This document shows positions 1 to 64,000 of a stretch of DNA of 64,000 nt, piece after piece. A model generated the notes under the pieces. That model made no database searches and had not been told where the DNA came from. It worked only from the letters and a program-made list of their open reading frames with translations. A program made the translations under genes and the position numbers. The stretch's first letter is position 1, and the number at the start of each line of letters is the position of its first letter. This DNA is from Polynucleobacter sp. MWH-Berg-3C6 (GTDB lineage Bacteria > Pseudomonadota > Gammaproteobacteria > Burkholderiales > Burkholderiaceae): the NCBI RefSeq assembly GCF_018881855.1, contig NZ_JACVPN010000002.1:124001-188000 (forward strand). Direction: 5' to 3'.

Positions 1-2
1 AA

Positions 3-47
3 GGCACCAAGGATCAAAAATCTTTACAACAAGCCTTCGACAAATAA
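3..47 (+). CDS. C-terminal end of a protein cut by the window edge (tentative)
   Basis: Frame 3 reads as 14 hydrophilic codons (GTKDQKSLQQAFDK) followed by TAA at 45-47. A factor-independent terminator overlaps the stop, which supports a real gene end here. Too little is visible to name the product. The other two frames run on to later stops and fit the terminator less well. Confidence 0.3.
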   Translation, partial: GTKDQKSLQQAFDK

Positions 48-63
48 TTTAGGAAGGCTTTTT
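31..63 (+). terminator. Rho-independent terminator of the gene entering from the left
   Basis: AAGCCTTC (31-38) pairs with GAAGGCTT (53-60) across a 14-base loop, and the right arm runs into five T (59-63). It overlaps the end of the partial reading frame that stops at 47. Confidence 0.6.
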
Positions 64-90
64 AGCACTTATTAATCATGCTGCTAATGT

Positions 91-120
91 AAAAATGCCA
101 ACCTAAGGGTTGGCATTTTT
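91..120. terminator. Perfect hairpin terminator, probably bidirectional
   Basis: A 13-bp perfect stem (91-103 with 108-120, core ATGCCAACC/GGTTGGCAT) closes a TAAG loop. It is flanked by A and T runs, so it could stop transcription from either side. It lies just left of the decayed tRNA copy, as another hairpin (7783-7812) lies just left of the intact tRNA. Confidence 0.65.
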
Positions 121-125
121 ATTTC

Positions 126-213
126 TGGTGGGCACACCAGGACTTAGGCCTAGGACCAAAGGATTGGGAGAGAAAAGCTTCCAACTAGACCCCTAAGGCA
201 AGAGGCTACGGGC
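126..213 (-). pseudogene. Decayed copy of the CAT-anticodon tRNA, or att-like remnant
   Basis: Positions 125-166 match the 3' part of the intact tRNA gene at 7818-7859 in the same orientation, with 37 of 42 bases identical by eye. The match includes the CCA end and the variable arm. The rest aligns only in scraps, such as CCAACT near 181 and a GAGGCTACGGGC block at 202-213 resembling the tRNA 5' end. The two acceptor strands no longer pair and the T-loop consensus is lost, so it cannot be a working tRNA. It could be a simple duplication or the far-end trace of an element that integrated at the tRNA 3' end. Confidence 0.6.
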
Positions 214-300
214 AGTCATTAGCGTTACATGGGTAAATGTGCAGTGGGCTTACACTTAGAAGTCACTGTAATCCATGACCACACTACTCAAAAGATCTTT

Positions 301-996
301 ATGCAATTACTGCCAACTCCTTTTCGCGCTCTAGTCATTGGCTCTTCCGGAACTATCGGAATGGCTTTTGTAGATCTGCTGAAAAAGAATCCTGCCTGCT
401 CAGAGGTAATAGGCATTCATCGTCAATCAGAGTTCCCAATTGACTATCAACATTTTGAATCCATTGAATCTAGTGCTAATGCGCTTGCTCAGATGGCACC
501 TTTTCAACTGATTATCAATGCCGTTGGGGTTTTGCATACGAGCAACTGGATGCCAGAAAAGAGGCTAGATGATCTCAATGCCGAACAACTGATGGAGCTT
601 ATGAGCATTAATGCCATTGGTCCGGCGCTAACCATTCGTCATTTCTCCAAATTACTGGATCCCAAAAATAGCATTATGGTGACCCTATCAGCTAAAGTTG
701 GCAGCATTGAAGATAACCGTCTTGGCGGGTGGTACAGCTATCGCAGCTCAAAGGCAGCTCTGAATATGCTTTTGAAAACGGCATCTATCGAGTGGGCTCG
801 CACAAAACCGAATACTGCCTTAATCGCAATGCATCCTGGCACAGTGAACTCTAGACTCTCCAAACCCTTTCGTGGAGAGCAAATTGGCAGGCCTGCAGAC
901 CAAGCGGTAACCGATATGTTTAAGGTAATTGAAAATCTCCAGAAAGAAGATTCAGGAAGCTTTATATCGTATTCAGGTGAAAAGCTACCTTGGTAA
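301..996 (+). CDS. SDR family oxidoreductase, CsgA/C-factor-like
   Basis: This is a short-chain dehydrogenase/reductase of 231 aa, expected to be a cytosolic NAD(P)-dependent enzyme. The cofactor loop GSSGTIG is at residues 14-20, NAVG near 73-76, the catalytic Ser at 130 and the YxxxK pair at Y147/K151. The open frame extends upstream to 229, but the Rossmann fold starts at residue 9 of the ATG at 301 and the extra 24 residues look non-coding, so 301 is preferred. No strong ribosome binding site is visible before either start. CsgA-like SDRs often sit in light- or oxidative-stress gene groups in proteobacteria, but the substrate cannot be read from sequence. Confidence 0.8.
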   Translation: MQLLPTPFRALVIGSSGTIGMAFVDLLKKNPACSEVIGIHRQSEFPIDYQHFESIESSANALAQMAPFQLIINAVGVLHTSNWMPEKRLDDLNAEQLMELMSINAIGPALTIRHFSKLLDPKNSIMVTLSAKVGSIEDNRLGGWYSYRSSKAALNMLLKTASIEWARTKPNTALIAMHPGTVNSRLSKPFRGEQIGRPADQAVTDMFKVIENLQKEDSGSFISYSGEKLPW

Positions 997-1007
997 CAAA
1001 CTGATCG

Positions 1008-2402
1008 CTAATTGATATGAATCACTTGGTTTTTATATCGTCCTGCTAGCGCTTTTTTAACGATCTTATAGATATCTAAATCAAATTCGACATCACCGGT
1101 GCTTTTCAGTTCAGATAACTCATCTGCGTTAATAGCAGTCCCTAGGTAGCACCACTTATCCAGGACAATCATTTCGCCACCATCATCAATCGCAATTGGA
1201 CCCTCATAAGGCCAAACTTGCACCTTATACAGATTCATTGCAGTTTGAAGCTGCAGGTTATACATCTTGGCAGACATGGCGCCAATACATGCTCCGCTAC
1301 ATTGCTTTAACTGATATCCAAAACAGGGCTTTCCTTCTGCGCCCTTTTCTAGCCCCAACAGCACTTCGCATAAGCGATACTTTTTAGCAACTGCTTTGAG
1401 ATAAGAGTGCGCCTCTCTTTTGCTATAAAACAGGCCATATAAGTTATCTTGAAGGCCAGGTAGCAAATCTTTCTGATTAACTAGTGCTGGCACTAGCATT
1501 CCTGCAGAGTTTTGTTCTAGACTCCAGGCACACAGATCCTTAGAGCGACGAAGCTTGATATTCATACTGGGCATGCGCTCTTTAATGAGCTGAGACTCCA
1601 GAATTAAGGCTCCCAGCTCGCCACTGGTTTCTATCCAGTCAATGTCCCTGACCTGTAAAGAGAGTTTCATTTCTTTGCGCTGTGTAAGCGAACCCTGAAA
1701 ATGGCCCATCACCCTGCTTCGCAAAGAAATACTTTTTCCAATATACAAAGGGCTCTTGTTTTCGCCATAAAAAATATAGCAGCCTGGCGCATCTGGGATT
1801 GAGTCAATCAATTCCTGATCAATATTGGACGGCAAGCTTGCATTACCAATTAATTGATTGACGGCTTCAACTAATCGCTCTCTACCAACTGTTTTTTCAC
1901 ATACTTGCCAAAATTGAAGTAATAAATCAGCATCGCCAAGCGCCCTATGCCTTGCACTGACAACTAGGTCATGAGACTGAATAATGGTATCGAGGCTATG
2001 ACGCGCTTGATTCGGAAACAATAATCTTGATAGTTTTACTGTACATAAGACCTTGGGCTTGAAATCAATTCCAAGCCTTTTGAGAGATGCTTTGATGAAG
2101 CCATAATCAAATCTTGCGTTATGCGCTACAAAGATTTTACCTTCGAGCTCTTCTTTAATTTCTCTAGCAAGCTCCTCAAAAGTCGGCTGACCAGCTACCA
2201 TTTTCGGGGATATGCCAGTTAGCCTTTGGATATTTTGAGGAATGTAGACCTGGGGATTAATTAATCTTTCCCAAACGCTAATCTGATTATCTGCAAGCGT
2301 TTTAATCCCAATCTCAGTAATACGATCCCGCTCGAAATGGGATCCTGTAGTTTCAATATCAACAAAAGCAAGCTTGGGATATTGAATGGTTTGCTGATTC
2401 AT
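1008..2402 (-). CDS. DEDDh 3'-5' exonuclease fused to a GIY-YIG (Cho/UvrC-like) nuclease
   Basis: This 464-aa protein joins two nuclease domains. Residues 10-165 form a DnaQ-type exonuclease: D15 and E17 in FVDIETTG, D99 in HNARFD, and H152/D157 in HRALGDAD. Residues 203-300 form a GIY-YIG endonuclease with GCYIFYG and PLYIGKS (207-223) and a following Arg. A UvrC/Cho-like segment with CFGYQLKQCSGAC follows, a Cys-rich patch found in that family. Cho makes an extra 3' incision in nucleotide excision repair, so a nick-and-resect repair role is plausible. It is convergent with the SDR, with an 11-base gap. Such fusions are known in several bacterial groups, but the substrate here is unproven. 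Confidence 0.85.
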   Translation of the reverse strand: MNQQTIQYPKLAFVDIETTGSHFERDRITEIGIKTLADNQISVWERLINPQVYIPQNIQRLTGISPKMVAGQPTFEELAREIKEELEGKIFVAHNARFDYGFIKASLKRLGIDFKPKVLCTVKLSRLLFPNQARHSLDTIIQSHDLVVSARHRALGDADLLLQFWQVCEKTVGRERLVEAVNQLIGNASLPSNIDQELIDSIPDAPGCYIFYGENKSPLYIGKSISLRSRVMGHFQGSLTQRKEMKLSLQVRDIDWIETSGELGALILESQLIKERMPSMNIKLRRSKDLCAWSLEQNSAGMLVPALVNQKDLLPGLQDNLYGLFYSKREAHSYLKAVAKKYRLCEVLLGLEKGAEGKPCFGYQLKQCSGACIGAMSAKMYNLQLQTAMNLYKVQVWPYEGPIAIDDGGEMIVLDKWCYLGTAINADELSELKSTGDVEFDLDIYKIVKKALAGRYKNQVIHIN

Positions 2403-2467
2403 AAAAATTCAATATTGATGAGCAATCAGGCCGGCTACGTGGGCACAATTGCAATCATTGCCTGATT

Positions 2468-3037
2468 TTAGCTAGGGTTACGATGCAAGTAGTTAGCAAA
2501 GTCAAATACGGAGTTAGGCCCACGTGGAACTTCCGCTACTTTCTTAAATTCAGCCTTCACAACATACTGAATCTCGCCTCGTTGTTTCTTCTCTTTCTTT
2601 GGATCCAAGGGAATATATGACTTACGTTCTGGTGCTTTTTTAGCCTCACTAAAACTTGGAACATAATCTTTAATGGTCGATGCAAGGGATACGTTTTCCA
2701 TGCAACTCAACATATAAGCTTCAAGAGACTGATAAAGATCTTTAGCAATATCCGATAGCTCAACCTTGCGCTTTTTGATTAAATTCATTGCAAGCACGAT
2801 GTCTTTAATGGTGATGATGCGAGGGTCTTTAGAGAGTTGATAACCGCCTGTTCGCCCCTTCACCGCAAAGACGATCCCAGACTCCCTCAAGGGGCGTAAT
2901 AGGAGCTCAATACGGCTAATGGACAAATGCTGCCTCTTGGCTATCTCAGGGACCGGCACAAGCTGACCATTGCCTGAATGACTAGCTATATCAACCAAGG
3001 TATTGAGTGCTGTTTTGACTGCTTTTGTAATTTCCAT
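2468..3037 (-). CDS. Rrf2-family transcriptional regulator
   Basis: The first 85 residues of this 189-aa protein form an Rrf2/BadM winged helix, with IAKRQHLSISRIELLLRPLR as the recognition region and a VKGRTGGYQLS wing. IscR-type members bind an iron-sulfur cluster through three cysteines. Here the sensor region has only one visible Cys (in YMLSCMEN), so an IscR-like cluster is unlikely. The C-terminal 70 residues are Lys/Glu-rich and unlike IscR. It is divergent from the membrane protein starting at 3073 with only 35 bases between, so it may regulate that gene and itself. Confidence 0.8.
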   Translation of the reverse strand: MEITKAVKTALNTLVDIASHSGNGQLVPVPEIAKRQHLSISRIELLLRPLRESGIVFAVKGRTGGYQLSKDPRIITIKDIVLAMNLIKKRKVELSDIAKDLYQSLEAYMLSCMENVSLASTIKDYVPSFSEAKKAPERKSYIPLDPKKEKKQRGEIQYVVKAEFKKVAEVPRGPNSVFDFANYLHRNPS

Positions 3038-3072
3038 GGCTCTTTTAGCGAAAAAATTAGATTGGGACTAGT

Positions 3073-3633
3073 ATGAAACCGAATCCAATATCTTGCTGCA
3101 GCGCACTACTTAACCCTCTTTATCACATGGTTGAAGCCACCCAAACTCACCACCCCCTTGCGTATCGACTACTTAGGCTAATCGCCTACCTTTTGGCAGG
3201 CGGCATTCTCGCGCAAGCCTTCAGTTGTGGTCTTATCTATTTTTTAATTTATGACTCTCAAGCGGCAGGCATGCTAGCCCACATGATGATTCAACATCTC
3301 TCTTATTTTTTCTTAGGAGGCATATTTGTCATTATAAGCGTTTCCAATATTCTCATTAAAAGGGGTGTATCCCATTTAAGAGTGATCCGCTTTCCATCGC
3401 TCACTGTATTTTTAGCAATTGCTACTACAAGCTTTCTACTGATACCCCGTATGGATTACTTACGAGAAACTGCCCTAATAGATGGTATGCCAGTCTTACT
3501 CTCTCCTTTTGCAAATTACTTTGCAATACTCAATGCGATTACGCTGCTACTACTGACTACCCAGATTATTTTTAGTGCCATCATAGCGTGGCGCTTAAGC
3601 GATACTCAATTAACCCAAGTGGCGTCTAACTGA
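3073..3633 (+). CDS. Multi-pass membrane protein of unknown function (possibly DUF4149-like)
   Basis: This 186-aa protein has about four hydrophobic segments, near residues 36-56, 73-93, 108-125 and 147-172. An IPRMDYLRE stretch between the third and fourth loosely resembles the DUF4149 pattern; that family link is a guess. The last segment ends in a short polar tail. It is divergent from the Rrf2 regulator, and its 3' end overlaps the convergent DUF2244 gene by 24 bases. No enzymatic motif is visible. Confidence 0.65.
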   Translation: MKPNPISCCSALLNPLYHMVEATQTHHPLAYRLLRLIAYLLAGGILAQAFSCGLIYFLIYDSQAAGMLAHMMIQHLSYFFLGGIFVIISVSNILIKRGVSHLRVIRFPSLTVFLAIATTSFLLIPRMDYLRETALIDGMPVLLSPFANYFAILNAITLLLLTTQIIFSAIIAWRLSDTQLTQVASN

Positions 3634-4038
3634 AGCAATCAATGGAATCTGTTGTTCAGGCCTGACAAACTGTCCAAGCTCAACTCGTAAATCAGATTGA
3701 GCAATAAAGAAGGTTTTTGAACCCTCAATGGGCGGCTCGATCTTCGCCCATTGGGCATTAAATTCATAAACCTTTTCTCTATAGCCTATGAATTTTTTGA
3801 CCAAAAGACGCTTGCCTTCAATTTCAATCGTTTCACAATCTAAGGCATGTCTACAGTAGATTAAAAATCCAATGGTTACTGCGGTTAATTCCAGAGTTGT
3901 GAAAATCGGAATCATCCAGACTCCAGCTAAAAAGAAGCCTACCCCCACTATTAAGGAGAGACATACTAGGGCAATATAAAACTGGAGCAGTTGCTTCGGT
4001 GTCAGCGCACAGTTTCTACGCATTTGCCAAGTCTTCAT
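3610..4038 (-). CDS. DUF2244 membrane protein
   Basis: This 142-aa protein matches the DUF2244 pattern: an N-terminal RRNCALTPKQL signature, two adjacent membrane segments (about residues 20-40 and 44-62), then CRHALDCETIEIEG and a soluble beta-rich tail. The family is common in alpha- and beta-proteobacteria, often beside cytochrome oxidase genes, which are absent here. Its function is not established. Its 3' end overlaps the convergent gene ending at 3633. Confidence 0.75.
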   Translation of the reverse strand: MKTWQMRRNCALTPKQLLQFYIALVCLSLIVGVGFFLAGVWMIPIFTTLELTAVTIGFLIYCRHALDCETIEIEGKRLLVKKFIGYREKVYEFNAQWAKIEPPIEGSKTFFIAQSDLRVELGQFVRPEQQIPLIASVRRHLG

Positions 4039-4060
4039 GCCAAACCCGTTTACCTATAAA

Positions 4061-4210
4061 TTAATGAGTGCTTTTGCGCTCTTGGGATTTGGCCAACTGA
4101 TCAGCACTTCTTTGCTGGAAATCGACCATACTGTGATAACCCATTTGGTAGCAAGGGCAATGTTTCCCTAGAATCCAGCGAGCAAGCTTCACACGAAATT
4201 TTTGAATCAT
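4061..4210 (-). CDS. Small 49-aa basic protein with a CPC motif
   Basis: A short frame starts at ATG 4210 with a clear AGGAG six bases upstream and ends in TAA at 4061. The product is basic and begins MIQKFRVKLARWILGKHCPC, followed by YQMGYHSMVDFQQR. The N-terminal 16 residues could form an amphipathic or membrane-surface helix. The CPC pair with nearby His residues could bind metal. It lies 22 bases upstream of the DUF2244 gene on the same strand, so the two may be co-transcribed. I do not recognise a family; the strong ribosome binding site and gene-like composition are the support. Confidence 0.6.
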   Translation of the reverse strand: MIQKFRVKLARWILGKHCPCYQMGYHSMVDFQQRSADQLAKSQERKSTH

Positions 4211-4341
4211 TTACATCTCCTAGTATTGAGCTTTAAATGTAAACGCAAATGGGGTTTGGTGCTGGCCGAAAGCATAAAAGTGGGGCATTTAGCACTGATT
4301 TGGTGTCAGCAAAGATGGGATAAATCCATTACATTGAATAC

Positions 4342-4986
4342 ATGACTAATTCGACCTCCATCACTCGTAAATTGCCTTTATTCCCACTGGGTACCGTACT
4401 TTTTCCAGATGGCGTTATCGCTCTCAAGATTTTTGAAGCACGCTATCTCGACATGATTAAGCAATGCCTACGTGAAAAGACAGAATTTGGCATCGTGAGC
4501 ATCATTAAAAATACCGACACTAGTGATGAAGACATTTCTCAATCATTTTCCAAGATCGGCACGCTAGCTCAAATTGAGGATTTTGACCCTGTTCAGCCAG
4601 CACTTTATATGACCAAGTCATTTGGTACGCAGCGCTTTAAGCTATTAAGCTCCAGTCAGGAAGCTAGCGGTCTTTGGATCGGCGAAGTCGAGCTTTTGGA
4701 AAACGATCCACTCATGCCCATTCCGCAAGAACATCAAGGCGTGGCTAAATTACTCGATCAAATTATTTCCGTCATTCAAAGTGAAGATTTATTAGGAGAG
4801 GCGCCTTTTAAGAAGCCCTTTAAGGTAGATGATTGTGGATGGGTATCCAATCGCCTAGCAGAGCTACTACCGATCTCTCTTGCCCAAAAAAATCATTTGC
4901 TAGCCCAAACCAATCCGCGCATTAGACTGGATCTGATTACTGAAATTATCGAAGATGACGATTTAAGAAATCTTATGATGCATTGA
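4342..4986 (+). CDS. LON substrate-binding domain protein (no protease domain)
   Basis: This 214-aa protein consists of the Lon N-terminal (PUA-like) domain alone. It opens with KLPLFPLGTVLFPDGVIALK and EARYLDMI, the typical start of the domain, and lacks the AAA+ ATPase and Ser-Lys protease parts of Lon. Stand-alone LON-domain proteins are widespread in proteobacteria with unclear roles, presumed to be binding or adaptor functions. It is followed after four bases by the MpaB-like gene, so the two are probably one transcript. Confidence 0.8.
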   Translation: MTNSTSITRKLPLFPLGTVLFPDGVIALKIFEARYLDMIKQCLREKTEFGIVSIIKNTDTSDEDISQSFSKIGTLAQIEDFDPVQPALYMTKSFGTQRFKLLSSSQEASGLWIGEVELLENDPLMPIPQEHQGVAKLLDQIISVIQSEDLLGEAPFKKPFKVDDCGWVSNRLAELLPISLAQKNHLLAQTNPRIRLDLITEIIEDDDLRNLMMH

Positions 4987-4990
4987 AGCC

Positions 4991-5851
4991 ATGCTTGATG
5001 AGTTGATCCGTAAAACAATTCGAGAAATGGTTGGGGGCAGCGGTCCACCAGTTGCCTTCTTAACTCCACCAGGAGATCGAGGATTATTCGGCCCTGAGTC
5101 AGTTGCCTGGAAAATTCATGCAGATTTTATTTCCATGATGATTGGCGGCATAAGTTCGCTGATTTTGCAGGCCTTACACCCACAAGCTTTAGCTGGGGTA
5201 TGGGATCACTCCACTTTCAGAGAAGATCTAAAGGGTCGCCTTGGTAGAACTGCGTTTTTTATTGCGGCAACGACCTACGGCCCCACTGAGATGGCAAATA
5301 ACATCATCACTAAGGTCAATCAGATTCATACCAAAATCACCGGCTTCGATGAATTTGGTAAACCGTATTCAGCTACAGATCCTCATTTGCTTGCTTGGGT
5401 CCATCTCACGGAGACGCGCAGCTTCATCAACTCATTTGAAGACTATCGCAAAGAAACAATCAGCCCAAAAGAGAAAGATCAATATTTTTTAGAGATGAGC
5501 TCCCTAGGAGAAAGAATGGGTGCTACGAACCTTCCAAGCACTTATGCCGCTACCGAGAAAGCCATTCAAGCTTATATACCAGAGCTCTATTTTGGGGAGC
5601 GTGCTAAGAGCATTATTGATTTACTTGACAACTTCCCGAGCAATTTAACAGCCAAGCCATTTATCAAACTCATTAGTCGTGCCGGTTTTCTCAATCTTCC
5701 CGACTGGGCATACCCGATGATTGGTAAGTCCACGCCAAGTTACTTTGAGCGCATGGCAGTCAAAAAAAGTATTGATTTAATTGCAATCCCGGTGCGTGAG
5801 GCTCTTAAAAATGGGGTGGCCGCCCACTCCTTACGGAGAGTTTACGGATAA
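4991..5851 (+). CDS. MpaB-like (DUF2236) oxygenase family protein
   Basis: This 286-aa protein belongs to the DUF2236 family, which includes rubber oxygenase Lcp and fungal MpaB. Visible marks are PQALAGVWDHSTFREDLKGR, the RTAFFIAATTYG segment (about residues 83-94), and DPHLLAWVHLTETRSF (about 130-145), a helix whose His is a candidate heme ligand. Family members are heme-binding, so an oxidative role on a lipid-like substrate is possible but not shown. It starts four bases after the LON-domain gene. Confidence 0.75.
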   Translation: MLDELIRKTIREMVGGSGPPVAFLTPPGDRGLFGPESVAWKIHADFISMMIGGISSLILQALHPQALAGVWDHSTFREDLKGRLGRTAFFIAATTYGPTEMANNIITKVNQIHTKITGFDEFGKPYSATDPHLLAWVHLTETRSFINSFEDYRKETISPKEKDQYFLEMSSLGERMGATNLPSTYAATEKAIQAYIPELYFGERAKSIIDLLDNFPSNLTAKPFIKLISRAGFLNLPDWAYPMIGKSTPSYFERMAVKKSIDLIAIPVREALKNGVAAHSLRRVYG

Positions 5852-5930
5852 GCTTGAGAAATTAATCGGCTCTCGAAGTAATTTTCATTTGCAGAAGATT
5901 TAGCCAAGAAAGCCTGGCTGAGAGCAAAGA

Positions 5931-6110
5931 CTAAGACTCAGGCTTAGTTTTGTCAGGATCTTGCTCTACATTCTTGAGGACGCTTGGCTTTAAATTTAAA
6001 GCAGGTGCCGCCATTTTTTCACCATCCCAAACTTGGCCGCACCAACACTCACCAGCATCATTAATGATGCAGACACCAGATCCACAGCAGCGTTTATCTG
6101 GGGATTTCAT
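5931..6110 (-). CDS. Small 59-aa cysteine-rich protein (RCCGSG motif)
   Basis: A frame from ATG 6110 to TAG 5931 encodes a protein with five cysteines in its first 24 residues: RCCGSGVC (7-14) and ECWCGQVW (21-28). The rest is a polar tail. This spacing suggests a zinc or iron-sulfur site, and the opening loosely resembles the CCGSG-type oxidoreductase-like motif. The ribosome binding site is weak (AAGGGC before the start). It lies between the convergent MpaB-like gene and the divergent AlkB-like gene. The dense, ordered cysteines support a real gene. Confidence 0.6.
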   Translation of the reverse strand: MKSPDKRCCGSGVCIINDAGECWCGQVWDGEKMAAPALNLKPSVLKNVEQDPDKTKPES

Positions 6111-6194
6111 AATTAAGCCCTTATCAATTCAAGATTGGATATTAAGGCTATTCTAGAGTTTTTATTGATTCAGTGTTGACCTATCATTTGCATC

Positions 6195-6827
6195 ATGAAG
6201 CAAACCTCTTTATTTGAAACAATTCCATCCCAATATAGGCAAAACTATTTACCTAAGGATGGGTCTGCTTACTACCATGCAGAATGGATGAGTGGGCCAG
6301 ATAGCGCTAACTTGATGAATCAACTCAAGAATTCACTGCAATGGGAAGCAGATCAGCTATTCATGTTCGGCAAGCAAGTGGTTACACGCCGTCAAGTGGC
6401 TTGGGTTGGAGATGCAAACTGCACTTATACCTACTCTGGCGTCAAAAAACATGCTCAGCCGTGGATTCCAGAGTTACTAGCAGTGAAAGCGCAAATGGAG
6501 AAGCTTGCCCAAGCAGAATTTAATTCCTGCTTACTTAATCTTTATCATGATGGAAAAGATGGAATGGGTTGGCACAGCGATAATGAAAAAGAGTTAGACG
6601 CGAACAGCCCCATTGCCTCGCTAAGTCTTGGTGCCACCCGCAAATTCGCATTTAGACACAAGACTGATAAAACAACCATCTCCCTGCCCTTAGAAAATGG
6701 TAGCGCCCTTGTGATGAATGCACCAACTCAGCAATTTTGGCAGCATGCCTTGCTCAAAACAACAGCCATTCACACAGCTCGTATTAATTTAACTTTTAGA
6801 AAAATTAATCATCACTATGACAACTAA
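6195..6827 (+). CDS. alkB: AlkB-like 2-oxoglutarate/Fe(II) dioxygenase
   Basis: This 210-aa protein has the full AlkB active-site set: HxD as H127/D129 in GWHSDNEKELD, the second iron-binding His at 184, and the 2-oxoglutarate-binding RINLTFR with R196 and R202. AlkB proteins reverse alkylation damage such as 1-methyladenine and 3-methylcytosine in DNA or RNA by oxidative demethylation. The length and the YTYSG region fit the ALKBH2/3-like bacterial group. The last 11 bases overlap the FolB-like gene, so translation of the two is probably coupled. The gene symbol is by family; the substrate range is not known. Confidence 0.85.
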   Translation: MKQTSLFETIPSQYRQNYLPKDGSAYYHAEWMSGPDSANLMNQLKNSLQWEADQLFMFGKQVVTRRQVAWVGDANCTYTYSGVKKHAQPWIPELLAVKAQMEKLAQAEFNSCLLNLYHDGKDGMGWHSDNEKELDANSPIASLSLGATRKFAFRHKTDKTTISLPLENGSALVMNAPTQQFWQHALLKTTAIHTARINLTFRKINHHYDN

Positions 6828-7218
6828 CGCATGTATTGAACTAAAAGATCTTAAGCTCCAGACACAAATTGGAACCTATGGACCCGGCGCAATCATTCCC
6901 AAGCAACACTTATTGGATTTAACCCTGTGGATTGACGAAAAACTCGTCTTAATTACAAAAGATGTCATGGAGAGTGTGTTTGACTATGACCCATTAGTCG
7001 TCGACATCAACCGAATTGCAGGTGATGGCCACTATGAAACTCAAGAAAGACTCATGACCCGTATCATTCAGGCTTGCTCACAATATCCTGAAATTCAATC
7101 TCTTGAAATCAACCTCAGAAAATCACCAGTCAGCGCGGGCTCTGGCTCACTCGGCGTCAGACTCTCAGTGAATCAAACTACTTTGAATAATTTAAGAGCC
7201 TCTAAGCTTTCATCGTAA
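6817..7218 (+). CDS. Dihydroneopterin aldolase-like (FolB/FolX family) protein
   Basis: This 133-aa protein follows the FolB fold pattern: IELKDLKLQTQIGTYG, LDLTLWID, FDYDPLVVDIN, ETQERLMTRI, and the INLRKSP strand carrying the usual active-site Lys (K102). The glutamate normally found in the IGxxxxE loop is replaced by a GPGAIIPKQ sequence. It may therefore be a divergent paralogue acting on a different pterin. It overlaps the AlkB-like gene by 11 bases. A true folB elsewhere on the chromosome would support a specialised role. Confidence 0.65.
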   Translation: MTTNACIELKDLKLQTQIGTYGPGAIIPKQHLLDLTLWIDEKLVLITKDVMESVFDYDPLVVDINRIAGDGHYETQERLMTRIIQACSQYPEIQSLEINLRKSPVSAGSGSLGVRLSVNQTTLNNLRASKLSS

Positions 7219-7305
7219 ATAAGCCCTAATGAGACTCAAAATATCATCGTAGAGCTGCCTAAGCGTTTTAAAGAATTTCATCAATCATGATTTTAAGGGC
7301 CGGTT

Positions 7306-7704
7306 TTACTGGCTATCCCTTAATGCGATTAGTAAAGGGTGGTCCTTCGGAAACTCCACATCTTCAATTGCAGCGCTAACTTCTGGCAGGGTTTCAGCCA
7401 TCTCTTCACTTCCCTGAAACACCATTGTCCACTTACTAAAGCTTCGCTCACTGATTTGTTTTGACTCTATTAAGTGAACATTTTTATGGCGGTCATCCTT
7501 TTGGATTTTTTGCCACAAGGCATTGATATCCTTTTCGAGCCCCTCAATAACTTGCCCAAACTTATTGTTCTCATAAATAAGCGCGCCAGTAATCCCTAAG
7601 GCCTGGTTATTAGAATAGGAGTGGTATAAGAGCCTCATCAAGCCCAAGAACGACATATTTTGAGCTGGCTCACTCACATAAGTTAGTTCAATTAGCTGAG
7701 ACAT
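7306..7704 (-). CDS. Single-domain BLUF blue-light photoreceptor
   Basis: This 132-aa protein is essentially one BLUF domain, which binds FAD and senses blue light. The key residues are present: Tyr9 in ELTYVS, Asn32/33 before GITGALIY, Gln51 in FGQVIEG, DDRH near 70-73, and Trp92/Met94 in FSKWTMVF. No output domain is attached; only about 35 residues follow the core. Short BLUF proteins act through partner proteins. No Shine-Dalgarno sequence precedes the ATG at 7704. The neighbours are a FolB-like gene and a tRNA. Confidence 0.9.
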   Translation of the reverse strand: MSQLIELTYVSEPAQNMSFLGLMRLLYHSYSNNQALGITGALIYENNKFGQVIEGLEKDINALWQKIQKDDRHKNVHLIESKQISERSFSKWTMVFQGSEEMAETLPEVSAAIEDVEFPKDHPLLIALRDSQ

Positions 7705-7782
7705 GAACTAATAATAGAGATACCCCATGTCAATTGCTCTAGGCGTTTACCCGCGCGTCCGATCAAGCAAGCCCCAAATGAC

Positions 7783-7812
7783 AAAACCCTCACCATTTCT
7801 GATGAGGGTTTT
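7783..7812. terminator. Hairpin terminator downstream of the tRNA
   Basis: AAAACCCTCA (7783-7792) pairs with TGAGGGTTTT (7803-7812) over a 10-base loop. The minus-strand reading ends in T bases and lies seven bases beyond the tRNA 3' end, so it probably ends the rpoD-tRNA transcript. The plus-strand reading runs into TTTTCTTTT. Confidence 0.65.
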
Positions 7813-7818
7813 CTTTTC

Positions 7819-7895
7819 TGGTGGGCCCACCAGGACTTGAACCTGGGACCAAAGGATTATGAGTCCTCTGCTCTAACCAACTGAGCTATGGGCCC
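7819..7895 (-). tRNA. tRNA with CAT anticodon, probably tRNA-Ile2
   Basis: A complete 77-nt cloverleaf with encoded CCA. The acceptor is GGGCCCA/TGGGCCC, the D stem GCTC/GAGC, the anticodon stem GAGGA/TCCTT around CTCATAA, and the T stem CCAGG/CCTGG around TTCAAGT. A CAT anticodon could mean Met or lysidine-modified Ile2. The C4-G69 and C5-G68 pairs and the Ile2-like anticodon and variable region favour Ile2 over elongator Met. It starts 13 bases after the rpoD stop on the same strand and is probably cut from that transcript. Confidence 0.92.
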
Positions 7896-7908
7896 GCTAA
7901 TCCTTCGA

Positions 7909-10449
7909 TCAATCCTCCTCAAGGAAGGTCTTGAGTTTGTCGCTGCGGCTTGGATGACGCATCTTTCTCAAGGCTTTGGCTTCAATCTGACGAATACGCT
8001 CACGTGTTACGTCAAACTGTTTACCCACTTCTTCGAGAGTATGGTCTGTGCTCATTTCAACACCAAAGCGCATGCGCAGTACTTTTGCTTCACGTGGTGT
8101 TAATGAGTCCAGAACATCTTTAACAACGTCACGCATCGATTCATGTAAGGCTGCTTCAGCTGGGGCCAAGGTATTGCCGTCTTCAATGAAATCACCTAAA
8201 TGAGAATCTTCATCGTCACCGATTGGCGTCTCCATGGAGATTGGCTCTTTAGCAATCTTCATGATCTTACGAATCTTATCCTCCGGAATCTCCATCTTCA
8301 GCGCCAAAGTTGCAGCATCTGGCTCATGACCAGTTTCTTGCAAGATCTGACGGCTGATACGGTTCATCTTGTTGATCGTCTCAATCATATGAACTGGAAT
8401 ACGGATCGTACGTGCTTGGTCAGCAATAGAACGGGTAATTGCCTGACGGATCCACCAAGTTGCATAGGTAGAGAACTTATAGCCACGACGGTATTCAAAC
8501 TTATCTACCGCCTTCATCAAACCGATATTGCCTTCTTGAATCAAATCCAAGAACTGCAAACCACGGTTGGTGTATTTCTTGGCAATAGAGATTACTAGGC
8601 GCAAGTTGGCTACAGTCATCTCGCGCTTTGCCTCGCGGGCACGCTTCTCGCCAGCGATCATCTGCTTATTGACTTCTTTTAACTCAGGCAACGGAATGAC
8701 GACATTCTTCTGAATATCGATCAATTTCTGCTGAAGTTCCTGAATCGCAGGTACGTTACGTTGCAAAAGCGCGCTATATGGCTTGTTCTCTTTGAGTAAC
8801 TTATCAGTCCAAGTCAAATTCATGGACATCTTAGGAAACTCTTTTAATACTTCACCACGATTAACGCCAACTTTGTCTACCAATAAGCTCACGATACCGC
8901 GCTCAAGCTTCCATACTTGGTCAACTTGGGAACGCATGGTGTCGCATAACTTCTCAACACTTTTCGCGGTTAAGCGGAAACCGAGTAACTCGCCACGAAT
9001 CAGATCTTGTGCCTTGATATACGCTGGGCAGTTATAGCCGTCTTTATCAAAGGCACGGCGCATTTTGTCGGCTTGGGTACGAACAATGGCAAATTTCTCG
9101 AGAGAGATTTGTTTTAGTTCTTCAAGCTGCTTCGCATTCGCTGTTGCAGCACCACCACCGCCACCACCTTCATCTTCACCTTCTTCATCACCCTCTTCTG
9201 CATCGGGATCAATCTCTGGCTCATCAGGGCCCAACTTAATATCTTCTGCGTTTGGATCTACTAAACCATCCACAAACTGGTCGATCTCCATCTCGCCACT
9301 AGCAATCTTGTCTACGTTAGCAAGAATTTCAGCGATAGTGACTGGGCAAGCAGCCAAGGCCATCACCATATCCTTGAGACCCGCTTCAATCTTCTTCGCA
9401 ATAACGATCTCGCCTTCGCGAGTCAGCAAATCTACAGTACCCATCTCACGCATATACATGCGGACTGGATCGGTAGTACGACCGAATTCTGAATCAACCG
9501 TAGAAAGTGCTGCTTCAGCCTCTTCCTCAGCCTCTTCTTCTGAAGCTGCTGCGGCAGTGTTGTCAGACAGAATTAGTGTCTCTGCATCTGGCGCCTGCTC
9601 ATAAACAGTAATACCAATGTCATTTAACAAGCTGATCAAGGTTTCTAATGCATCAGCATCAGATAACTCATCAGACATGACGTCATTCATCTCGCCATGG
9701 GTCAAGTAACCCTTAGACATACCCATCTTGATCAAGGTCTTCAAGCGCGCACGACGTAATTCTTGTTGCTCTTCAGTACCTAATTGCTGAGCAGCAAACT
9801 CTTTTAAGAGCGCCTTCTCTTTTGCTTTGCGCTCACGTGCTTTTTGACGATCCGTTAAGACTGGCTCAGCGCCATCAGCAGGAACTTCAGCCTTGGCCTT
9901 GCGACCACGCTTTTTCTCTTCCTCAACCACTGGAGCAGCAACTTCAACTACCTTCGCTTTTTTGCCTTTGATCTCTTCTACTTTTGGTGCCGCTGTCGCT
10001 TTACCTTTTTTTGGTGGCTCAACCTTAACTGTTTTTGCAGGAGCAGACTTTGCAGCAACTTTCACTGGCTTTGCTGCTGCCTTAGTTGGAGTCTTAACTG
10101 GAGCCTTAACTGGTTTAGCAACTACCTTTTTCGCTACTGGTTTTGCAACAGCCTTAGATGCTGATTTAGGTGCTGATTTAGGCGCTGGTTTAGCAGCCTT
10201 CACGGGTTTGGCTGCTACTTTTTTAGCTACTGGTTTAGTAACAGCCTTTTTTGCAACCGGTTTAACTGGAGTCTTTGCTTTAGGCGCTGGTTTAGCAGCC
10301 TTCACTGGTTTGGCGACTTTTTTTGCAACAGGCTTCGCTGGGGCTTTAGGTTTGGTCTTCACCACTGGTTTAGCTAGGGCTTTCGCTTTGGACTTAGCTG
10401 CTGGTTTACTTGCTGGCTTAGCTGGTTTTTTGATCTTAGTATTAGGCAT
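7909..10449 (-). CDS. rpoD: RNA polymerase primary sigma factor RpoD with a long Lys/Ala/Pro-rich N-terminal extension
   Basis: This 846-aa housekeeping sigma factor directs RNA polymerase to most promoters. E. coli RpoD is 613 aa; the excess is mainly an extension of about 225 residues before region 1.1 (which begins near [18 protein letters not shown], 226 onward). Residues 1-150 are repeats of [17 protein letters not shown] and similar. A KKRGRKAK stretch near 179-186 resembles an AT-hook core. The non-conserved region has an acidic, Gly-rich loop. Region 1.2 ([11 protein letters not shown]), region 2 ([20 protein letters not shown]) and region 4 ([20 protein letters not shown]) are intact. 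It is the last protein gene of the macromolecular-synthesis operon. Confidence 0.97.
9998..10445 (-). repeat. Low-complexity degenerate repeat encoding the RpoD Lys/Ala/Pro tail
   Basis: The DNA is built from degenerate units of about 30-60 bases coding for AKPVAKK and [11 protein letters not shown] blocks, for example around 10190-10220 and 10275-10310. Such repeats are prone to slippage, so the length may vary between strains. The same bias leaves the opposite strand open over this stretch, which is not a gene. Confidence 0.7.
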
Positions 10450-10583
10450 TTATTAGCACTTACTCACATTACTGTTATTGATATCGACTGATTAAGTACA
10501 GCCCCGTAGTCCACTTGCCCAAAATTTCATCAAAATAAAGCGCAAGTAGCTGAATTAATTCATTTTTTTCTTGGGAACAGAGG

Positions 10584-10589
10584 ATTATA
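10584..10589 (-). promoter_or_regulatory. Candidate -10 element upstream of rpoD
   Basis: The minus strand reads TATAAT here, about 135 bases upstream of the rpoD start in the 222-base dnaG-rpoD gap. No good -35 hexamer stands at the expected distance. An imperfect hairpin (10606-10613 with 10630-10637) lies just upstream without a T run. An internal promoter here would let rpoD be expressed apart from dnaG. Confidence 0.4.
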
Positions 10590-10671
10590 GTCGATTGCGA
10601 CTTTTTTAGCCCTAATTTGCCTAAAAATAAGGGCTAATTTCAGGTATTTCTGGGGCTGTTTGGGTAAATTC

Positions 10672-12618
10672 TTAGGAGAACTTCAGTTTCTCGCCCAATT
10701 CTCGATATCTAGCCCGATCTTGGTCATTGGCGGTACCCCCGGCAATCTTTTGGGCAATAGCAGTCATTTCTTGCTTTAGGTGAGTCAGCTCAAGCTTTTT
10801 AAAGGCGCCCTCTAAATCTGCTTTAGCGCCATCAAGATCTAGATCAGAACCCATCACCCGATTTCTGAGTACTTCGTATAAAGGGGCAAGCTCACTTCGA
10901 GAGAGTTGATCTTGGAACATGGCAAAAGCTCCGGCGCCGACTGTTGCAGACTTTCCATCCTCACCCGGAATCAATTCAATTAAATCGCATTGTGATAACA
11001 GATCTTGCATGAGGGAAAGTGCTTTTGCTGATCGTTGCTCTGCTGCTTTGAGAGCGAGCGCCCGCTGATCGCTATTGAGCGCTTTACCTAAATGAGGGAA
11101 CTGAATGAGCACGCGCAACATTTGCTCTGCCAAGTCTGTTGGCGCTTTTGGTGGCTCGATATTTTGTGTCGAAACTCTTTTTGCAGAACCTTTAGAAGCT
11201 TGCCAAGGCGCACCCTGCCGATTGCTATTCGTAAAATTATTTTGATTACTCTGTGATCTTGCAGGGGCAGTTTGATATGAGGATTGCTGTTCAGGAACCG
11301 GTACTACCGTTAAGCCACAAAATGCTTCAAGTTCTGCTGGCGTTGTGTTGGTACGAATTGCCAGTTCACGCAAAATCTGAGTGCGCAATGCAATCGGTGG
11401 CATTGAAAGTAGTAAGGGCTTGGCCGCATGATGCGTATGTGCTCTGCCCTCTGGGGTTGTTAGCTCATGGCCCTCGCTCACAACCTTAAAGAAGAAGCTA
11501 GAGATAGACATCGCCTCTTTGATGACTTTTTCAAAAGCAGGGGCACCGTAAGCGCGAACATAACTGTCGGGATCATGTTCGGTTGGCAAGAATAAGAAAC
11601 GAATTTCTTTATCGTCAGACATGAGCGGCAAACAAGCCTCTAGTGCACGCTGTGCTGCTCGTTGACCGGCAGAGTCACCATCAAATGAGAAAACCACTTT
11701 ATCGGTTTGGCGCAGCAACATCCTCACATGGTTTGCTGTACAAGCGGTACCCAAGGTTGCTACTGCATTTGGGAAACCCAATTGCGCAAGTGCCACAACA
11801 TCCATATAGCCTTCGCACACTAAAACATATTCTTGCGCACGAATCGCTTGTCTTGCTTCAAATAATCCGTAGAGCGTATTGCCCTTAGAAAACAGTGGCG
11901 TCTCCGGAGAATTTAAATACTTGGGCTCGCCTTGATCCAAGATACGGCCACCAAAGCCAATCGTTTGACCTTTAGGGTTACGAATCGGGAACATGACACG
12001 ATCGCGGAAACGATCGTAGCGCTTGACTGGAGAGCCCTCAGACTGCTCACCCTGAATCACTAAACCACCTTCTACCAAGGTCTTGGCCACTTCATCATTG
12101 GTGTAAGGACCAAATACCGCCTCAAGACCTTGCCAGCCATCTGGGGCATATCCCAAGGCATAACGTTTTGCGATCTCACCGGTGAGGCCCCGACCCTTTA
12201 AATATTCCACCGCCCTGGTATTACCTTTGAGTTGCTGGCGATACCAATCTGCAGCCGAACTCATTACCTCACTTAAAGCCATTGCCTGCTGTTGTCTTGC
12301 AACATCATTAGCAGTGCGCTCTTCACGCGGCACATCTAAACCCGCAGATCTTGCTAGATCCTCAATCGCATCCACATATCCAAGACCGGAATACTCCATT
12401 AAGAAACTAATGGCCGATCCATGGGCACCGCAACCAAAGCAGTGGTAGAACTGTTTATTTGGCGAAACGGAGAATGAAGGGGATTTCTCTGAATGGAAGG
12501 GGCACAAACCTTGATAGTTTGCGCCGGCCTTTTTTAACTTCACGTGCTGCCCAACCACATCAACGATGTCAACCCGATTTAAAAGATCGGCAATGAAGGA
12601 TTGTGGAATGAGCGCCAT
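10672..12618 (-). CDS. dnaG: DNA primase
   Basis: This 648-aa protein synthesises RNA primers at the replication fork; E. coli DnaG is 581 aa. The CHC2 zinc finger has C39, H42, C60 and C63. The TOPRIM core is visible as EYVLVCEGYMDVVALAQ and VFSFDGDSAGQRAAQRA. A Gln/Asn/Ser-rich linker near 435-485 leads to the C-terminal helicase-binding domain. It is the third gene of the rpsU-yqeY-dnaG-rpoD operon, 51 bases after yqeY. Confidence 0.97.
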   Translation of the reverse strand: MALIPQSFIADLLNRVDIVDVVGQHVKLKKAGANYQGLCPFHSEKSPSFSVSPNKQFYHCFGCGAHGSAISFLMEYSGLGYVDAIEDLARSAGLDVPREERTANDVARQQQAMALSEVMSSAADWYRQQLKGNTRAVEYLKGRGLTGEIAKRYALGYAPDGWQGLEAVFGPYTNDEVAKTLVEGGLVIQGEQSEGSPVKRYDRFRDRVMFPIRNPKGQTIGFGGRILDQGEPKYLNSPETPLFSKGNTLYGLFEARQAIRAQEYVLVCEGYMDVVALAQLGFPNAVATLGTACTANHVRMLLRQTDKVVFSFDGDSAGQRAAQRALEACLPLMSDDKEIRFLFLPTEHDPDSYVRAYGAPAFEKVIKEAMSISSFFFKVVSEGHELTTPEGRAHTHHAAKPLLLSMPPIALRTQILRELAIRTNTTPAELEAFCGLTVVPVPEQQSSYQTAPARSQSNQNNFTNSNRQGAPWQASKGSAKRVSTQNIEPPKAPTDLAEQMLRVLIQFPHLGKALNSDQRALALKAAEQRSAKALSLMQDLLSQCDLIELIPGEDGKSATVGAGAFAMFQDQLSRSELAPLYEVLRNRVMGSDLDLDGAKADLEGAFKKLELTHLKQEMTAIAQKIAGGTANDQDRARYRELGEKLKFS

Positions 12619-12669
12619 CAGGCTAGCAGTATGAAACTGTTTTATTGACTTAGCTAGTCTCTTAATTAC

Positions 12670-13116
12670 TTATTTAGCGAGTGCGGCTTTTACTAAAGCA
12701 GAAACCTTACCCATATCAGCCTTACCAGCCAATTGACCTTTGAGGGCGCCAATCACTTTGCCCATATCTTGCGGCCCAGCAGCACCGGTAGAAGCCACTG
12801 CCGTAGCTACTGCAGCCTCTACTTCAGCATCTGACATTTGTGCAGGTAGATAGGCTTGCAAAATCGCCATCTCAGCAGCTTCGATTGCTACCAAATCATC
12901 ACGATTGGCTTTTTCGAACTGAGAGATCGAGTCTTTACGCTGCTTAATCATTTTTTCAACAGTAGCAATTACTGCCGCATCATCCAAAACAATCCGGTCA
13001 TCCACCTCACGTTGCTTGATAGCGGCTAGCAGTAACCGAATTGCTCCAAGGCGTGCAGTTTCTTTTGCACGCATTGCATTTTTCATATCTTCAGTTATTT
13101 GATCTTTTAGACTCAT
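12670..13116 (-). CDS. yqeY: GatB/YqeY domain protein
   Basis: This is a 148-aa YqeY-type protein related to the tail domain of the GatB amidotransferase subunit. Its role is unclear, with proposed links to tRNA or translation. The ATG at 13116 is chosen because it has AGGAAA upstream and starts the family-typical MSLKDQITEDMKNAMRAKE; the frame is open to 13188 but that stretch crosses the rpsU terminator. It sits between rpsU and dnaG, a common arrangement in beta-proteobacteria. Confidence 0.85.
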   Translation of the reverse strand: MSLKDQITEDMKNAMRAKETARLGAIRLLLAAIKQREVDDRIVLDDAAVIATVEKMIKQRKDSISQFEKANRDDLVAIEAAEMAILQAYLPAQMSDAEVEAAVATAVASTGAAGPQDMGKVIGALKGQLAGKADMGKVSALVKAALAK

Positions 13117-13170
13117 GGCATTTTCCTGATGTTGAATATCTCTAGCTGTGTTTAGCAATTCAAAAAGCAA

Positions 13171-13201
13171 AAACCCGCTGCGTTTCACCGTCAGCGGGTT
13201 T
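13171..13201 (-). terminator. Terminator/attenuator between rpsU and yqeY
   Basis: AAACCCGCTG (13171-13180) pairs with CAGCGGGTTT (13192-13201). On the minus strand the stem runs into TTTTTGCTTTTTG. It lies directly after rpsU and before yqeY, as the known attenuator between rpsU and dnaG does in E. coli, so it probably lowers expression of the downstream genes. Confidence 0.75.
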
Positions 13202-13236
13202 CAAAGCTTCTCGGTGAAGAGAGCTTTTAAATTCTA

Positions 13237-13449
13237 TTAGTAAAGCTTCTTAGGCAACATTTGGCTGCGAATACGCTTGTAATGGCGTTTTGCAGCAGCA
13301 GCCTTTTTACGCTTACGCTCAGCCGTTGGCTTCTCGTAAAACTCGCGTGCACGCAAGTCTGTCAAAAGACCATTTTTTTCAATGGTGCGCTTGAAACGGC
13401 GCAATGCCACTTCAAATGGTTCGTTTTCGCGGAGGCGGACTGTAGTCAT
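13237..13449 (-). CDS. rpsU: 30S ribosomal protein S21
   Basis: This 70-aa basic protein starts [20 protein letters not shown] and ends in the Lys/Arg-rich S21 tail with [17 protein letters not shown]21 is in the small ribosomal subunit and supports initiation at natural ribosome binding sites. It leads the macromolecular-synthesis operon. It diverges from tsaD with 77 bases between. Confidence 0.97.
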
Positions 13450-13502
13450 ACTTATTTAACTCGTATATGCTCGATAAATATCGAAAAATTAACTGAATTG
13501 CG

Positions 13503-13511
13503 ATTCTAGCA
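13503..13511 (-). promoter_or_regulatory. Extended -10 promoter for the rpsU operon
   Basis: On the minus strand this reads TGCTAGAAT, a TGn extended -10 with TAGAAT. Transcription would start near 13496 and give a leader of about 47 bases, which contains a small TCGAT/ATCGA hairpin. No convincing -35 is seen, which is usual for extended -10 promoters. Confidence 0.45.
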
Positions 13512-13526
13512 CGACCAAGCCAAAAA

Positions 13527-14600
13527 ATGATTGTTTTAGGAATAGAAACTTCTTGTGACGAGACCGGGGTGGCTTTATACAACACCACCCCCTGGGAAGA
13601 GGGCAAACCTGCATTCCAGGGCATTCTGGGCCAGGGTTTGCACTCCCAGATCGCTATGCACCGGGATTACGGGGGTGTTGTCCCAGAGTTGGCCTCAAGA
13701 GACCATATTCGGCGTGTTTTACCCCTTTTAGACCAATCTTTAGCCCAATCGGGCCTCAAATTGGCCGATATTGACGCGATAGCCTTCACCCAAGGCCCAG
13801 GTCTTGCTGGAGCCCTGCTGGTGGGCAGTGCTTTTGCCAAATCCCTAGCCCAGGGTCTCAATTTGCCTTCAATCGGGGTTCACCACCTTGAAGGACACCT
13901 ACTTTCCCCACTATTGGGTCAGACCACCCCTCTATTTCCCTTTATTGCACTTTTAGTCTCAGGAGGTCATACCCAACTCATGAAAGTGTCCGGCATTGGC
14001 CAATACGAACTTTTAGGCGAAACCTTAGATGATGCTGCCGGCGAAGCCTTTGATAAAACAGCCAAATTATTGGGCTTAGATTACCCAGGCGGCGCTGCGA
14101 TTTCCAAATTGGCTGAGAAGGGTCGTATTGGTATTTTTGATTTACCTAAACCGATGCTGCACTCTGGCGATTTGGATTTTTCTTTCTCGGGACTTAAGAC
14201 GGCAGTTCTCAATCAAGTGAAAAAGTTTGAAGAAAAAAAGATTGCAGATCCTTCTGAGGTGGCGCAATTTCATGCAGACCTTGCACACAGCTTTGTTGAC
14301 TCCATTGTTGCGGTGTTGGTGAGTAAGTCAGAGAAAGCGCTCAAGCAAACTGGCTGCAAACATTTAGTGCTAGCTGGCGGTGTAGGCGCAAATAGACAAT
14401 TACGTAATGCGCTCAATGACAAAGCCAAGAAAAATGGTTTTGAAGTGCACTATCCACCACTAGAGCTCTGTACCGATAATGGCGTGATGATTGCATTTGC
14501 GGGGGCGCTGCGTATGCTTGCTAAAAATAATGGCTCCACAACATCAGGAGCCTTCGATATCAAACCCCGTTGGGATTTGCAAAGCAATAATTTGATTTAG
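13527..14600 (+). CDS. tsaD: tRNA N6-adenosine threonylcarbamoyltransferase
   Basis: This 357-aa protein transfers the threonylcarbamoyl group to A37 of ANN-decoding tRNAs, together with TsaB and TsaE. It starts [18 protein letters not shown] and has the metal-binding HHLEGH motif. [32 protein letters not shown] and [11 protein letters not shown] are also typical. It diverges from rpsU, as commonly seen in proteobacteria, and converges on folE2 with 14 bases between. Confidence 0.97.
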
Positions 14601-14614
14601 TTTGCCATAGTAGC

Positions 14615-15442
14615 TTATTTTTGATGACTAATTCTGGCAAAAGCGCTGTGATTATGAATCGATTCAAAGTTCTCAGCTTCCACCACAAAAGACCGGATAC
14701 GCTCATCAGCCTTGAGGTTGCCAGCTACATCGCGCACTAAATCTTCAACAAATTTAGGATTGCTGTAGGAGTGCTCAGTCACCCACTTCTCATCAGGGCG
14801 CTTGAGTAATCCCCACAACTCACTAGAAGCTTCGCTCTCTGCAGCAGTGATTAAATCCTCAACCGTCATTTTCGTTTGCGAATCAAGCATGACATCCATC
14901 GTTACATGAGAGCGTTGGTTATGCGCACCAAACTCTGAAATCTCTTTAGAGCAAGGACATAAACTCATCACTGGCACTTGAGCGCGTAATCCCAACTCAA
15001 CATCTAACTTACCTGCGGAATTTTGTTTGGCTCTTGCCATCCAAGTTACTTCGTAATCCATTAGGCTTTCTACACCTGATACTGGCGCAGCTTTTTTGAC
15101 GAAGTGGGTGTAAGTAAATTGCACATGACCTTCTTTAGCATCCAGCAAAGGCAGCATATCGCACACCATTGCAACTACTGTTGTACTGTCAATAGCCATT
15201 TCTTGTTTTTGCAAGAGCGCCATGAAACGCGACATATGCGTTCCCTTCACATGCGCAGGCAAAGCTACATCCATTTCGAACTGACCAACAGATGGAAAGT
15301 CTCCATAGGTGCTGCGAATCGTTAGCGGGTGACGGACACCGCGAATACCAACCTGCTCAATCGGCAAAGCGCGCTCATCCAATGTGGATTGCACATCGGG
15401 CATCGCACTGGCTTTGAGAAAGGCGGGGTTCATGTCATTCAT
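14615..15442 (-). CDS. folE2: GTP cyclohydrolase I type IB (FolE2)
   Basis: This 275-aa enzyme makes 7,8-dihydroneopterin triphosphate from GTP, the first step of folate synthesis. The type IB signature is visible: [20 protein letters not shown], holding the active-site Cys, and a conserved [11 protein letters not shown] near the C-terminus. The frame extends to a TTG at 15460, but the ATG at 15442 (MNDMNPAF) or the one at 15433 fits better. It is the last gene of the xseB-ispA-dxs-folE2 run, 25 bases after dxs. FolE2 can use metals other than zinc and often serves under zinc limitation. Confidence 0.93.
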
Positions 15443-15467
15443 AACTCTATTTTCAAGCAAAACGGGC

Positions 15468-17369
15468 TTATTTGCCTGAAATTACTGAATTTGCCATTAA
15501 TACTGCAGGAAAACGCTGCTTAATCGAATTGGCGATGCCTTCTGCATCCAGGCCACACTTGGACATGAGCAAGTTATAGTCGCCGTGCTCAATGAATTGA
15601 TCCGGAAGACCTAACTGTAAAAGGGGTTTATTGATTCCCAGATTTGAGAGCGCTTCCAAGCAAGCGCTACCTGCACCACCTTGAATAGCGCCATCCTCAA
15701 TCGTCACAAAATAATCATGCTCTGCGGCTAGAGTTTTGAGTAAATCAATATCGAGCGGTTTTACAAAGCGCATATTGGCAACGCTTGCATCGATCCCTTC
15801 AGCAACTTCAAGCGCTGGGTATAGCAAAGTACCAAACGCCAAGATGGCTACGCGATGTCCAGAAGGAGCATTCGATTTGCGACGAATCTCCCCTTTTCCA
15901 AATGGCAAGGTGCGCAACTCTTTAGAAGGAATAGTGCCTACACCTGCGCCTCTTGGATAGCGCACAGCACTTGGATGCGGCTGATGAAATGCAGTCGTCA
16001 AAAGATCACGGCACTCTGCTTCATCCGCTGGCGTCATCACCAACATATTTGGAATACAGCGTAAGTATGGAATGTCATAAGCGCCGGCATGGGTTGCGCC
16101 ATCGGCGCCAACTAAGCCAGCTCGATCTAATGCAAACAAAACTGGTAAATCTTGTATGGCCACATCATGAATCAGTTGATCGTAAGCACGCTGCAAGAAA
16201 GTGGAATAGATTGCTACTACTGGCTTCATACCCTCGCACGCCATACCAGCAGCGAAAGTGACCGCATGCTGCTCAGCAATACCGACATCGTAGTAACGCT
16301 TTGGAAAGTTTTTCTCAAACTCAACTAGGCCAGAGCCTTCACGCATTGCGGGTGTAATACCAACTAAGAGGGGATCTGCATTTGCCATATCGCACAACCA
16401 CTCACCAAATACTTGAGTGAAGGTTTTCTTACTGGCAACAGTTTTTTTAACGCCCTCCTCAGGGTTAAATTTACTAGGGCCGTGATAGAGCACAGGATCG
16501 GCTTCAGCCAACTCGTAGCCCTGGCCCTTTCTAGTCACCACATGGAGGAACTGCGGGCCACGACCTTCCAAAGCTAAGCGGCGTACGTTCTGCAACATCG
16601 GAATTAAGGCATCTAAATCATGGCCATCGATTGGGCCAAAGTAATTAAAACCAAACTCTTCAAAAATAGTTGAAGGTGAAACCATGCCCTTAGCATGATC
16701 CTCAAGTCGTTTTGCAAACTCACGCAGTGGTGGCGCAATAGATAAAACGCTATCAATTCCTTTTTTAGTAGCTGAGTAAATATTGCCGCTCAGCAATCTG
16801 GCTAGGTGGCGATTGAGCGCGCCCACCGCTGGAGAAATTGACATGTCGTTGTCATTCAGAATAACTACTAATGGCAGGTCTTCATACACACCAGCATTGT
16901 TCATAGCTTCAAATGCCATGCCACCGGTCATTGCGCTATCGCCAATGACGGCCACAGCTACATGACGCTCACCCTTGGTTTGAAATGCGCGTGCCATACC
17001 CATTGCTGCAGAAATACTCGTGGATGAGTGCCCAGTACCAAAGGCATCGAATTGGCTTTCAGAACGATGCGGAAAGCCCGACAATCCTTTGAACTGACGC
17101 AAGGTGCTCATGCGCTCACGCCGGCCAGTCAAAATTTTGTGGGGATAACTTTGGTGTCCCACATCCCAGACAATACGATCGTCTGGAGTATCAAAAACAT
17201 AGTGCAATGCAATCGATAATTCCACCGTCCCTAAGTTGGATGAGAGGTGTCCACCCGTTTTGGATACAGAATCCAATACAAACTGACGCAACTCATCAGC
17301 AAGCGCAGGCAATTCTTCGCGAGTCAGTTTTTTTAAATCTTCAGGAGAGTTGATGGAATCTAAGGTCAT
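15468..17369 (-). CDS. dxs: 1-deoxy-D-xylulose-5-phosphate synthase
   Basis: This 633-aa thiamine-diphosphate enzyme condenses pyruvate and glyceraldehyde 3-phosphate, the first step of the MEP isoprenoid pathway. The cofactor motif [18 protein letters not shown] and [14 protein letters not shown] are clear. The transketolase-like half shows [15 protein letters not shown] and [11 protein letters not shown]. It follows ispA after 20 bases. ispH of the same pathway is also in this window (48448-49389). Confidence 0.97.
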
Positions 17370-17389
17370 TAAATTGATTTAATCTGTAT

Positions 17390-18280
17390 TTATTTCGCCC
17401 TATTAACTACTAAGAGCGCTAAATCTTTTAAGGCATCTGCCCTGCTACCAAAATCTACTAGGCTAGCAATCGCCATTTCTTGCAATTCTTTAGCCTGCTT
17501 TTGGGCATAGTCTAAACCCATCAAGGTCACATAGGTAGGCTTGTTGGCTGCTGCATCTTTGCCAGCTGTTTTTCCAAGGGTTTGGCTATCGGCTGTTGCA
17601 TCCAGAACATCATCAACAATCTGAAAAGCTAGGCCTAGGGCTGTTGAATATTTCTGTAGTTGAGCCAACTGAGCAGCATTAAGATGGGCTGCAATACCGC
17701 CCAACTCAACCGCGCAAGAAAGTAAAGCACCTGTTTTCATGGCATGCATTTGTTTTAGCCCAGCAAGATCCAACTTTTTGCCAACACTCTCTAAATCAAT
17801 TGCCTGGCCGCCAGCCATACCGCGCGAGCCAGAGGCGGCAGCTAAAGCGGCAATCATTTTCAAACGCGCATCCGCATCACACGGTGCATTTGCAAGAACT
17901 TCAAAGGCGCGGGTTTGTAGTGCATCACCAACAAGCAATGCAGTAGCCTCATCAAATGCCTTATGTACTGTTGGGCGCCCACGACGCAAATCATCATCAT
18001 CCATGCAAGGTAAATCATCGTGCACCAAGGAATAAGCATGAATACATTCAATCGCGACTGCTGCCGCATCTAATGCCTCAGTCTTCGCATCACCAAGAGA
18101 ACCTGCTGCATAAACCAATAAAGGACGAATACGTTTGCCACCACCTTGCGCTGCATAACGCATCGCTTCGTGCAAACGATTTGGAGTAGTGCTAGCAGAA
18201 TCGAGCAGACAATCTAATACTGCTTCGGCTTGCTCTGAGTGATGGCTAAGCCACTCCTGAAATTGAAAAGCGGAAGTCAT
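17390..18280 (-). CDS. ispA: Farnesyl diphosphate synthase
   Basis: This 296-aa prenyltransferase adds isopentenyl units to make farnesyl diphosphate. The first aspartate-rich motif is HDDLPCMDDDDLRRGRPT and the second is FQIVDDVLD. GGGKRIRPLL binds diphosphate. Its length matches E. coli IspA (299 aa). Its ATG shares one base with the xseB stop (TAATG), so the two are translationally coupled. Confidence 0.96.
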   Translation of the reverse strand: MTSAFQFQEWLSHHSEQAEAVLDCLLDSASTTPNRLHEAMRYAAQGGGKRIRPLLVYAAGSLGDAKTEALDAAAVAIECIHAYSLVHDDLPCMDDDDLRRGRPTVHKAFDEATALLVGDALQTRAFEVLANAPCDADARLKMIAALAAASGSRGMAGGQAIDLESVGKKLDLAGLKQMHAMKTGALLSCAVELGGIAAHLNAAQLAQLQKYSTALGLAFQIVDDVLDATADSQTLGKTAGKDAAANKPTYVTLMGLDYAQKQAKELQEMAIASLVDFGSRADALKDLALLVVNRAK

Positions 18281-18513
18281 TAAGCCTCAAACACTCGAAC
18301 TTGTTGCTCAACTTGAGCAAGGACGCCCTGACAATGCTTTAACAAAGCAGCACCGCGTTGATAGGCTAAAAGGGTCTCTTCCAAAGAAAATTTGCCTGAC
18401 TCCATATCCGAAATGAGCTTTTCGAGCTCTTTCACAGCTTGCTCGTAGCGGAGATCTGGGTCTATTTGGACCTCAAGACCTGGTTTTTGAGTTTCTGACT
18501 TTTTGGCTGGCAT
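18280..18513 (-). CDS. xseB: Exodeoxyribonuclease VII small subunit
   Basis: This 77-aa protein partners XseA in degrading single-stranded DNA. It shows the family core YEQAVKELEKLISDMESGKF and SLEETLLAYQRGAALLKHCQ, helices expected to form a coiled coil. It leads the operon with ispA and dxs, the arrangement also found in E. coli. It diverges from the Rieske oxygenase gene. Confidence 0.93.
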   Translation of the reverse strand: MPAKKSETQKPGLEVQIDPDLRYEQAVKELEKLISDMESGKFSLEETLLAYQRGAALLKHCQGVLAQVEQQVRVFEA

Positions 18514-18581
18514 AAGCTAATTCTTTCTTATTTCCCGTACTAATAGCCCTACATCTTAAAGCGAGAACCACCTCGGATGGG

Positions 18582-18660
18582 TATAATCCACCCCTTCCTT
18601 TCCAATATCGATCCGTCGATGGTTGGATTGGTTATTCCGCTTAGCTTCGGCTGACGTTTT
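18582..18660 (+). promoter_or_regulatory. Candidate promoter and structured leader of the Rieske oxygenase gene
   Basis: A perfect TATAAT stands at 18582-18587 with no clear -35. The predicted leader (about 18594-18674) holds two hairpins. One is CCAAT...ATTGG (18602-18606/18627-18631) enclosing ATCGA-TCCG-TCGAT (18607-18620). The other is AGC-TTCG-GCT (18643-18652) with a stable UUCG loop. The GGGGTGGGGAGA ribosome-binding tract follows. I do not recognise a known riboswitch. Confidence 0.35.
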
Positions 18661-18674
18661 CGGGGGTGGGGAGA

Positions 18675-19781
18675 ATGACTAATCTGGCTACCGCGCAGAA
18701 GCTTGCGCCGTCCAATCTACAACTGCCGGTTTCGGCATATTTTGACGCTGACCTGTATCAGCGGGAAATTGAACTGCTTTTTAAGCAGGGTCCTGGCTAT
18801 GTTGGCCACGAACTCATGGTGCCTGAAATTGGCTCCTATCAAACTCTAAGCGCAGAAAACGAAGGTCGCATCCTGCTTCGCAATGAATCTGGTGTAGAAC
18901 TACTTTCGAATGTCTGCCGTCATCGCCAAGCACTCATGCTCAATGGCAAAGGTAAAGCAGACAATATTGTTTGCCCACTCCACCGCTGGACTTATGACTT
19001 AGGTGGAAATTTATTAGGTGCGCCACACTTTGAAGACAAGCCTTGTTTAAATCTGGGGAAGTCACCTTTGCAAAATTGGCAAGGACTTCTCTTTGAAGGT
19101 CCGCGTGATGTCCGCGCCGATCTAGCAAAACTCGGTGTAGCTGACGATCTCAAATTTGATGGTTATATTCTTGATCATGTTGAGGTACACGATTGCAATT
19201 ACAACTGGAAGACTTTCATTGAGGTTTATCTCGAGGACTACCATGTTGTGCCGTTTCATCCTGGCTTAGGCAAGTTTGTTTCTTGCGAAGACTTGCATTG
19301 GGAGTTTGGTGATTGGCATAGCGTGCAAACTGTTGGTATTCATAAAGACCTCCAAACTCCAGGCTCACCTACCTATCGCAACTGGCACGATGCAGTCTTG
19401 CGGCAATTTGGCGGCAAAGCTCCACGCCACGGGGCAATCTGGCTAACTTACTATCCCAATGTCATGGTGGAATGGTACCCAGGTGTTCTCTGCGTTTCTA
19501 CACTGCACCCAATGGGCCCAAACAAAACCCGCAATATTGTTGAGTTCTACTACCCAGAAGAAATTGCCTTATTTGAGCGCGAGTTTGTGGAAGCAGAGCG
19601 CGCTGCCTATATGGAAACCTGCATTGAGGATGATGAGATTGGCGAACGCATGGACCAAGGTCGTGCAGCCCTCTATGCTCGTGGTATCAATGAGGTTGGC
19701 CCTTATCAAAGTCCGATGGAAGACGGTATGCAGCATTTTCATGAATGGTACCGTCGCGTCATGAACTTTCAGGGCGCATAA
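18675..19781 (+). CDS. Rieske non-heme iron oxygenase, alpha-subunit type
   Basis: This 368-aa ring-hydroxylating-type oxygenase carries a [2Fe-2S] Rieske centre ligated by C81/H83 and C100/H103 (CRHRQAL and CPLHRW). The mononuclear iron site is visible as EDYHVVPFH, giving two His, with a carboxylate expected further on. ATG 18675 is chosen over the GTG at 18666. No ferredoxin or reductase gene is adjacent; the reductase at 41384-42424 is a possible but unproven partner. Related proteins act on aromatic acids, choline or carnitine, so the substrate is open. Confidence 0.88.
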   Translation: MTNLATAQKLAPSNLQLPVSAYFDADLYQREIELLFKQGPGYVGHELMVPEIGSYQTLSAENEGRILLRNESGVELLSNVCRHRQALMLNGKGKADNIVCPLHRWTYDLGGNLLGAPHFEDKPCLNLGKSPLQNWQGLLFEGPRDVRADLAKLGVADDLKFDGYILDHVEVHDCNYNWKTFIEVYLEDYHVVPFHPGLGKFVSCEDLHWEFGDWHSVQTVGIHKDLQTPGSPTYRNWHDAVLRQFGGKAPRHGAIWLTYYPNVMVEWYPGVLCVSTLHPMGPNKTRNIVEFYYPEEIALFEREFVEAERAAYMETCIEDDEIGERMDQGRAALYARGINEVGPYQSPMEDGMQHFHEWYRRVMNFQGA

Positions 19782-19812
19782 TTCAGAAACGTTCTTCAAT
19801 ATAGGAAGCAAT

Positions 19813-20646
19813 ATGACTCCTCTTATTACCGCCAACCAGTTAGAAGAAATCCTTAATAGTGGTGAGAATGTTTTACTCTGCGATTGCCGTTTTGATTTAG
19901 CGAATCCAGAGGCTGGCAGAAAAGCCTACGAAGAGAGTCATATTCCTGGCGCCATCTATGTTGATCTTGATCAAGATATGTCTGGCAGCAAAACTGGGAG
20001 CAATGGTCGACACCCACTTCCCTCACCTGAAGCGTGGGCAAAAACCAAAGCACGTTTAGGTATGAGTACAAATACTCTACTAGTGGCCTACGATAAACAG
20101 GGATCGGTATACGCTAGCCGCCTTTGGTGGATGCTCAAAGCGACTGGGCACGCAAATGTTCGGGTTTTGGATGGTGGCCTAGATGCTTGGAATGGCCCAA
20201 TGGGAACCATGCCCCGTAAACCAACACCAACATCACAAGCAATTGAGCCTATGTCCTATGTTGGCCTAGCCCTAGTAGATGAAGTGGTTGGAAACCTTCA
20301 GTCTCAGAAAAATCTAGTACTTGATGCCCGAGCAAACGATCGCTTTCATGGTCAGAACGAAACCTTGGACCCGATTGGTGGACATATCCCAGGCGCAGTG
20401 AATCGATTCTTTAAAGAGAATCTTTCTGCAACAGCCTTTAAAGCACCAGAGCTACTATTTAAAGAGTTTGTCGATCAACTAGGATCTAAGAAGCCTTCTG
20501 AAGTGATTCATCAGTGTGGTTCAGGTGTTACTGCTTGCCACAATCTCTTAGCCATGGAGGTTGCTGGACTAAAAGGCTCTCGTCTTTATGCAGGCAGTTG
20601 GAGTGAATGGTGTGCCGATCCTAAGAGACCGGTTGCAACTGATTAA
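19813..20646 (+). CDS. sseA: Sulfurtransferase, 3-mercaptopyruvate type (two rhodanese domains)
   Basis: This 277-aa protein has two rhodanese domains: an inactive N-terminal one (ILNSGENVLLCDCRFDL onward) and a C-terminal one with the active-site loop QCGSGVTACHN. CGSGVTA is typical of 3-mercaptopyruvate sulfurtransferases rather than thiosulfate-using rhodaneses. It starts 31 bases after the Rieske oxygenase gene on the same strand. It converges on the ZIP transporter gene with a single base between the stops. Confidence 0.9.
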   Translation: MTPLITANQLEEILNSGENVLLCDCRFDLANPEAGRKAYEESHIPGAIYVDLDQDMSGSKTGSNGRHPLPSPEAWAKTKARLGMSTNTLLVAYDKQGSVYASRLWWMLKATGHANVRVLDGGLDAWNGPMGTMPRKPTPTSQAIEPMSYVGLALVDEVVGNLQSQKNLVLDARANDRFHGQNETLDPIGGHIPGAVNRFFKENLSATAFKAPELLFKEFVDQLGSKKPSEVIHQCGSGVTACHNLLAMEVAGLKGSRLYAGSWSEWCADPKRPVATD

Positions 20647-20647
20647 G

Positions 20648-21424
20648 TTATTTATGCAGCAGCGATAACAGAATCACAAATCCTACGCCGCACGCAATCA
20701 AAACTGTTTGACGCAATGACTCTGCCCAATGAGGGCGGCGGTGCATTTGCGGAATTAAATCACTGACCGCGATGTAGATGAAACTACTGGATGCAATGAC
20801 TAGCAAATATGGCATTGCTGCATGAGCCTTCTCCAAGAAGAAATAGGCTAGTACGCCTCCTACTACAGCTGATAAGCCGCAAATAAAGTTGTACAACAAT
20901 GCGCGAGCCCTAGAGAATCCCGCATTGAGCAACACAATGAAATCACCAATCTCTTGGGGAATCTCATGGGCAATAATGGCAATTGCAGTAAAGATGCCAA
21001 CCTGATAGTCGGCCATAAATGCAGCAGCGATCAAAATGCCATCAACAAAATTATGAATACCATCGCCTACTAAAATCATCCAACCGCTGCGGCCTGCATT
21101 CTCAGCATCATGCCCGTGATGGTGGTGATGACCATCACCTTCATGATGATGGTCATGGCGTAGTAGGGCAATCTTCTCAAGCAAGAAGAAACCTAAAAGG
21201 CCAGCGAGCAAGGTGCCGAACAAAAGCTGTGGACTTGTGCCCTCCATACTGAAGGCCTCTGGCAATGAATGCAGTAAAGCCGTAGCTAACAAAATACCCA
21301 CCGACAAACTCACCATGTTGTTGACCATCTTAGACAGTAGCGCTACAGAAAAGCTAGCAGCCACCATCACACTGGCAGTGCCTGCTAGTGCGGTGACTAA
21401 GAGAATTGTTTGTAGAACAGTCAT
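20648..21424 (-). CDS. ZIP family divalent metal transporter
   Basis: This 258-aa membrane protein has about eight hydrophobic segments and the ZIP metal-site motifs GDGIHNFVDGILIAAAF and AIIAHEIPQEIGDFIVLL. Between the third and fourth segments is a His-rich loop (HDHHHEGDGHHHHHGHD, about residues 89-106), a likely metal-sensing or binding segment. Zinc or iron import is expected; the exact metal cannot be read. It is the last gene of the polA-hydrolase-ZIP run, five bases after the hydrolase. Confidence 0.92.
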   Translation of the reverse strand: MTVLQTILLVTALAGTASVMVAASFSVALLSKMVNNMVSLSVGILLATALLHSLPEAFSMEGTSPQLLFGTLLAGLLGFFLLEKIALLRHDHHHEGDGHHHHHGHDAENAGRSGWMILVGDGIHNFVDGILIAAAFMADYQVGIFTAIAIIAHEIPQEIGDFIVLLNAGFSRARALLYNFICGLSAVVGGVLAYFFLEKAHAAMPYLLVIASSSFIYIAVSDLIPQMHRRPHWAESLRQTVLIACGVGFVILLSLLHK

Positions 21425-21429
21425 GCGGA

Positions 21430-22299
21430 TTAAGCTACTCCATTTTTCTTAAACCAAGCAATGCACTTCTCCCAACCATCTTTAGCAGGGCCTTCACGAT
21501 AGGTTGCGCGATAGTCGGCGTGGAATGCATGTGGAGTATCTGGATACACCTCAAATTGAGATGCTTTAGCAGCTGGATTCTTAGCAGCAGCTTGCGCTAA
21601 TGCCGCTTTCATCTGATCAACGCTCTCTAATGAAATGCCAGCGTCAGCACCGCCATACAAGCCCAACACTGGCGCTTTTAAGTCAGCAGCAATATCTACT
21701 GGATGACGGGGATTACCTTCAGTCTTCTCGCCAATTAAACGACCGTACCAAGCAACACCAGCACGTACTTGCGGCAAAGTTGCAGAGAGCCAAGTGATGC
21801 GACCACCCCAACAGAAGCCTGTTACACCCACTCTTTTAAGATCGCCACCATTTTTACCAGCCCATACCAAAGCGGCCTGTAAATCATTTAAGACTTGGGC
21901 ATCTGGAGTTTTAGAAACGATGTTGGCAAAGATTTCTGCAGTAGTGCCATAAGTATTGGGATCACCGGCGCGAGTGAAAAATTCTGGAGCAATCGCGAGA
22001 TAACCCAGCTTTGCAAAACGTCTTGTGACGTCAGCAATGTATTCATGTACACCAAAGATTTCACTCACCACAATAACGATGGGTAAAGATCCTTTGGATT
22101 TTTCAGGACGCGATACATAAGCAGGCATCTGAAAGCTGCCTACTGGAATCATTTGCTCGCCAGCCTTAAGGCCAGTGAAATCTGTCTCAATGGCAGCGGC
22201 AAGCACAGGCTCGGATGCTGCTACAAATCCAACCCCAAGGGCCCCTATCGCCGACGTCTTAATGAAGCCTCTTCTACTGTTTTGTATTTTTTCAGTCAT
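21430..22299 (-). CDS. Dienelactone hydrolase family protein with a Tat signal peptide
   Basis: This 289-aa alpha/beta hydrolase has the dienelactone hydrolase nucleophile motif GFCWGG, using Cys, with Asp in LYGGADAG and His in TPHAFHADY completing the triad. The N-terminus holds a twin-arginine motif, SRRGFIKT, and a hydrophobic stretch ending in VLAA, so export to the periplasm is likely. ATG 22299 is chosen for its GAGGAG ribosome binding site and because it puts the Tat motif near the start. It follows polA by 22 bases. Confidence 0.88.
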   Translation of the reverse strand: MTEKIQNSRRGFIKTSAIGALGVGFVAASEPVLAAAIETDFTGLKAGEQMIPVGSFQMPAYVSRPEKSKGSLPIVIVVSEIFGVHEYIADVTRRFAKLGYLAIAPEFFTRAGDPNTYGTTAEIFANIVSKTPDAQVLNDLQAALVWAGKNGGDLKRVGVTGFCWGGRITWLSATLPQVRAGVAWYGRLIGEKTEGNPRHPVDIAADLKAPVLGLYGGADAGISLESVDQMKAALAQAAAKNPAAKASQFEVYPDTPHAFHADYRATYREGPAKDGWEKCIAWFKKNGVA

Positions 22300-22321
22300 T
22301 TCTGTCTCCTCATCTCTATTT

Positions 22322-25150
22322 CTAATGCGCTTCTTCCCAATTATCGCCAATGCCAATACTAACTACTAAAGGCACCTTCAGTTCGGCAACATTACACATC
22401 AAACCGGGTAATTTAGCCTGCAGGAGTTCGATTTCGTCCAGCGGGACGTCAAACACCAATTCGTCATGCACCTGCAGGAGTAATTTTGTTTTCAATTGTT
22501 CTTTTTCAAGCCAATCCTCCACTGCAATCATCGCTAATTTAATGAGATCTGCGGCAGTACCCTGCATCGGGGCATTAATTGCAGCACGTTCAGCCCCTTG
22601 GCGACGCGGACCATTCGAACCTTTGATCTCTGGCAACCAAAGACGGCGTCCAAAGACCGTTTCCACATAACCATTTTCTCTAGCCTCTAAACGGGTGTGC
22701 TCCATATACTGAGCAACCCCAGGGTAGCGATCAAAGTATTTGGCAATATAGTTTTGCGCTGCAGAGCGCTCAATACCTAAATTACCAGCCAAGCCAAATG
22801 CACTCATGCCATAGATCAAACCAAAATTAATGACCTTGGCATAGCGGCGTTGCTCAGAGCTCACTTCATCTAATGGAATACCAAAAATCTCTGCAGCGGT
22901 TGCTTGGTGGACATCCTTGCCATTCCTAAAAGCAGCCAATAAATTATCATCTTCAGCAATATGCGCCATGATGCGTAACTCAATTTGAGAATAGTCTGCT
23001 GAAAGCAATTTACAACCCTCGGCCGGCACAAATGCTTCACGAATCCGACGACCCTCTTCGGTCCGCACGGGAATGTTCTGTAAATTGGGATCGCTAGAAG
23101 CTAGGCGGCCAGTCACCGCTGTGGCTTGCGAGAAATTGGTATGCACACGACCCGTTTTCGGATCAGCCATACGCGGAAGTTTCTCAATATAGGTAGACAT
23201 TAATTTAGCCAAACTGCGATAGTCCAAGATGCGTGCTGGCAATGGATAGTCTTCAGCCAGCTTTTGCAATACTTCTTCATCGGTAGAAGGCGCGCCAGAA
23301 GGCGTCTTCTTAATGACTGGCAATTCCAGCTGACCAAATAAGATTTCAGCAATCTGTTTGGGCGACTGAATATTGAAAGGTTGTCCAGCAAGTTTATGAA
23401 TCTCACCCTCTAACTCGAGAAGACGTTTGCCAACCTGCTGGCCTTGCTGAGCCAATAATGCAGAATCAATCCGAATGCCGTTGCGCTCCATGATGCCGAG
23501 TACCCGCATAGCTGGCATTTCAATCTTTTCATACACATATAACAATCCAGGGCTTTCCTGAATCTGTGGCCAGAGCTCCAAATGGAGGCGGAGAGTAATG
23601 TCTGCATCCTCTGCGGCATAGTCTGTAGCGATCTTGAGGTCGACTTGATCAAAACCAATTTGATGGACACCTTTGCCGCAGACCTCCTCATAGCGAATAG
23701 TCTTCATGCCTAGGTGACGCTCAGCTAGGCTATCCATATTGTGCGGAAGATGGGATTCCAATACGTAAGACTCGAGCAAGGTATCAAATGCAATACCGTT
23801 TAATGTGATTCCGTAATTGGCAAAGATATGTGCGTCGTACTTGAGGTTTTGCCCAAGCTTCAGATGTGTCTGACTTTCCAACCAAGGCTTCAATTTTTTA
23901 AGTACAGCATCACGATTGAGTTGCACTTCACCGTTTCGATGTGCGACCGGAATGTAGCAGGCTTCACCTGGTTTGACTGATAGTGAAATACCCACCAACT
24001 CTGCAGCCAGAGCATCAAGGCTAGTAGTTTCGGTATCGACTGCCGTGAGCTCTGCAGCTTCAATTTTCTTTAACCACTTCTCAAAACCTACTTCATCAGT
24101 AATGCATTCATAGTTTTTGACGATGGCGTCTTGTAAATCTTTTGTGTCCTGCGATAAATCTTTCGTGGGTGAGCTTGCAATCACCGCAGATTTTTTAGAC
24201 GAGGGGCTTTGATCGACTGCTTGATTGGCGATTGGCGTGCCCGCCAAGTCAAAGGCAGACTCAGGAGCCTCATGGGGTGGGCTTGTCAGCTGTTTTTCAA
24301 CATCTCGTAGCCAAGTCTTAAAGGCATAACGCTCAAAAAGTTCACGCAGCAAAGCGGCATCTTCAGATTTCGCATGGAGATCATCTAGGCCTGGTAAATG
24401 CGGGGATAAATCACAATCGGTTTTAACGGTAATGAGTTGACGCGCTTGAGGCAACCACTCTAATGAGGCACGTAGATTTTCCCCAACGACGCCTTTTACT
24501 TGGTCGGCATTGGCCATTAAATTATCAAGATCGCCAAATTCTGCTAACCACTTATTGGCTGTCTTAGGCCCCGCTTTTGGAACACCGGGAACATTGTCGA
24601 CTGCATCACCAATAATGGATAAGTAGTCGACTATGCGCTCTGGTGGCACTCCAAATTTTTCAATCACGCCATCAATATCTAACTTTTCATTAGTCATCGT
24701 ATTAATCAAAGTGACTGATGGATTTACTAATTGCGCTAAATCTTTATCTCCGGTGGAGATGATGGTTTCCCAACCGGCTTGAGTCGCCTGACAAGCCAAT
24801 GTGCCAATCACATCATCAGCCTCCACTCCAGAAACCATTAATACTGGCCAACCCAACGCTTTCACAATGGCGTGGATTGGCTCAATTTGTTTGACTAAAT
24901 CCTCGGGCATCGGGGAGCGATGGGCCTTGTACTCGGAATACATTTCATCCCGGAAGGTCTTGCCCTTGGCATCAAAAACGCAGGCAATATGGTCAGCCTT
25001 GAGCTCAGACCGAGCCCGGCGCATCATATTGACCATGCCATAAATGGCCCCAGTGGGCTCTCCAGCCCCATTTCTGAGGTCTGGCATGGCATGGAAGGCG
25101 CGATAGAGGTAGCTAGAACCGTCTACCAACAAGAGTCTATGTTTAGTCAT
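22322..25150 (-). CDS. polA: DNA polymerase I
   Basis: This 942-aa protein acts in Okazaki fragment processing and repair. The N-terminal 5'-3' exonuclease (LLLVDGSSYLYRAFHA, VEADDVIGTLA, GDAVDNVPGVPKAGPKTA), the 3'-5' proofreading domain (AVDTETTSLDA) and the polymerase domain (SADYSQIELRIMAHIAEDD, QVHDELVFDV) are all intact. The start is ATG 25150 (MTKHRLLLVDGSS); the frame is open upstream to 25273 but that part is not family-like. It diverges from the DUF2782 gene. Confidence 0.97.
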   Translation of the reverse strand: MTKHRLLLVDGSSYLYRAFHAMPDLRNGAGEPTGAIYGMVNMMRRARSELKADHIACVFDAKGKTFRDEMYSEYKAHRSPMPEDLVKQIEPIHAIVKALGWPVLMVSGVEADDVIGTLACQATQAGWETIISTGDKDLAQLVNPSVTLINTMTNEKLDIDGVIEKFGVPPERIVDYLSIIGDAVDNVPGVPKAGPKTANKWLAEFGDLDNLMANADQVKGVVGENLRASLEWLPQARQLITVKTDCDLSPHLPGLDDLHAKSEDAALLRELFERYAFKTWLRDVEKQLTSPPHEAPESAFDLAGTPIANQAVDQSPSSKKSAVIASSPTKDLSQDTKDLQDAIVKNYECITDEVGFEKWLKKIEAAELTAVDTETTSLDALAAELVGISLSVKPGEACYIPVAHRNGEVQLNRDAVLKKLKPWLESQTHLKLGQNLKYDAHIFANYGITLNGIAFDTLLESYVLESHLPHNMDSLAERHLGMKTIRYEEVCGKGVHQIGFDQVDLKIATDYAAEDADITLRLHLELWPQIQESPGLLYVYEKIEMPAMRVLGIMERNGIRIDSALLAQQGQQVGKRLLELEGEIHKLAGQPFNIQSPKQIAEILFGQLELPVIKKTPSGAPSTDEEVLQKLAEDYPLPARILDYRSLAKLMSTYIEKLPRMADPKTGRVHTNFSQATAVTGRLASSDPNLQNIPVRTEEGRRIREAFVPAEGCKLLSADYSQIELRIMAHIAEDDNLLAAFRNGKDVHQATAAEIFGIPLDEVSSEQRRYAKVINFGLIYGMSAFGLAGNLGIERSAAQNYIAKYFDRYPGVAQYMEHTRLEARENGYVETVFGRRLWLPEIKGSNGPRRQGAERAAINAPMQGTAADLIKLAMIAVEDWLEKEQLKTKLLLQVHDELVFDVPLDEIELLQAKLPGLMCNVAELKVPLVVSIGIGDNWEEAH

Positions 25151-25232
25151 ACCGCAATCGTACAATCTAGTTGTGAATTGCCTACAGGTCTGGTTAAGGA
25201 ACCGCCCTAGAGTAGGCTTAAAAAGGTGAAAA

Positions 25233-25646
25233 ATGATGCATGTTCTTACTAACTTAACTAGCCACATCCTCAATCAAAACCAAGCCCTGATGAGCATTTT
25301 GGTGGTTTTTGGACTGCTAGGATCTGCCTCAGTACAGGCTCAGAATAACAGTCAGGCCCTAAGCCCCTCAGAACTGAACCGGATCAATAATCAGCCTCTT
25401 GCGCCAGTTGCAACACCTTCTGGTGCCCTGAATTCCCCTCAAAGCCGCAATCCTAGCTATAAGTACAAAGATGCAAATGGCACCGAAATCACGGAATACA
25501 AAGACACCAACAGTCCAACGCAAGTTCAAGTGAAAACAAAGTACACCACCTATGAAATGTCTCCGCCTGATTCTGTGAAACCTGGAGCGCAATCTGGTGA
25601 AGGTAACTTGCTAAGCGTACCCAGCATCAGCATTCCGATTCAGTAA
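25233..25646 (+). CDS. DUF2782 secreted/periplasmic protein
   Basis: This 137-aa protein has an N-terminal signal region (ALMSILVVFGLLGSASVQA, cleavage expected after VQA) and then a Pro/Ser-rich linker. A short beta-rich DUF2782 core follows, with YKYKDANGTEITEYKD and VQVKTKYTTYEMS. The family is unknown in function and in beta-proteobacteria usually stands just before thrB, as here. ATG 25236 or a later Met such as MSILV may be the true start. Confidence 0.75.
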   Translation: MMHVLTNLTSHILNQNQALMSILVVFGLLGSASVQAQNNSQALSPSELNRINNQPLAPVATPSGALNSPQSRNPSYKYKDANGTEITEYKDTNSPTQVQVKTKYTTYEMSPPDSVKPGAQSGEGNLLSVPSISIPIQ

Positions 25647-25672
25647 AGAATTAACAGAATATTTGCTGCTAT

Positions 25673-26650
25673 ATGGCTGTCTTTACCCCGATTGACCTCG
25701 ATGATATTTCTAAATGGATTTCTGAAGACTTCAATATTGGTCAAGCAAACGAGATTCGTGGCATTCATGGCGGCATTGAGAACTCGAATTTTTTTCTCGA
25801 CACCATGCAGGATGGTAAAAAACAGGAATACGTTTTAACCATTTTCGAAAGACTATCCGCACAACAACTGCCCTACTACCTTGAGTTGATGCGCCACCTG
25901 GCAAACAAGGGCATCCCTGTTCCAAAACCAATTGAGAATCATAAAGGTGAAATCCTGTTTTCACTCAAGGGTAAGCCAGCGGCCATCGTTAGCAAGTTGC
26001 CCGGTATATCTAGACTTCAGCCAGAAGCAAAGCACTGCGCCATGGTTGGCGAGATGCTCGCTAAGATGCATTTGGCTGGAAAAGATTTTTCAAAGACTCA
26101 AGAAAATTTGCGTAGTTTGGGCTGGTGGCAAAAAACCATTCCCTTGGTATTGCCGCACCTCAATACACCACAAAAAGATTTACTCACTCATGAGCTAGCT
26201 TCTCAAGAAGCATTTTTCAGCTCAGCGGCTTATGACACTCTTCCCCAAGGGGCTAGCCACTGCGATCTCTTTCGTGACAATGTCTTGTTTGACACACAAG
26301 GATCTACCGACACCTTACAAGATCAATTGGGTGGTTTCTTTGACTTTTATTTTGCCGGTACTGACAAGTGGTTATTTGATCTTGCAGTAACCGCAAACGA
26401 TTGGTGTCTTGCGGAAAACAAACAAGATTTAGATCCTGCACGTCTTGATGCACTCATGAATGCTTATCAATCAGTACGCCCCCTGACTAAAGAAGAACAA
26501 GCCAGCTGGACTCTCATGCTACGTGCAGCAGCACTTCGTTTCTGGGTGTCTCGCCTTTGGGACTTTTATTTACCGAGAGACGCACAAATGTTGACACCTC
26601 ATGACCCGACTCACTTTGAGCGCATTCTTCTAAGCCGTAGATCCCTATGA
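25673..26650 (+). CDS. thrB: Homoserine kinase (ThrB, aminoglycoside-phosphotransferase fold)
   Basis: This 325-aa kinase phosphorylates homoserine in threonine synthesis. It is the type found in Pseudomonas and Burkholderia rather than the GHMP-type ThrB of E. coli. IHGGIENSNFFLDT is the nucleotide loop, SHCDLFRDNVLFD the catalytic loop with Asp, and GGFFDFYFAG holds the metal-binding Asp. Its stop overlaps the next start by four bases. Confidence 0.93.
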   Translation: MAVFTPIDLDDISKWISEDFNIGQANEIRGIHGGIENSNFFLDTMQDGKKQEYVLTIFERLSAQQLPYYLELMRHLANKGIPVPKPIENHKGEILFSLKGKPAAIVSKLPGISRLQPEAKHCAMVGEMLAKMHLAGKDFSKTQENLRSLGWWQKTIPLVLPHLNTPQKDLLTHELASQEAFFSSAAYDTLPQGASHCDLFRDNVLFDTQGSTDTLQDQLGGFFDFYFAGTDKWLFDLAVTANDWCLAENKQDLDPARLDALMNAYQSVRPLTKEEQASWTLMLRAAALRFWVSRLWDFYLPRDAQMLTPHDPTHFERILLSRRSL

Positions 26651-27423
26651 AACTCAATTCCGTCGCCCCCAAAGAAGGCTATACCTGGATCAGACAGGGT
26701 ATTTGGCTATTCAAACAGAATCCTCTTGGGTTCTTGATGCTGGTCTTCCTATACATCTTTGCCGCTCAATTAGCAGTCATTGTTCCCGTGATTGGTGTAT
26801 TTGCTGTCCTATTGCTAACACCAACATTGTCGGCTGGCTTTATGACTGCCTGTCGTCAAGCAATTCAGAAAGAGCGTATCAGCCCAATGGTGTATTTAAT
26901 TGCCCTCAGGTCTAGTGCACTCGTTCGCAAACGTATTTTGCAATTAGGCTTGGTATATGCAGTCCTCATTTTGCTGATGAGTTTTGCATTAAGTCTTTTA
27001 GTTGATTTTGAATTATTGATTCCATTAATGACTAGTGATAAAGCCATCACACCTGAAGGGCTCCGCCAAATTTATTTAGTACTATTTTTTGGGGCCATTC
27101 TGTACATTCCGATAGCAATGCTGATGTGGTTCTCGCCAGTATTAATAGCTTGGATAGACATGTCGGTTGCTCAAGCACTCTTCTCGAGCTGGCTAGCTTG
27201 TTGGGCCAATAAGGCGGCGTTCTTTTTGTATCTGTCGATTTGGAGCGTGATTCTAATTGCCATCCCACTAACAGTGGGCATGATTTTTGATGCACTCGAT
27301 TTGGGTCAAGCAGCCTCCTTCATCATTGCGCCCCTCTCCATGGCTGGCTTAACAGTAATGCACTGTTCTTTCTACGCGACTTGGAAGGCCTGCTTTACTG
27401 AGGAAGAAGTACTAGCCTCTTAA
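26647..27423 (+). CDS. BPSS1780-family integral membrane protein
   Basis: This 258-aa protein of unknown function has about six hydrophobic segments and opens with an AxxGxxWIRQGIWLFKQNP-like signature. That signature is typical of the BPSS1780 family in Burkholderiales. It overlaps thrB by four bases (ATGA at 26647-26650), so it is co-translated with thrB. It converges on uvrD with 14 bases between. Confidence 0.8.
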   Translation: MKLNSVAPKEGYTWIRQGIWLFKQNPLGFLMLVFLYIFAAQLAVIVPVIGVFAVLLLTPTLSAGFMTACRQAIQKERISPMVYLIALRSSALVRKRILQLGLVYAVLILLMSFALSLLVDFELLIPLMTSDKAITPEGLRQIYLVLFFGAILYIPIAMLMWFSPVLIAWIDMSVAQALFSSWLACWANKAAFFLYLSIWSVILIAIPLTVGMIFDALDLGQAASFIIAPLSMAGLTVMHCSFYATWKACFTEEEVLAS

Positions 27424-27437
27424 GTTTTTTGATGCTC

Positions 27438-29801
27438 TCAGTCAATAGCTGCAAGCTTAGCAATACTGAGTTGTAACCACTTCACACCGTGACGCTTGAA
27501 ACTCACTTGAGCGCGGGCATCAGCATCAACACCTTCTAAGCCTGTAACGCGGCCCTCACCAAACTTGGTGTGAAATACATTCTGACCAATCGTAAATGGA
27601 TAATTTCCCCGTGGAGGAGAAGCTAATCGCTTTACCTCCATTGAAGCAGATCCCACTCGCTTAGTTGGTCGTTGACGTTCACTACCGGAGTCAAAGAAGT
27701 CATTCGACTCATACTCGCGTTGGCGGGTATAGCCATCTTGCCAGGTAGATCCTGATCTAGTGCTACCACCCCAACGCGCATCTTTTGCTTTAGGCGTCAA
27801 CCACTTCAAAGATTCAGAAGGTAATTCTTCTAAGAAACGGGAGGGCATGTTGTAGCGCACTTGGCCATGCAGCATGCGTGACTGGGTGTGCGACAAATAC
27901 AAACGTTCTTTGGCACGCGTGATTGCGACATACATTAAGCGCCGCTCTTCTTCGAGACCATTTTGCTCATTGATGCTGTTTTCATGAGGGAACAAACCCT
28001 CTTCAAGGCCTGTAATAAATACCGAGGTGAACTCCAAACCTTTGGCGGAGTGCACTGTCATTAATTGCACTGCATCTTGCCCCGCTTGGGCTTGGTTATC
28101 CCCAGCCTCCAAGGAGGCGTGCGATAAGAAAGCCGCCAATGGAGACACCTCAACAACACCAGGCGCATTTTCGCCAGGTAGCATCGCTGCCGCAGCATCC
28201 TGCCCATAACCCTCTTCTGCGATAAAGGCAGTGGCAGCATTAATTAATTCTTGCAAGTTCTCTACGCGATCTTGACCTTCACGCTCTGACAAATAATGCT
28301 GAATCAAACCACTGTGCTGAATGACAAACTCTACAGTTTCAGGAAGCGTATTGTGACGCGTGGCTTCACGCATATGATCTACAAGACGCACAAAACCTCC
28401 AAGTGCAGCACCGGCCTTACCCTCCAAAGAGGAGGCAGCTGTATACAAAGAGGATTGCTGACTTCTAGCAGCATCCTGCAAGGCCTCAATGGATCTTGCA
28501 CCAATACCCCGGGTCGGGAAATTTACTACCCTTGAAAATGAAGTGTCATCGTTTGGATTCTCAAGCAAACGCAAGTAGGCAAGCGCATGTTTAATTTCAG
28601 CGCGCTCAAAGAATCGCAATCCACCATATACGCGATATGGGATGGCAGCAGAGAACAAGGCATGCTCAATGATGCGGGACTGTGCATTGCTTCTATAAAG
28701 CAAGGCTACTTCAGTACGTTTGATTCCACTATTGATTAGCGCTTTAATTTCATCAACCAACCAAGCAGCTTCAGCATGATCACTTGGTGCCTCATAAATT
28801 CTGACTGGCTCGCCATGACCCGCATCAGTTCTGAGGTTTTTACCAAGACGTTCTGAGTTATTCGCAATCAAATGATTTGCTGTATCCAGAATATGCCCAT
28901 GTGAGCGATAGTTTTGCTCCAACTTCACCATCATTGGGTGAAACTGCTTTTCGTAAAGGCGCATATTTTCAACGTCAGCGCCGCGGAAAGCATAAATACT
29001 TTGATCGTCATCGCCCACCGCAAAGACGGCACTGCTTCCAGCGCCACTCACATTGATGCGACTCGCATCATGGCCTGATAATAATTTGAGCCAGGCATAT
29101 TGCAAGGCATTGGTGTCCTGAAACTCATCAATCAAGATATGACGAAAGCGCTCTTGATAATGAGTACGAATCGCCTCACTATGTTTCAGTAATTCATAAC
29201 TCCGCAGAAGGAGCTCGGCAAAATCGACTACGCCTTCACGCTGACATTGTTCGTCATAGGCAGCATACAGTTGCGCCATCTTCGCCTGAAAGTCATCGCC
29301 AACTGATAAATCTTTAGCACGCTGTCCGCGCTCTTTGGCATGAGCAATAAAGTACTGTAACTGTTTTGGGGGGTACTTTTCATCATCAACCTTCAAACCC
29401 TTCAAAAGACGTTTAATGGCAGAAAGTTGATCTTGGGTATCCAAAATCTGAAAAGTGGATGGCAAACCAGCTTCTTTGTGGTGAGCCCGTAATAAACGAT
29501 TACAAAGGCCGTGGAAGGTGCCGATCCACATTCCCCGAGTATTGATGGGCAACATGGCGCTTAAACGCACCATCATCTCTTTAGCAGCCTTATTGGTAAA
29601 AGTCACCGCTAGGACGCCAATAGGGGATACCTGGCCGGTCTGAATCAACCAGGCTATACGGGTGGTGAGGACGCGGGTCTTACCGCTACCAGCCCCAGCC
29701 AAAATCAAGGCGGATTGGGCTTGGCCGTTTTCATTGACAGGCGGGAGGGTCACTGCCTCGCGCTGTTCTGGATTGAGGTTCGCGAGCAAGTCAGAGTACA
29801 T
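27438..29801 (-). CDS. uvrD: UvrD/Rep/PcrA-type DNA helicase
   Basis: This 787-aa superfamily 1A helicase unwinds DNA 3' to 5' in repair. The Walker A loop is [14 protein letters not shown] near residue 35, Walker B is [13 protein letters not shown], and other motifs include [13 protein letters not shown] and [14 protein letters not shown]. The C-terminal part ([15 protein letters not shown]) is the Tudor-like domain of UvrD/PcrA that contacts RNA polymerase. It is divergent from valS with only 24 bases between the starts. Confidence 0.95.
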
Positions 29802-29825
29802 CGCCCCAATTATAATTTGCCTCTT

Positions 29826-32717
29826 ATGCCAAATGCCTCAAATACCCCTAATTCACCAGCGGCCAGTTCTGCAGACGAACTCGCCAAATCCTATGAACCC
29901 GCCCCGATCGAAGCCTATTGGGGTACTGAGTGGGAGCGCAGGGGTATTGCTGATGCCAGCATGGACGAAGGTAAAGGTGACTTTTCGATTCAACTGCCAC
30001 CACCTAATGTCACCGGCACCTTACATATGGGTCATGCTTTTAATCAAACCATCATGGATGGCTTGGTGCGTCATGCCCGTATGTCTGGCAAAAATACTTT
30101 GTGGGTTCCAGGAACTGACCACGCAGGCATCGCCACCCAAATCGTTGTTGAGCGCCAGCTCGATGCCCAAAAAGTTTCTCGCCATGACTTAGGTCGTGAG
30201 AAGTTTTTAGAAAAAGTGTGGGAGTGGAAAGAAACTTCCGGCAACACTATCACCCGTCAGATTCGTCGCCTAGGTGCGTCGATTGATTGGAATAAAGAAT
30301 ATTTCACAATGGACAGCAAGATGTCCAAGGCAGTGGTGGAAGTATTTGTGCGCCTTCACGAACAAGGCTTGATTTATCGCGGTAAACGTTTAGTTAACTG
30401 GGATCCTGTTTTGGGAACAGCTGTTTCTGATTTGGAAGTAGTCAGCGAAGAAGAAGATGGTTCGATGTGGCATATCCGCTATCCACTAGCCGATGGCTCG
30501 GGCCACTTAACCGTTGCTACCACCCGCCCAGAAACCCTACTGGGTGACGTTGCAGTGATGGTGAACCCAGAAGATGAACGCTATAAACATCTCATTGGTA
30601 AATCAGTCAATCTGCCTTTATGCAATCGCCAAATTCCAATCATTGCAGATGACTATGTTGATTTGAACTTTGGCACTGGCGTAGTAAAGGTGACTCCTGC
30701 GCATGACTTTAATGACTACGCAGTGGGACAACGTCACCAATTACCACTCATTAACATTTTGACTTTAGATGCCAAGATTAATGAGCATGCTCCAGCTGCT
30801 TATCAAGGTATGGAGCGCTTTGCTGCTCGCAAACAAATTGTTTCTGATTTAGATGCAGCAGGCCTATTAGAAAAAGTTCAGCCACACAAGCTCATGGTGC
30901 CACGGGGTGACCGCACCCAAACCATCATTGAACCTATGCTCACAGACCAATGGTTTGTAGCAATGTCTAAGCCAAGTCCTGATAACAAATATCAACCCGG
31001 CTCATCCATCGCTGGTGCCGCTTTAGATGCAGTCACCAAGGGTGACATTAAGCTCGTTCCAGAAAACTGGATTAATACTTATACGCAGTGGCTAGCAAAC
31101 ATTCAAGACTGGTGTATCTCTCGTCAACTCTGGTGGGGCCATCAAATCCCCGCTTGGTATGGCGATGGTGGAGAGATCTTTGTTGCACGTTCTGAAGAAG
31201 AAGCTAGAGCGAAAGCTGCTACTGCTGGTTATACCGGCAAACTCAATCGCGACCCTGATGTTCTAGATACCTGGTTTAGCTCCGCCCTCGTACCATTTAG
31301 CTCTTTAGGTTGGCCTGAAGAAACGCCCGCTTTAAATCACTTCTTGCCTTCCTCAGTTTTAGTGACCGGCTTTGACATTATTTTCTTCTGGGTAGCGCGC
31401 ATGGTCATGATGACCTGCCACTTCACTGGCAAAGTGCCGTTTCATACTGTCTACGTCCATGGCCTCGTGCGTGATGCCGAAGGTCAAAAGATGAGTAAGT
31501 CCAAAGGCAATACCTTAGACCCCATTGATTTGATCGATGGCATCAAAATTGAAGAGTTGGTCGGAAAACGCACCACGGGCTTGATGAATCCCAAGCAAGC
31601 AGAGAGCATTAGCAAGAAAACTAAGAAAGAGTTCCCGGACGGCATTCCTGCGTTTGGAACCGATGCCTTGCGTTTTACCTTCGCCTCCCTAGCTTCTCTT
31701 GGTCGCAATATTAATTTTGACCAGAAGCGTTGTGAGGGCTATCGCAATTTCTGTAACAAGCTTTGGAATGCAACCCGCTTTGTTTTGATGAACTGCCCAG
31801 GTAACGACGAAGAGAATGGCTTGGCACCTTGTGACAATCAATGTGGACCGGAAGGTTATTTAGATTTCTCGCCAGCAGACAAATGGATTGTTTCTCAATT
31901 ACAAAGAACTGAGACTGAAGTTGCCAAAGGCTTTGAGAACTATCGCTTTGACAACATTGCTAGCAGCATCTATCAATTTGTTTGGGATGAGTACTGCGAC
32001 TGGTATCTAGAACTTGCTAAGGTCCAACTGCAAACGGGAACTCCGGCACAACAGCGTGCGACCCGTCGTACTTTGTTGCGTGTACTCGAAACCATCTTAC
32101 GCATGGCGCATCCATTGATTCCATTTATTACCGAGACTCTTTGGCAAACCGTTGGTCCAAAATCTGGAAAAGATTTGGCTAAACAAGCGAAGCAAACCAT
32201 TGCACTCCAGCCCTATCCTGTTTCTCAGCCAGAAAAAATCGATGAGAAAAGTGAAGCCTGGGTAGCACAGATTAAAGCGATTGTGGATGCCTGCAGAAAC
32301 TTGCGCGGTGAGATGCAAGTTCCTCCTGGCCAAAAAGTACCACTTTGGATTTATGGCCCAGAGGAATTCCTGGCAAGAGCTACTCCTTATTTGACAGCCC
32401 TCGCTAAATTAACTGAAGTCAAAATCTATAGTGATGAGTCTGCTCTAGAGAAAGATGCCCCTGGAGCGCCAATTGCTCTGGTAGGTGACATCAAACTCTT
32501 GCTCAAGATTGAGGTGGATGTTGCCGCTGAACGCGCTCGTCTGGGCAAAGAAATTGAGCGTCTGGCAAATGAGATCAATAAAGCCAAGGGCAAATTAACG
32601 AATGAAAGCTTTGTGGCTCTTGCCCCAGCTGAGGTTGTGGCCCAAGAGAAGCAACGCCTGGCTGGTTTTGAGCAAAATCATGAGAAGCTTGTTGCACAAT
32701 TAGAGCGTCTGAAATAA
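29826..32717 (+). CDS. valS: Valyl-tRNA synthetase
   Basis: This 963-aa class I enzyme charges tRNA-Val. The HIGH-type motif is [15 protein letters not shown] and the KMSKS motif is [10 protein letters not shown]. The CP1 editing domain is present ([20 protein letters not shown]). The last 60 residues form the coiled-coil arm usual in ValRS. ATG 29826 is chosen because the upstream extension to 29715 lies inside uvrD on the other strand. Confidence 0.97.
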
Positions 32718-32750
32718 AACAGCAGCAAATCCAGAGCGATCGGAATCCTT

Positions 32751-33635
32751 ATGCCATTAGCCACTAAAGCCGTTACTAAAGCTGTTTTCCCTGTTGCCGG
32801 TTTAGGCACTCGTTTCTTGCCTGCCACTAAAGCAAGCCCGAAAGAGATGCTCAATGTAGTTGATAAGCCCCTCATTCAATATGCTGTTGAAGAAGCTATT
32901 GCAGCAGGTATTACTGAAATGATTTTTGTTACCGGTCGCAGTAAGCGTGCGATTGAGGATCACTTTGATAAAGCATATGAGCTTGAAGCCGAGCTTGAAG
33001 CTAAAAATAAAACTGCTTTACTAGAGATCGTTCGCAGTGTTAAACCCAGTCACGTGGATTGTGTCTACGTCCGCCAACCTGAAGCCCTAGGTCTAGGACA
33101 TGCCGTTTTATGTGCAGAAAAGCTAGTTCGTGATGAGCCTTTCGCCATCATCCTCGCGGATGACTTATTAGATGGACAACCACCAGTGCTCAAGCAAATG
33201 CTCAAGGTATTTGATGAGCAAAATGGTTCTGTGATTGCCGTAGAGAAAATTGATCCCGCTAAAAGTGGTTCATATGGCATCGTATCTGGAGCGGAAGTGG
33301 CTAAGGGCATCTATCGCCTTAACGGGATTGTAGAAAAGCCACAACCCAAAGATGCTCCTTCCAACTTAGCTGTTGTGGGGCGCTATGTTTTGTCTTCTGA
33401 CATTTTTAGCCACATTCGCAATCTCAAACCCGGTGCTGGTGGCGAGATTCAATTGACCGATGCAATTGCTTCTTTACTCAAAGAGGAGCCGGTATTTGCT
33501 TATGAATATGATGGCGTTCGCTACGACTGCGGTAGCAAGCTTGGCTATCTCAAAGCTTCAGTGGAATTTGCTTTACGCCACCCAGAAGTAGCGACTGATT
33601 TTGCAGCCTACCTAAAGAGTCGCTCTTTAACTTAA
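32751..33635 (+). CDS. galU: UTP-glucose-1-phosphate uridylyltransferase
   Basis: This 294-aa enzyme makes UDP-glucose for exopolysaccharide, LPS core and glycolipid synthesis. The nucleotide-binding signature [18 protein letters not shown] and [13 protein letters not shown] are typical, with ILADDLLDG holding the metal site. It follows valS by 33 bases on the same strand. It converges on tusA. Confidence 0.96.
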
Positions 33636-33650
33636 GACTCTTAGCTGTGC

Positions 33651-33893
33651 TTATCTTCTTTTGAGGAAGAAAACTAAGACATCGCCTTCAGTAGTGCTGG
33701 CAATGAGTTCATTTCCAGTTTGCTTGGCGAAAGCTGGGAAATCATGAGCAGCACCTGCATCGGTTGCCTTGACCTTAAGAACCTCGCCAGATTGCATAGT
33801 CGCTAAAGCTTTCTTCGTGCGCAAAATTGGCAATGGGCAATTCATCCCAATCGCATCTACCTCTGCGGTAAAAGCAATATTTTGATCACTCAT
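33651..33893 (-). CDS. TusA-family sulfur carrier protein
   Basis: This 80-aa protein has the SirA/TusA fold, with the sulfur-carrying Cys in [14 protein letters not shown] (CPxP motif). TusA passes persulfide sulfur to tRNA thiolation and other pathways. It overlaps the alaS stop by four bases (ATGA, 33890-33893), so the two are co-translated. Several TusA-like paralogues exist in such genomes, so the symbol tusA is not assigned. Confidence 0.88.
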
Positions 33894-36514
33894 TTACTGG
33901 CCACCCAATCTTTCACGCCTTCTAGTGCTGCACCCAACTTGCTTGGGTCATTACCACCGGCCATTGCCATTTCTGGCTTACCGCCACCCTTGCCACCTAC
34001 TTGCAGGGCAACAAAGTTCACGAGATCACCTGCCTTTACTTTTCCGATAGAGTCTGCGGTCACGCCTGCAATCAAGCTAACCTTATCGCCCTGGACAGAT
34101 GCCAGCACAATTGCTGCGGTTTTGAGTTTAGCTTTGAGTGCATCCATCGTTTCACGCAAGACCCCTGCATCAGCTCCATCTAAACGAGCAGCTAATACCT
34201 TGAGACCATTGACGTCAATTGCTTGACCAGCCAACTCGTCACCTTGACTTGCAGCCAACTTCGAATTCACTTTCTCTAACTCACGTTCAGCCTGGCGCAA
34301 GCTCTCTTGCAATTGAGTAACGCGGTTTACTAAATCACCTGGATGGGTCTTCAGAATAGCTGCAGCCTCATTAATCTTATCTTCCATGCTTTGCAGGAAG
34401 TGAAGTGCATTATTGCCAGTAACCGCCTCAACACGACGAATACCAGCAGCCACGCCACCTTCAGAAACAATCTTGAGACTACCAATATCACCGGTGCGGG
34501 AGACGTGTGTACCGCCACACAACTCTTTAGAACTACCAATTTCTAGAACGCGTACTTCTTCGCCATACTTCTCGCCAAAAAGCATCATGGCACCAGTCTT
34601 TTGAGCATCATCCAAAGACATGACTTTGCCTGAAGTGGCGGTGTTTTCAAGAATCTCTTGGTTCACAATATCTTCTATTTTGCGAATTTGCTCAGCAGTA
34701 ATTGGGGCGTTGTGCGTAAAGTCAAAACGGGTCTTAGAAGCATCTACCAATGAACCTTTTTGCTGCACATGATCACCCAGCACTTCACGTAAAGCTTTAT
34801 GCAGGATATGGGTAGCACTGTGATTGCGCATAGTGTCAGCTCTTTGTTGAACATCAACTAAAGCATTCAGCACATCTCCTACTTTGAGTTCACCCTCAAG
34901 CAACTCACCTTGATGCCCAAAGACATCGGCCTGGATCTTGAAGGTGTCTTCCACTGCGAAGCGAACAGTCTCATTGCGAAGCTCGCCTTTATCACCAACC
35001 TGGCCACCAGACTCAGCGTAGAAAGGAGTGTTATCCAAAACAATCACTGCAGCATCGCCAGCCTTTACTGAAGTCACGGCAGATCCATCTAGATATAAAG
35101 CAGTTACCTTGGCGCCCTCATGTTTTAAGGTGTCATAACCATGAAACTGGGTTGGCTGGCCTTTGTAATCTAAGCCTTGGGCAACTTTGAACTTGCCTGC
35201 TGCTCTAGCTTGATCGCGCTGCTTTTGCATCGCTACCTCAAAACCTGCGGCATCAACTGTCACACCACGCTCACGACAAACGTCGGCAGTTAAATCTAAT
35301 GGGAAACCAAAAGTGTCATGTAAACGGAAAGCAGTTTCACCATCAACTACTTTTGCGCCACCCGCTAATGCACCATCTAAAATTTCCATGCCATTGGCAA
35401 TCGTTTGGAAGAAGCGCTCTTCTTCTTGTTTTAGCACTTCACCCACTTTATCTTGGGCAGCTCGCAACTCTGGATAGGCATCACCCATTTCTTTTACTAA
35501 AGCAGGCACCAATTGGTAAAAGAATGGTTTGCGGGCACCGAGCTTATAGCCATGTCGAATTGCACGACGGGCAATACGGCGCAATACATAACCGCGCCCA
35601 GCATTTCCGGGAATCACCCCATCGACAACGATAAAGCTACAAGCACGAATATGGTCAGCAATCACTTTTAGTGATGGGCTTTGCGCATCGCAATTTTGGC
35701 CACCAGCAGCATCCACCGCATCCTTGGAAGCCTTGATGAGATTAACGAAGAGATCAATCTCATAGTTAGAGTTCACATGCTGCAAAACAGCAGCAATGCG
35801 CTCCAGACCCATGCCAGTATCAACGCTAGGCTTAGGCAATAAATGCATGACACCCGCTTCATCGCGGTTGAACTGCATAAAGACGTTATTCCAAATTTCG
35901 ATATAGCGATCGCCATCTTCATCTGGACTACCAGGAGGACCGCCAGGAATATGATCACCATGATCATAGAAAATTTCTGTACAAGGACCGCATGGACCTG
36001 TGTCACCCATCATCCAGAAATTGTCAGAAGCGTAACGCGCACCTTTGTTGTCCCCGATACGAATAATGCGCTCCGCTGGAATACCGATTTGCTTATTCCA
36101 GATCTCATAAGCCTCATCATCTTCGGCATATACAGTGACTAACAGCTTTTCTTTAGGTAACTTAAATTCTTGCGTCAATAAATCCCATGCAAGCTGAATC
36201 GCATCTTTCTTAAAGTAATCCCCAAACGAAAAATTACCCAACATCTCAAAAAAGGTATGGTGACGTGCGGTATAGCCAACGTTATCTAAGTCATTGTGCT
36301 TACCACCCGCCCGAATGCACTTTTGAGCAGTCGTGGCACGGTTATATGGGCGCTTATCAAAGCCCAAAAACACGTCCTTGAACTGGTTCATACCCGCATT
36401 CGTAAAGAGCAGGGTTGGGTCATCCCCCGGCACTACCGGACTGGACGGAACAATTTGATGGCCTTTTTTGGCAAAGAAATCCAGGTATGCCTGGCGAATT
36501 TGGGAGACTTTCAT
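33890..36514 (-). CDS. alaS: Alanyl-tRNA synthetase
   Basis: This 874-aa class II enzyme charges tRNA-Ala (E. coli 876 aa). The start is ATG 36514 ([19 protein letters not shown]); the open frame continues upstream without family features. Visible are the class II core ([32 protein letters not shown]), the editing domain with [19 protein letters not shown] and [16 protein letters not shown], and the C-Ala domain with [15 protein letters not shown]. It diverges from tctB. Confidence 0.97.
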
Positions 36515-36639
36515 GGCAATAATTATCGCATTGGCACTAGCATAGGGCAAACGCTTAGCCAGATAGGCCCATCCTGGCTTACAATCCCACAACACCAATA
36601 AATAGATCGACACTTAAGTCGGTAATTAAGGAGCGCATC

Positions 36640-37101
36640 TTGAAAGTTCGCAATCAACGGGATCTAGGGGCTGGGATCATGTATATGGTCATTGGCGTCT
36701 TCTTTGCCGCCATGGCAACCCAATACCCAATGGGTACCGCTGCCAAAATGGGTCCTGGCTATTTCCCATTCTATCTAGGCATTCTCATGTTCTTGCTTGG
36801 CTTACTGGTAGCCGTTAAGGCATTTGGTGCCAAGGCAGCCATCGAGTCAATTCCTAAATTTAACTGGCGGATCATTGCCCAAATTACTGGTTCAGTAGTT
36901 CTCTACGGACTTTTACTGCCAAGGCTCGGTTTCTTGATCGCAGTAGTTGTTCTAGTTTTCGTAGCGGCAAGTGCAAGTAGAGAGTTCACCTGGAAAGGCA
37001 CCCTGATTAATGCTGCCTTCTTAGTGACATTTACTTACTCAGTTTTTGTGTTGGGTCTGAAACTTCAGTTCCCACTCCTGCCAGCATTCCTACAACAATA
37101 A
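36640..37101 (+). CDS. tctB: Tripartite tricarboxylate transporter small subunit (TctB)
   Basis: This 153-aa protein has four hydrophobic segments and the TctB-type start DLGAGIMYMVIGVFFAAMA with MGPGYFPFYLGILM. It pairs with TctA in uptake of carboxylates driven by an ion gradient. The start is TTG at 36640 with a strong AAGGAG six bases upstream. tctA follows after 19 bases. No tctC binding-protein gene is in the window. Confidence 0.9.
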   Translation: MKVRNQRDLGAGIMYMVIGVFFAAMATQYPMGTAAKMGPGYFPFYLGILMFLLGLLVAVKAFGAKAAIESIPKFNWRIIAQITGSVVLYGLLLPRLGFLIAVVVLVFVAASASREFTWKGTLINAAFLVTFTYSVFVLGLKLQFPLLPAFLQQ

Positions 37102-37120
37102 AGAACCGGGACACTACAAA

Positions 37121-38623
37121 ATGGATTTATTTGCTAATTTAGGTCTCGGTTTCGAAACCGCATTTACCCTACAGAATCTCTTATACTGCCTGATCGGCTG
37201 TATCTTGGGAACCCTCATCGGCGTATTGCCTGGCCTGGGCCCAATCGCTACTATCGCGATGCTTTTGCCAGCAACGTATGCATTACCTCCAATTGCTGCT
37301 TTGATTATGTTGGCTGGTATTTACTACGGCTCACAGTACGGCGGATCTACAACAGCGATTCTCCTCAACATTCCAGGGGAGACGTCGTCGGTGGTGACTG
37401 CAATTGATGGCTATCAAATGGCTCGTAATGGCCGTGCTGGTGTTGCCTTATTCACTGCTGGCTCTGCATCCTTTTTTGCAGGTTGCGTAGCGACTTTGGT
37501 CTTGGCTGCTTTTGCCGCCCCACTCTCGCAGCTCGCGTTTAAGTTTGGTCCTGCTGAGTATTTCTCACTCATGGTCTTAGGCTTGATTGGTGCAGTTGTT
37601 CTAGCGTCCGGCTCTTTGATCAAAGCGATCGGCATGATCATCCTAGGTCTGCTAATGGGCTTGATTGGTACCGACGTGAACTCCGGTGTCTCACGTTACG
37701 CGTTTGACATTCCTGAGCTCAGCGATGGTATCGGCTTCGTTGCAGTTGCGATGGGTGTTTTTGGATTTGCTGAGATTATGAGCAATCTAGAGAAGACTAG
37801 TGACGATGAGGGCTTCCTCAATAAACTCACCAGCATGGTTCCAAGCAAGACCGATGTAAAGCGCATGATTCCATCGATCTTGCGCGGTACCACTATTGGC
37901 TCCATCCTGGGTATTCTGCCTGGCGGCGGCGCAGCATTAGCAGCCTTTGGCGCCTACTCAGTAGAGAAGAAATCATCTAAGTACAGTCATGAATTCGGTA
38001 AGGGTGCGATTGAAGGTGTTGCAGGTCCTGAAGCGGCGAATAATGCGGCAGCACAAACCTCATTCATTCCATTGCTGACTTTAGGTATCCCACCAAATGC
38101 CGTGATGGCGCTGATGGTTGGTGCGATGACTATTCATAACATTCAGCCAGGTCCGCAAGTGATGACCAGCAACCCAGCATTATTCTGGGGCTTAATTGCT
38201 TCCATGTGGATTGGTAACGTGATGCTGATTCTCTTGAACTTGCCACTGATTGGTATCTGGGTAAAGCTCTTGAAGATTCCTTATCGCTTCCTTTATCCAG
38301 CAATTTTGGTCTTCTGCTGTATCGGCGTATATACCGTGAACAACACTGTGTTTGACGTATATGTAACTGCAGGCTTTGGCTTGATTGGTTACCTGTTCTT
38401 CAAACTCGGTTGCGAACCTCCTCCATTGCTTTTGGGCTTCGTGCTCGGACCAATGATGGAAGAGAACTTCCGTCGTGCACTATTGCTGTCCCGCGGCGAC
38501 TTCACTACCTTCCTGACCCGCCCACTTTCCCTAGGGTTGCTAATTGCAGCTGCCCTATTGGTCGTGATAGTGGCCTTACCAGCGGTGAAGAAGACTCGCG
38601 AAGAGGCATTCGTAGAAGAGTAA
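37121..38623 (+). CDS. tctA: Tripartite tricarboxylate transporter large permease (TctA)
   Basis: This 500-aa integral membrane protein has about ten to twelve segments and the TctA signatures [39 protein letters not shown] and [20 protein letters not shown]. The repeated Gly/Pro-rich loops are thought to line the transport path. The partner binding protein that sets substrate specificity must be encoded elsewhere, so the substrate cannot be predicted. A strong terminator follows at 38647. Confidence 0.95.
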
Positions 38624-38646
38624 TTCCTTCTACCCATCCAGAAACG

Positions 38647-38672
38647 AGCCCGCAGCAGTTTGCGGGCTTTTT
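38647..38672 (+). terminator. Rho-independent terminator of tctBA
   Basis: AGCCCGCA (38647-38654) pairs with TGCGGGCT (38661-38668) over a six-base loop and runs into TTTTTCTTT. It lies 23 bases after the tctA stop and ahead of glnS, so glnS probably has its own promoter. Confidence 0.8.
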
Positions 38673-38706
38673 CTTTATGGGTCAGGGTTTTCTCTACAAT
38701 GTGGCT

Positions 38707-40479
38707 ATGTCCCAAGATAGCAAACCCTCTAAAGCTAATACAGGTCCTGTGGCCGAGCCCTCCAACTTTTTACGTCAGATCATTGATCATGACTTAGCAA
38801 GTGGTGCTTTTTCACACAGAACCAATTTAGCCGGCGAGTCAATTCCGTCGATCATTACCCGTTTTCCACCCGAACCAAATGGCTATTTACATATTGGTCA
38901 TGCAAAAAGTATTTGCTTGAACTTTGGTCTGGCTGCTGACTACAACAATCAGCCTGGTGGTGCGCGCTGCAATATGCGGCTTGATGACACTAACCCAGTC
39001 AAAGAAGATGTTGAGTATGCCGACAGTATTTTGGATGCAGTTAAATGGCTAGGTTTTGATTGGGGTACCCACCTTTATCATGCGAGCGACTACTTTGATC
39101 GCCTCTACGAGTTTGCTGAAATTCTGATTCAGAATGGCAAGGCCTATGTTGATAGCCAAAGTGCTGATGACATTCACGCCAATCGTGGCAACTTTGGTCA
39201 AGCTGGAAAAAATAGTCCTTATCGCAATCGCAGCCCCGAAGAAAACCTCTCTCTGTTCCGTGAGATGCGGGATGGTAAGTTCAAAGATGGTGAACACGTT
39301 CTACGCCTAAAGATTGATATGGCGCATCCTAATATTGTGATGCGTGACCCAGTGGTCTACCGTATTCGCCACACTGATCACCATCGTACGGGTAGCAAGT
39401 GGTGCATTTACCCCTTATATGACTTCACGCACTGTATTTCTGACGCGCTAGAGAATGTCTCTCACTCTATTTGTACTCTTGAGTTTGAAAACAATCGTCC
39501 TCTTTACGATTGGATCGTCAATTCCCTCAAAGAATTAGGTGTGTTTAAAGATCCTGTGCCACATCAATATGAGTTTGCACGTCTGAATTTGACATACACC
39601 ATCACCAGTAAACGCAAGTTGTTGCAACTTGTAGAAGAAAAGCATGTTGATGGCTGGGATGATCCCCGCATGCCGACCATTGTCGGTATCCGTCGTCGTG
39701 GCTACACCCCAGAAAGCATTCGCCTGTTCTGCGAGCGCATTGGTGTATCCAAAGCCGATAGCTGGATTGACATGAGCACCTTGGATCAAGCACTGCGGGA
39801 TGATCTTGAAGTCAGAGCACCACGTGCCACAGCAGTGCTCAAACCACTGAAGCTGGTGATTGAAAACTTTGATGCTACTGGCAAAGAGCCATGCTCAGCC
39901 CCACGTCATCCACAACATCCCGATTGGGGCAATCGTGAATTTAATTTCACCCGTGAATTGTGGATTGAAGAAGATGACTTCATGAAAGAACCCATCAAAG
40001 GTTTCTTCAGATTATTTCCACCCATTGGTGATCAGCCTGGAAGTCGCGTACGTTTACGCCATGGCTTTGTGATTGAATGCACCGGCTTTGAGACTGATGC
40101 TAACGGCAATGTGATTCAGGTGAATGCAACCCATTTCCCCGATAGTAAGAGTGGTACTCCTGGCTCTAATAACTATAAGGTGAAGGGCAATATTCACTGG
40201 ATCAGTGCTGCTGAAGCCATTCCAACTGAGGTACGGCTATACGATCACCTCTTTAGCGATCCACACCCTGATAGCGGTGATAAGAATTTCCTGGACGCTA
40301 TTAATCCGAACTCTAAGCAAACCATTGCTGCCTACCTAGAGCCTTGCATGAAAGAGGTCAAAGCTGGAGAGCGCTTCCAGTTTGAACGTCATGGCTACTT
40401 TGTTGCTGATGAATCCGATTCCAAACCTGGCAAGCCAGTATTTAACCGCACCGTTGGCCTTAAGGATTCTTGGAAATAG
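38707..40479 (+). CDS. glnS: Glutaminyl-tRNA synthetase
   Basis: This 590-aa class I synthetase charges tRNA-Gln directly (E. coli GlnRS 554 aa). The HIGH motif lies in PPEPNGYLHIGHAKSICLNF and the KMSKS counterpart is TSKRKLLQLVEE. LRLDDTNPVKEDVEY and the C-terminal anticodon-binding barrels are present. ATG 38707 is used; the upstream open frame crosses the tctA terminator. Its last 20 bases overlap the convergent SDR gene. Confidence 0.96.
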   Translation: MSQDSKPSKANTGPVAEPSNFLRQIIDHDLASGAFSHRTNLAGESIPSIITRFPPEPNGYLHIGHAKSICLNFGLAADYNNQPGGARCNMRLDDTNPVKEDVEYADSILDAVKWLGFDWGTHLYHASDYFDRLYEFAEILIQNGKAYVDSQSADDIHANRGNFGQAGKNSPYRNRSPEENLSLFREMRDGKFKDGEHVLRLKIDMAHPNIVMRDPVVYRIRHTDHHRTGSKWCIYPLYDFTHCISDALENVSHSICTLEFENNRPLYDWIVNSLKELGVFKDPVPHQYEFARLNLTYTITSKRKLLQLVEEKHVDGWDDPRMPTIVGIRRRGYTPESIRLFCERIGVSKADSWIDMSTLDQALRDDLEVRAPRATAVLKPLKLVIENFDATGKEPCSAPRHPQHPDWGNREFNFTRELWIEEDDFMKEPIKGFFRLFPPIGDQPGSRVRLRHGFVIECTGFETDANGNVIQVNATHFPDSKSGTPGSNNYKVKGNIHWISAAEAIPTEVRLYDHLFSDPHPDSGDKNFLDAINPNSKQTIAAYLEPCMKEVKAGERFQFERHGYFVADESDSKPGKPVFNRTVGLKDSWK

Positions 40480-41356
40480 TTTTCAGAAAATGGGCTACGC
40501 TCGGATAGCGTAGTGGTCTTTTTAATTCATGCAGGCGAGTGTTCGTGACTCTTCTTGACTCGCGCATAAAAGACCACAACATTGGGTTAACCATTTTTTG
40601 CAACTCAGCAGCCGGCATTCTGGGCGGTCGATCCAGACCAAAAGCATCAGCCACCTCATCAAAGTAATCGCCCATTTTGGTTTCACCGCCATCACACGTG
40701 TTAATGACTCTCTGTGGCCTGCCGTGATAAACCGCAGCACAAATCAAGCTTGCTAAATCATCGCTATGAATGTGATTGGAATAAGCGTCCTCTTCAGAAA
40801 TTAATGCTGGGGTTTTAGAGTGCAAGCGCTCAATTGGAAGACGGTTAGCAGCATAAATTCCGGGTACCCGCAAAATGGTTAAAGCCACCCCATGAGCTGG
40901 CGCCCATAAACGTAATTCGCGCTCAGCATCCACCCTTCTTTGGGCGCGCTCACTCTGAGGGCTAACTGGGGTGACTTCGCTCACCTTGGCGCCCCCGTGA
41001 TCCCCATAGACGCCTGTAGTGCTGATATAGATCAAGCGCCTGACGGCATTGGATCCTTGGGCTAAAATTCGGATTAGGTTGCGGGTTCGGCAATCACGAT
41101 TTCCTTGGTTTTGGGGTGGCGCTAAATGAATAACGGTTTGAGCTAAACCGGATAGGCGCCACAAAGTTTCTGGCTGATCCAGATTGCCCAATAGTGGAGT
41201 CGCGCCAACCTCCCTCAACTCCTGAAAACGACTTTGTTGAGAAGTTAAAGCAAAAACTCGATGACTCCGGGAAAGCTGTTTTGCCACCCGAAGACCAATG
41301 TCACCGCAGCCAATAATCAGGATTGAAGGTTTACCAAAAGATTGCATAAGTAACAT
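40460..41356 (-). CDS. Extended-SDR NAD-dependent epimerase-like protein (YeeZ-like)
   Basis: This 298-aa protein has the cofactor loop IIGCGDIGLRVAKQL (GxGxxG) near residue 14 and a VIHLAPP strand, typical of extended SDRs. The active-site Tyr region is YISTTGVYGDHGGAK; the Lys expected four residues after Tyr is a Gly, so the classic YxxxK pair is not intact. This resembles the YeeZ group, whose function is unknown. It is convergent with glnS, with a 20-base overlap, and divergent from the reductase gene. Confidence 0.75.
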   Translation of the reverse strand: MLLMQSFGKPSILIIGCGDIGLRVAKQLSRSHRVFALTSQQSRFQELREVGATPLLGNLDQPETLWRLSGLAQTVIHLAPPQNQGNRDCRTRNLIRILAQGSNAVRRLIYISTTGVYGDHGGAKVSEVTPVSPQSERAQRRVDAERELRLWAPAHGVALTILRVPGIYAANRLPIERLHSKTPALISEEDAYSNHIHSDDLASLICAAVYHGRPQRVINTCDGGETKMGDYFDEVADAFGLDRPPRMPAAELQKMVNPMLWSFMRESRRVTNTRLHELKRPLRYPSVAHFLKTISKNP

Positions 41357-41383
41357 CGTAACGATTTATTGAAAGGAATGAGA

Positions 41384-42424
41384 GTGTCTTATCAGGTCAC
41401 GCTCAAAACGAGCGGCAAACAATTTACTGTTAACCAGGATGAAACACTCCTGGAAGCCGCCCTTCGTCAAGGCATCAAGCTACCCTATGGCTGCAAAAAC
41501 GGTGCCTGCGGATCCTGTAAGGGCAAGATCGTAGAAGGTCAGGTAACCCATGGCCAGCACAGCGAGGGCGCCTTAAGTAAGGCAGATGAAACTACTGGCG
41601 GCACTTTATTTTGTTGTGCCCATCCGCAATCTGATCTATTGATAGAGGCCCGTGAAGTTCAGGGTGCCGGTGATATTGCCATTCGGAAAGTTCCGTGTCG
41701 AGTCAACACGATTGAGCGACCTAGCCATGATGTAGCAATTCTGAAACTTCAACTTCCCGCTGCTGAACGCTTTCAGTTCCTGGCAGGCCAGTATCTGGAG
41801 TTCCTCCTCAAGGATGGCCAGCGCCGCGCCTACTCTATTGCCAATGCGCCAGACCAAGAAGGTCCGCTTGAGCTACACATCCGCCATTTACCTGGCGGCG
41901 TGTTTACCGACTTTGTGTTTGGAGCGGCAAGTCCGGCACTGAAAGAAAAAGATATCCTGCGCTTTGAAGGTCCTTTAGGTAGCTTCTTTCTCAGGGAAGA
42001 CTCCAAAAAGCCCATCATCTTTGTAGCTGCAGGTACTGGCTTTGCCCCGATCAAATCGATCATCGAGCAAATGCAGGCCAAAAAGATTCAAAGACCTATT
42101 GAGCTCTATTGGGGCGGACGTCGCCCTAGCGACCTGTACCTAGATGATTTATGCAGGGCCTGGCAAAAAGACATTCCCAACTTCCAGTACATTCCGGTGA
42201 TCTCAGATGCCCTCGCAGAAGATGTCTGGACTGGCCGAACCGGCTTTGTGCACCAGGCCGTTATGTCAGACCATCCTGATATGAAAGGCCTTCAGGTCTA
42301 TGCTTGTGGCGCACCGGTCATGGTAAATGCCGCAAGAGACGACTTTTCATCTAAATGTCACCTGCCTGAGGAAGAATTCTTCGCGGACTCATTTACCAGT
42401 GCCGCAGATTTAGCTACCAACTAA
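41384..42424 (+). CDS. [2Fe-2S] ferredoxin-NAD(P)H flavin reductase (CDP-6-deoxy-3,4-glucoseen reductase-like)
   Basis: This 346-aa electron-transfer protein has three parts. Residues 1-85 are a plant-type ferredoxin with GCKNGACGSCKGK and a later LFCCAHPQ Cys. Residues 100-200 are an FAD domain with RAYSIANAPD. Residues 210-340 are an NAD(P)-binding domain with FVAAGTGFAPIKSII and YACGAPVMV. GTG 41384 (MSYQVTLK) is preferred to TTG 41369 or ATG 41378 because AAAGGA is then seven bases away. Such proteins feed electrons to oxygenases. It could serve the Rieske oxygenase at 18675, but nothing in the sequence proves this. Confidence 0.85.
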   Translation: MSYQVTLKTSGKQFTVNQDETLLEAALRQGIKLPYGCKNGACGSCKGKIVEGQVTHGQHSEGALSKADETTGGTLFCCAHPQSDLLIEAREVQGAGDIAIRKVPCRVNTIERPSHDVAILKLQLPAAERFQFLAGQYLEFLLKDGQRRAYSIANAPDQEGPLELHIRHLPGGVFTDFVFGAASPALKEKDILRFEGPLGSFFLREDSKKPIIFVAAGTGFAPIKSIIEQMQAKKIQRPIELYWGGRRPSDLYLDDLCRAWQKDIPNFQYIPVISDALAEDVWTGRTGFVHQAVMSDHPDMKGLQVYACGAPVMVNAARDDFSSKCHLPEEEFFADSFTSAADLATN

Positions 42425-42480
42425 ACTCCGATAAAGTTAGATAATAGAAACCTCATTAGCCCCAATTACCCAAGTTCAGT

Positions 42481-43674
42481 ATGAATAAGCCAGCCCAAGC
42501 GATCGACACCAATTCAGTGATGTTCATCACCCAACGCCCAGAGGTCATCATGGTCGAGGGTAAGGGTTCATGGTTAACCGACAACAATGGCAAACGGTAT
42601 TTAGATTTCTTGCAAGGTTGGGCAGTTAATTGTTTAGGCCACAGCAATCCTGGAATGATTGAAGCGCTGAACGCGCAAGCAAAAAAGCTCATTAATCCAA
42701 GTCCAGCGTTTTATAACGAGCCAATGATTGGCTTATCTAATCTGCTGACTGCCAATAGTTGCTTTGACAAGGTGTTCTTTGCTAACAGCGGTGCCGAAGC
42801 AAATGAAGGTGCGATCAAACTTACGCGCAAATGGGGTCAACTCCACAAGAATGGCGCTTTTGAAATCATTACTTTTGATCATAGTTTTCATGGTCGCACC
42901 ATCGCTACTATGAGCGCCTCTGGAAAGCCAGGCTGGGATACGATGTTTGCCCCACAAGTAGCTGGATTTCCAAAAGCAGATTTGAACGACTTGGAGTCTG
43001 TCAAAAAATTGGTGACTGATAAAACTGTTGCAGTCATGCTTGAGCCAGTTCAGGGTGAAGGTGGCGTGATCCCCAGCACTAAAGAATTTATGCTTGAACT
43101 ACGTAAGTTCACCAAAGAAAACAACATCCTTCTGATTGCCGATGAAGTGCAGGCGGGCTGTGGCCGTACGGGCACCCTCTTTGCCTATCAGCAATACGGA
43201 ATTGAGCCGGACATCATGACCTTAGGCAAAGGTATTGGTGGTGGCGTTCCGCTGGCAGCACTGATGGCCACTAATGCAGCAGCTTGCTTTGTGCCGGGCG
43301 ACCAAGGTGGTACCTATAACGGTAACCCACTGATGACTGCTGTTGGCATCAGTGTGATTGAGCAACTACTGGCCCCAGGATTTTTAGATAGCGTCAAAGC
43401 TAAAGGCGAATTACTAAAATCAGAACTGCTAAAGCTAGTTGCAGAATTCAATCTTGAGGGTGAGCGTGGTGAAGGTTTATTGCGTGCCCTCATGCTCGGC
43501 AAAGATACTGGTGGAAAATTGGTTGAACTTGCTCGCGATCGCAGCCCTGAAGGTCTATTAATCAACTCACCAAGACCAAACTTATTACGCTTTATGCCTG
43601 CTCTGAATGTCAGTGATGATGAGATTCTTCAGATGTGCGGCATGCTGCGTGAATTACTCAAGCAAACTGCTTAA
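42481..43674 (+). CDS. argD: Acetylornithine aminotransferase
   Basis: This 397-aa PLP enzyme converts N-acetylglutamate semialdehyde to N-acetylornithine in arginine synthesis. It is a class III aminotransferase: [51 protein letters not shown], and [15 protein letters not shown] with the PLP Lys. Its length matches E. coli ArgD (406 aa). Ornithine or succinylornithine activity cannot be excluded. The convergent livF ends two bases away. Confidence 0.88.
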
Positions 43675-43676
43675 GT

Positions 43677-44390
43677 CTATTCACCTAAGTAGGCTGTTCT
43701 CACTCTAGAGTCTTCTAGCAATTCTTTTCCACAGCCACTCAAGGTAATTAATCCGCTTTCCATGACATAAGCACGATTAGCCATTTGTAAAGCCAATCGT
43801 GCGTTTTGCTCTACCAAGAGAATCGTCATGCCATTGGCCGATAGATTGCGGATAACATCAAAAATAGTTTCGACCATGATGGGCGATAAACCCATGGAAG
43901 GCTCATCGAGCAGCAAGAGCTTTGGTTCTGCCATCATTGCCCTGCCCATCGCTACCATTTGCTGCTCGCCACCGGAAAGCGTGCCCGCCAATTGCGATAA
44001 ACGCTCCTTCAATCTCGGGAAATAGGAGTAGACCTCCTCTAACTTTTGCTTAATAGCAAGGGCATCTTTTTTCAAAAAGGCCCCCATCTGCAAGTTTTCC
44101 AAAATAGTCATGCGCTTAAACACGCCCCGACCCTCTGGAACCATTCCTAAGCCCAGCTGGACCAACTCATATGCTGGCAGCCTCTCTGCACGGTGATCTA
44201 AAAACTGAATTTCGCCTGCCGAAGGAGTCAGTACACCAGAAATCGCCTTCAAGCTTGAGCTCTTACCAGCGCCATTGGCACCAATTAAAGCGACTAGCTC
44301 GCCTTGATCAACATGCAAATCAATTCCTTTGACGGCATTAATGCCGCCATAAGAAACTTTGAGATTTTTTACATTCAGCAGGGCGCTCAT
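43677..44390 (-). CDS. livF: Branched-chain amino acid ABC transporter ATPase LivF
   Basis: This 237-aa cytoplasmic ATPase powers the Liv transporter with LivG. Walker A is GANGAGKSSSLKAI, the ABC signature LSGGEQQMVAMGRAMM, Walker B LLLLDEPSMGLSP, and the switch His is replaced by Q (LVEQNARLAL), as is typical of LivF. Its ATG shares one base with the livG stop (TAATG). It is the last gene of the liv run. Confidence 0.95.
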   Translation of the reverse strand: MSALLNVKNLKVSYGGINAVKGIDLHVDQGELVALIGANGAGKSSSLKAISGVLTPSAGEIQFLDHRAERLPAYELVQLGLGMVPEGRGVFKRMTILENLQMGAFLKKDALAIKQKLEEVYSYFPRLKERLSQLAGTLSGGEQQMVAMGRAMMAEPKLLLLDEPSMGLSPIMVETIFDVIRNLSANGMTILLVEQNARLALQMANRAYVMESGLITLSGCGKELLEDSRVRTAYLGE

Positions 44391-45166
44391 TACACTGCCC
44401 CCTGGCCAAGATAGGCTTTGATCACTTCTGGATGTACGCGCACATCTGCAGGCTTACCAGAGGCAATCACTTTGCCGTAATCAAGTACTGTCAAGCTGTC
44501 GCAAATACCCATGACTAAACTCACATCATGCTCAATCAATAGAATTGTTTTACCATCCGTTTTAATACGCAGTAATAACTCGCGTAGCTCTAATTTTTCA
44601 GTGGCATTCATACCTGCAGCTGGCTCATCTAAAGCCAAGAGCTTAGGTTCAGTAGCTAAAGCCCTTGCAATCTCTAGGCGACGTTGATGGCCATAGGAAA
44701 GATTGCGTGCCTCCATATTGGCAAACTCAGTGAGCCCAACATAAGCAAGTAAGGCCAGTGATTTATCGCGGATAGATTGCTCTTCACGCTGAGTTCCCGG
44801 AAATCGAAAGATTGCCCCTAGGATTCCAGCCTTTGAGCGGCAATGGCAACCCACCATCACGTTCTCAAGAGCTGACATTTCACCAAAGAGACGAATGTTC
44901 TGAAAGGTTCTAGCTAAACCCGACTTTGTTACCTCCGAGACCGACTCCGGAAAGTAAGACTTTCCATCGAATAAAAAAACACCTGAGTCTGCTGGATATA
45001 AACCGGTAATCACGTTAAAGAAAGTGGTCTTGCCTGCTCCATTAGGCCCAATCAAGCCCACAATCGATCCATGCGGTACTTGTAACCCAACTGCTTCAAG
45101 CGCGCGCACTCCACCAAAACGCTTAGAGACGTCTGCAACATCCAGAAGTAAGCGGGCTGACATCAC
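44390..45166 (-). CDS. livG: Branched-chain amino acid ABC transporter ATPase LivG
   Basis: This 258-aa ATPase shows Walker A GPNGAGKTTFFNVITG, the LSYGHQRRLEIARALA signature (the LivG-type LSYG variant), Walker B LLALDEPAAGMN, and the switch His in LLIEHDVSLVMG. Its start overlaps the livM stop by four bases. It pairs with LivF under the LivHM permease. Confidence 0.95.
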   Translation of the reverse strand: MMSARLLLDVADVSKRFGGVRALEAVGLQVPHGSIVGLIGPNGAGKTTFFNVITGLYPADSGVFLFDGKSYFPESVSEVTKSGLARTFQNIRLFGEMSALENVMVGCHCRSKAGILGAIFRFPGTQREEQSIRDKSLALLAYVGLTEFANMEARNLSYGHQRRLEIARALATEPKLLALDEPAAGMNATEKLELRELLLRIKTDGKTILLIEHDVSLVMGICDSLTVLDYGKVIASGKPADVRVHPEVIKAYLGQGAV

Positions 45167-46251
45167 TTAGCCTCACTCTTTTGCCAAATGCCGCCTGGGC
45201 GATACAGCATGATCAAAATAAGAGCTAAGCCATAAATGAGCTGGCGAAGAACTTCCACATCCACAACAAGATGCCCAAATAAAGCTTGTTGAAGAGGCTG
45301 TGCAATGGCGCGCAATACTTCCGGAAATATTGCCAAGAGAACTGCGCCAAGAATGACGCCAGGGATATGACCAATACCTCCTAGCACCACCATTGCTAAG
45401 ACGACAATCGACTCCCAAAGCGTAAATGATTCAGGAGAAACAAAGCCCTGAAAAGCAGAAAAAAGAACGCCTGCAACACCGGCAAATGATGCTCCAATCG
45501 CAAACGCCAGCAACTTCATATTGCGCGTATTAATGCCCATCGCTTTAGCGGCAATCTCATCTTCACGAATTGCAACCCATGCCCTACCAATACGTGAATC
45601 TTGCAAGTGAATGCAAACGATCGCTACAGCAATCGCTAAGGTCAGAAATAAATAAAACACTAAATACAGACCAGGAATTTGGACAAAACCGAGATCTAAA
45701 GGCTTTGCGAATGAAATTCCAAAGAGCTGGATTGGATCTATTGCAGTGATACCTTTCGGTCCATTGGTGAGATTGAGTGGGCGATCCAGATTATTCATAA
45801 AGATACGAATAATTTCTCCGAAACCCAAGGTCACAATGGCCAAGTAATCACCACGTAACTGTAATGTTGGAAAACCTAAAATGATTCCAAATAGCGCGGC
45901 CAGAATGATTGAAAATATGGCAACCATCCATGGTGAAAAATGCATTCCTTCCGGAAAGGCTGCTGCAATAGTTGCAAATTGCTGCGGCAAATGGGGAGAT
46001 GCCAGTAATGCAAAGCTATAAGCACCAAGAGCATAAAAAGCGATGTAACCTAAATCGAGTAGGCCAGCAAAACCCACAACGACATTGAGTCCCAGTGCAA
46101 GAACGATATAGAGCAACGCAAAATCAAGTACTCGTACCCAGTAATTTCCGCCACTAGCGCCCACTACCCAAGGCAAGAGAATAAGCGCAACAACACCAAT
46201 CCACCAGTAAGCGGATTTTGGTAAGCGATGAAATAGCGCTCCCTTAGGCAC
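45163..46251 (-). CDS. livM: Branched-chain amino acid ABC transporter permease LivM
   Basis: This 362-aa membrane permease has about ten segments. It shows ALGLNVVVGFAGLLDLGYIAFYALGAY and the permease-type loop AIREDEIAAKAMGINTRNMKLLAFAIGA that contacts the ATPases. The start overlaps the end of livH by eight bases. It forms the channel with LivH. Confidence 0.94.
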   Translation of the reverse strand: MPKGALFHRLPKSAYWWIGVVALILLPWVVGASGGNYWVRVLDFALLYIVLALGLNVVVGFAGLLDLGYIAFYALGAYSFALLASPHLPQQFATIAAAFPEGMHFSPWMVAIFSIILAALFGIILGFPTLQLRGDYLAIVTLGFGEIIRIFMNNLDRPLNLTNGPKGITAIDPIQLFGISFAKPLDLGFVQIPGLYLVFYLFLTLAIAVAIVCIHLQDSRIGRAWVAIREDEIAAKAMGINTRNMKLLAFAIGASFAGVAGVLFSAFQGFVSPESFTLWESIVVLAMVVLGGIGHIPGVILGAVLLAIFPEVLRAIAQPLQQALFGHLVVDVEVLRQLIYGLALILIMLYRPGGIWQKSEAK

Positions 46252-47179
46252 GATCAGAAACCCTTTCCCCCAAGAGACCGGTGGGACGCAAGACTAGTAC
46301 CAGGATTAGCACCAAGAAAGCAAAGATGTCTTGATAGTTGGAACCAAAAACACCGCCAGTCAATTCACCTATGTAGCCCGCACCTAAAGACTCAATTAAG
46401 CCCAAAAGAAGACCGCCCAACATCGCGCCTTTTAAATTGCCAATGCCCCCAAGTACAGCCGCTGTAAATGCTTTCAGACCCGGGATGAACCCCATATAAA
46501 AATGGACGTTGCCATAGTTGCTTGCAATCATCACGCCAGCTAAACCTGCAAGAGCGCCACCCAGCATGAAGGTGATGGAGATTACGCGATTGGGATTAAC
46601 GCCCATCAACCCAGCAATTTGAGTATTCTCGGCTGTGGCTCGCATTGCTCGACCTAATTTAGTTTTTTCAACCAAAAACAATAAGCCACACATTACAGCT
46701 AGAGCAACTAGGATGATCACGATCTCTTTGCCAGTAATGGTTGAGCCACTTCCCCATAACTCAATCGGAATTGACGGCAATAACTGTGGGTAGGTCATTG
46801 GATTGCGCGACCAAATCATCATGGCAATGGTTTGCAGCAAGATTGACATACCAATTGCTGAAATCAAAGGGGCCAAGCGTGGAGCATTGCGCAAAGGGCG
46901 ATATGCAATACGCTCTACCCAATAACTTAGGCCCGCGCATACCGCCATCGTCACTGGTAGAACAATTAAGAGTGTCAGCCAACCTGGTAAGTCGCTGGTT
47001 AAACCCAGAATCAATCGCAACAAGGAAAGCGAGACCATGGCACCAATCATCAGCACTTCGCCATGGGCAAAATTAATAATCCCCAAGACCCCATAAACCA
47101 TGGTGTAACCCAAGGCAATCAAGGCATAGATGCTACCGAGCACTAAGCCATTGATGATTTGCTGAAGGAGAATATCCAT
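46244..47179 (-). CDS. livH: Branched-chain amino acid ABC transporter permease LivH
   Basis: This 311-aa permease has about eight segments and the typical opening IINGLVLGSIYALIALGYTM with IINFAHGEVLMIGA. The coupling loop is TENTQIAGLMGVNPNRVIS. It is the first gene after the terminator that separates it from livK. It overlaps livM by eight bases. Confidence 0.94.
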   Translation of the reverse strand: MDILLQQIINGLVLGSIYALIALGYTMVYGVLGIINFAHGEVLMIGAMVSLSLLRLILGLTSDLPGWLTLLIVLPVTMAVCAGLSYWVERIAYRPLRNAPRLAPLISAIGMSILLQTIAMMIWSRNPMTYPQLLPSIPIELWGSGSTITGKEIVIILVALAVMCGLLFLVEKTKLGRAMRATAENTQIAGLMGVNPNRVISITFMLGGALAGLAGVMIASNYGNVHFYMGFIPGLKAFTAAVLGGIGNLKGAMLGGLLLGLIESLGAGYIGELTGGVFGSNYQDIFAFLVLILVLVLRPTGLLGERVSDRA

Positions 47180-47200
47180 TGAGAAAATTGCGCTCTACAA

Positions 47201-47232
47201 AAAAATAGCACCGCATCAGCGGCGCTATTTTT
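47201..47232 (-). terminator. Internal terminator between livK and livH
   Basis: AAAAATAGC-A-CCGC (47201-47214) pairs with GCGG-C-GCTATTTTT (47219-47232) around a four-base loop, with one mismatch. On the minus strand it lies after livK and before livH and ends in T bases. Partial read-through would give more binding protein than permease, as is usual for ABC importers. Confidence 0.7.
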
Positions 47233-47243
47233 ATCAGAGTGAA

Positions 47244-48422
47244 TTACATCTTAATCACGTCAAGAACTGTTTTCTTCTTGTCTTTGAAGTCATACAAAGT
47301 AATGACGCCTTCTTTCATATCGCCTTGATTATCAAACGCGATATTGCCAACCAAACCCGTCATTTTTGTATCCGGCATTACAACCAAAATCTTAGCTGGA
47401 TCAGTTGAATTAGCCCGCTTCATGGCATCAACCAAGACATAGACTGCATCATAGGTAAATGGTGCATAAATCTGAACATCGGACTTAAAACGCTCCTTGT
47501 ATCGTTTCTGGAAGTCGGCTCCCTGCGCCATTTTTGATAAAGCCATGCCGGCCTCTGAGCAAGTAACATTCACCACAGCATCGCCAGCCAATTCCGCCAG
47601 CTTCTCTGTACACATACCGTCACCGCCAACTACTTTAGCCTTAATACCAAGCTCAGCAGCCTGCTTTGTTAATGGACCACCAGTAGCATCCATGCCGCCA
47701 TACATAATGACATCAGGCTTGCTACCTTTAATCTTAGTAAGAATGGCCTTGAAATCGGTTGCCTTGTTATTACTTGCTTCCCGAGTAACGACTTTGACAC
47801 CAGCAGCTTTGATTGTTTTTTCAAATTCATCAGCCAAACCTTTGCCATACTGCGTCGAGTCATCAATGATGGCTACTGTTTTCGCCTTCAAAGTACCTAC
47901 AACATAGTTAGCCAATGCCGGGCCTTGCTGCGCATCTGTTGCCACTAAGCGATAAGTTGTTTTAAAACCTTGCTTGGTGTAATCAGGATTAGTGGCTGAT
48001 GGAGAGATTTGAGTAATCCCCGCATCACTATAGATTTTTGATGCAGGAATACTGGTTCCAGAATTCGGATGGCCTACTACGCCAGCAACCTTAGCATCTA
48101 CTAATTTCTGCGCTACTTGAGTAGCAGTCTTCGGATCTTCAGCGTCATCCTCAGGGACTAATGTCAGAACTACTTTCTTGCCATCGATGGTGAGACCAGA
48201 TTTATTAATCTCTTCAATAGCCAAGCGTGCGCCATTTTCATTATCTTTACCTAAGTGGGCGATTGGGCCAGTCAAAGGAGCCACATGCCCGATTTTGACC
48301 TCAGTGCCATCTGCTGCAGCCTTGTCGCCACCCTTGCCACAACCCAACAAGATGACGGTTGCCGCCGCTACTGCAATAGTACTTTTCACAAAAATCACTT
48401 TTGACGCTTTTGAATAAATCAT
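47244..48422 (-). CDS. livK: Branched-chain amino acid ABC transporter substrate-binding lipoprotein
   Basis: This 392-aa periplasmic binding protein of the Leu/Ile/Val type (peripla_BP_6) has EVKIGHVAPLTGPIAHLGKDNENGA at its fold start. The N-terminus has a lipobox, ILLGC, so the mature protein is probably lipid-anchored rather than free. ATG 48422 is chosen for its GAGGAG ribosome binding site; the frame runs upstream to 48455 inside ispH. The ligand is expected to be branched-chain or related amino acids. It starts 25 bases after ispH on the same strand, so it may partly share that transcript. Confidence 0.92.
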   Translation of the reverse strand: MIYSKASKVIFVKSTIAVAAATVILLGCGKGGDKAAADGTEVKIGHVAPLTGPIAHLGKDNENGARLAIEEINKSGLTIDGKKVVLTLVPEDDAEDPKTATQVAQKLVDAKVAGVVGHPNSGTSIPASKIYSDAGITQISPSATNPDYTKQGFKTTYRLVATDAQQGPALANYVVGTLKAKTVAIIDDSTQYGKGLADEFEKTIKAAGVKVVTREASNNKATDFKAILTKIKGSKPDVIMYGGMDATGGPLTKQAAELGIKAKVVGGDGMCTEKLAELAGDAVVNVTCSEAGMALSKMAQGADFQKRYKERFKSDVQIYAPFTYDAVYVLVDAMKRANSTDPAKILVVMPDTKMTGLVGNIAFDNQGDMKEGVITLYDFKDKKKTVLDVIKM

Positions 48423-48447
48423 GCGCAGCTCCTCTGTTATAGATACT

Positions 48448-49389
48448 TCAGTCAACTAAATTTTTTGGCAATGAAAATGTAACGTCCTCAACCACGCCAT
48501 CTAAGGCGCGAACATGTCGCGGACCAAACTCTTGAATACGCGCCACGATGGATTGCGCAAGGCTTTCAGGTGCGGATGCGCCAGCAGTTAATCCAATACG
48601 CTTTTTACCTACAAACCACTCTGGTTTCAGTTGCTCGGGGGCGTCGACCATGTAAGAAGGTACGCCTAATTTTTCTGACAATTCTCGCAAGCGATTCGAG
48701 TTCGAACTCGCTGCACTTCCCACCACAATAACTACCTCTACCTGCGGAGCCATGAATTTCACTGCATCTTGACGGTTCTGGGTGGCATAACAAATATCTT
48801 GTTTACGTGGCTGCACAATATTAGGAAATTTTTTCGTGAGTGCCCCAACAATTTCTTTGGTTTCATCTACAGATAATGTAGTTTGGGTAACGAAAGCAAT
48901 CTTTTCATCGCCTGAAAAAGATAAAGCCTCGACATCAGCGACATTCTCAACCAGAAAAACGCCCTCTTTCACTTGCCCCATGGTTCCCTCAACTTCAGGG
49001 TGCCCCGCGTGACCGATCATCAAAACAGTAAAACCTTCTTTGCACATCTTGACCACTTCAAAATGCACCTTAGTCACCAATGGGCAGGTCGCGTCATACA
49101 CCTGCAAGCCACGATCTTGAGCATCTTTGCGCACCTCTTGAGAGACTCCATGGGCACTGAACACCACGATTCCACCTTTGGGAACCTCATGCAGTTCTTC
49201 CACAAACACAGCGCCCTTCTCGCGCAATTCATTCACCACATAAGCGTTATGAACAATTTCATGGCGCACATAAATTGGTGCCCCAAAACGGGTGAGGGCT
49301 TCATTAACGATATTGATAGCGCGATCAACGCCCGCACAAAAACCTCGGGGCTGGGCCATCAAAATTTCAAGTTTGTCTGGATTGGTCAT
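48448..49389 (-). CDS. ispH: 4-hydroxy-3-methylbut-2-enyl diphosphate reductase
   Basis: This 313-aa iron-sulfur enzyme makes IPP and DMAPP in the last MEP-pathway step. The three cluster cysteines are visible in [23 protein letters not shown] and [28 protein letters not shown] and [11 protein letters not shown] are typical active-site stretches. It starts three bases after fkpB, the common fkpB-ispH pairing also known in E. coli. Confidence 0.96.
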
Positions 49390-49392
49390 GTT

Positions 49393-49839
49393 TTAGAGAA
49401 TCGCCACGATTTCTGCTTCAAAAGTCACGGGCCTACCCGCCAAAGGATGGTTGAAGTCAAACCACGCACCTTCATCATCAATCGATTGCAAAACACCAGC
49501 ATATTGAGCGCCGCCTGGTGCGTTGAATTCAATTACATCACCTGGATTGAATTCTGCATCGTCATCACGACCTTCCTTCAAAGCATTCAAAGAAACCCAT
49601 TGCACCAAATCTTCTTTACGCTCGCCAAAACTTTCTTCCGGCGGAAGTAAGGCGCTTTTCTTTTCACCAACTTCAAGCCCTAACAACACTTTTTCAAAAC
49701 AAGGTGCAAATTGTCCAGAACCCATCAGAACCGTCGCAGGACGATCAACAAAAGTATTGATGTAATCCTCCCCGTTAGGCAAAGTGAGCCGGTAATTGAG
49801 GGTCAGGTAGGAATTCGGCAAAACGGTAAGCTTGGTCAT
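49393..49839 (-). CDS. fkpB: FKBP-type peptidyl-prolyl isomerase (FkpB/SlpA)
   Basis: This 148-aa protein of the SlyD/SlpA group has PNSYLTLNYRLTLPNG, the flap-containing insert (ERKEDLVQWVSLNAL), and FDFNHPLAGRPVTFEAEIV. It speeds proline isomerisation and acts as a chaperone. ATG 49839 is chosen as the family-typical start; the upstream open frame overlaps radC. It leads the fkpB-ispH run. Confidence 0.92.
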   Translation of the reverse strand: MTKLTVLPNSYLTLNYRLTLPNGEDYINTFVDRPATVLMGSGQFAPCFEKVLLGLEVGEKKSALLPPEESFGERKEDLVQWVSLNALKEGRDDDAEFNPGDVIEFNAPGGAQYAGVLQSIDDEGAWFDFNHPLAGRPVTFEAEIVAIL

Positions 49840-49869
49840 AAGGTGATTGTATCTAGGCCGGGGAAAGCT

Positions 49870-50562
49870 GTGCACTCCCCGATTACTGATTGGCCCAAAA
49901 ATGAGCAGCCTCGTGAGAAGCTCAGGATTCATGGTGCTGCTGCACTCTCGGATGCAGAACTGCTCGCCATTTTTTTGCGGGTTGGCGTGAGGGGTAAAAG
50001 CGCAGTGGCCTTAGCAAAAGATCTACTCCACCATTTTGGAAGCCTACCCCGCCTATTAGGCTGCAGTCGCCAAGAATTGACCCGTATTCATGGCATGGGC
50101 CTATCTAAATGGTCCCAAATTCAAGCGGCTTATGAGCTGGTGAAGCGCAGTCTTGAGGAGGGACTGGCACAGGACTCTATCTTTTCCTCACCAAGCAATG
50201 TCAGAGAGTTCTTGCAGGCCAAAATTGGTCGTTTGCCGCATGAGGTCTTCCTTTGCCTCTACCTAGACTCACGTCTACATCTAATTGAATGTCAGGAGCT
50301 ATTTAGAGGGTCTATTACCCATACAGCGGTCTATCCACGAGAAATCCTAAAGGAAGCCCTGTCTAGAAATGCCAGCGCCCTCATCGTGGCCCACAACCAT
50401 CCTAGCGGCAACCCATTGCCAAGTAAGTCCGATCAAGACCTGACCAAGACCCTCCAAAATGCCCTGCAATTAGTCGATATTGCATTACTTGACCACTGTA
50501 TTGTTAGTGGCAGTGGTTTTTTCTCTTTTTCTGACTCAGGCCTTATGAATATTAGCAATTAA
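49870..50562 (+). CDS. radC: RadC-family JAB-domain protein
   Basis: This 230-aa protein has a helix-hairpin-helix N-terminal region (RIHGAAALSDAELLAIFLR, RIHGMGLSKWSQIQAAYEL) and a C-terminal JAB metal site, HNHPSGNPLPSKSDQD. The family was once linked to radiation resistance, but its function is unsettled. GTG 49870 (MHSPITDWPKNEQPREKL) has GGGGA upstream and removes an unlikely extension. The start is 30 bases from the divergent fkpB start. Confidence 0.92.
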   Translation: MHSPITDWPKNEQPREKLRIHGAAALSDAELLAIFLRVGVRGKSAVALAKDLLHHFGSLPRLLGCSRQELTRIHGMGLSKWSQIQAAYELVKRSLEEGLAQDSIFSSPSNVREFLQAKIGRLPHEVFLCLYLDSRLHLIECQELFRGSITHTAVYPREILKEALSRNASALIVAHNHPSGNPLPSKSDQDLTKTLQNALQLVDIALLDHCIVSGSGFFSFSDSGLMNISN

Positions 50563-50709
50563 TGGTAGTAATTACTAACTTATTAAAGATTTACGTGATT
50601 TATAACCCATTTTGCAGCCTAAAGACCAAAGCCAAAGCCATTTAGAGCTAGCCCAAAATAGGCTAGGACTGATACAATCTTCTTTTTTCGCAATTAATGG
50701 AGTTATGTC

Positions 50710-50943
50710 ATGGCAAAAGTTTGCCAAGTCACTGGGAAGAAGCCGATGGTTGGCAACAATGTATCCCATGCAAACAATAAAACGAAGCGTCGCTTTTTGC
50801 CGAATTTGCAAAACCGTCGTTTCTGGGTTGAATCTGAAAACCGCTGGATTAGCTTGCGCTTAACCAATGCTGGTTTGCGCGTTATCGACAAGAACGGCAT
50901 TGATGCTGTGTTGTCTGATCTTCGTGCACGTGGCGAAATTTAA
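50710..50943 (+). CDS. rpmB: 50S ribosomal protein L28
   Basis: This 77-aa basic protein starts [20 protein letters not shown] and contains [20 protein letters not shown], the L28 signature. It is followed after 11 bases by rpmG, the usual pairing. GGAG stands eleven bases before ATG 50710. A TACAAT at 50673-50678 could be its -10 element, without a clear -35. Confidence 0.97.
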
Positions 50944-50954
50944 GGAGCGCACAA

Positions 50955-51122
50955 ATGGCTAAAGGCGGCAGAGAAAAAATCAAGTTAGAGTCATCAGCTG
51001 GTACTGGTCACTTCTACACTACTTCAAAAAACAAGCGTACTAAGCCTGAGAAAATGGAGATCATGAAGTTCGATCCTACTATTCGCAAGCACGTTGCTTA
51101 CAAAGAAACAAAGCTGAAGTAA
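50955..51122 (+). CDS. rpmG: 50S ribosomal protein L33
   Basis: A 55-aa frame starts [20 protein letters not shown] and ends in VAYKETKLK, the L33 pattern. It has no cysteines, so it is the zinc-free type. AAGGAG lies seven bases upstream of its ATG, overlapping the rpmB stop. A strong terminator follows. Confidence 0.97.
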
Positions 51123-51135
51123 TTTACTTCGAGCA

Positions 51136-51169
51136 AATAAAAAACCCGCTTAGTTGCGGGTTTTTTATT
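51136..51169. terminator. Terminator between rpmG and the desaturase gene
   Basis: A 14-bp perfect stem (51136-51149 with 51156-51169, core AAACCCGC/GCGGGTTT) has A and T runs on both sides. It sits between convergent genes, so it can serve both strands. Confidence 0.85.
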
Positions 51170-51208
51170 GCCTAAATATTATGGCTCTTTACGCTTGCTC
51201 ATAACTAC

Positions 51209-52408
51209 TTAAGCATAACGACGCAATCTCAATGAGAACTCGCGCAGACTGGTTAAGCCGCTATCTTCAGCACGCTGGCACCATGCGTGCAACTGTAAGA
51301 CCAACTGCTCTCTCGTAGCGCTTGAACGACCCCAGATAGCTTGCAGATCGCGACGCATCTCAATCATCTTACGCAGTTGTGCATTGCTAGCCATGAGCTC
51401 TTCAAGCTTTGCCCTTTCATCCTCGCTCAAGCGAGATTCATCCTTGGATAACCAAGTGCGAGCATCACTCAAATGAGATGCCAGAACTTGCATGTGCTGC
51501 ACTTCATTACTAAAGAAATTGCGCAAAGTTTTACTGTAGCGCGCCATGATTTCATAACGATTTGCAATGATGGCTTCTAATGTATTTTGATCAGCAGGAC
51601 GTAAATCACTCAGCACTGGTTTAGGTGAAGTCTTTTTCACTGTTGCCAAACCAACAGCACTCATCATCTGAATATATAACCAGCCAATATCAAACTCGTA
51701 CCATTTGTTTGATAACTTAGCACTAGTGGCAAAGGTGTGGTGATTGTTATGCAACTCCTCACCACCAATCAAAATTCCCCAGGGAAGAATGTTGGTAGAT
51801 GCATCCTCGCAATCAAAATTACGGTAGCCCCAGAAGTGGCCGATACCGTTAATCACACCAGCCGCAGTGATTGGGATCCACAACATTTGCACAGCCCAAA
51901 CTGTTAGCCCAATGCCGCCAAACAAAAACACATCAATGATGAGCATGATGGCAACGCCCTGCCAAGAAAACTTGGAATAAATATTGCGCTCAAGCCAATC
52001 ATCTGGAGTGCCATGGCCAAACTTCTCCATCGTCTCCTGGTTTTTGGCTTCATTTTTATAAAGCTCAGCGCCACGAGAAAGTACGGTGCCAATTCCTAAA
52101 ACCTGCGGGCTATGGGGGTCGTCAATGGTTTCGCATTTGGCGTGATGCTTGCGATGAATCGAGGCCCACTCTTTCGTCACCATACCGGTGGTTAACCAGA
52201 GCCAAAACCGGAAAAAATGAGAAACAATCGGATGCAAGTCCAGCGCGCGATGAGCTTGGCAGCGATGCAAAAAGATTGTGACGGCAGCGATTGTGATGTG
52301 GGTTGCAGCCAAGGTGAACAGGGTAATCTGCCACCAAGACCAATCCAAATAGCCATTTGCTAGCCAATTGAGGAATAAATCAAAACCTGAGCTTGAAACT
52401 GTATTCAA
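51209..52408 (-). CDS. Fatty acid desaturase (delta-9 type) with a C-terminal extension
   Basis: Residues 1-265 of this 399-aa membrane protein are an acyl desaturase with the three His boxes: HRCQAH (48-53), HRKHH (85-89) and HNNHH (near 218-222). It should introduce a double bond into acyl chains to control membrane fluidity. Residues from about 275 form a helical, Glu/Arg-rich tail not needed for the desaturase fold. Its end (VLQLHAWCQRAEDSGLTSLR) resembles the C-terminus of ISL3-type transposases, a pattern I believe also occurs in Pseudomonas DesA-like desaturases. This link is from memory. Confidence 0.88.
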   Translation of the reverse strand: MNTVSSSGFDLFLNWLANGYLDWSWWQITLFTLAATHITIAAVTIFLHRCQAHRALDLHPIVSHFFRFWLWLTTGMVTKEWASIHRKHHAKCETIDDPHSPQVLGIGTVLSRGAELYKNEAKNQETMEKFGHGTPDDWLERNIYSKFSWQGVAIMLIIDVFLFGGIGLTVWAVQMLWIPITAAGVINGIGHFWGYRNFDCEDASTNILPWGILIGGEELHNNHHTFATSAKLSNKWYEFDIGWLYIQMMSAVGLATVKKTSPKPVLSDLRPADQNTLEAIIANRYEIMARYSKTLRNFFSNEVQHMQVLASHLSDARTWLSKDESRLSEDERAKLEELMASNAQLRKMIEMRRDLQAIWGRSSATREQLVLQLHAWCQRAEDSGLTSLREFSLRLRRYA

Positions 52409-52450
52409 AATTGAATCCTATTTAAGTATTAGCTCTTATTTTAGAGCTTT

Positions 52451-53995
52451 TTAGGTCTTTTTTTGCTTATCTTTCGTTAACTCTTTAGATTTTGGCTTTT
52501 CAGCCTTCTCAGGCTTAGTGCCTTTTTTCTGGAAAACAGCCCCAAAAAAGCCATCCGCCCCATGAATATGTGGCCATAACTGCCACCAGGGATTATCTGG
52601 TGAGCATCCTAAAGGCAATTTTTCCTTTGGAAACAATGGCTTAAGAACCTCTACGGCTGGTACAACCTCGAAATCCGGGTGTTTGGCAAGAAAATCTTCT
52701 GCAATTCCTTGATTTTCTTGGGGTAAAAGACTGCAAGTGGCATAAACCAAGCGGCCGCCGGGTTTTAGTAGGCGGGCCGCTGAAGCCAAAATATTCATTT
52801 GCTTTTGGTTGAGCTCCAAAACCCCTGCTGGAGTTTGGCGCCATTTGAGATCTGGATTACGTCTTAAGGTGCCCATTCCACTGCAAGGGGCATCCACCAA
52901 GACCCGATCGATCTTTCCGGCTAAACGCTTAATCTTGGCGTCATTCTCGCTATCAATCCATACTGGATGAACGTTAGAGAGGCCGCTACGGGCTTGCCGT
53001 GGCTTCAAATTCGCTAGGCGGCGCTCAGATGTATCAAATGCATAAAGACGTCCTGTAGAACGCATCAGGGCACCAATCGCCAAAGTCTTGCCACCAGCGC
53101 CGGCGCAAAAGTCGACAACCATCTCACCACGCTTAGGAGCAAGCAAATAAGCCAAGAGTTGACTACCTTCATCCTGAACTTCAAACATGCCCGCTTTAAA
53201 TCCAGCAGTATTTTGCAAAGCAGGCTTACCCATAATGCGCACACCATCTGGTGCATATGGAGTTGGAATAGCTTGATAACGACCGCCTAATGCATTCATC
53301 TGCACGAGCAATTCTTCGCGATTCGTTTTCATCGTGTTTGCACGTAAATCCAGAAGTGCTGGGTGCATTAATGACTTGGCTAACTCTTCACGAGCTTCTT
53401 CACCAGGATATTTTCCAAATGCATCCCATAACCACTCTGGCAAATTATTGCGAACCAAGGGATTTAATGCGGCAGGGTCTACTGTAGCAAAGCGCTGCAA
53501 CCATTCATATTCACCAGGCTTGAGAACGTGGGCTAAATCGGCAATCGCACTCTCCGCACGATTCGCAGAGCCGAGCCCGCCCTCAGACAGAGCGGACAGC
53601 AAACCCAATAGGGCTAAGCGTCTGGCCTGAGAGCCTTCGCCACTGGAAGCAAATTGTGAGAACTCATTTTTACGGCGCAAAATTGCAAATGCACTTTCTG
53701 CAATTAATGCGCGATCACGATTTCCGAGTTGTGGCTCAGCGCGAAAATAACGACTTACTACGCGATCCGCTGGCTGCTCAAAACTGAGTAACTCGGGCAA
53801 CAATCTTTCTAAATGAATTGCATGCTGCGGCAATGCTTTGGCATTTGAGAAATTCTTTTGGCCTTCTGGCGCAATTAAATTACCGCTAGCATTGCGTCGC
53901 TCTGGTCGACGAAGCGGATCTTTAGATTTAGCAGCGTAACTTTTATGCGGAGCTAATCTGTTTCCAGATTTACGGGGTGGACGTTCTGCGCTCAT
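52451..53995 (-). CDS. RsmB/NOP-family RNA (cytosine-5) methyltransferase
   Basis: This 514-aa protein contains an NusB-like/RsmF-type N-terminal region and a SAM-dependent methyltransferase domain with VVDFCAGAGGKTLAIGALM. The catalytic cysteines are in VDAPCSGMGTLRRNPDLKW and VYATCSLLPQEN. It probably makes m5C in rRNA, but is too divergent to be called RsmB itself. Both ends are Lys/Arg-rich tails (1-50 and 490-514). It overlaps the purN stop by four bases. Confidence 0.88.
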   Translation of the reverse strand: MSAERPPRKSGNRLAPHKSYAAKSKDPLRRPERRNASGNLIAPEGQKNFSNAKALPQHAIHLERLLPELLSFEQPADRVVSRYFRAEPQLGNRDRALIAESAFAILRRKNEFSQFASSGEGSQARRLALLGLLSALSEGGLGSANRAESAIADLAHVLKPGEYEWLQRFATVDPAALNPLVRNNLPEWLWDAFGKYPGEEAREELAKSLMHPALLDLRANTMKTNREELLVQMNALGGRYQAIPTPYAPDGVRIMGKPALQNTAGFKAGMFEVQDEGSQLLAYLLAPKRGEMVVDFCAGAGGKTLAIGALMRSTGRLYAFDTSERRLANLKPRQARSGLSNVHPVWIDSENDAKIKRLAGKIDRVLVDAPCSGMGTLRRNPDLKWRQTPAGVLELNQKQMNILASAARLLKPGGRLVYATCSLLPQENQGIAEDFLAKHPDFEVVPAVEVLKPLFPKEKLPLGCSPDNPWWQLWPHIHGADGFFGAVFQKKGTKPEKAEKPKSKELTKDKQKKT

Positions 53996-54621
53996 AATTT
54001 AAAGAATTGCGACTCTGGGGGTTGTAACTTCACTTGATTACCTTCTATTCGCAATCGTCCATCAAGGAACCATTTTACGACCCGTGGGTAAATCTGATGC
54101 TCGGCAGTTAAAACACGGGCGGCCAAGGTATCAGGATCATCACCATCTAGAACCGGAACGGAGGCTTGGCAAATAATCGGCCCCTCATCAACCCCTTCGG
54201 TGACAAAGTGGACTGTAGCGCCATGTTCCTTGACGCCAGCCTCTAAAGCACGCTCATGGGTATGTAAACCTGGGAATGCAGGCAAGAGAGCTGGATGAAT
54301 ATTGACCAGTCGCCCCTCAAAATGGCGAATAAAGCCTGGGGTGAGAATTCTCATAAAGCCAGCCAGCACCACCAAATCAGCCCCTAAAGCATCAATTTGC
54401 TCGATTAAGGCGGCATCAAAGGCTTCTCGAGAGGCGTGCTCTTTGTGCTCTATAACCAAGGCTGGAATACCCTGGGAGCGAGCAAAATCAAGGCCCTTAG
54501 CCGCTGAGTGATTGGCTATAACGCCAGCAAATTTGACGGGCCACTGCTCTTTTTGGGCAGTTTTAACGATGGCCTCGAAATTGGATCCGCGGCCTGAGAT
54601 TAAGGTAACGATAGAAAGCAT
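53992..54621 (-). CDS. purN: Phosphoribosylglycinamide formyltransferase
   Basis: This 209-aa enzyme transfers a formyl group from 10-formyl-THF to GAR in purine synthesis (E. coli 212 aa). It opens MLSIVTLISGRGSNFEAIV and shows LAGFMRILTPGFI, NIHPALLPAFPGLHTHERAL with the catalytic His, and HFVTEGVDEGPIICQ. ATG 54621 is used; the upstream frame lies within divergent ribF. It is co-translated with the methyltransferase gene. Confidence 0.95.
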   Translation of the reverse strand: MLSIVTLISGRGSNFEAIVKTAQKEQWPVKFAGVIANHSAAKGLDFARSQGIPALVIEHKEHASREAFDAALIEQIDALGADLVVLAGFMRILTPGFIRHFEGRLVNIHPALLPAFPGLHTHERALEAGVKEHGATVHFVTEGVDEGPIICQASVPVLDGDDPDTLAARVLTAEHQIYPRVVKWFLDGRLRIEGNQVKLQPPESQFFKL

Positions 54622-54629
54622 GCCCACAA

Positions 54630-54635
54630 TATAAT
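54630..54635 (+). promoter_or_regulatory. Candidate -10 element for ribF
   Basis: TATAAT lies in the 39-base gap between the divergent purN and ribF starts, 25 bases before the ribF GTG. Any -35 would fall inside purN and is not obvious. The shared short gap means both genes' promoters overlap their neighbours. Confidence 0.35.
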
Positions 54636-54660
54636 TGATGGCTACCCTGAAAGCGATTTT

Positions 54661-55611
54661 GTGAACGTATTCCGTGGCCCGACCCAGTTTTCTGCAGGAC
54701 CTGCTTGTGCCCTCAGCATCGGTAATTTCGATGGCGTGCACAGGGGTCATCGCGCCCTACTGAAACAGCTCGTGGATGGCGCCAAGGAACGAGGTTTAGT
54801 GAGTTGCGTCATGACCTTCGAGCCACATCCAAAAGAATTCTTCTCTCCAGAACAAGCGCCACCGCGCATTCTGAATTTACGCGACAAACTTGCAGCCCTA
54901 GCTGAAATTGGCATTGACCGCGTCATGGTGGAGCATTTCAATGCAGCATTTGCTCGTCTCACTCCAGAAGAATTTGTTTCAGAAATTATTGTGAAACGCC
55001 TGAACGCCAAATGGATTTTGATCGGCGATGATTTTTGCTACGGCGCAAAACGTGCAGGTAATTTTTCCAGCCTTAAGGCTGCCGGCGAAAAATATGGTTT
55101 TGAAGTTTCTAGTATTCAAACTATTTTGGAGGATGGTGAGCGTATTTCGAGTTCCGCATTACGCGCTGCACTTGCCAACGGCGATATGAACCTAGCCGAA
55201 AAATTATTAGGTCGTCCCTATGGAATTTCTGGTCATGTCATGCATGGTCAGAAATTAGGCCGCAAACTTGGCTTCCCCACTTTAAATCTTGCAGTTGCCA
55301 ATCACTTGCATCACCGTAAGCCAGCAACTACCGGGATTTTTACTGCACAAGTATTAGGCCTCAGCGACAAACCCCTCCCAGCCGTGGCCAGTCTGGGTGT
55401 CAGGCCGACGGTAGAGGACGAAGGTCGTGTACTACTAGAGACCCATATTTTTGATTACCAACAAGATGTCTACGGAAAAATTATTACCGTAGAGCTCTTA
55501 GAAAAAATTCGTGACGAGGCTAAGTATGATGACCTCGACACTCTTACAAATGCGATTGCAGCAGATGCAAAGCACGCCAGAAATTATTTCCAGAAAAAAG
55601 CTTATGTCTGA
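54661..55611 (+). CDS. ribF: Bifunctional riboflavin kinase/FAD synthetase
   Basis: This 316-aa enzyme makes FMN and FAD. The N-terminal adenylyltransferase has [17 protein letters not shown] and a later [14 protein letters not shown]. The C-terminal riboflavin kinase has [20 protein letters not shown] and [18 protein letters not shown] at 54661 is the likely start. Its last eight bases overlap ileS, as in many proteobacteria. Confidence 0.95.
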
Positions 55612-58462
55612 AAAAGAAAACTCTTATCCCGTAAATCTTCTTGATACCGCATTTCCAATGCGAGGAGATCTAGCGAAGCGCGAACCGCAATGGGTTGCTC
55701 AGTGGCAAAAAAATAAACTCTACGAAAAAATTCGTGCGGCACATGCTAACCAACCGAAGTTCATCTTGCATGACGGCCCCCCTTATGCAAACGGTGATAT
55801 TCACATTGGTCACGCCGTTAATAAGATTCTCAAAGACATGATTGTTAAATCTCGCTGGTTAATGGGTTTTGACTCTGTGTATGTTCCTGGCTGGGATTGC
55901 CATGGCATGCCAATTGAGATTCAGATTGAAAAGCAGTTTGGCAAAAACCTACCGACTGCAGAGGTGCAATCCAAAGCGCGCGCCTATGCGCAAGTGCAGG
56001 TAGACAAGCAGAAGAAAGACTTTGAGCGCTTAGGCGTTCTCGGGGATTGGAACAACCCTTATCTCACCATGAACTATCGCAATGAGGCTGATGAAATTCG
56101 TGCCCTAGGCAAGATCTGGGAAAAGGGTTACGTCTTCCGCGGCCTCAAGCCAGTGAACTGGTGTTTTGATTGTGGCTCAGCCCTAGCGGAAGCTGAAGTG
56201 GAGTATCAAGATAAGACAGACCCGACTGTTGATGTTGGTTTTGCCTTTGATGACGCTCAGCGTCCACAGCTTGCTAAAACGTTTGGTCTATCAGAACTTC
56301 CCAATAAGCCTGGTCAGATTGTGATCTGGACAACGACCCCTTGGACCATTCCTGCAAACCAAGCAATGAACGTTCATCCAGAACTGACTTATGCATTAGT
56401 AGATGTTGGCGATAAGTTATTGATCCTAGCAAAAGATCGGGTTGAAACCTGCCTACAAGATTACGGCCTCGAAGGCAAAGTGATTGCAACTTGTACCGGG
56501 GCTCAATTAGCGAATATTTCTTTCTGGCATCCACTTGCACCATTGCATGAAGGCTATAAACGCCTTTCACCAATCTATCCTGCTGAGTACGTCACTCTCG
56601 ATACTGGCACCGGCATTGTTCACTCTGCACCCGCTTATGGCGAGGAAGACTTTAAGTCATGCAAAGCAAACAAACTCGCTGATAGCGATATTCTCAACCC
56701 AGTCATGGGTAATGGCGTATACGCATCATGGTTGCCACTCTTTGCTAATGAGTACATCTGGAAAGCAAACCCCAAGATTGTGGAGGCAATGCGCGAAGCC
56801 GGTAGTTTGCTCCGCGATAAAACATATACCCACTCGTACATGCATTGCTGGCGTCATAAGTCACCCATCATCTATCGCGCTACTTCGCAGTGGTTTGCGA
56901 GCATGGATAAGAAACCGTCCGATGGTAAGGCGAGCTTGCGTGAGACTGCATTAGCGGGCATTGATAGCACTGAGTTCTTCCCTGCCTGGGGCAAGCAACG
57001 TTTGCACAGCATGATCGCCAATCGCCCTGACTGGACTTTGTCACGTCAGCGCCAATGGGGTGTGCCCATGGCTTTCTTTGTTCATAAAGAAAGTGGTGAA
57101 CCTCACCCACGTACCGTTGAGCTATTAGAAGAAGTAGCCAAGCGCGTAGAAAAAGATGGTATCGAAGCCTGGCAAAAATTAGAGCTCGCTGAACTACTCG
57201 GTGATGAAGCTGCTCAATACGAAAAGAATCGTGACACTCTAGATGTGTGGTTTGATTCTGGAACAACGCACTGGCATGTGATCCGCGGCTCGCACCGTAA
57301 TGAGCTTCTGACAGCTGATGTAGAAACCCCGAACGGACGCCTAGCCGATTTATATCTTGAAGGCTCAGACCAACACCGTGGCTGGTTCCATTCCTCCTTG
57401 CTGACTGGTGCAATGCTTGATGGTAAGCCTCCCTATAAAGCACTCCTCACGCATGGCTTTACTGTTGACGGCCAAGGTCGCAAGATGAGCAAGTCTGTTG
57501 GTAACGTCATTGCTCCACAGCAAGTTGCTGACAAACTCGGTGCTGAAATCATTCGCCTGTGGGTAGCCTCAACCGACTACTCTGGTGAGATGACGATCTC
57601 AGATGAGATTCTCAAACGCGTTACTGAAAGTTACCGCCGTATGCGTAACACACTGCGCTTTTTGTTAGCCAATCTCTCTGATTTTGATCCTAGCAAACAT
57701 GCGATGCCCGCCGATCAATGGTTAGAAATTGATCGCTATGCCGTCGCATTAGCAAATCAAATCCAGGGTAATGTTGAAGCGCACTACAAGGCATATGAAT
57801 TTCATCCCGCAGTAGCTCGCATGCTGTCATTCTGCTCAGAAGATTTAGGTGGATTCTATTTAGACATTCTGAAAGATCGCCTCTATACCAGCGCACCTGA
57901 TTCACCTGATCGTCGTGCGGCACAGAATGCTTTATTCCATATCACCCGTAATCTTCTGAAGTGGCTTGCCCCATTCCTCTCCTTTACCGCAGAAGAAGCA
58001 TGGCAAGATTTTCCGCATGGTGCAGGCAATAAGGCAGAGTCGATCTTCATGGAAGAGTTTGCCAGCTTCCCTGAAATTGCCAATGCAAATGAGTTACTCG
58101 ATAAGTGGAACCGTATCCGCGAAATCCGCTCTGAAGTCACCAAAGCAATTGAAGTAGAGCGCGAAGCCGGCAATGTTGGCTCATCACTGCAGGCTGAACT
58201 GACCATTAAGGTTGGTGATGTTGACTTCGCAATCCTGCATTCACTAGAGAACGACTTACGCTTTGTGACGATTACTTCGAGTGCCAGCATTGAACTCAGC
58301 AATGAGGGTCTAGAGGTCTTAGTACGTGGTAGCCAGTACAAGAAGTGTGGTCGCTGCTGGCATCACACCAAAGATGTCGGTAGCAATGCTGATCATCCCG
58401 AACTCTGTGGCCGCTGTATTAGCAATCTTTTTGGTGATGGTGATCACCGCCTATTTGCTTAA
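55604..58462 (+). CDS. ileS: Isoleucyl-tRNA synthetase
   Basis: This 952-aa class I synthetase (E. coli 938 aa) has HIGH in [19 protein letters not shown], the editing domain [17 protein letters not shown], and KMSKS in [10 protein letters not shown]. The C-terminal zinc site is visible as [10 protein letters not shown] and CGRC. ATG 55604 sits inside the ribF end and starts [19 protein letters not shown]. ileS-lspA-coaBC follows the standard operon order. Confidence 0.97.
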
Positions 58463-58473
58463 TCGCTAAATTC

Positions 58474-58962
58474 ATGAGCCTGGCATATCTTCGGTTTCTC
58501 GCAATTGCAACGATTGTTTTGCTCTTAGATCAATTGAGTAAATGGTCGGCATTAAGTAATTTACAAATGGGGGTGCCAGAGCCAGTCCTTCCTTTTATGA
58601 ATTGGCTCCTCCTCTTTAATCCGGGAGCAGCATTTTCTTTTTTGGCAGAAGGCTCTGGTTGGCAACGCTGGTTCTTCACCATTCTTGGTCTGGTTGCGTG
58701 TGCTTATATCGTTTGGCTATTGCGCAAAAGTCTCAATGAAAAAATGCTGTGCATGGCTCTCAGCTTGATTCTAGGTGGCGCTCTTGGAAATGTTTTAGAT
58801 CGCGTGATGTATGGCGCCGTTGTTGACTTTATTGATCTGTATTACTCAAACTGGCATTGGCCCGCCTTTAATATTGCTGATAGCGCTATTTGTATTGGTG
58901 CCGGCCTCATTATTTGGGGTGAATTACGCAAGTCATTTGGCAAATCCGCCCAATCCCATTAA
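58474..58962 (+). CDS. lspA: Lipoprotein signal peptidase (SPase II)
   Basis: This 162-aa inner-membrane protease cleaves prolipoprotein signal peptides after lipidation. It has four membrane segments and both catalytic Asp motifs, GNVLDRV and FNIADSAI. LLFNPGAAFSFL is also conserved. Substrates in this window would include the LivK-like lipoprotein. It lies 11 bases after ileS and 9 before coaBC. Confidence 0.95.
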   Translation: MSLAYLRFLAIATIVLLLDQLSKWSALSNLQMGVPEPVLPFMNWLLLFNPGAAFSFLAEGSGWQRWFFTILGLVACAYIVWLLRKSLNEKMLCMALSLILGGALGNVLDRVMYGAVVDFIDLYYSNWHWPAFNIADSAICIGAGLIIWGELRKSFGKSAQSH

Positions 58963-58971
58963 GCTGGCGCC

Positions 58972-60183
58972 ATGCAATCACTTTTAAATAAGAAAATCGT
59001 TCTCGGAATCTCTGGTGGTATTGCCGCTTACAAGACTCCTGAGCTTGCTCGTCAGTTGATGCAAGAAGGTGCTTCTGTACAAGTAGTAATGACTGAGGCT
59101 GCAACGCAATTTGTAACACCTGTCACGATGCAAGCACTCACAGGAAATCCGGTTTACACCAGTCAGTGGGATAGCAGTATTAGCAACAATATGGCTCATA
59201 TCGAGCTATCACGCGCTGCTGATGCCATTGTGATTGCACCTGCAAGCGCTGACTTAATGGCAAAACTCTCCCTAGGTTTAGCTGATGATCTACTCAGCAC
59301 TCTTTGTCTTGCAAGAGATTGCCCGCTCTTGCTTGCGCCAGCCATGAATAAACAAATGTGGGAGCATGCCGCCACCCAACGAAGCGTGCAGCGCCTTAAT
59401 CAAGATAAGGTTACCCTGCTTGGCCCAGCGAGCGGCTTTCAGGCCTGTGGAGAAGTTGGCATGGGCAGAATGCTTGAGCCATCTGAAATTGCAGAGCAAG
59501 TAATCGCTTTCTTTCAGAAAAAAACTTTGGCTGGCAAGAAAGTGTTGATTACTGCTGGCCCAACCTTTGAAGCTATTGATCCAGTCCGCGGCATCACCAA
59601 TCACAGCTCAGGCAAGATGGGATTTGCGATTGCGCGCGCAGCACTCGAAGCGGGTGCACAAGTACAACTTATCGCGGGCCCATGTGACTTGGCAACACCA
59701 TTAGAGGCGACAGGACAGATTGCCCGCACCAACGTCACCAGCGCCAAGGAAATGCATCTAGCAGCGCTAAAAGAGACTGATTACGACATCTTCTTTGCGG
59801 TTGCTGCAGTAGCCGATTGGGGTATTGCAAGACCCTCAAAGGAAAAGATCAAGCGTCAAGGTAAAGATGCCCCGAGCATTGAATTTATTGCTAACCCTGA
59901 CATTCTTTTGGATGTGGCAAAGACCGTGAAGATTAAAGGCGGAATACCCCATCCATATTGCGTTGGTTTTGCAGCCGAATCTACTGATCTCGAGGCGCAT
60001 GCAGCCGAAAAACGTCAGCGCAAAGGGATCCCAATGGTTGTAGGCAATATCGGCCATGAAACCTTTGGTAGCGACCTCAATCAATTACTAGTGATTGACG
60101 AAACTGGTAGCAAGAAAATTGCTAAAGCTGAAAAGCTTCAGCTTGCACGTCAACTGATTGCGCTAGTTGCCAAGAAAATTTAA
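58972..60183 (+). CDS. coaBC: Phosphopantothenoylcysteine synthetase/decarboxylase
   Basis: This 403-aa bifunctional enzyme acts in coenzyme A synthesis. The N-terminal CoaC flavin decarboxylase has [28 protein letters not shown] and [10 protein letters not shown] (catalytic Cys). The C-terminal CoaB half starts [20 protein letters not shown] and has [16 protein letters not shown]. It lies between lspA and dut, as in many beta-proteobacteria. Confidence 0.96.
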
Positions 60184-60221
60184 ATCATTTTTTATTTACA
60201 TTCACTGCTTTAGGAAATTCC

Positions 60222-60671
60222 ATGCAATCCCTTCAAGTCAAAATTCTCGATGAACGTATGCGCGACCAACTGCCAGCTTATGGCACACCAGGGAGTGCAG
60301 GTCTAGATTTGCGTGCGTGCATTGATGCAACTATTGAGATTGCACCAGGCCAAACTGTCTTGGTGCCAACGGGCCTAGCAATTTATGTCGAAGATCCACG
60401 TTATGCCGCATTCATTCTGCCGCGTTCAGGCTTAGGCCATAAGCACGGGATCGTTTTAGGCAACTTAGTGGGCTTGATTGATTCTGACTACCAAGGACAA
60501 CTGATGGTGAGCACTTGGAACCGTGGTTCAACCCCGTTTAAGCTTGAGCCAATGGAGCGTCTAGCCCAATTAGTGGTGATGCCAGTACAGCAAGTTGAAC
60601 TCAAAGTAGTTGAAGAGTTTACTGAGAGCAGTCGTGGCGCTGGCGGATTTGGTAGCACTGGTAGAGCTTAA
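60222..60671 (+). CDS. dut: dUTP diphosphatase
   Basis: This 149-aa trimeric enzyme hydrolyses dUTP to dUMP (E. coli 151 aa). The five motifs are present: [43 protein letters not shown] and the C-terminal [10 protein letters not shown]. It follows coaBC by 38 bases and ends the ileS run with a strong terminator. Confidence 0.97.
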
Positions 60672-60685
60672 GCTGTCAAAGCGCC

Positions 60686-60719
60686 AATAAAAAAGCCACC
60701 CTTGGGTGGCTTTTTTATT
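60686..60719. terminator. Bidirectional terminator between dut and the Hc1-like gene
   Basis: A nearly perfect long stem (60686-60701 with 60704-60719, core AAGCCACCC/GGGTGGCTT) has A and T runs on both sides. It sits between convergent genes, so it can serve both. Confidence 0.85.
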
Positions 60720-60732
60720 TGAGCAGCTCTGC

Positions 60733-60966
60733 TTACTTACGAATATGCGCTTTACGTGCTGCATCTTGCGACATGCCGGCACCGGCACCTTCTCGAGACT
60801 CTTTCTCGGCAGAAATTTCTTTACGACGCTCTTTGCAAGATCCTGCAATTTCTTGCAAAGCTTTACGTGCGCGAGTAGCGGAAGCCTTAATTCCTTTACC
60901 TTCAAACTTTTCATGCTCTGCCTTGTAAACCTCAAAAGCATCTAGCAATTTATCGTGATGGGACAT
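60733..60966 (-). CDS. Small histone H1-like (Hc1-type) protein
   Basis: The centre of this 77-aa basic protein (GIKASATRARKALQEIAGSCKERRKEI) resembles the chlamydial Hc1 histone domain, whose matching stretch I recall as NKAAAQRVRTESIKLEKIAK. Hc1-type proteins compact DNA. Here the very basic Hc1 tail is missing, so DNA binding would rest on the N-terminal helical part. The ribosome binding site AAAGGA is well placed. The similarity is from memory and is moderate; a small structural or stress protein is an alternative. Confidence 0.65.
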   Translation of the reverse strand: MSHHDKLLDAFEVYKAEHEKFEGKGIKASATRARKALQEIAGSCKERRKEISAEKESREGAGAGMSQDAARKAHIRK

Positions 60967-60990
60967 GTTTTCCTTTGATTGTTATGTAAA

Positions 60991-63297
60991 TTAAATTTCT
61001 TCAGCAGGAACTACATCGGCTTTTGCAGCCTTTCCAGGAAGTACGGGCGCCTCAAAATTCAACTGTACCTTGCCATCAGCATCAATATCGACATCTACAT
61101 GACCACCCTGCGCTAACTTACCAAAGAGCAACTCATCAGCAAGTGCTTTGCGCACGGTATCTTGAATAATGCGCTGCATTGGACGGGCGCCCATGAGCGG
61201 GTCAAATCCATGCTTGGCCAGGTGAGCACGCAATGCAGAACTGAAAGTAGCGTCCACTTTCTTCTCATGCAACTGCTCTTCTAGCTGCATCAAGAACTTA
61301 TCAACCACGCGCATGATGATGGTTTCATCAAGAGCCTTGAAGGAAACGATGGCATCCAAGCGATTGCGGAACTCTGGTGTGAAGAACTTCTTAATGTCTG
61401 CCATCTCATCACCAGACTCACGTGCATTGGTAAAGCCGATAGTGGATTTCTGCATCGCTTCAGCGCCAGCATTGGTGGTCATGATGATGATGACATTTCG
61501 GAAATCCGTCTTACGACCATTGTTGTCGGTTAACGTGCCGTGATCCATTACCTGCAAAAGGATATTAAAAATATCCGGATGGGCTTTTTCAATCTCATCT
61601 AGCAAAAGCACGCAATGCGGCTTCTTGTTCACGGCCTCAGTCAGCAAACCACCCTGATCAAAGCCAACATAACCTGGAGGCGCTCCAATCAAACGGCTTA
61701 CTGCATGACGCTCCATGTACTCAGACATATCAAAGCGTAGCAACTCGATGCCCAAGATATAGGCGAGCTGCTTTGCAACCTCGGTTTTACCAACACCTGT
61801 TGGACCAGAGAACAAAAATGAACCAATTGGACGATCGATCTTGCCAAGACCGGCACGCGTCATCTTAATGGCGCTAGCCAGGGCTTCGATCGCAGGATCT
61901 TGGCCGAAGACCACGCTCTTAATATCTCGATCCAAGGTTTGTAATTTGCTACGGTCATCCACGGTAACGGACTGAGGCGGTATACGCGCAATCTTCGCAA
62001 CGATCTCTTCGATCTCTGGGCGGCCGATGGTTTTCTTCTGCTTAGACTTGGGCAAGATACGTTGAGCAGCGCCAGCCTCATCAATCACATCGATTGCTTT
62101 ATCTGGCAAATGGCGATCATTGATATAGCGAGCAGAAAGTTCTGCTGCAGCTACTAAGGCACCAGCAGCATACTTCACGCTGTGGTGCTCTTCAAAGCGA
62201 GACTTAAGACCGCGCAAGATTTGTACAGTCTGATCAACGGTTGGCTCAACGACATCCACCTTCTGGAAGCGGCGTGACAAGGCAGCATCTTTTTCAAAAA
62301 TGCCACGATACTCAGTAAAGGTTGTTGCGCCAATGCACTTGAGCTGCCCATTAGATAAAGCGGGTTTTAAAAGATTGCTAGCGTCCAATGTTCCACCTGA
62401 TGCAGCACCCGCACCAATCAATGTATGAATCTCATCAATAAATAAAACGCCGTGGGCATGATCCTTGAGAGATTTGAGAACGCTTTTTAAGCGTTGCTCA
62501 AAGTCACCGCGATATTTAGTACCAGCAAGCAAGGCACCCATATCCAAAGAATAGACAGTTGCATTAGCCAAGATCTCAGGTACGTCACCCTTGACGATGC
62601 GCCAGGCCAAGCCCTCTGCAATGGCGGTTTTACCAACGCCGGCCTCACCAACTAATAGTGGGTTGTTCTTACGGCGACGGCAAAGCACCTGAATCACGCG
62701 CTCTACTTCGCTCTCACGCCCAATCAGAGGATCAATCTTGCCTTGACGAGCTAGTGCATTGAGATTTTGTGTGTACTGATCAAGCGGACTCTCTTTGCCA
62801 GATGAGGCAGACTCTTCTGTTTCTTGAGCAGCATCAGCAGGTTTTACGTGCTCAGCTTGATCTTTACGAACACCGTGGCTAATAAAGTTCACCACATCCA
62901 ATCGGGTCACACCTTGCTGTTGCAAGAAATACACTGCATGCGAATCTTTTTCGCCGAAGATAGCCACCAAGACATTTGCACCAGTGACTTCTTTCTTGCC
63001 ATTCGAGGTTGATTGCACATGCATGATTGCGCGTTGAATCACACGCTGAAATCCAAGCGTAGGCTGGGTATCAACCTCATCATTACCGGGCACAACCGGG
63101 GTATTGTCATTAATAAAGTTTTTCAATTGCGCACGTAGCTCAGCGATATTGACTGCGCAGGCTTTTAGAACCTCGACTGCGGTTGCATTGTCTAAGAGCG
63201 CGGCCAATAAATGTTCGACCGTAATGAACTCGTGTCGTGATGCCCTCGCGTCAACAAACGCCATATGCAAGCTAACTTCTAATTCTTGGGCAATCAT
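60991..63297 (-). CDS. clpA: ATP-dependent Clp protease ATPase subunit ClpA
   Basis: This 768-aa AAA+ unfoldase feeds substrates to ClpP (E. coli 758 aa). The Clp N domain (residues 1-140) holds two repeats, followed by D1 with [19 protein letters not shown] and [18 protein letters not shown], and D2 with [17 protein letters not shown] and [19 protein letters not shown] 63297 has GGAGG seven bases upstream and overlaps the clpS stop by four bases. Confidence 0.97.
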
Positions 63298-63641
63298 GCT
63301 TCCTCCATAGTGCACTGTAGTGGGTGGCCCGCTTCACGCGAGAGTTCGATAACTTGATGCACCTTCGTAGCAGCAACATCGCGAGTAAATACCCCGCAAA
63401 TACCTTTGCCAACCAAATGAACTTGCAACATGATGCGTGTAGCAGTTTCATGATCTTTATTAAAATACTCCTGAATCACCATCACTACAAATTCCATTGG
63501 CGTGTAATCGTCATTCAATAGTAAAACTTTATACATCGAAGGCGCCTTAACCTTCTCGGCCTGCTTTTCGAGAAGAATGGTGTCCTCAATATAGGGATTC
63601 GTTGGTACGCCAGTAGTAGGGTTTTTTGATGGACGGCTCAT
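63294..63641 (-). CDS. clpS: ClpS adaptor for N-end rule substrates
   Basis: This 115-aa adaptor binds N-degron proteins and delivers them to ClpAP (E. coli 106 aa). The core [20 protein letters not shown] and [14 protein letters not shown] are intact. ATG 63641 ([10 protein letters not shown]) is preferred; ATG 63650 or GTG 63659 is possible and no site has a strong ribosome binding site. It is co-translated with clpA through an ATGA overlap. Confidence 0.95.
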
Positions 63642-63788
63642 GAGAAACATTCTAAACACAGATATTCAAACTTTAATTTACTAGGGTCTTGTTGCTAAAA
63701 ACCTGCAAAATTCACCTCTTAAACCCATATTGGGGCATTTTTCGGTAAAAAAAGGGGTAATTACTAGGGGGTAAGTGAATATAACTCC

Positions 63789-63817
63789 TTGACACCCCTA
63801 CAAAAAGGGCAAACAAT
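63789..63817 (+). promoter_or_regulatory. Promoter of the cold-shock gene
   Basis: A perfect -35 TTGACA (63789-63794) stands 17 bases before AACAAT (63812-63817), a four-of-six -10 match. Transcription would start near 63824, giving a leader of about 100 bases, typical of cspA-type mRNAs. Three GGGGTA-like blocks (63754, 63767 and 63821) lie around it. Confidence 0.5.
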
Positions 63818-63927
63818 CAGGGGGTAGGCTTCAAAAGAGGTTCTATTTAGGCGTGTTGTGGAGCGAGACTGATTAAAAAGTATTTACCCTCATCACGGTT
63901 GTTTTAAGTTTATGTAATGGAGTTCGC

Positions 63928-64000
63928 ATGGCGACCGGAATTGTTAAGTGGTTCAATGATGCAAAAGGTTTTGGCTTTATCAAACCTGATGATGGTGAAG
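63928..64000 (+). CDS. Cold-shock protein, N-terminal part cut by the window edge
   Basis: The 24 visible codons ([20 protein letters not shown] and on) are the start of a CspA-family RNA-binding protein, with the RNP1 motif KGFGFI. GGAG lies five bases before the ATG. It diverges from clpS-clpA, a common arrangement in proteobacteria. The rest lies beyond the window. Confidence 0.95.

What the first reader, a model, noticed from the sequence alone, without database searches (positions are those of the whole stretch)
126..7895. A 7.7-kb segment bracketed by a tRNA 3' end and its decayed copy
Positions 125-166 match 7818-7859 (3' part of the CAT-anticodon tRNA) with about 37 of 42 bases identical, in the same orientation. 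tRNA 3' ends are classic integrase sites, and the tRNA's 3' end faces the segment. The genes between look accessory (BLUF, AlkB-like, nuclease fusion, MpaB-like). No integrase is present, so this may be a stripped old island or just a tRNA duplication.
Basis: partly seen in the sequence, partly recalled or inferred. Interest (0 to 1): 0.6.

Follow-up and report, generated by a model that had tools for sequence, protein, structure and literature searches.

The report
Island scar beside an often-invaded tRNA
The damaged tRNA piece is a scar left by a mobile island that inserts into this tRNA gene, but the genes it brackets look like old residents; in sister species such islands bring a spare tRNA gene that often carries a group I intron exactly where the islands insert.

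Summary
The repeat is real: 36 of 42 bases, next best in the window 25 of 42. It is a decayed attachment junction, not a bare tRNA duplication: its inner flank (183-254) is the only match in the window to a profile of element-end arms built from relatives without their tRNA part (E 8e-4). The tRNA-CAT beside rpoD is an integration hotspot in Polynucleobacter.

The 7.7-kb interior is probably not that island. Most of its genes lie in the same order beside this tRNA in G052 without the copy, and the copy is younger than the G052 split. Island-derived DNA lies on the outer side of the copy: about 4.7 kb with serine hydrolase, GGT and asparaginase, absent from the nearest relative.

In relatives, elements cut the tRNA at CTCATAA in the anticodon loop and carry a complete spare tRNA 161-219 nt inside the junction. 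The spare usually has a group I intron in that same loop: 22 of 28 complete copies away from rpoD, against 1 of 24 beside it. That the intron shields the site is inferred, with one counter-example.

The parts
1..48 (+). 3' end of an asparaginase gene, last gene of the island-derived module that extends left of the window (G000:C23 about 119560-124242)
   Evidence: ORF L006:436-1488; PF00710 and PF17763; module absent from G050
96..115 (.). hairpin with T run between asparaginase gene and tRNA copy
   Evidence: read by eye; the 75-base unit hairpin plus 3' half recurs in relatives; not listed by the terminator scan
116..165 (-). decayed copy of the tRNA 3' half (anticodon loop to 3' end)
   Evidence: 43 of 50 identical to 7809-7858; E 5.6e-10 in the whole genome
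166..254 (-). decayed element-end arm adjoining the 3' half on the inner side
   Evidence: only profile hit in the window, 183-254, E 8e-4; alignment
229..7704 (.). resident block: SDR (real start probably 301), exonuclease/GIY-YIG, Rrf2, membrane protein, DUF2244, Lon-N, MpaB, AlkB, FolB, BLUF
   Evidence: Pfam; most of it in the same order beside the tRNA in G052
7783..7812 (.). hairpin with T run downstream of the tRNA
   Evidence: read by eye
7819..7895 (-). tRNA with CAT anticodon, intact and intronless; attachment site of the element family; probably tRNA-Ile2
   Evidence: ARAGORN Met(CAT); RF00005 75.1 bits
7909..10449 (-). rpoD, 13 bases upstream of the tRNA on the same strand
   Evidence: ORF; same neighbour in relatives

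Best explanation
The tRNA-CAT gene beside rpoD is the attachment site of integrative elements in Polynucleobacter. A recombinase exchanges strands at CTCATAA in the anticodon loop, which leaves displaced tRNA 3' halves with their hairpins at the far end of each element. Window 96-254 is one such junction, decayed: hairpin and 3' half on the outer side, element arm on the inner side. Shown by sequence: the junction anatomy, the hotspot, and that most of the 7.7-kb block stood beside this tRNA before the junction formed. Inferred: the element's interior was lost, and the junction came to lie between the cupin and SDR genes by a rearrangement or by import of a piece of a tRNA array from another strain. 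The island-derived DNA in this genome is the roughly 4.7 kb left of the copy, bounded on its far side by another partial tRNA 3' end.
For: Repeat beyond chance. Arm profile from nine junctions of six relatives, tRNA part left out, hits the window once, next to the copy. Copies of the 3' half cluster beside this tRNA in relatives. Most block genes in order beside the tRNA in G052, and no 3'-half copy left of the block in the fetched stretches of G002, G004, G013, G024, G026, G033, G038 and G052. Copy divergence 7 of 50 (95% interval 0.06-0.27; at most 0.33 corrected) against 0.43 or more per lineage since the G052 split at four-fold sites. G050 has cupin and SDR separated only by a short spacer where G000 has about 4.68 kb more. 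G012 carries GGT and asparaginase between two tRNA 3' pieces.
Against: The arm hit is weak (15.1 bits; E 0.009 when searched with the 17 relative stretches). How a junction came to lie on the far side of the block is unexplained. The age test assumes neutral decay and no gene conversion with the intact tRNA, and is undecided against G050 (corrected per-lineage 0.22-0.33, overlapping). The block itself has changed place in the genus, so its own arrival at this tRNA may have used the hotspot. The left bounding tRNA piece in G000 is short (33 bases, 85%).
Confidence: 0.68

Rival explanations
1. The 7.7-kb block is the cargo of an old island that entered through this tRNA; recombinase and ends were stripped, and the copy is its left boundary.
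For: The arm faces the block. The block is missing from some genomes (exonuclease found in 39 of 61, AlkB in 29 of 61) and lies elsewhere in G012, G018 and G031.
Against: The copy is younger than the G052 split, yet G052 already has most of the block beside the tRNA. Block genes diverge between G000 and G050 about as much as or more than the genes left of it (four-fold 0.40-0.48 against 0.34-0.36), so it is not a newcomer in G000. No recombinase inside.
Confidence: 0.17
2. A plain duplication of the tRNA 3' half without any integration.
For: No integrase near; only half the tRNA is copied.
Against: Element arm beside the copy; dozens of equivalent copies in arrays at the same tRNA in relatives, several with the same kind of arm.
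Confidence: 0.05
3. The module and junction are ancestral to G000 and G050, and G050 lost them by deletion.
For: G050's short cupin-SDR spacer can be aligned loosely with part of the arm; the age interval of the copy overlaps the G050 split.
Against: G052 and G013 show no arm there either; the point estimate of the copy's age (0.155) is below the G050 per-lineage values (0.24-0.33). The alignment of the spacer is not significant: the profile finds nothing in it.
Confidence: 0.3
4. For the wider system: the intron in the spare tRNAs is a mere hitch-hiker, and its place at the crossover is coincidence, since both group I introns and tyrosine integrases favour anticodon loops.
For: Group I introns are known in the anticodon region of bacterial tRNAs (PMC4090602, passage). 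Spare tRNAs without intron exist (G014, G020); an intron-bearing 3' half without 5' half exists (G059).
Against: Strong skew of introns to copies away from rpoD (22 of 28 against 1 of 24), although related elements are counted more than once.
Confidence: 0.6

Closest known systems
tRNA-gene genomic islands (Islander, PMC4383910; abstract and passages seen)
   Same: tRNA gene as target, displaced 3' fragment in the same orientation, anticodon-loop crossover as one of the common sub-sites.
   Different: Here no integrase lies between fragment and tRNA, and the DNA between is resident; that database filters for an integrase.
tRNA-dependent lysogeny of actinobacteriophages (PMC10865867; abstract and passages seen)
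   Same: Short common core (about 10 bp there, CTCATAA here), host tRNA not rebuilt, element carries a tRNA of the same kind; tRNA-Ile2-CAT is among the targets.
   Different: In Polynucleobacter the elements that I looked into (G026, G010) are cargo islands, and the spare tRNA usually has a group I intron. In that paper 'intron' occurs once, in a reference title.
Introns as guard or cargo of tRNA att sites in archaea (Randau and Soll 2008 as told in PMC4090602; Sugahara et al. 2012 as told in PMC8371274; passages seen)
   Same: Intron placed in the attB part of a tRNA; mobile element proposed as vector of the intron.
   Different: Those are archaeal, protein-spliced introns; here a bacterial group I ribozyme family (RF00028).
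Group I intron of bacterial tRNA-Ile(CAU), Azoarcus type (recalled; such introns are mentioned in PMC4090602)
   Same: RF00028 match and place in the anticodon loop.
   Different: Here mostly in tRNA copies away from rpoD, behind element ends.
Tycheposons of Methylophilaceae and Prochlorococcus (PMC10872708, abstract and passages seen)
   Same: Cargo island at a tRNA(cat) with a tyrosine recombinase in a freshwater betaproteobacterium.
   Different: Shared recombinase or replication genes not tested; 'intron' has 0 occurrences in that text.

Membership tests
tRNA-gene genomic island (applied to window 126-7818) | tRNA gene plus displaced fragment in the same orientation | tested here: met
   36 of 42, same strand
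tRNA-gene genomic island (applied to window 126-7818) | integrase gene between fragment and tRNA | tested here: not met
   Pfam on the ten ORF products; no PF00589 match on contig C23
tRNA-gene genomic island (applied to window 126-7818) | DNA between is foreign and absent from close relatives | tested here: not met
   most of it in the same order in G052, and in G050 on two short contigs
integrative-element attachment junction (applied to window 96-254) | tRNA 3' half joined to an element arm | tested here: met
   profile hit at 183-254, weak at 15.1 bits
tRNA-dependent integration (relatives) | short common core, host tRNA left broken | tested here: met
   18 of 42 rpoD-linked 5' halves end at CTCATAA and run into non-tRNA sequence
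tRNA-dependent integration (relatives) | element carries a tRNA of the same kind | tested here: met
   complete copy 161-219 nt inside in 23 of 38 classed named loci; sole complete copy in G010, G016, G026, G032, G038
tRNA-dependent integration (relatives) | element-encoded tyrosine integrase acting at this site | tested here: inconclusive
   468-aa candidate in G026, 38% relative in G014, fragment in G012 among 17 fetched stretches; PF00589 17.3 bits, cut-off 27.1
tRNA-dependent integration (relatives) | spare tRNA needed for survival after integration | not testable with these tools
   needs mutants
group I intron | match to the RF00028 covariance model | tested here: met
   26 of 26 loci that I chose as intron-bearing match at E 0.001 or better, 20 at or above gathering; L041 58.3 bits
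group I intron | self-splicing | not testable with these tools
   needs RNA
tycheposon | family-specific recombinase and replication modules | not tested
   only the resemblance in tRNA and cargo was noted

The most novel reading that the evidence does not exclude
Polynucleobacter islands that break the tRNA at its anticodon loop bring a spare tRNA whose group I intron sits inside the crossover sequence (CTCAT-AA). The intron hides the spare from the island's own recombinase and from rival islands at the DNA level, while splicing restores the tRNA at the RNA level: a ribozyme used as a lock on an integration site. The anatomy is shown; the lock is inferred.
Probability: 0.3. Interest if true: 0.8.

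Novelty: new variant of a known kind. Interest (0 to 1): 0.55.

Why it matters
The window shows an ordinary thing clearly: a decayed island junction whose bracket does not enclose the island, a warning for methods that call islands from tRNA fragments alone. The wider locus is a natural series of integrations at one tRNA beside rpoD. Spare tRNAs with a group I intron exactly in the crossover sequence make a long-standing idea, that tRNA introns guard against integration, testable in culturable bacteria and in vitro.

Tried and rejected
A decayed group I intron beside the window copy was considered, because G012's homologous copy has one (read by eye). Rfam finds none in window 1-8000, and the flank matches element arms, so it was dropped. 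A decayed tRNA 5' half in the flank (alignment) was dropped for the same reason.

That the block is a recent island was tested by synteny and four-fold divergence and dropped. That an intron-bearing copy is never split was tested and is not absolute: G059:C3:18287 has intron and 3' half but no 5' half before CTCATA. The Fisher count (0 of 27 against 25 of 56) was made by hand from the classes and leaves that G059 case out, so it is not used as evidence.

A pattern for other CAT tRNAs first had wrong spacing and found nothing. With corrected spacing it found a second CAT tRNA at C25:210165, also called Met by ARAGORN; this fits an Ile2 identity of the window's tRNA but does not prove it. Two scans of the viral collection gave one contig and none. 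Of the paper searches, none of the held papers had 'Polynucleobacter' with 'group I intron' or all five terms on intron, island and anticodon loop; broader searches gave the reviews cited. Nothing outside that library was searched. The 2017 Polynucleobacter island paper is not held.
Full report
OBSERVATION. The window is G000:C23:124001-188000 of a 1.99-Mb genome in 28 contigs. Genomes of its genus group carry Polynucleobacter names in the named collection: contig lengths 305779, 470130 and 546633 of G013, G011 and G058 equal those of P. yangtzensis MWH-JaK3, P. sphagniphilus MWH-Weng1-1 and P. bastaniensis AP-Basta-1000A-D1. The tRNA at 7819-7895 is called Met(CAT) by ARAGORN. It is probably tRNA-Ile2: relatives carry in it a group I intron like that of Azoarcus tRNA-Ile(CAU) (recalled), and another CAT tRNA exists elsewhere in the genome.

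WHAT THE COPY IS. In relatives, pieces of the same tRNA 3' half cluster in the tens of kilobases beside this tRNA (both genus lists were cut off by the tool). Well-preserved junctions read, in tRNA sense: arm with repeated TTACACACC-like sites, CTCATAA, 3' half, hairpin. Of the 18 junctions printed there, I built a profile from nine (G002, G004, G010 twice, G014 twice, G038, G059 twice), leaving the tRNA part out; the others lacked a recognisable arm, carried an intron, or are G000 itself. In 64 kb on both strands the profile hits once, at 183-254, directly inside the copy (E 8e-4, 15.1 bits). Over 17 stretches of 15 genomes it hits 16 further places, eight of which are not the built-in nine or lie in other genomes (G012, G013, G033), and nothing in G018, G024, G026, G050 or G052 at E 0.1. 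The copy is therefore a decayed attachment junction with the element's interior to the right. Of 186 genus genomes searched with window 1-300, only G000 matched end to end (at most four candidates scored per genome); G012, G115 and G047 matched only the asparaginase-end, hairpin and 3'-half part.

THE SEGMENT IS RESIDENT. Pfam names nine of the ten ORF products (one membrane protein has no family); none is a recombinase. G052 has cupin, SDR, exonuclease/GIY-YIG, Rrf2, membrane protein, DUF2244, Lon-N, MpaB, FolB, then tRNA and rpoD, with no copy left of SDR; it lacks AlkB and BLUF and has 1.3 kb extra after SDR. G013 has the same order with AlkB, but its tRNA and rpoD end is on another contig. 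G050 shows the order on two short contigs, its tRNA on a third. G024, G033, G004, G038, G026 and G002 keep much of the block beside the tRNA with SDR, BLUF, cupin or DsbA shuffled (all). On a RpoD plus DnaG tree of 17 genomes, the nine with the exonuclease at the tRNA (one broken, G017) fall in one group of twelve with three that lack it (G014, G036, G060); that split has support 0.99, several inner nodes are weak. The copy differs from the tRNA at 7 of 50 sites (95% interval 0.06-0.27, corrected at most 0.33), less than expected since the G052 split (0.43 or more per lineage at four-fold sites); against G050 (0.22-0.33) the test is undecided.

OLDER MOBILITY OF THE BLOCK. The exonuclease gene was found in 39 of 61 genomes and the AlkB gene in 29 of 61. 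In G012, G018 and G031 the exonuclease lies between clpB and moeA, 7.8 kb apart, about 200 kb from the tRNA; the G012 stretch was read and holds exonuclease to AlkB without SDR, FolB or BLUF. Of 20 genomes asked, six (G000, G010, G014, G024, G036, G050) have clpB and moeA about 1.1 kb apart, with no room for the block; the rest have 2.3-6.1 kb or are not linked, contents not examined. So the block has changed place in the genus, by an unknown route.

WHERE THE ISLAND DNA IS. Left of the copy G000 has about 4.68 kb (119560-124242) that G050 lacks: a partial tRNA 3' end (119596-119628, 85% over 33 bases), a PF00144 serine hydrolase, a gamma-glutamyltranspeptidase (PF01019) and an asparaginase (PF00710, PF17763), then hairpin and copy. 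G012 has GGT and asparaginase between two tRNA 3' pieces, 83% and 81% identical in DNA.

HOW THE ELEMENTS WORK IN RELATIVES. I searched 61 genomes for the tRNA 5' half; 52 had one within 3 mismatches. I classified 83 loci; one further hit, G031:C1:594648, was not fetched. Directly beside rpoD: 23 complete without intron (one, G053, partly N), 18 ending at CTCATAA, 1 complete with intron (G023). Not directly beside rpoD: 22 complete with intron, 6 complete without (G014, G020, G029, G045, G055, G057), 11 others, of which seven end at CTCATAA and four (G001, G019, G029, G049) are divergent intron copies with RF00028 scores of 30-33 bits, below gathering. Two more intronless copies (G006, G027) follow a short repeat of the rpoD end. 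Fisher test for intron, 1 of 24 against 22 of 28, p 2.8e-8; with the two short-repeat copies, 22 of 30, p 1.7e-7. The loci are related, so this overstates the evidence. In the named collection an exact pattern for the intron junction found 39 stretches, of which 38 could be classed: 23 with a cut 5' half 161-219 nt upstream, 13 in other contexts, 1 beside rpoD (L171, a MAG labelled Rhodocyclaceae), 1 too short to tell. This sample overlaps the 61 genomes.

INTRON. RF00028 matched 26 of 26 loci that I chose as intron-bearing, 20 at or above gathering; the six below are 47.9, 49.6 (G010) and four at 30-33 bits. P9-like stems change on both sides between genomes (read by eye; no covariation test was run). 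In G010, G016, G026, G032 and G038 (one contig each) the only two 5' halves within 3 mismatches are the cut one and the intron-bearing one, so the intron copy is probably the working gene. The intron lies between T and A of CTCAT-AA, inside the crossover sequence; that it blocks recombination is inference. Against it: G023 and L171 have the intron in the rpoD-linked gene; the G014 and G020 spares have none; G059:C3:18287 has intron and 3' half but no 5' half, as if an intron-bearing copy had been entered or broken at CTCATA. A hitch-hiking intron explains the data too. An IMG/VR fragment (L146) also carries an intron-bearing copy.

RECOMBINASE. A 468-aa protein in the G026 element has a 38% identical relative in the G014 element and a 58-aa fragment in G012, among the 17 fetched stretches. 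Its match to PF00589 is weak, 17.3 bits against a cut-off of 27.1. A 190-aa PF00589 protein stands in the same two elements. The G010 element had no PF00589 match. Which enzyme acts at this site is open.

KNOWN OR NEW. Element-borne tRNAs that replace a broken host tRNA are known from phages (PMC10865867, abstract and passages), and introns as guard of attB or as cargo of attP have been proposed in archaea (PMC4090602, PMC8371274, passages). My searches of the held library found no paper joining a bacterial group I intron with such elements (listings only, except for the papers named). The companion Polynucleobacter paper PMC5644125, seen in passages, has no 'tRNA' in its text.

VERDICT. The window is a modest example; the hotspot around it is the interesting part.

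Noticed in passing
L146 (IMG/VR contig, 5359 bases), about 400-665: A phage-like fragment with tRNA-Gly, -Ser and -Leu genes also carries a copy of this tRNA with the group I intron.
   Followed up: partly
L076, L090, L114 (G001, G019, G049): A divergent group I intron with another 5' junction (ACTTAAC) in the same tRNA; RF00028 32-33 bits, below gathering.
   Followed up: partly
L079/L080 (G006) and L093/L094 (G027): A second, intronless tRNA preceded by a repeat of only the last 18 or so codons of rpoD, about 6 kb from the cut rpoD-linked copy; the repeat seems to reach into rpoD.
   Followed up: no
L081, L090, L091, L103, L109, L112, L118, L123: Upstream of some tRNA copies a conserved stretch with CAATTACAATG, perhaps a promoter, next to what may be an antitoxin-like gene (by eye).
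   Followed up: no
window 1008-2402: RNase T-type exonuclease fused to a GIY-YIG domain; broken by a stop in G017 beside the tRNA.
   Followed up: partly
G012, G018, G031 between clpB and moeA: The same exonuclease block stands there; the clpB-moeA gap varies from 1.1 to 7.8 kb among genomes, so it may be a second variable site.
   Followed up: partly
L066/L067 (G026:C1:1737485-1762905): Element with metal-efflux-like genes, a PF00589 protein, a divergent integrase-like protein and an AAA_15 ATPase that may be a defence gene (cargo names by eye).
   Followed up: partly
L038-L040 (G010:C1:1585661-1607777): Element with TRAP-type and ABC transporter-like genes and a nitrilase-like gene, by eye; no PF00589 match inside.
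   Followed up: no
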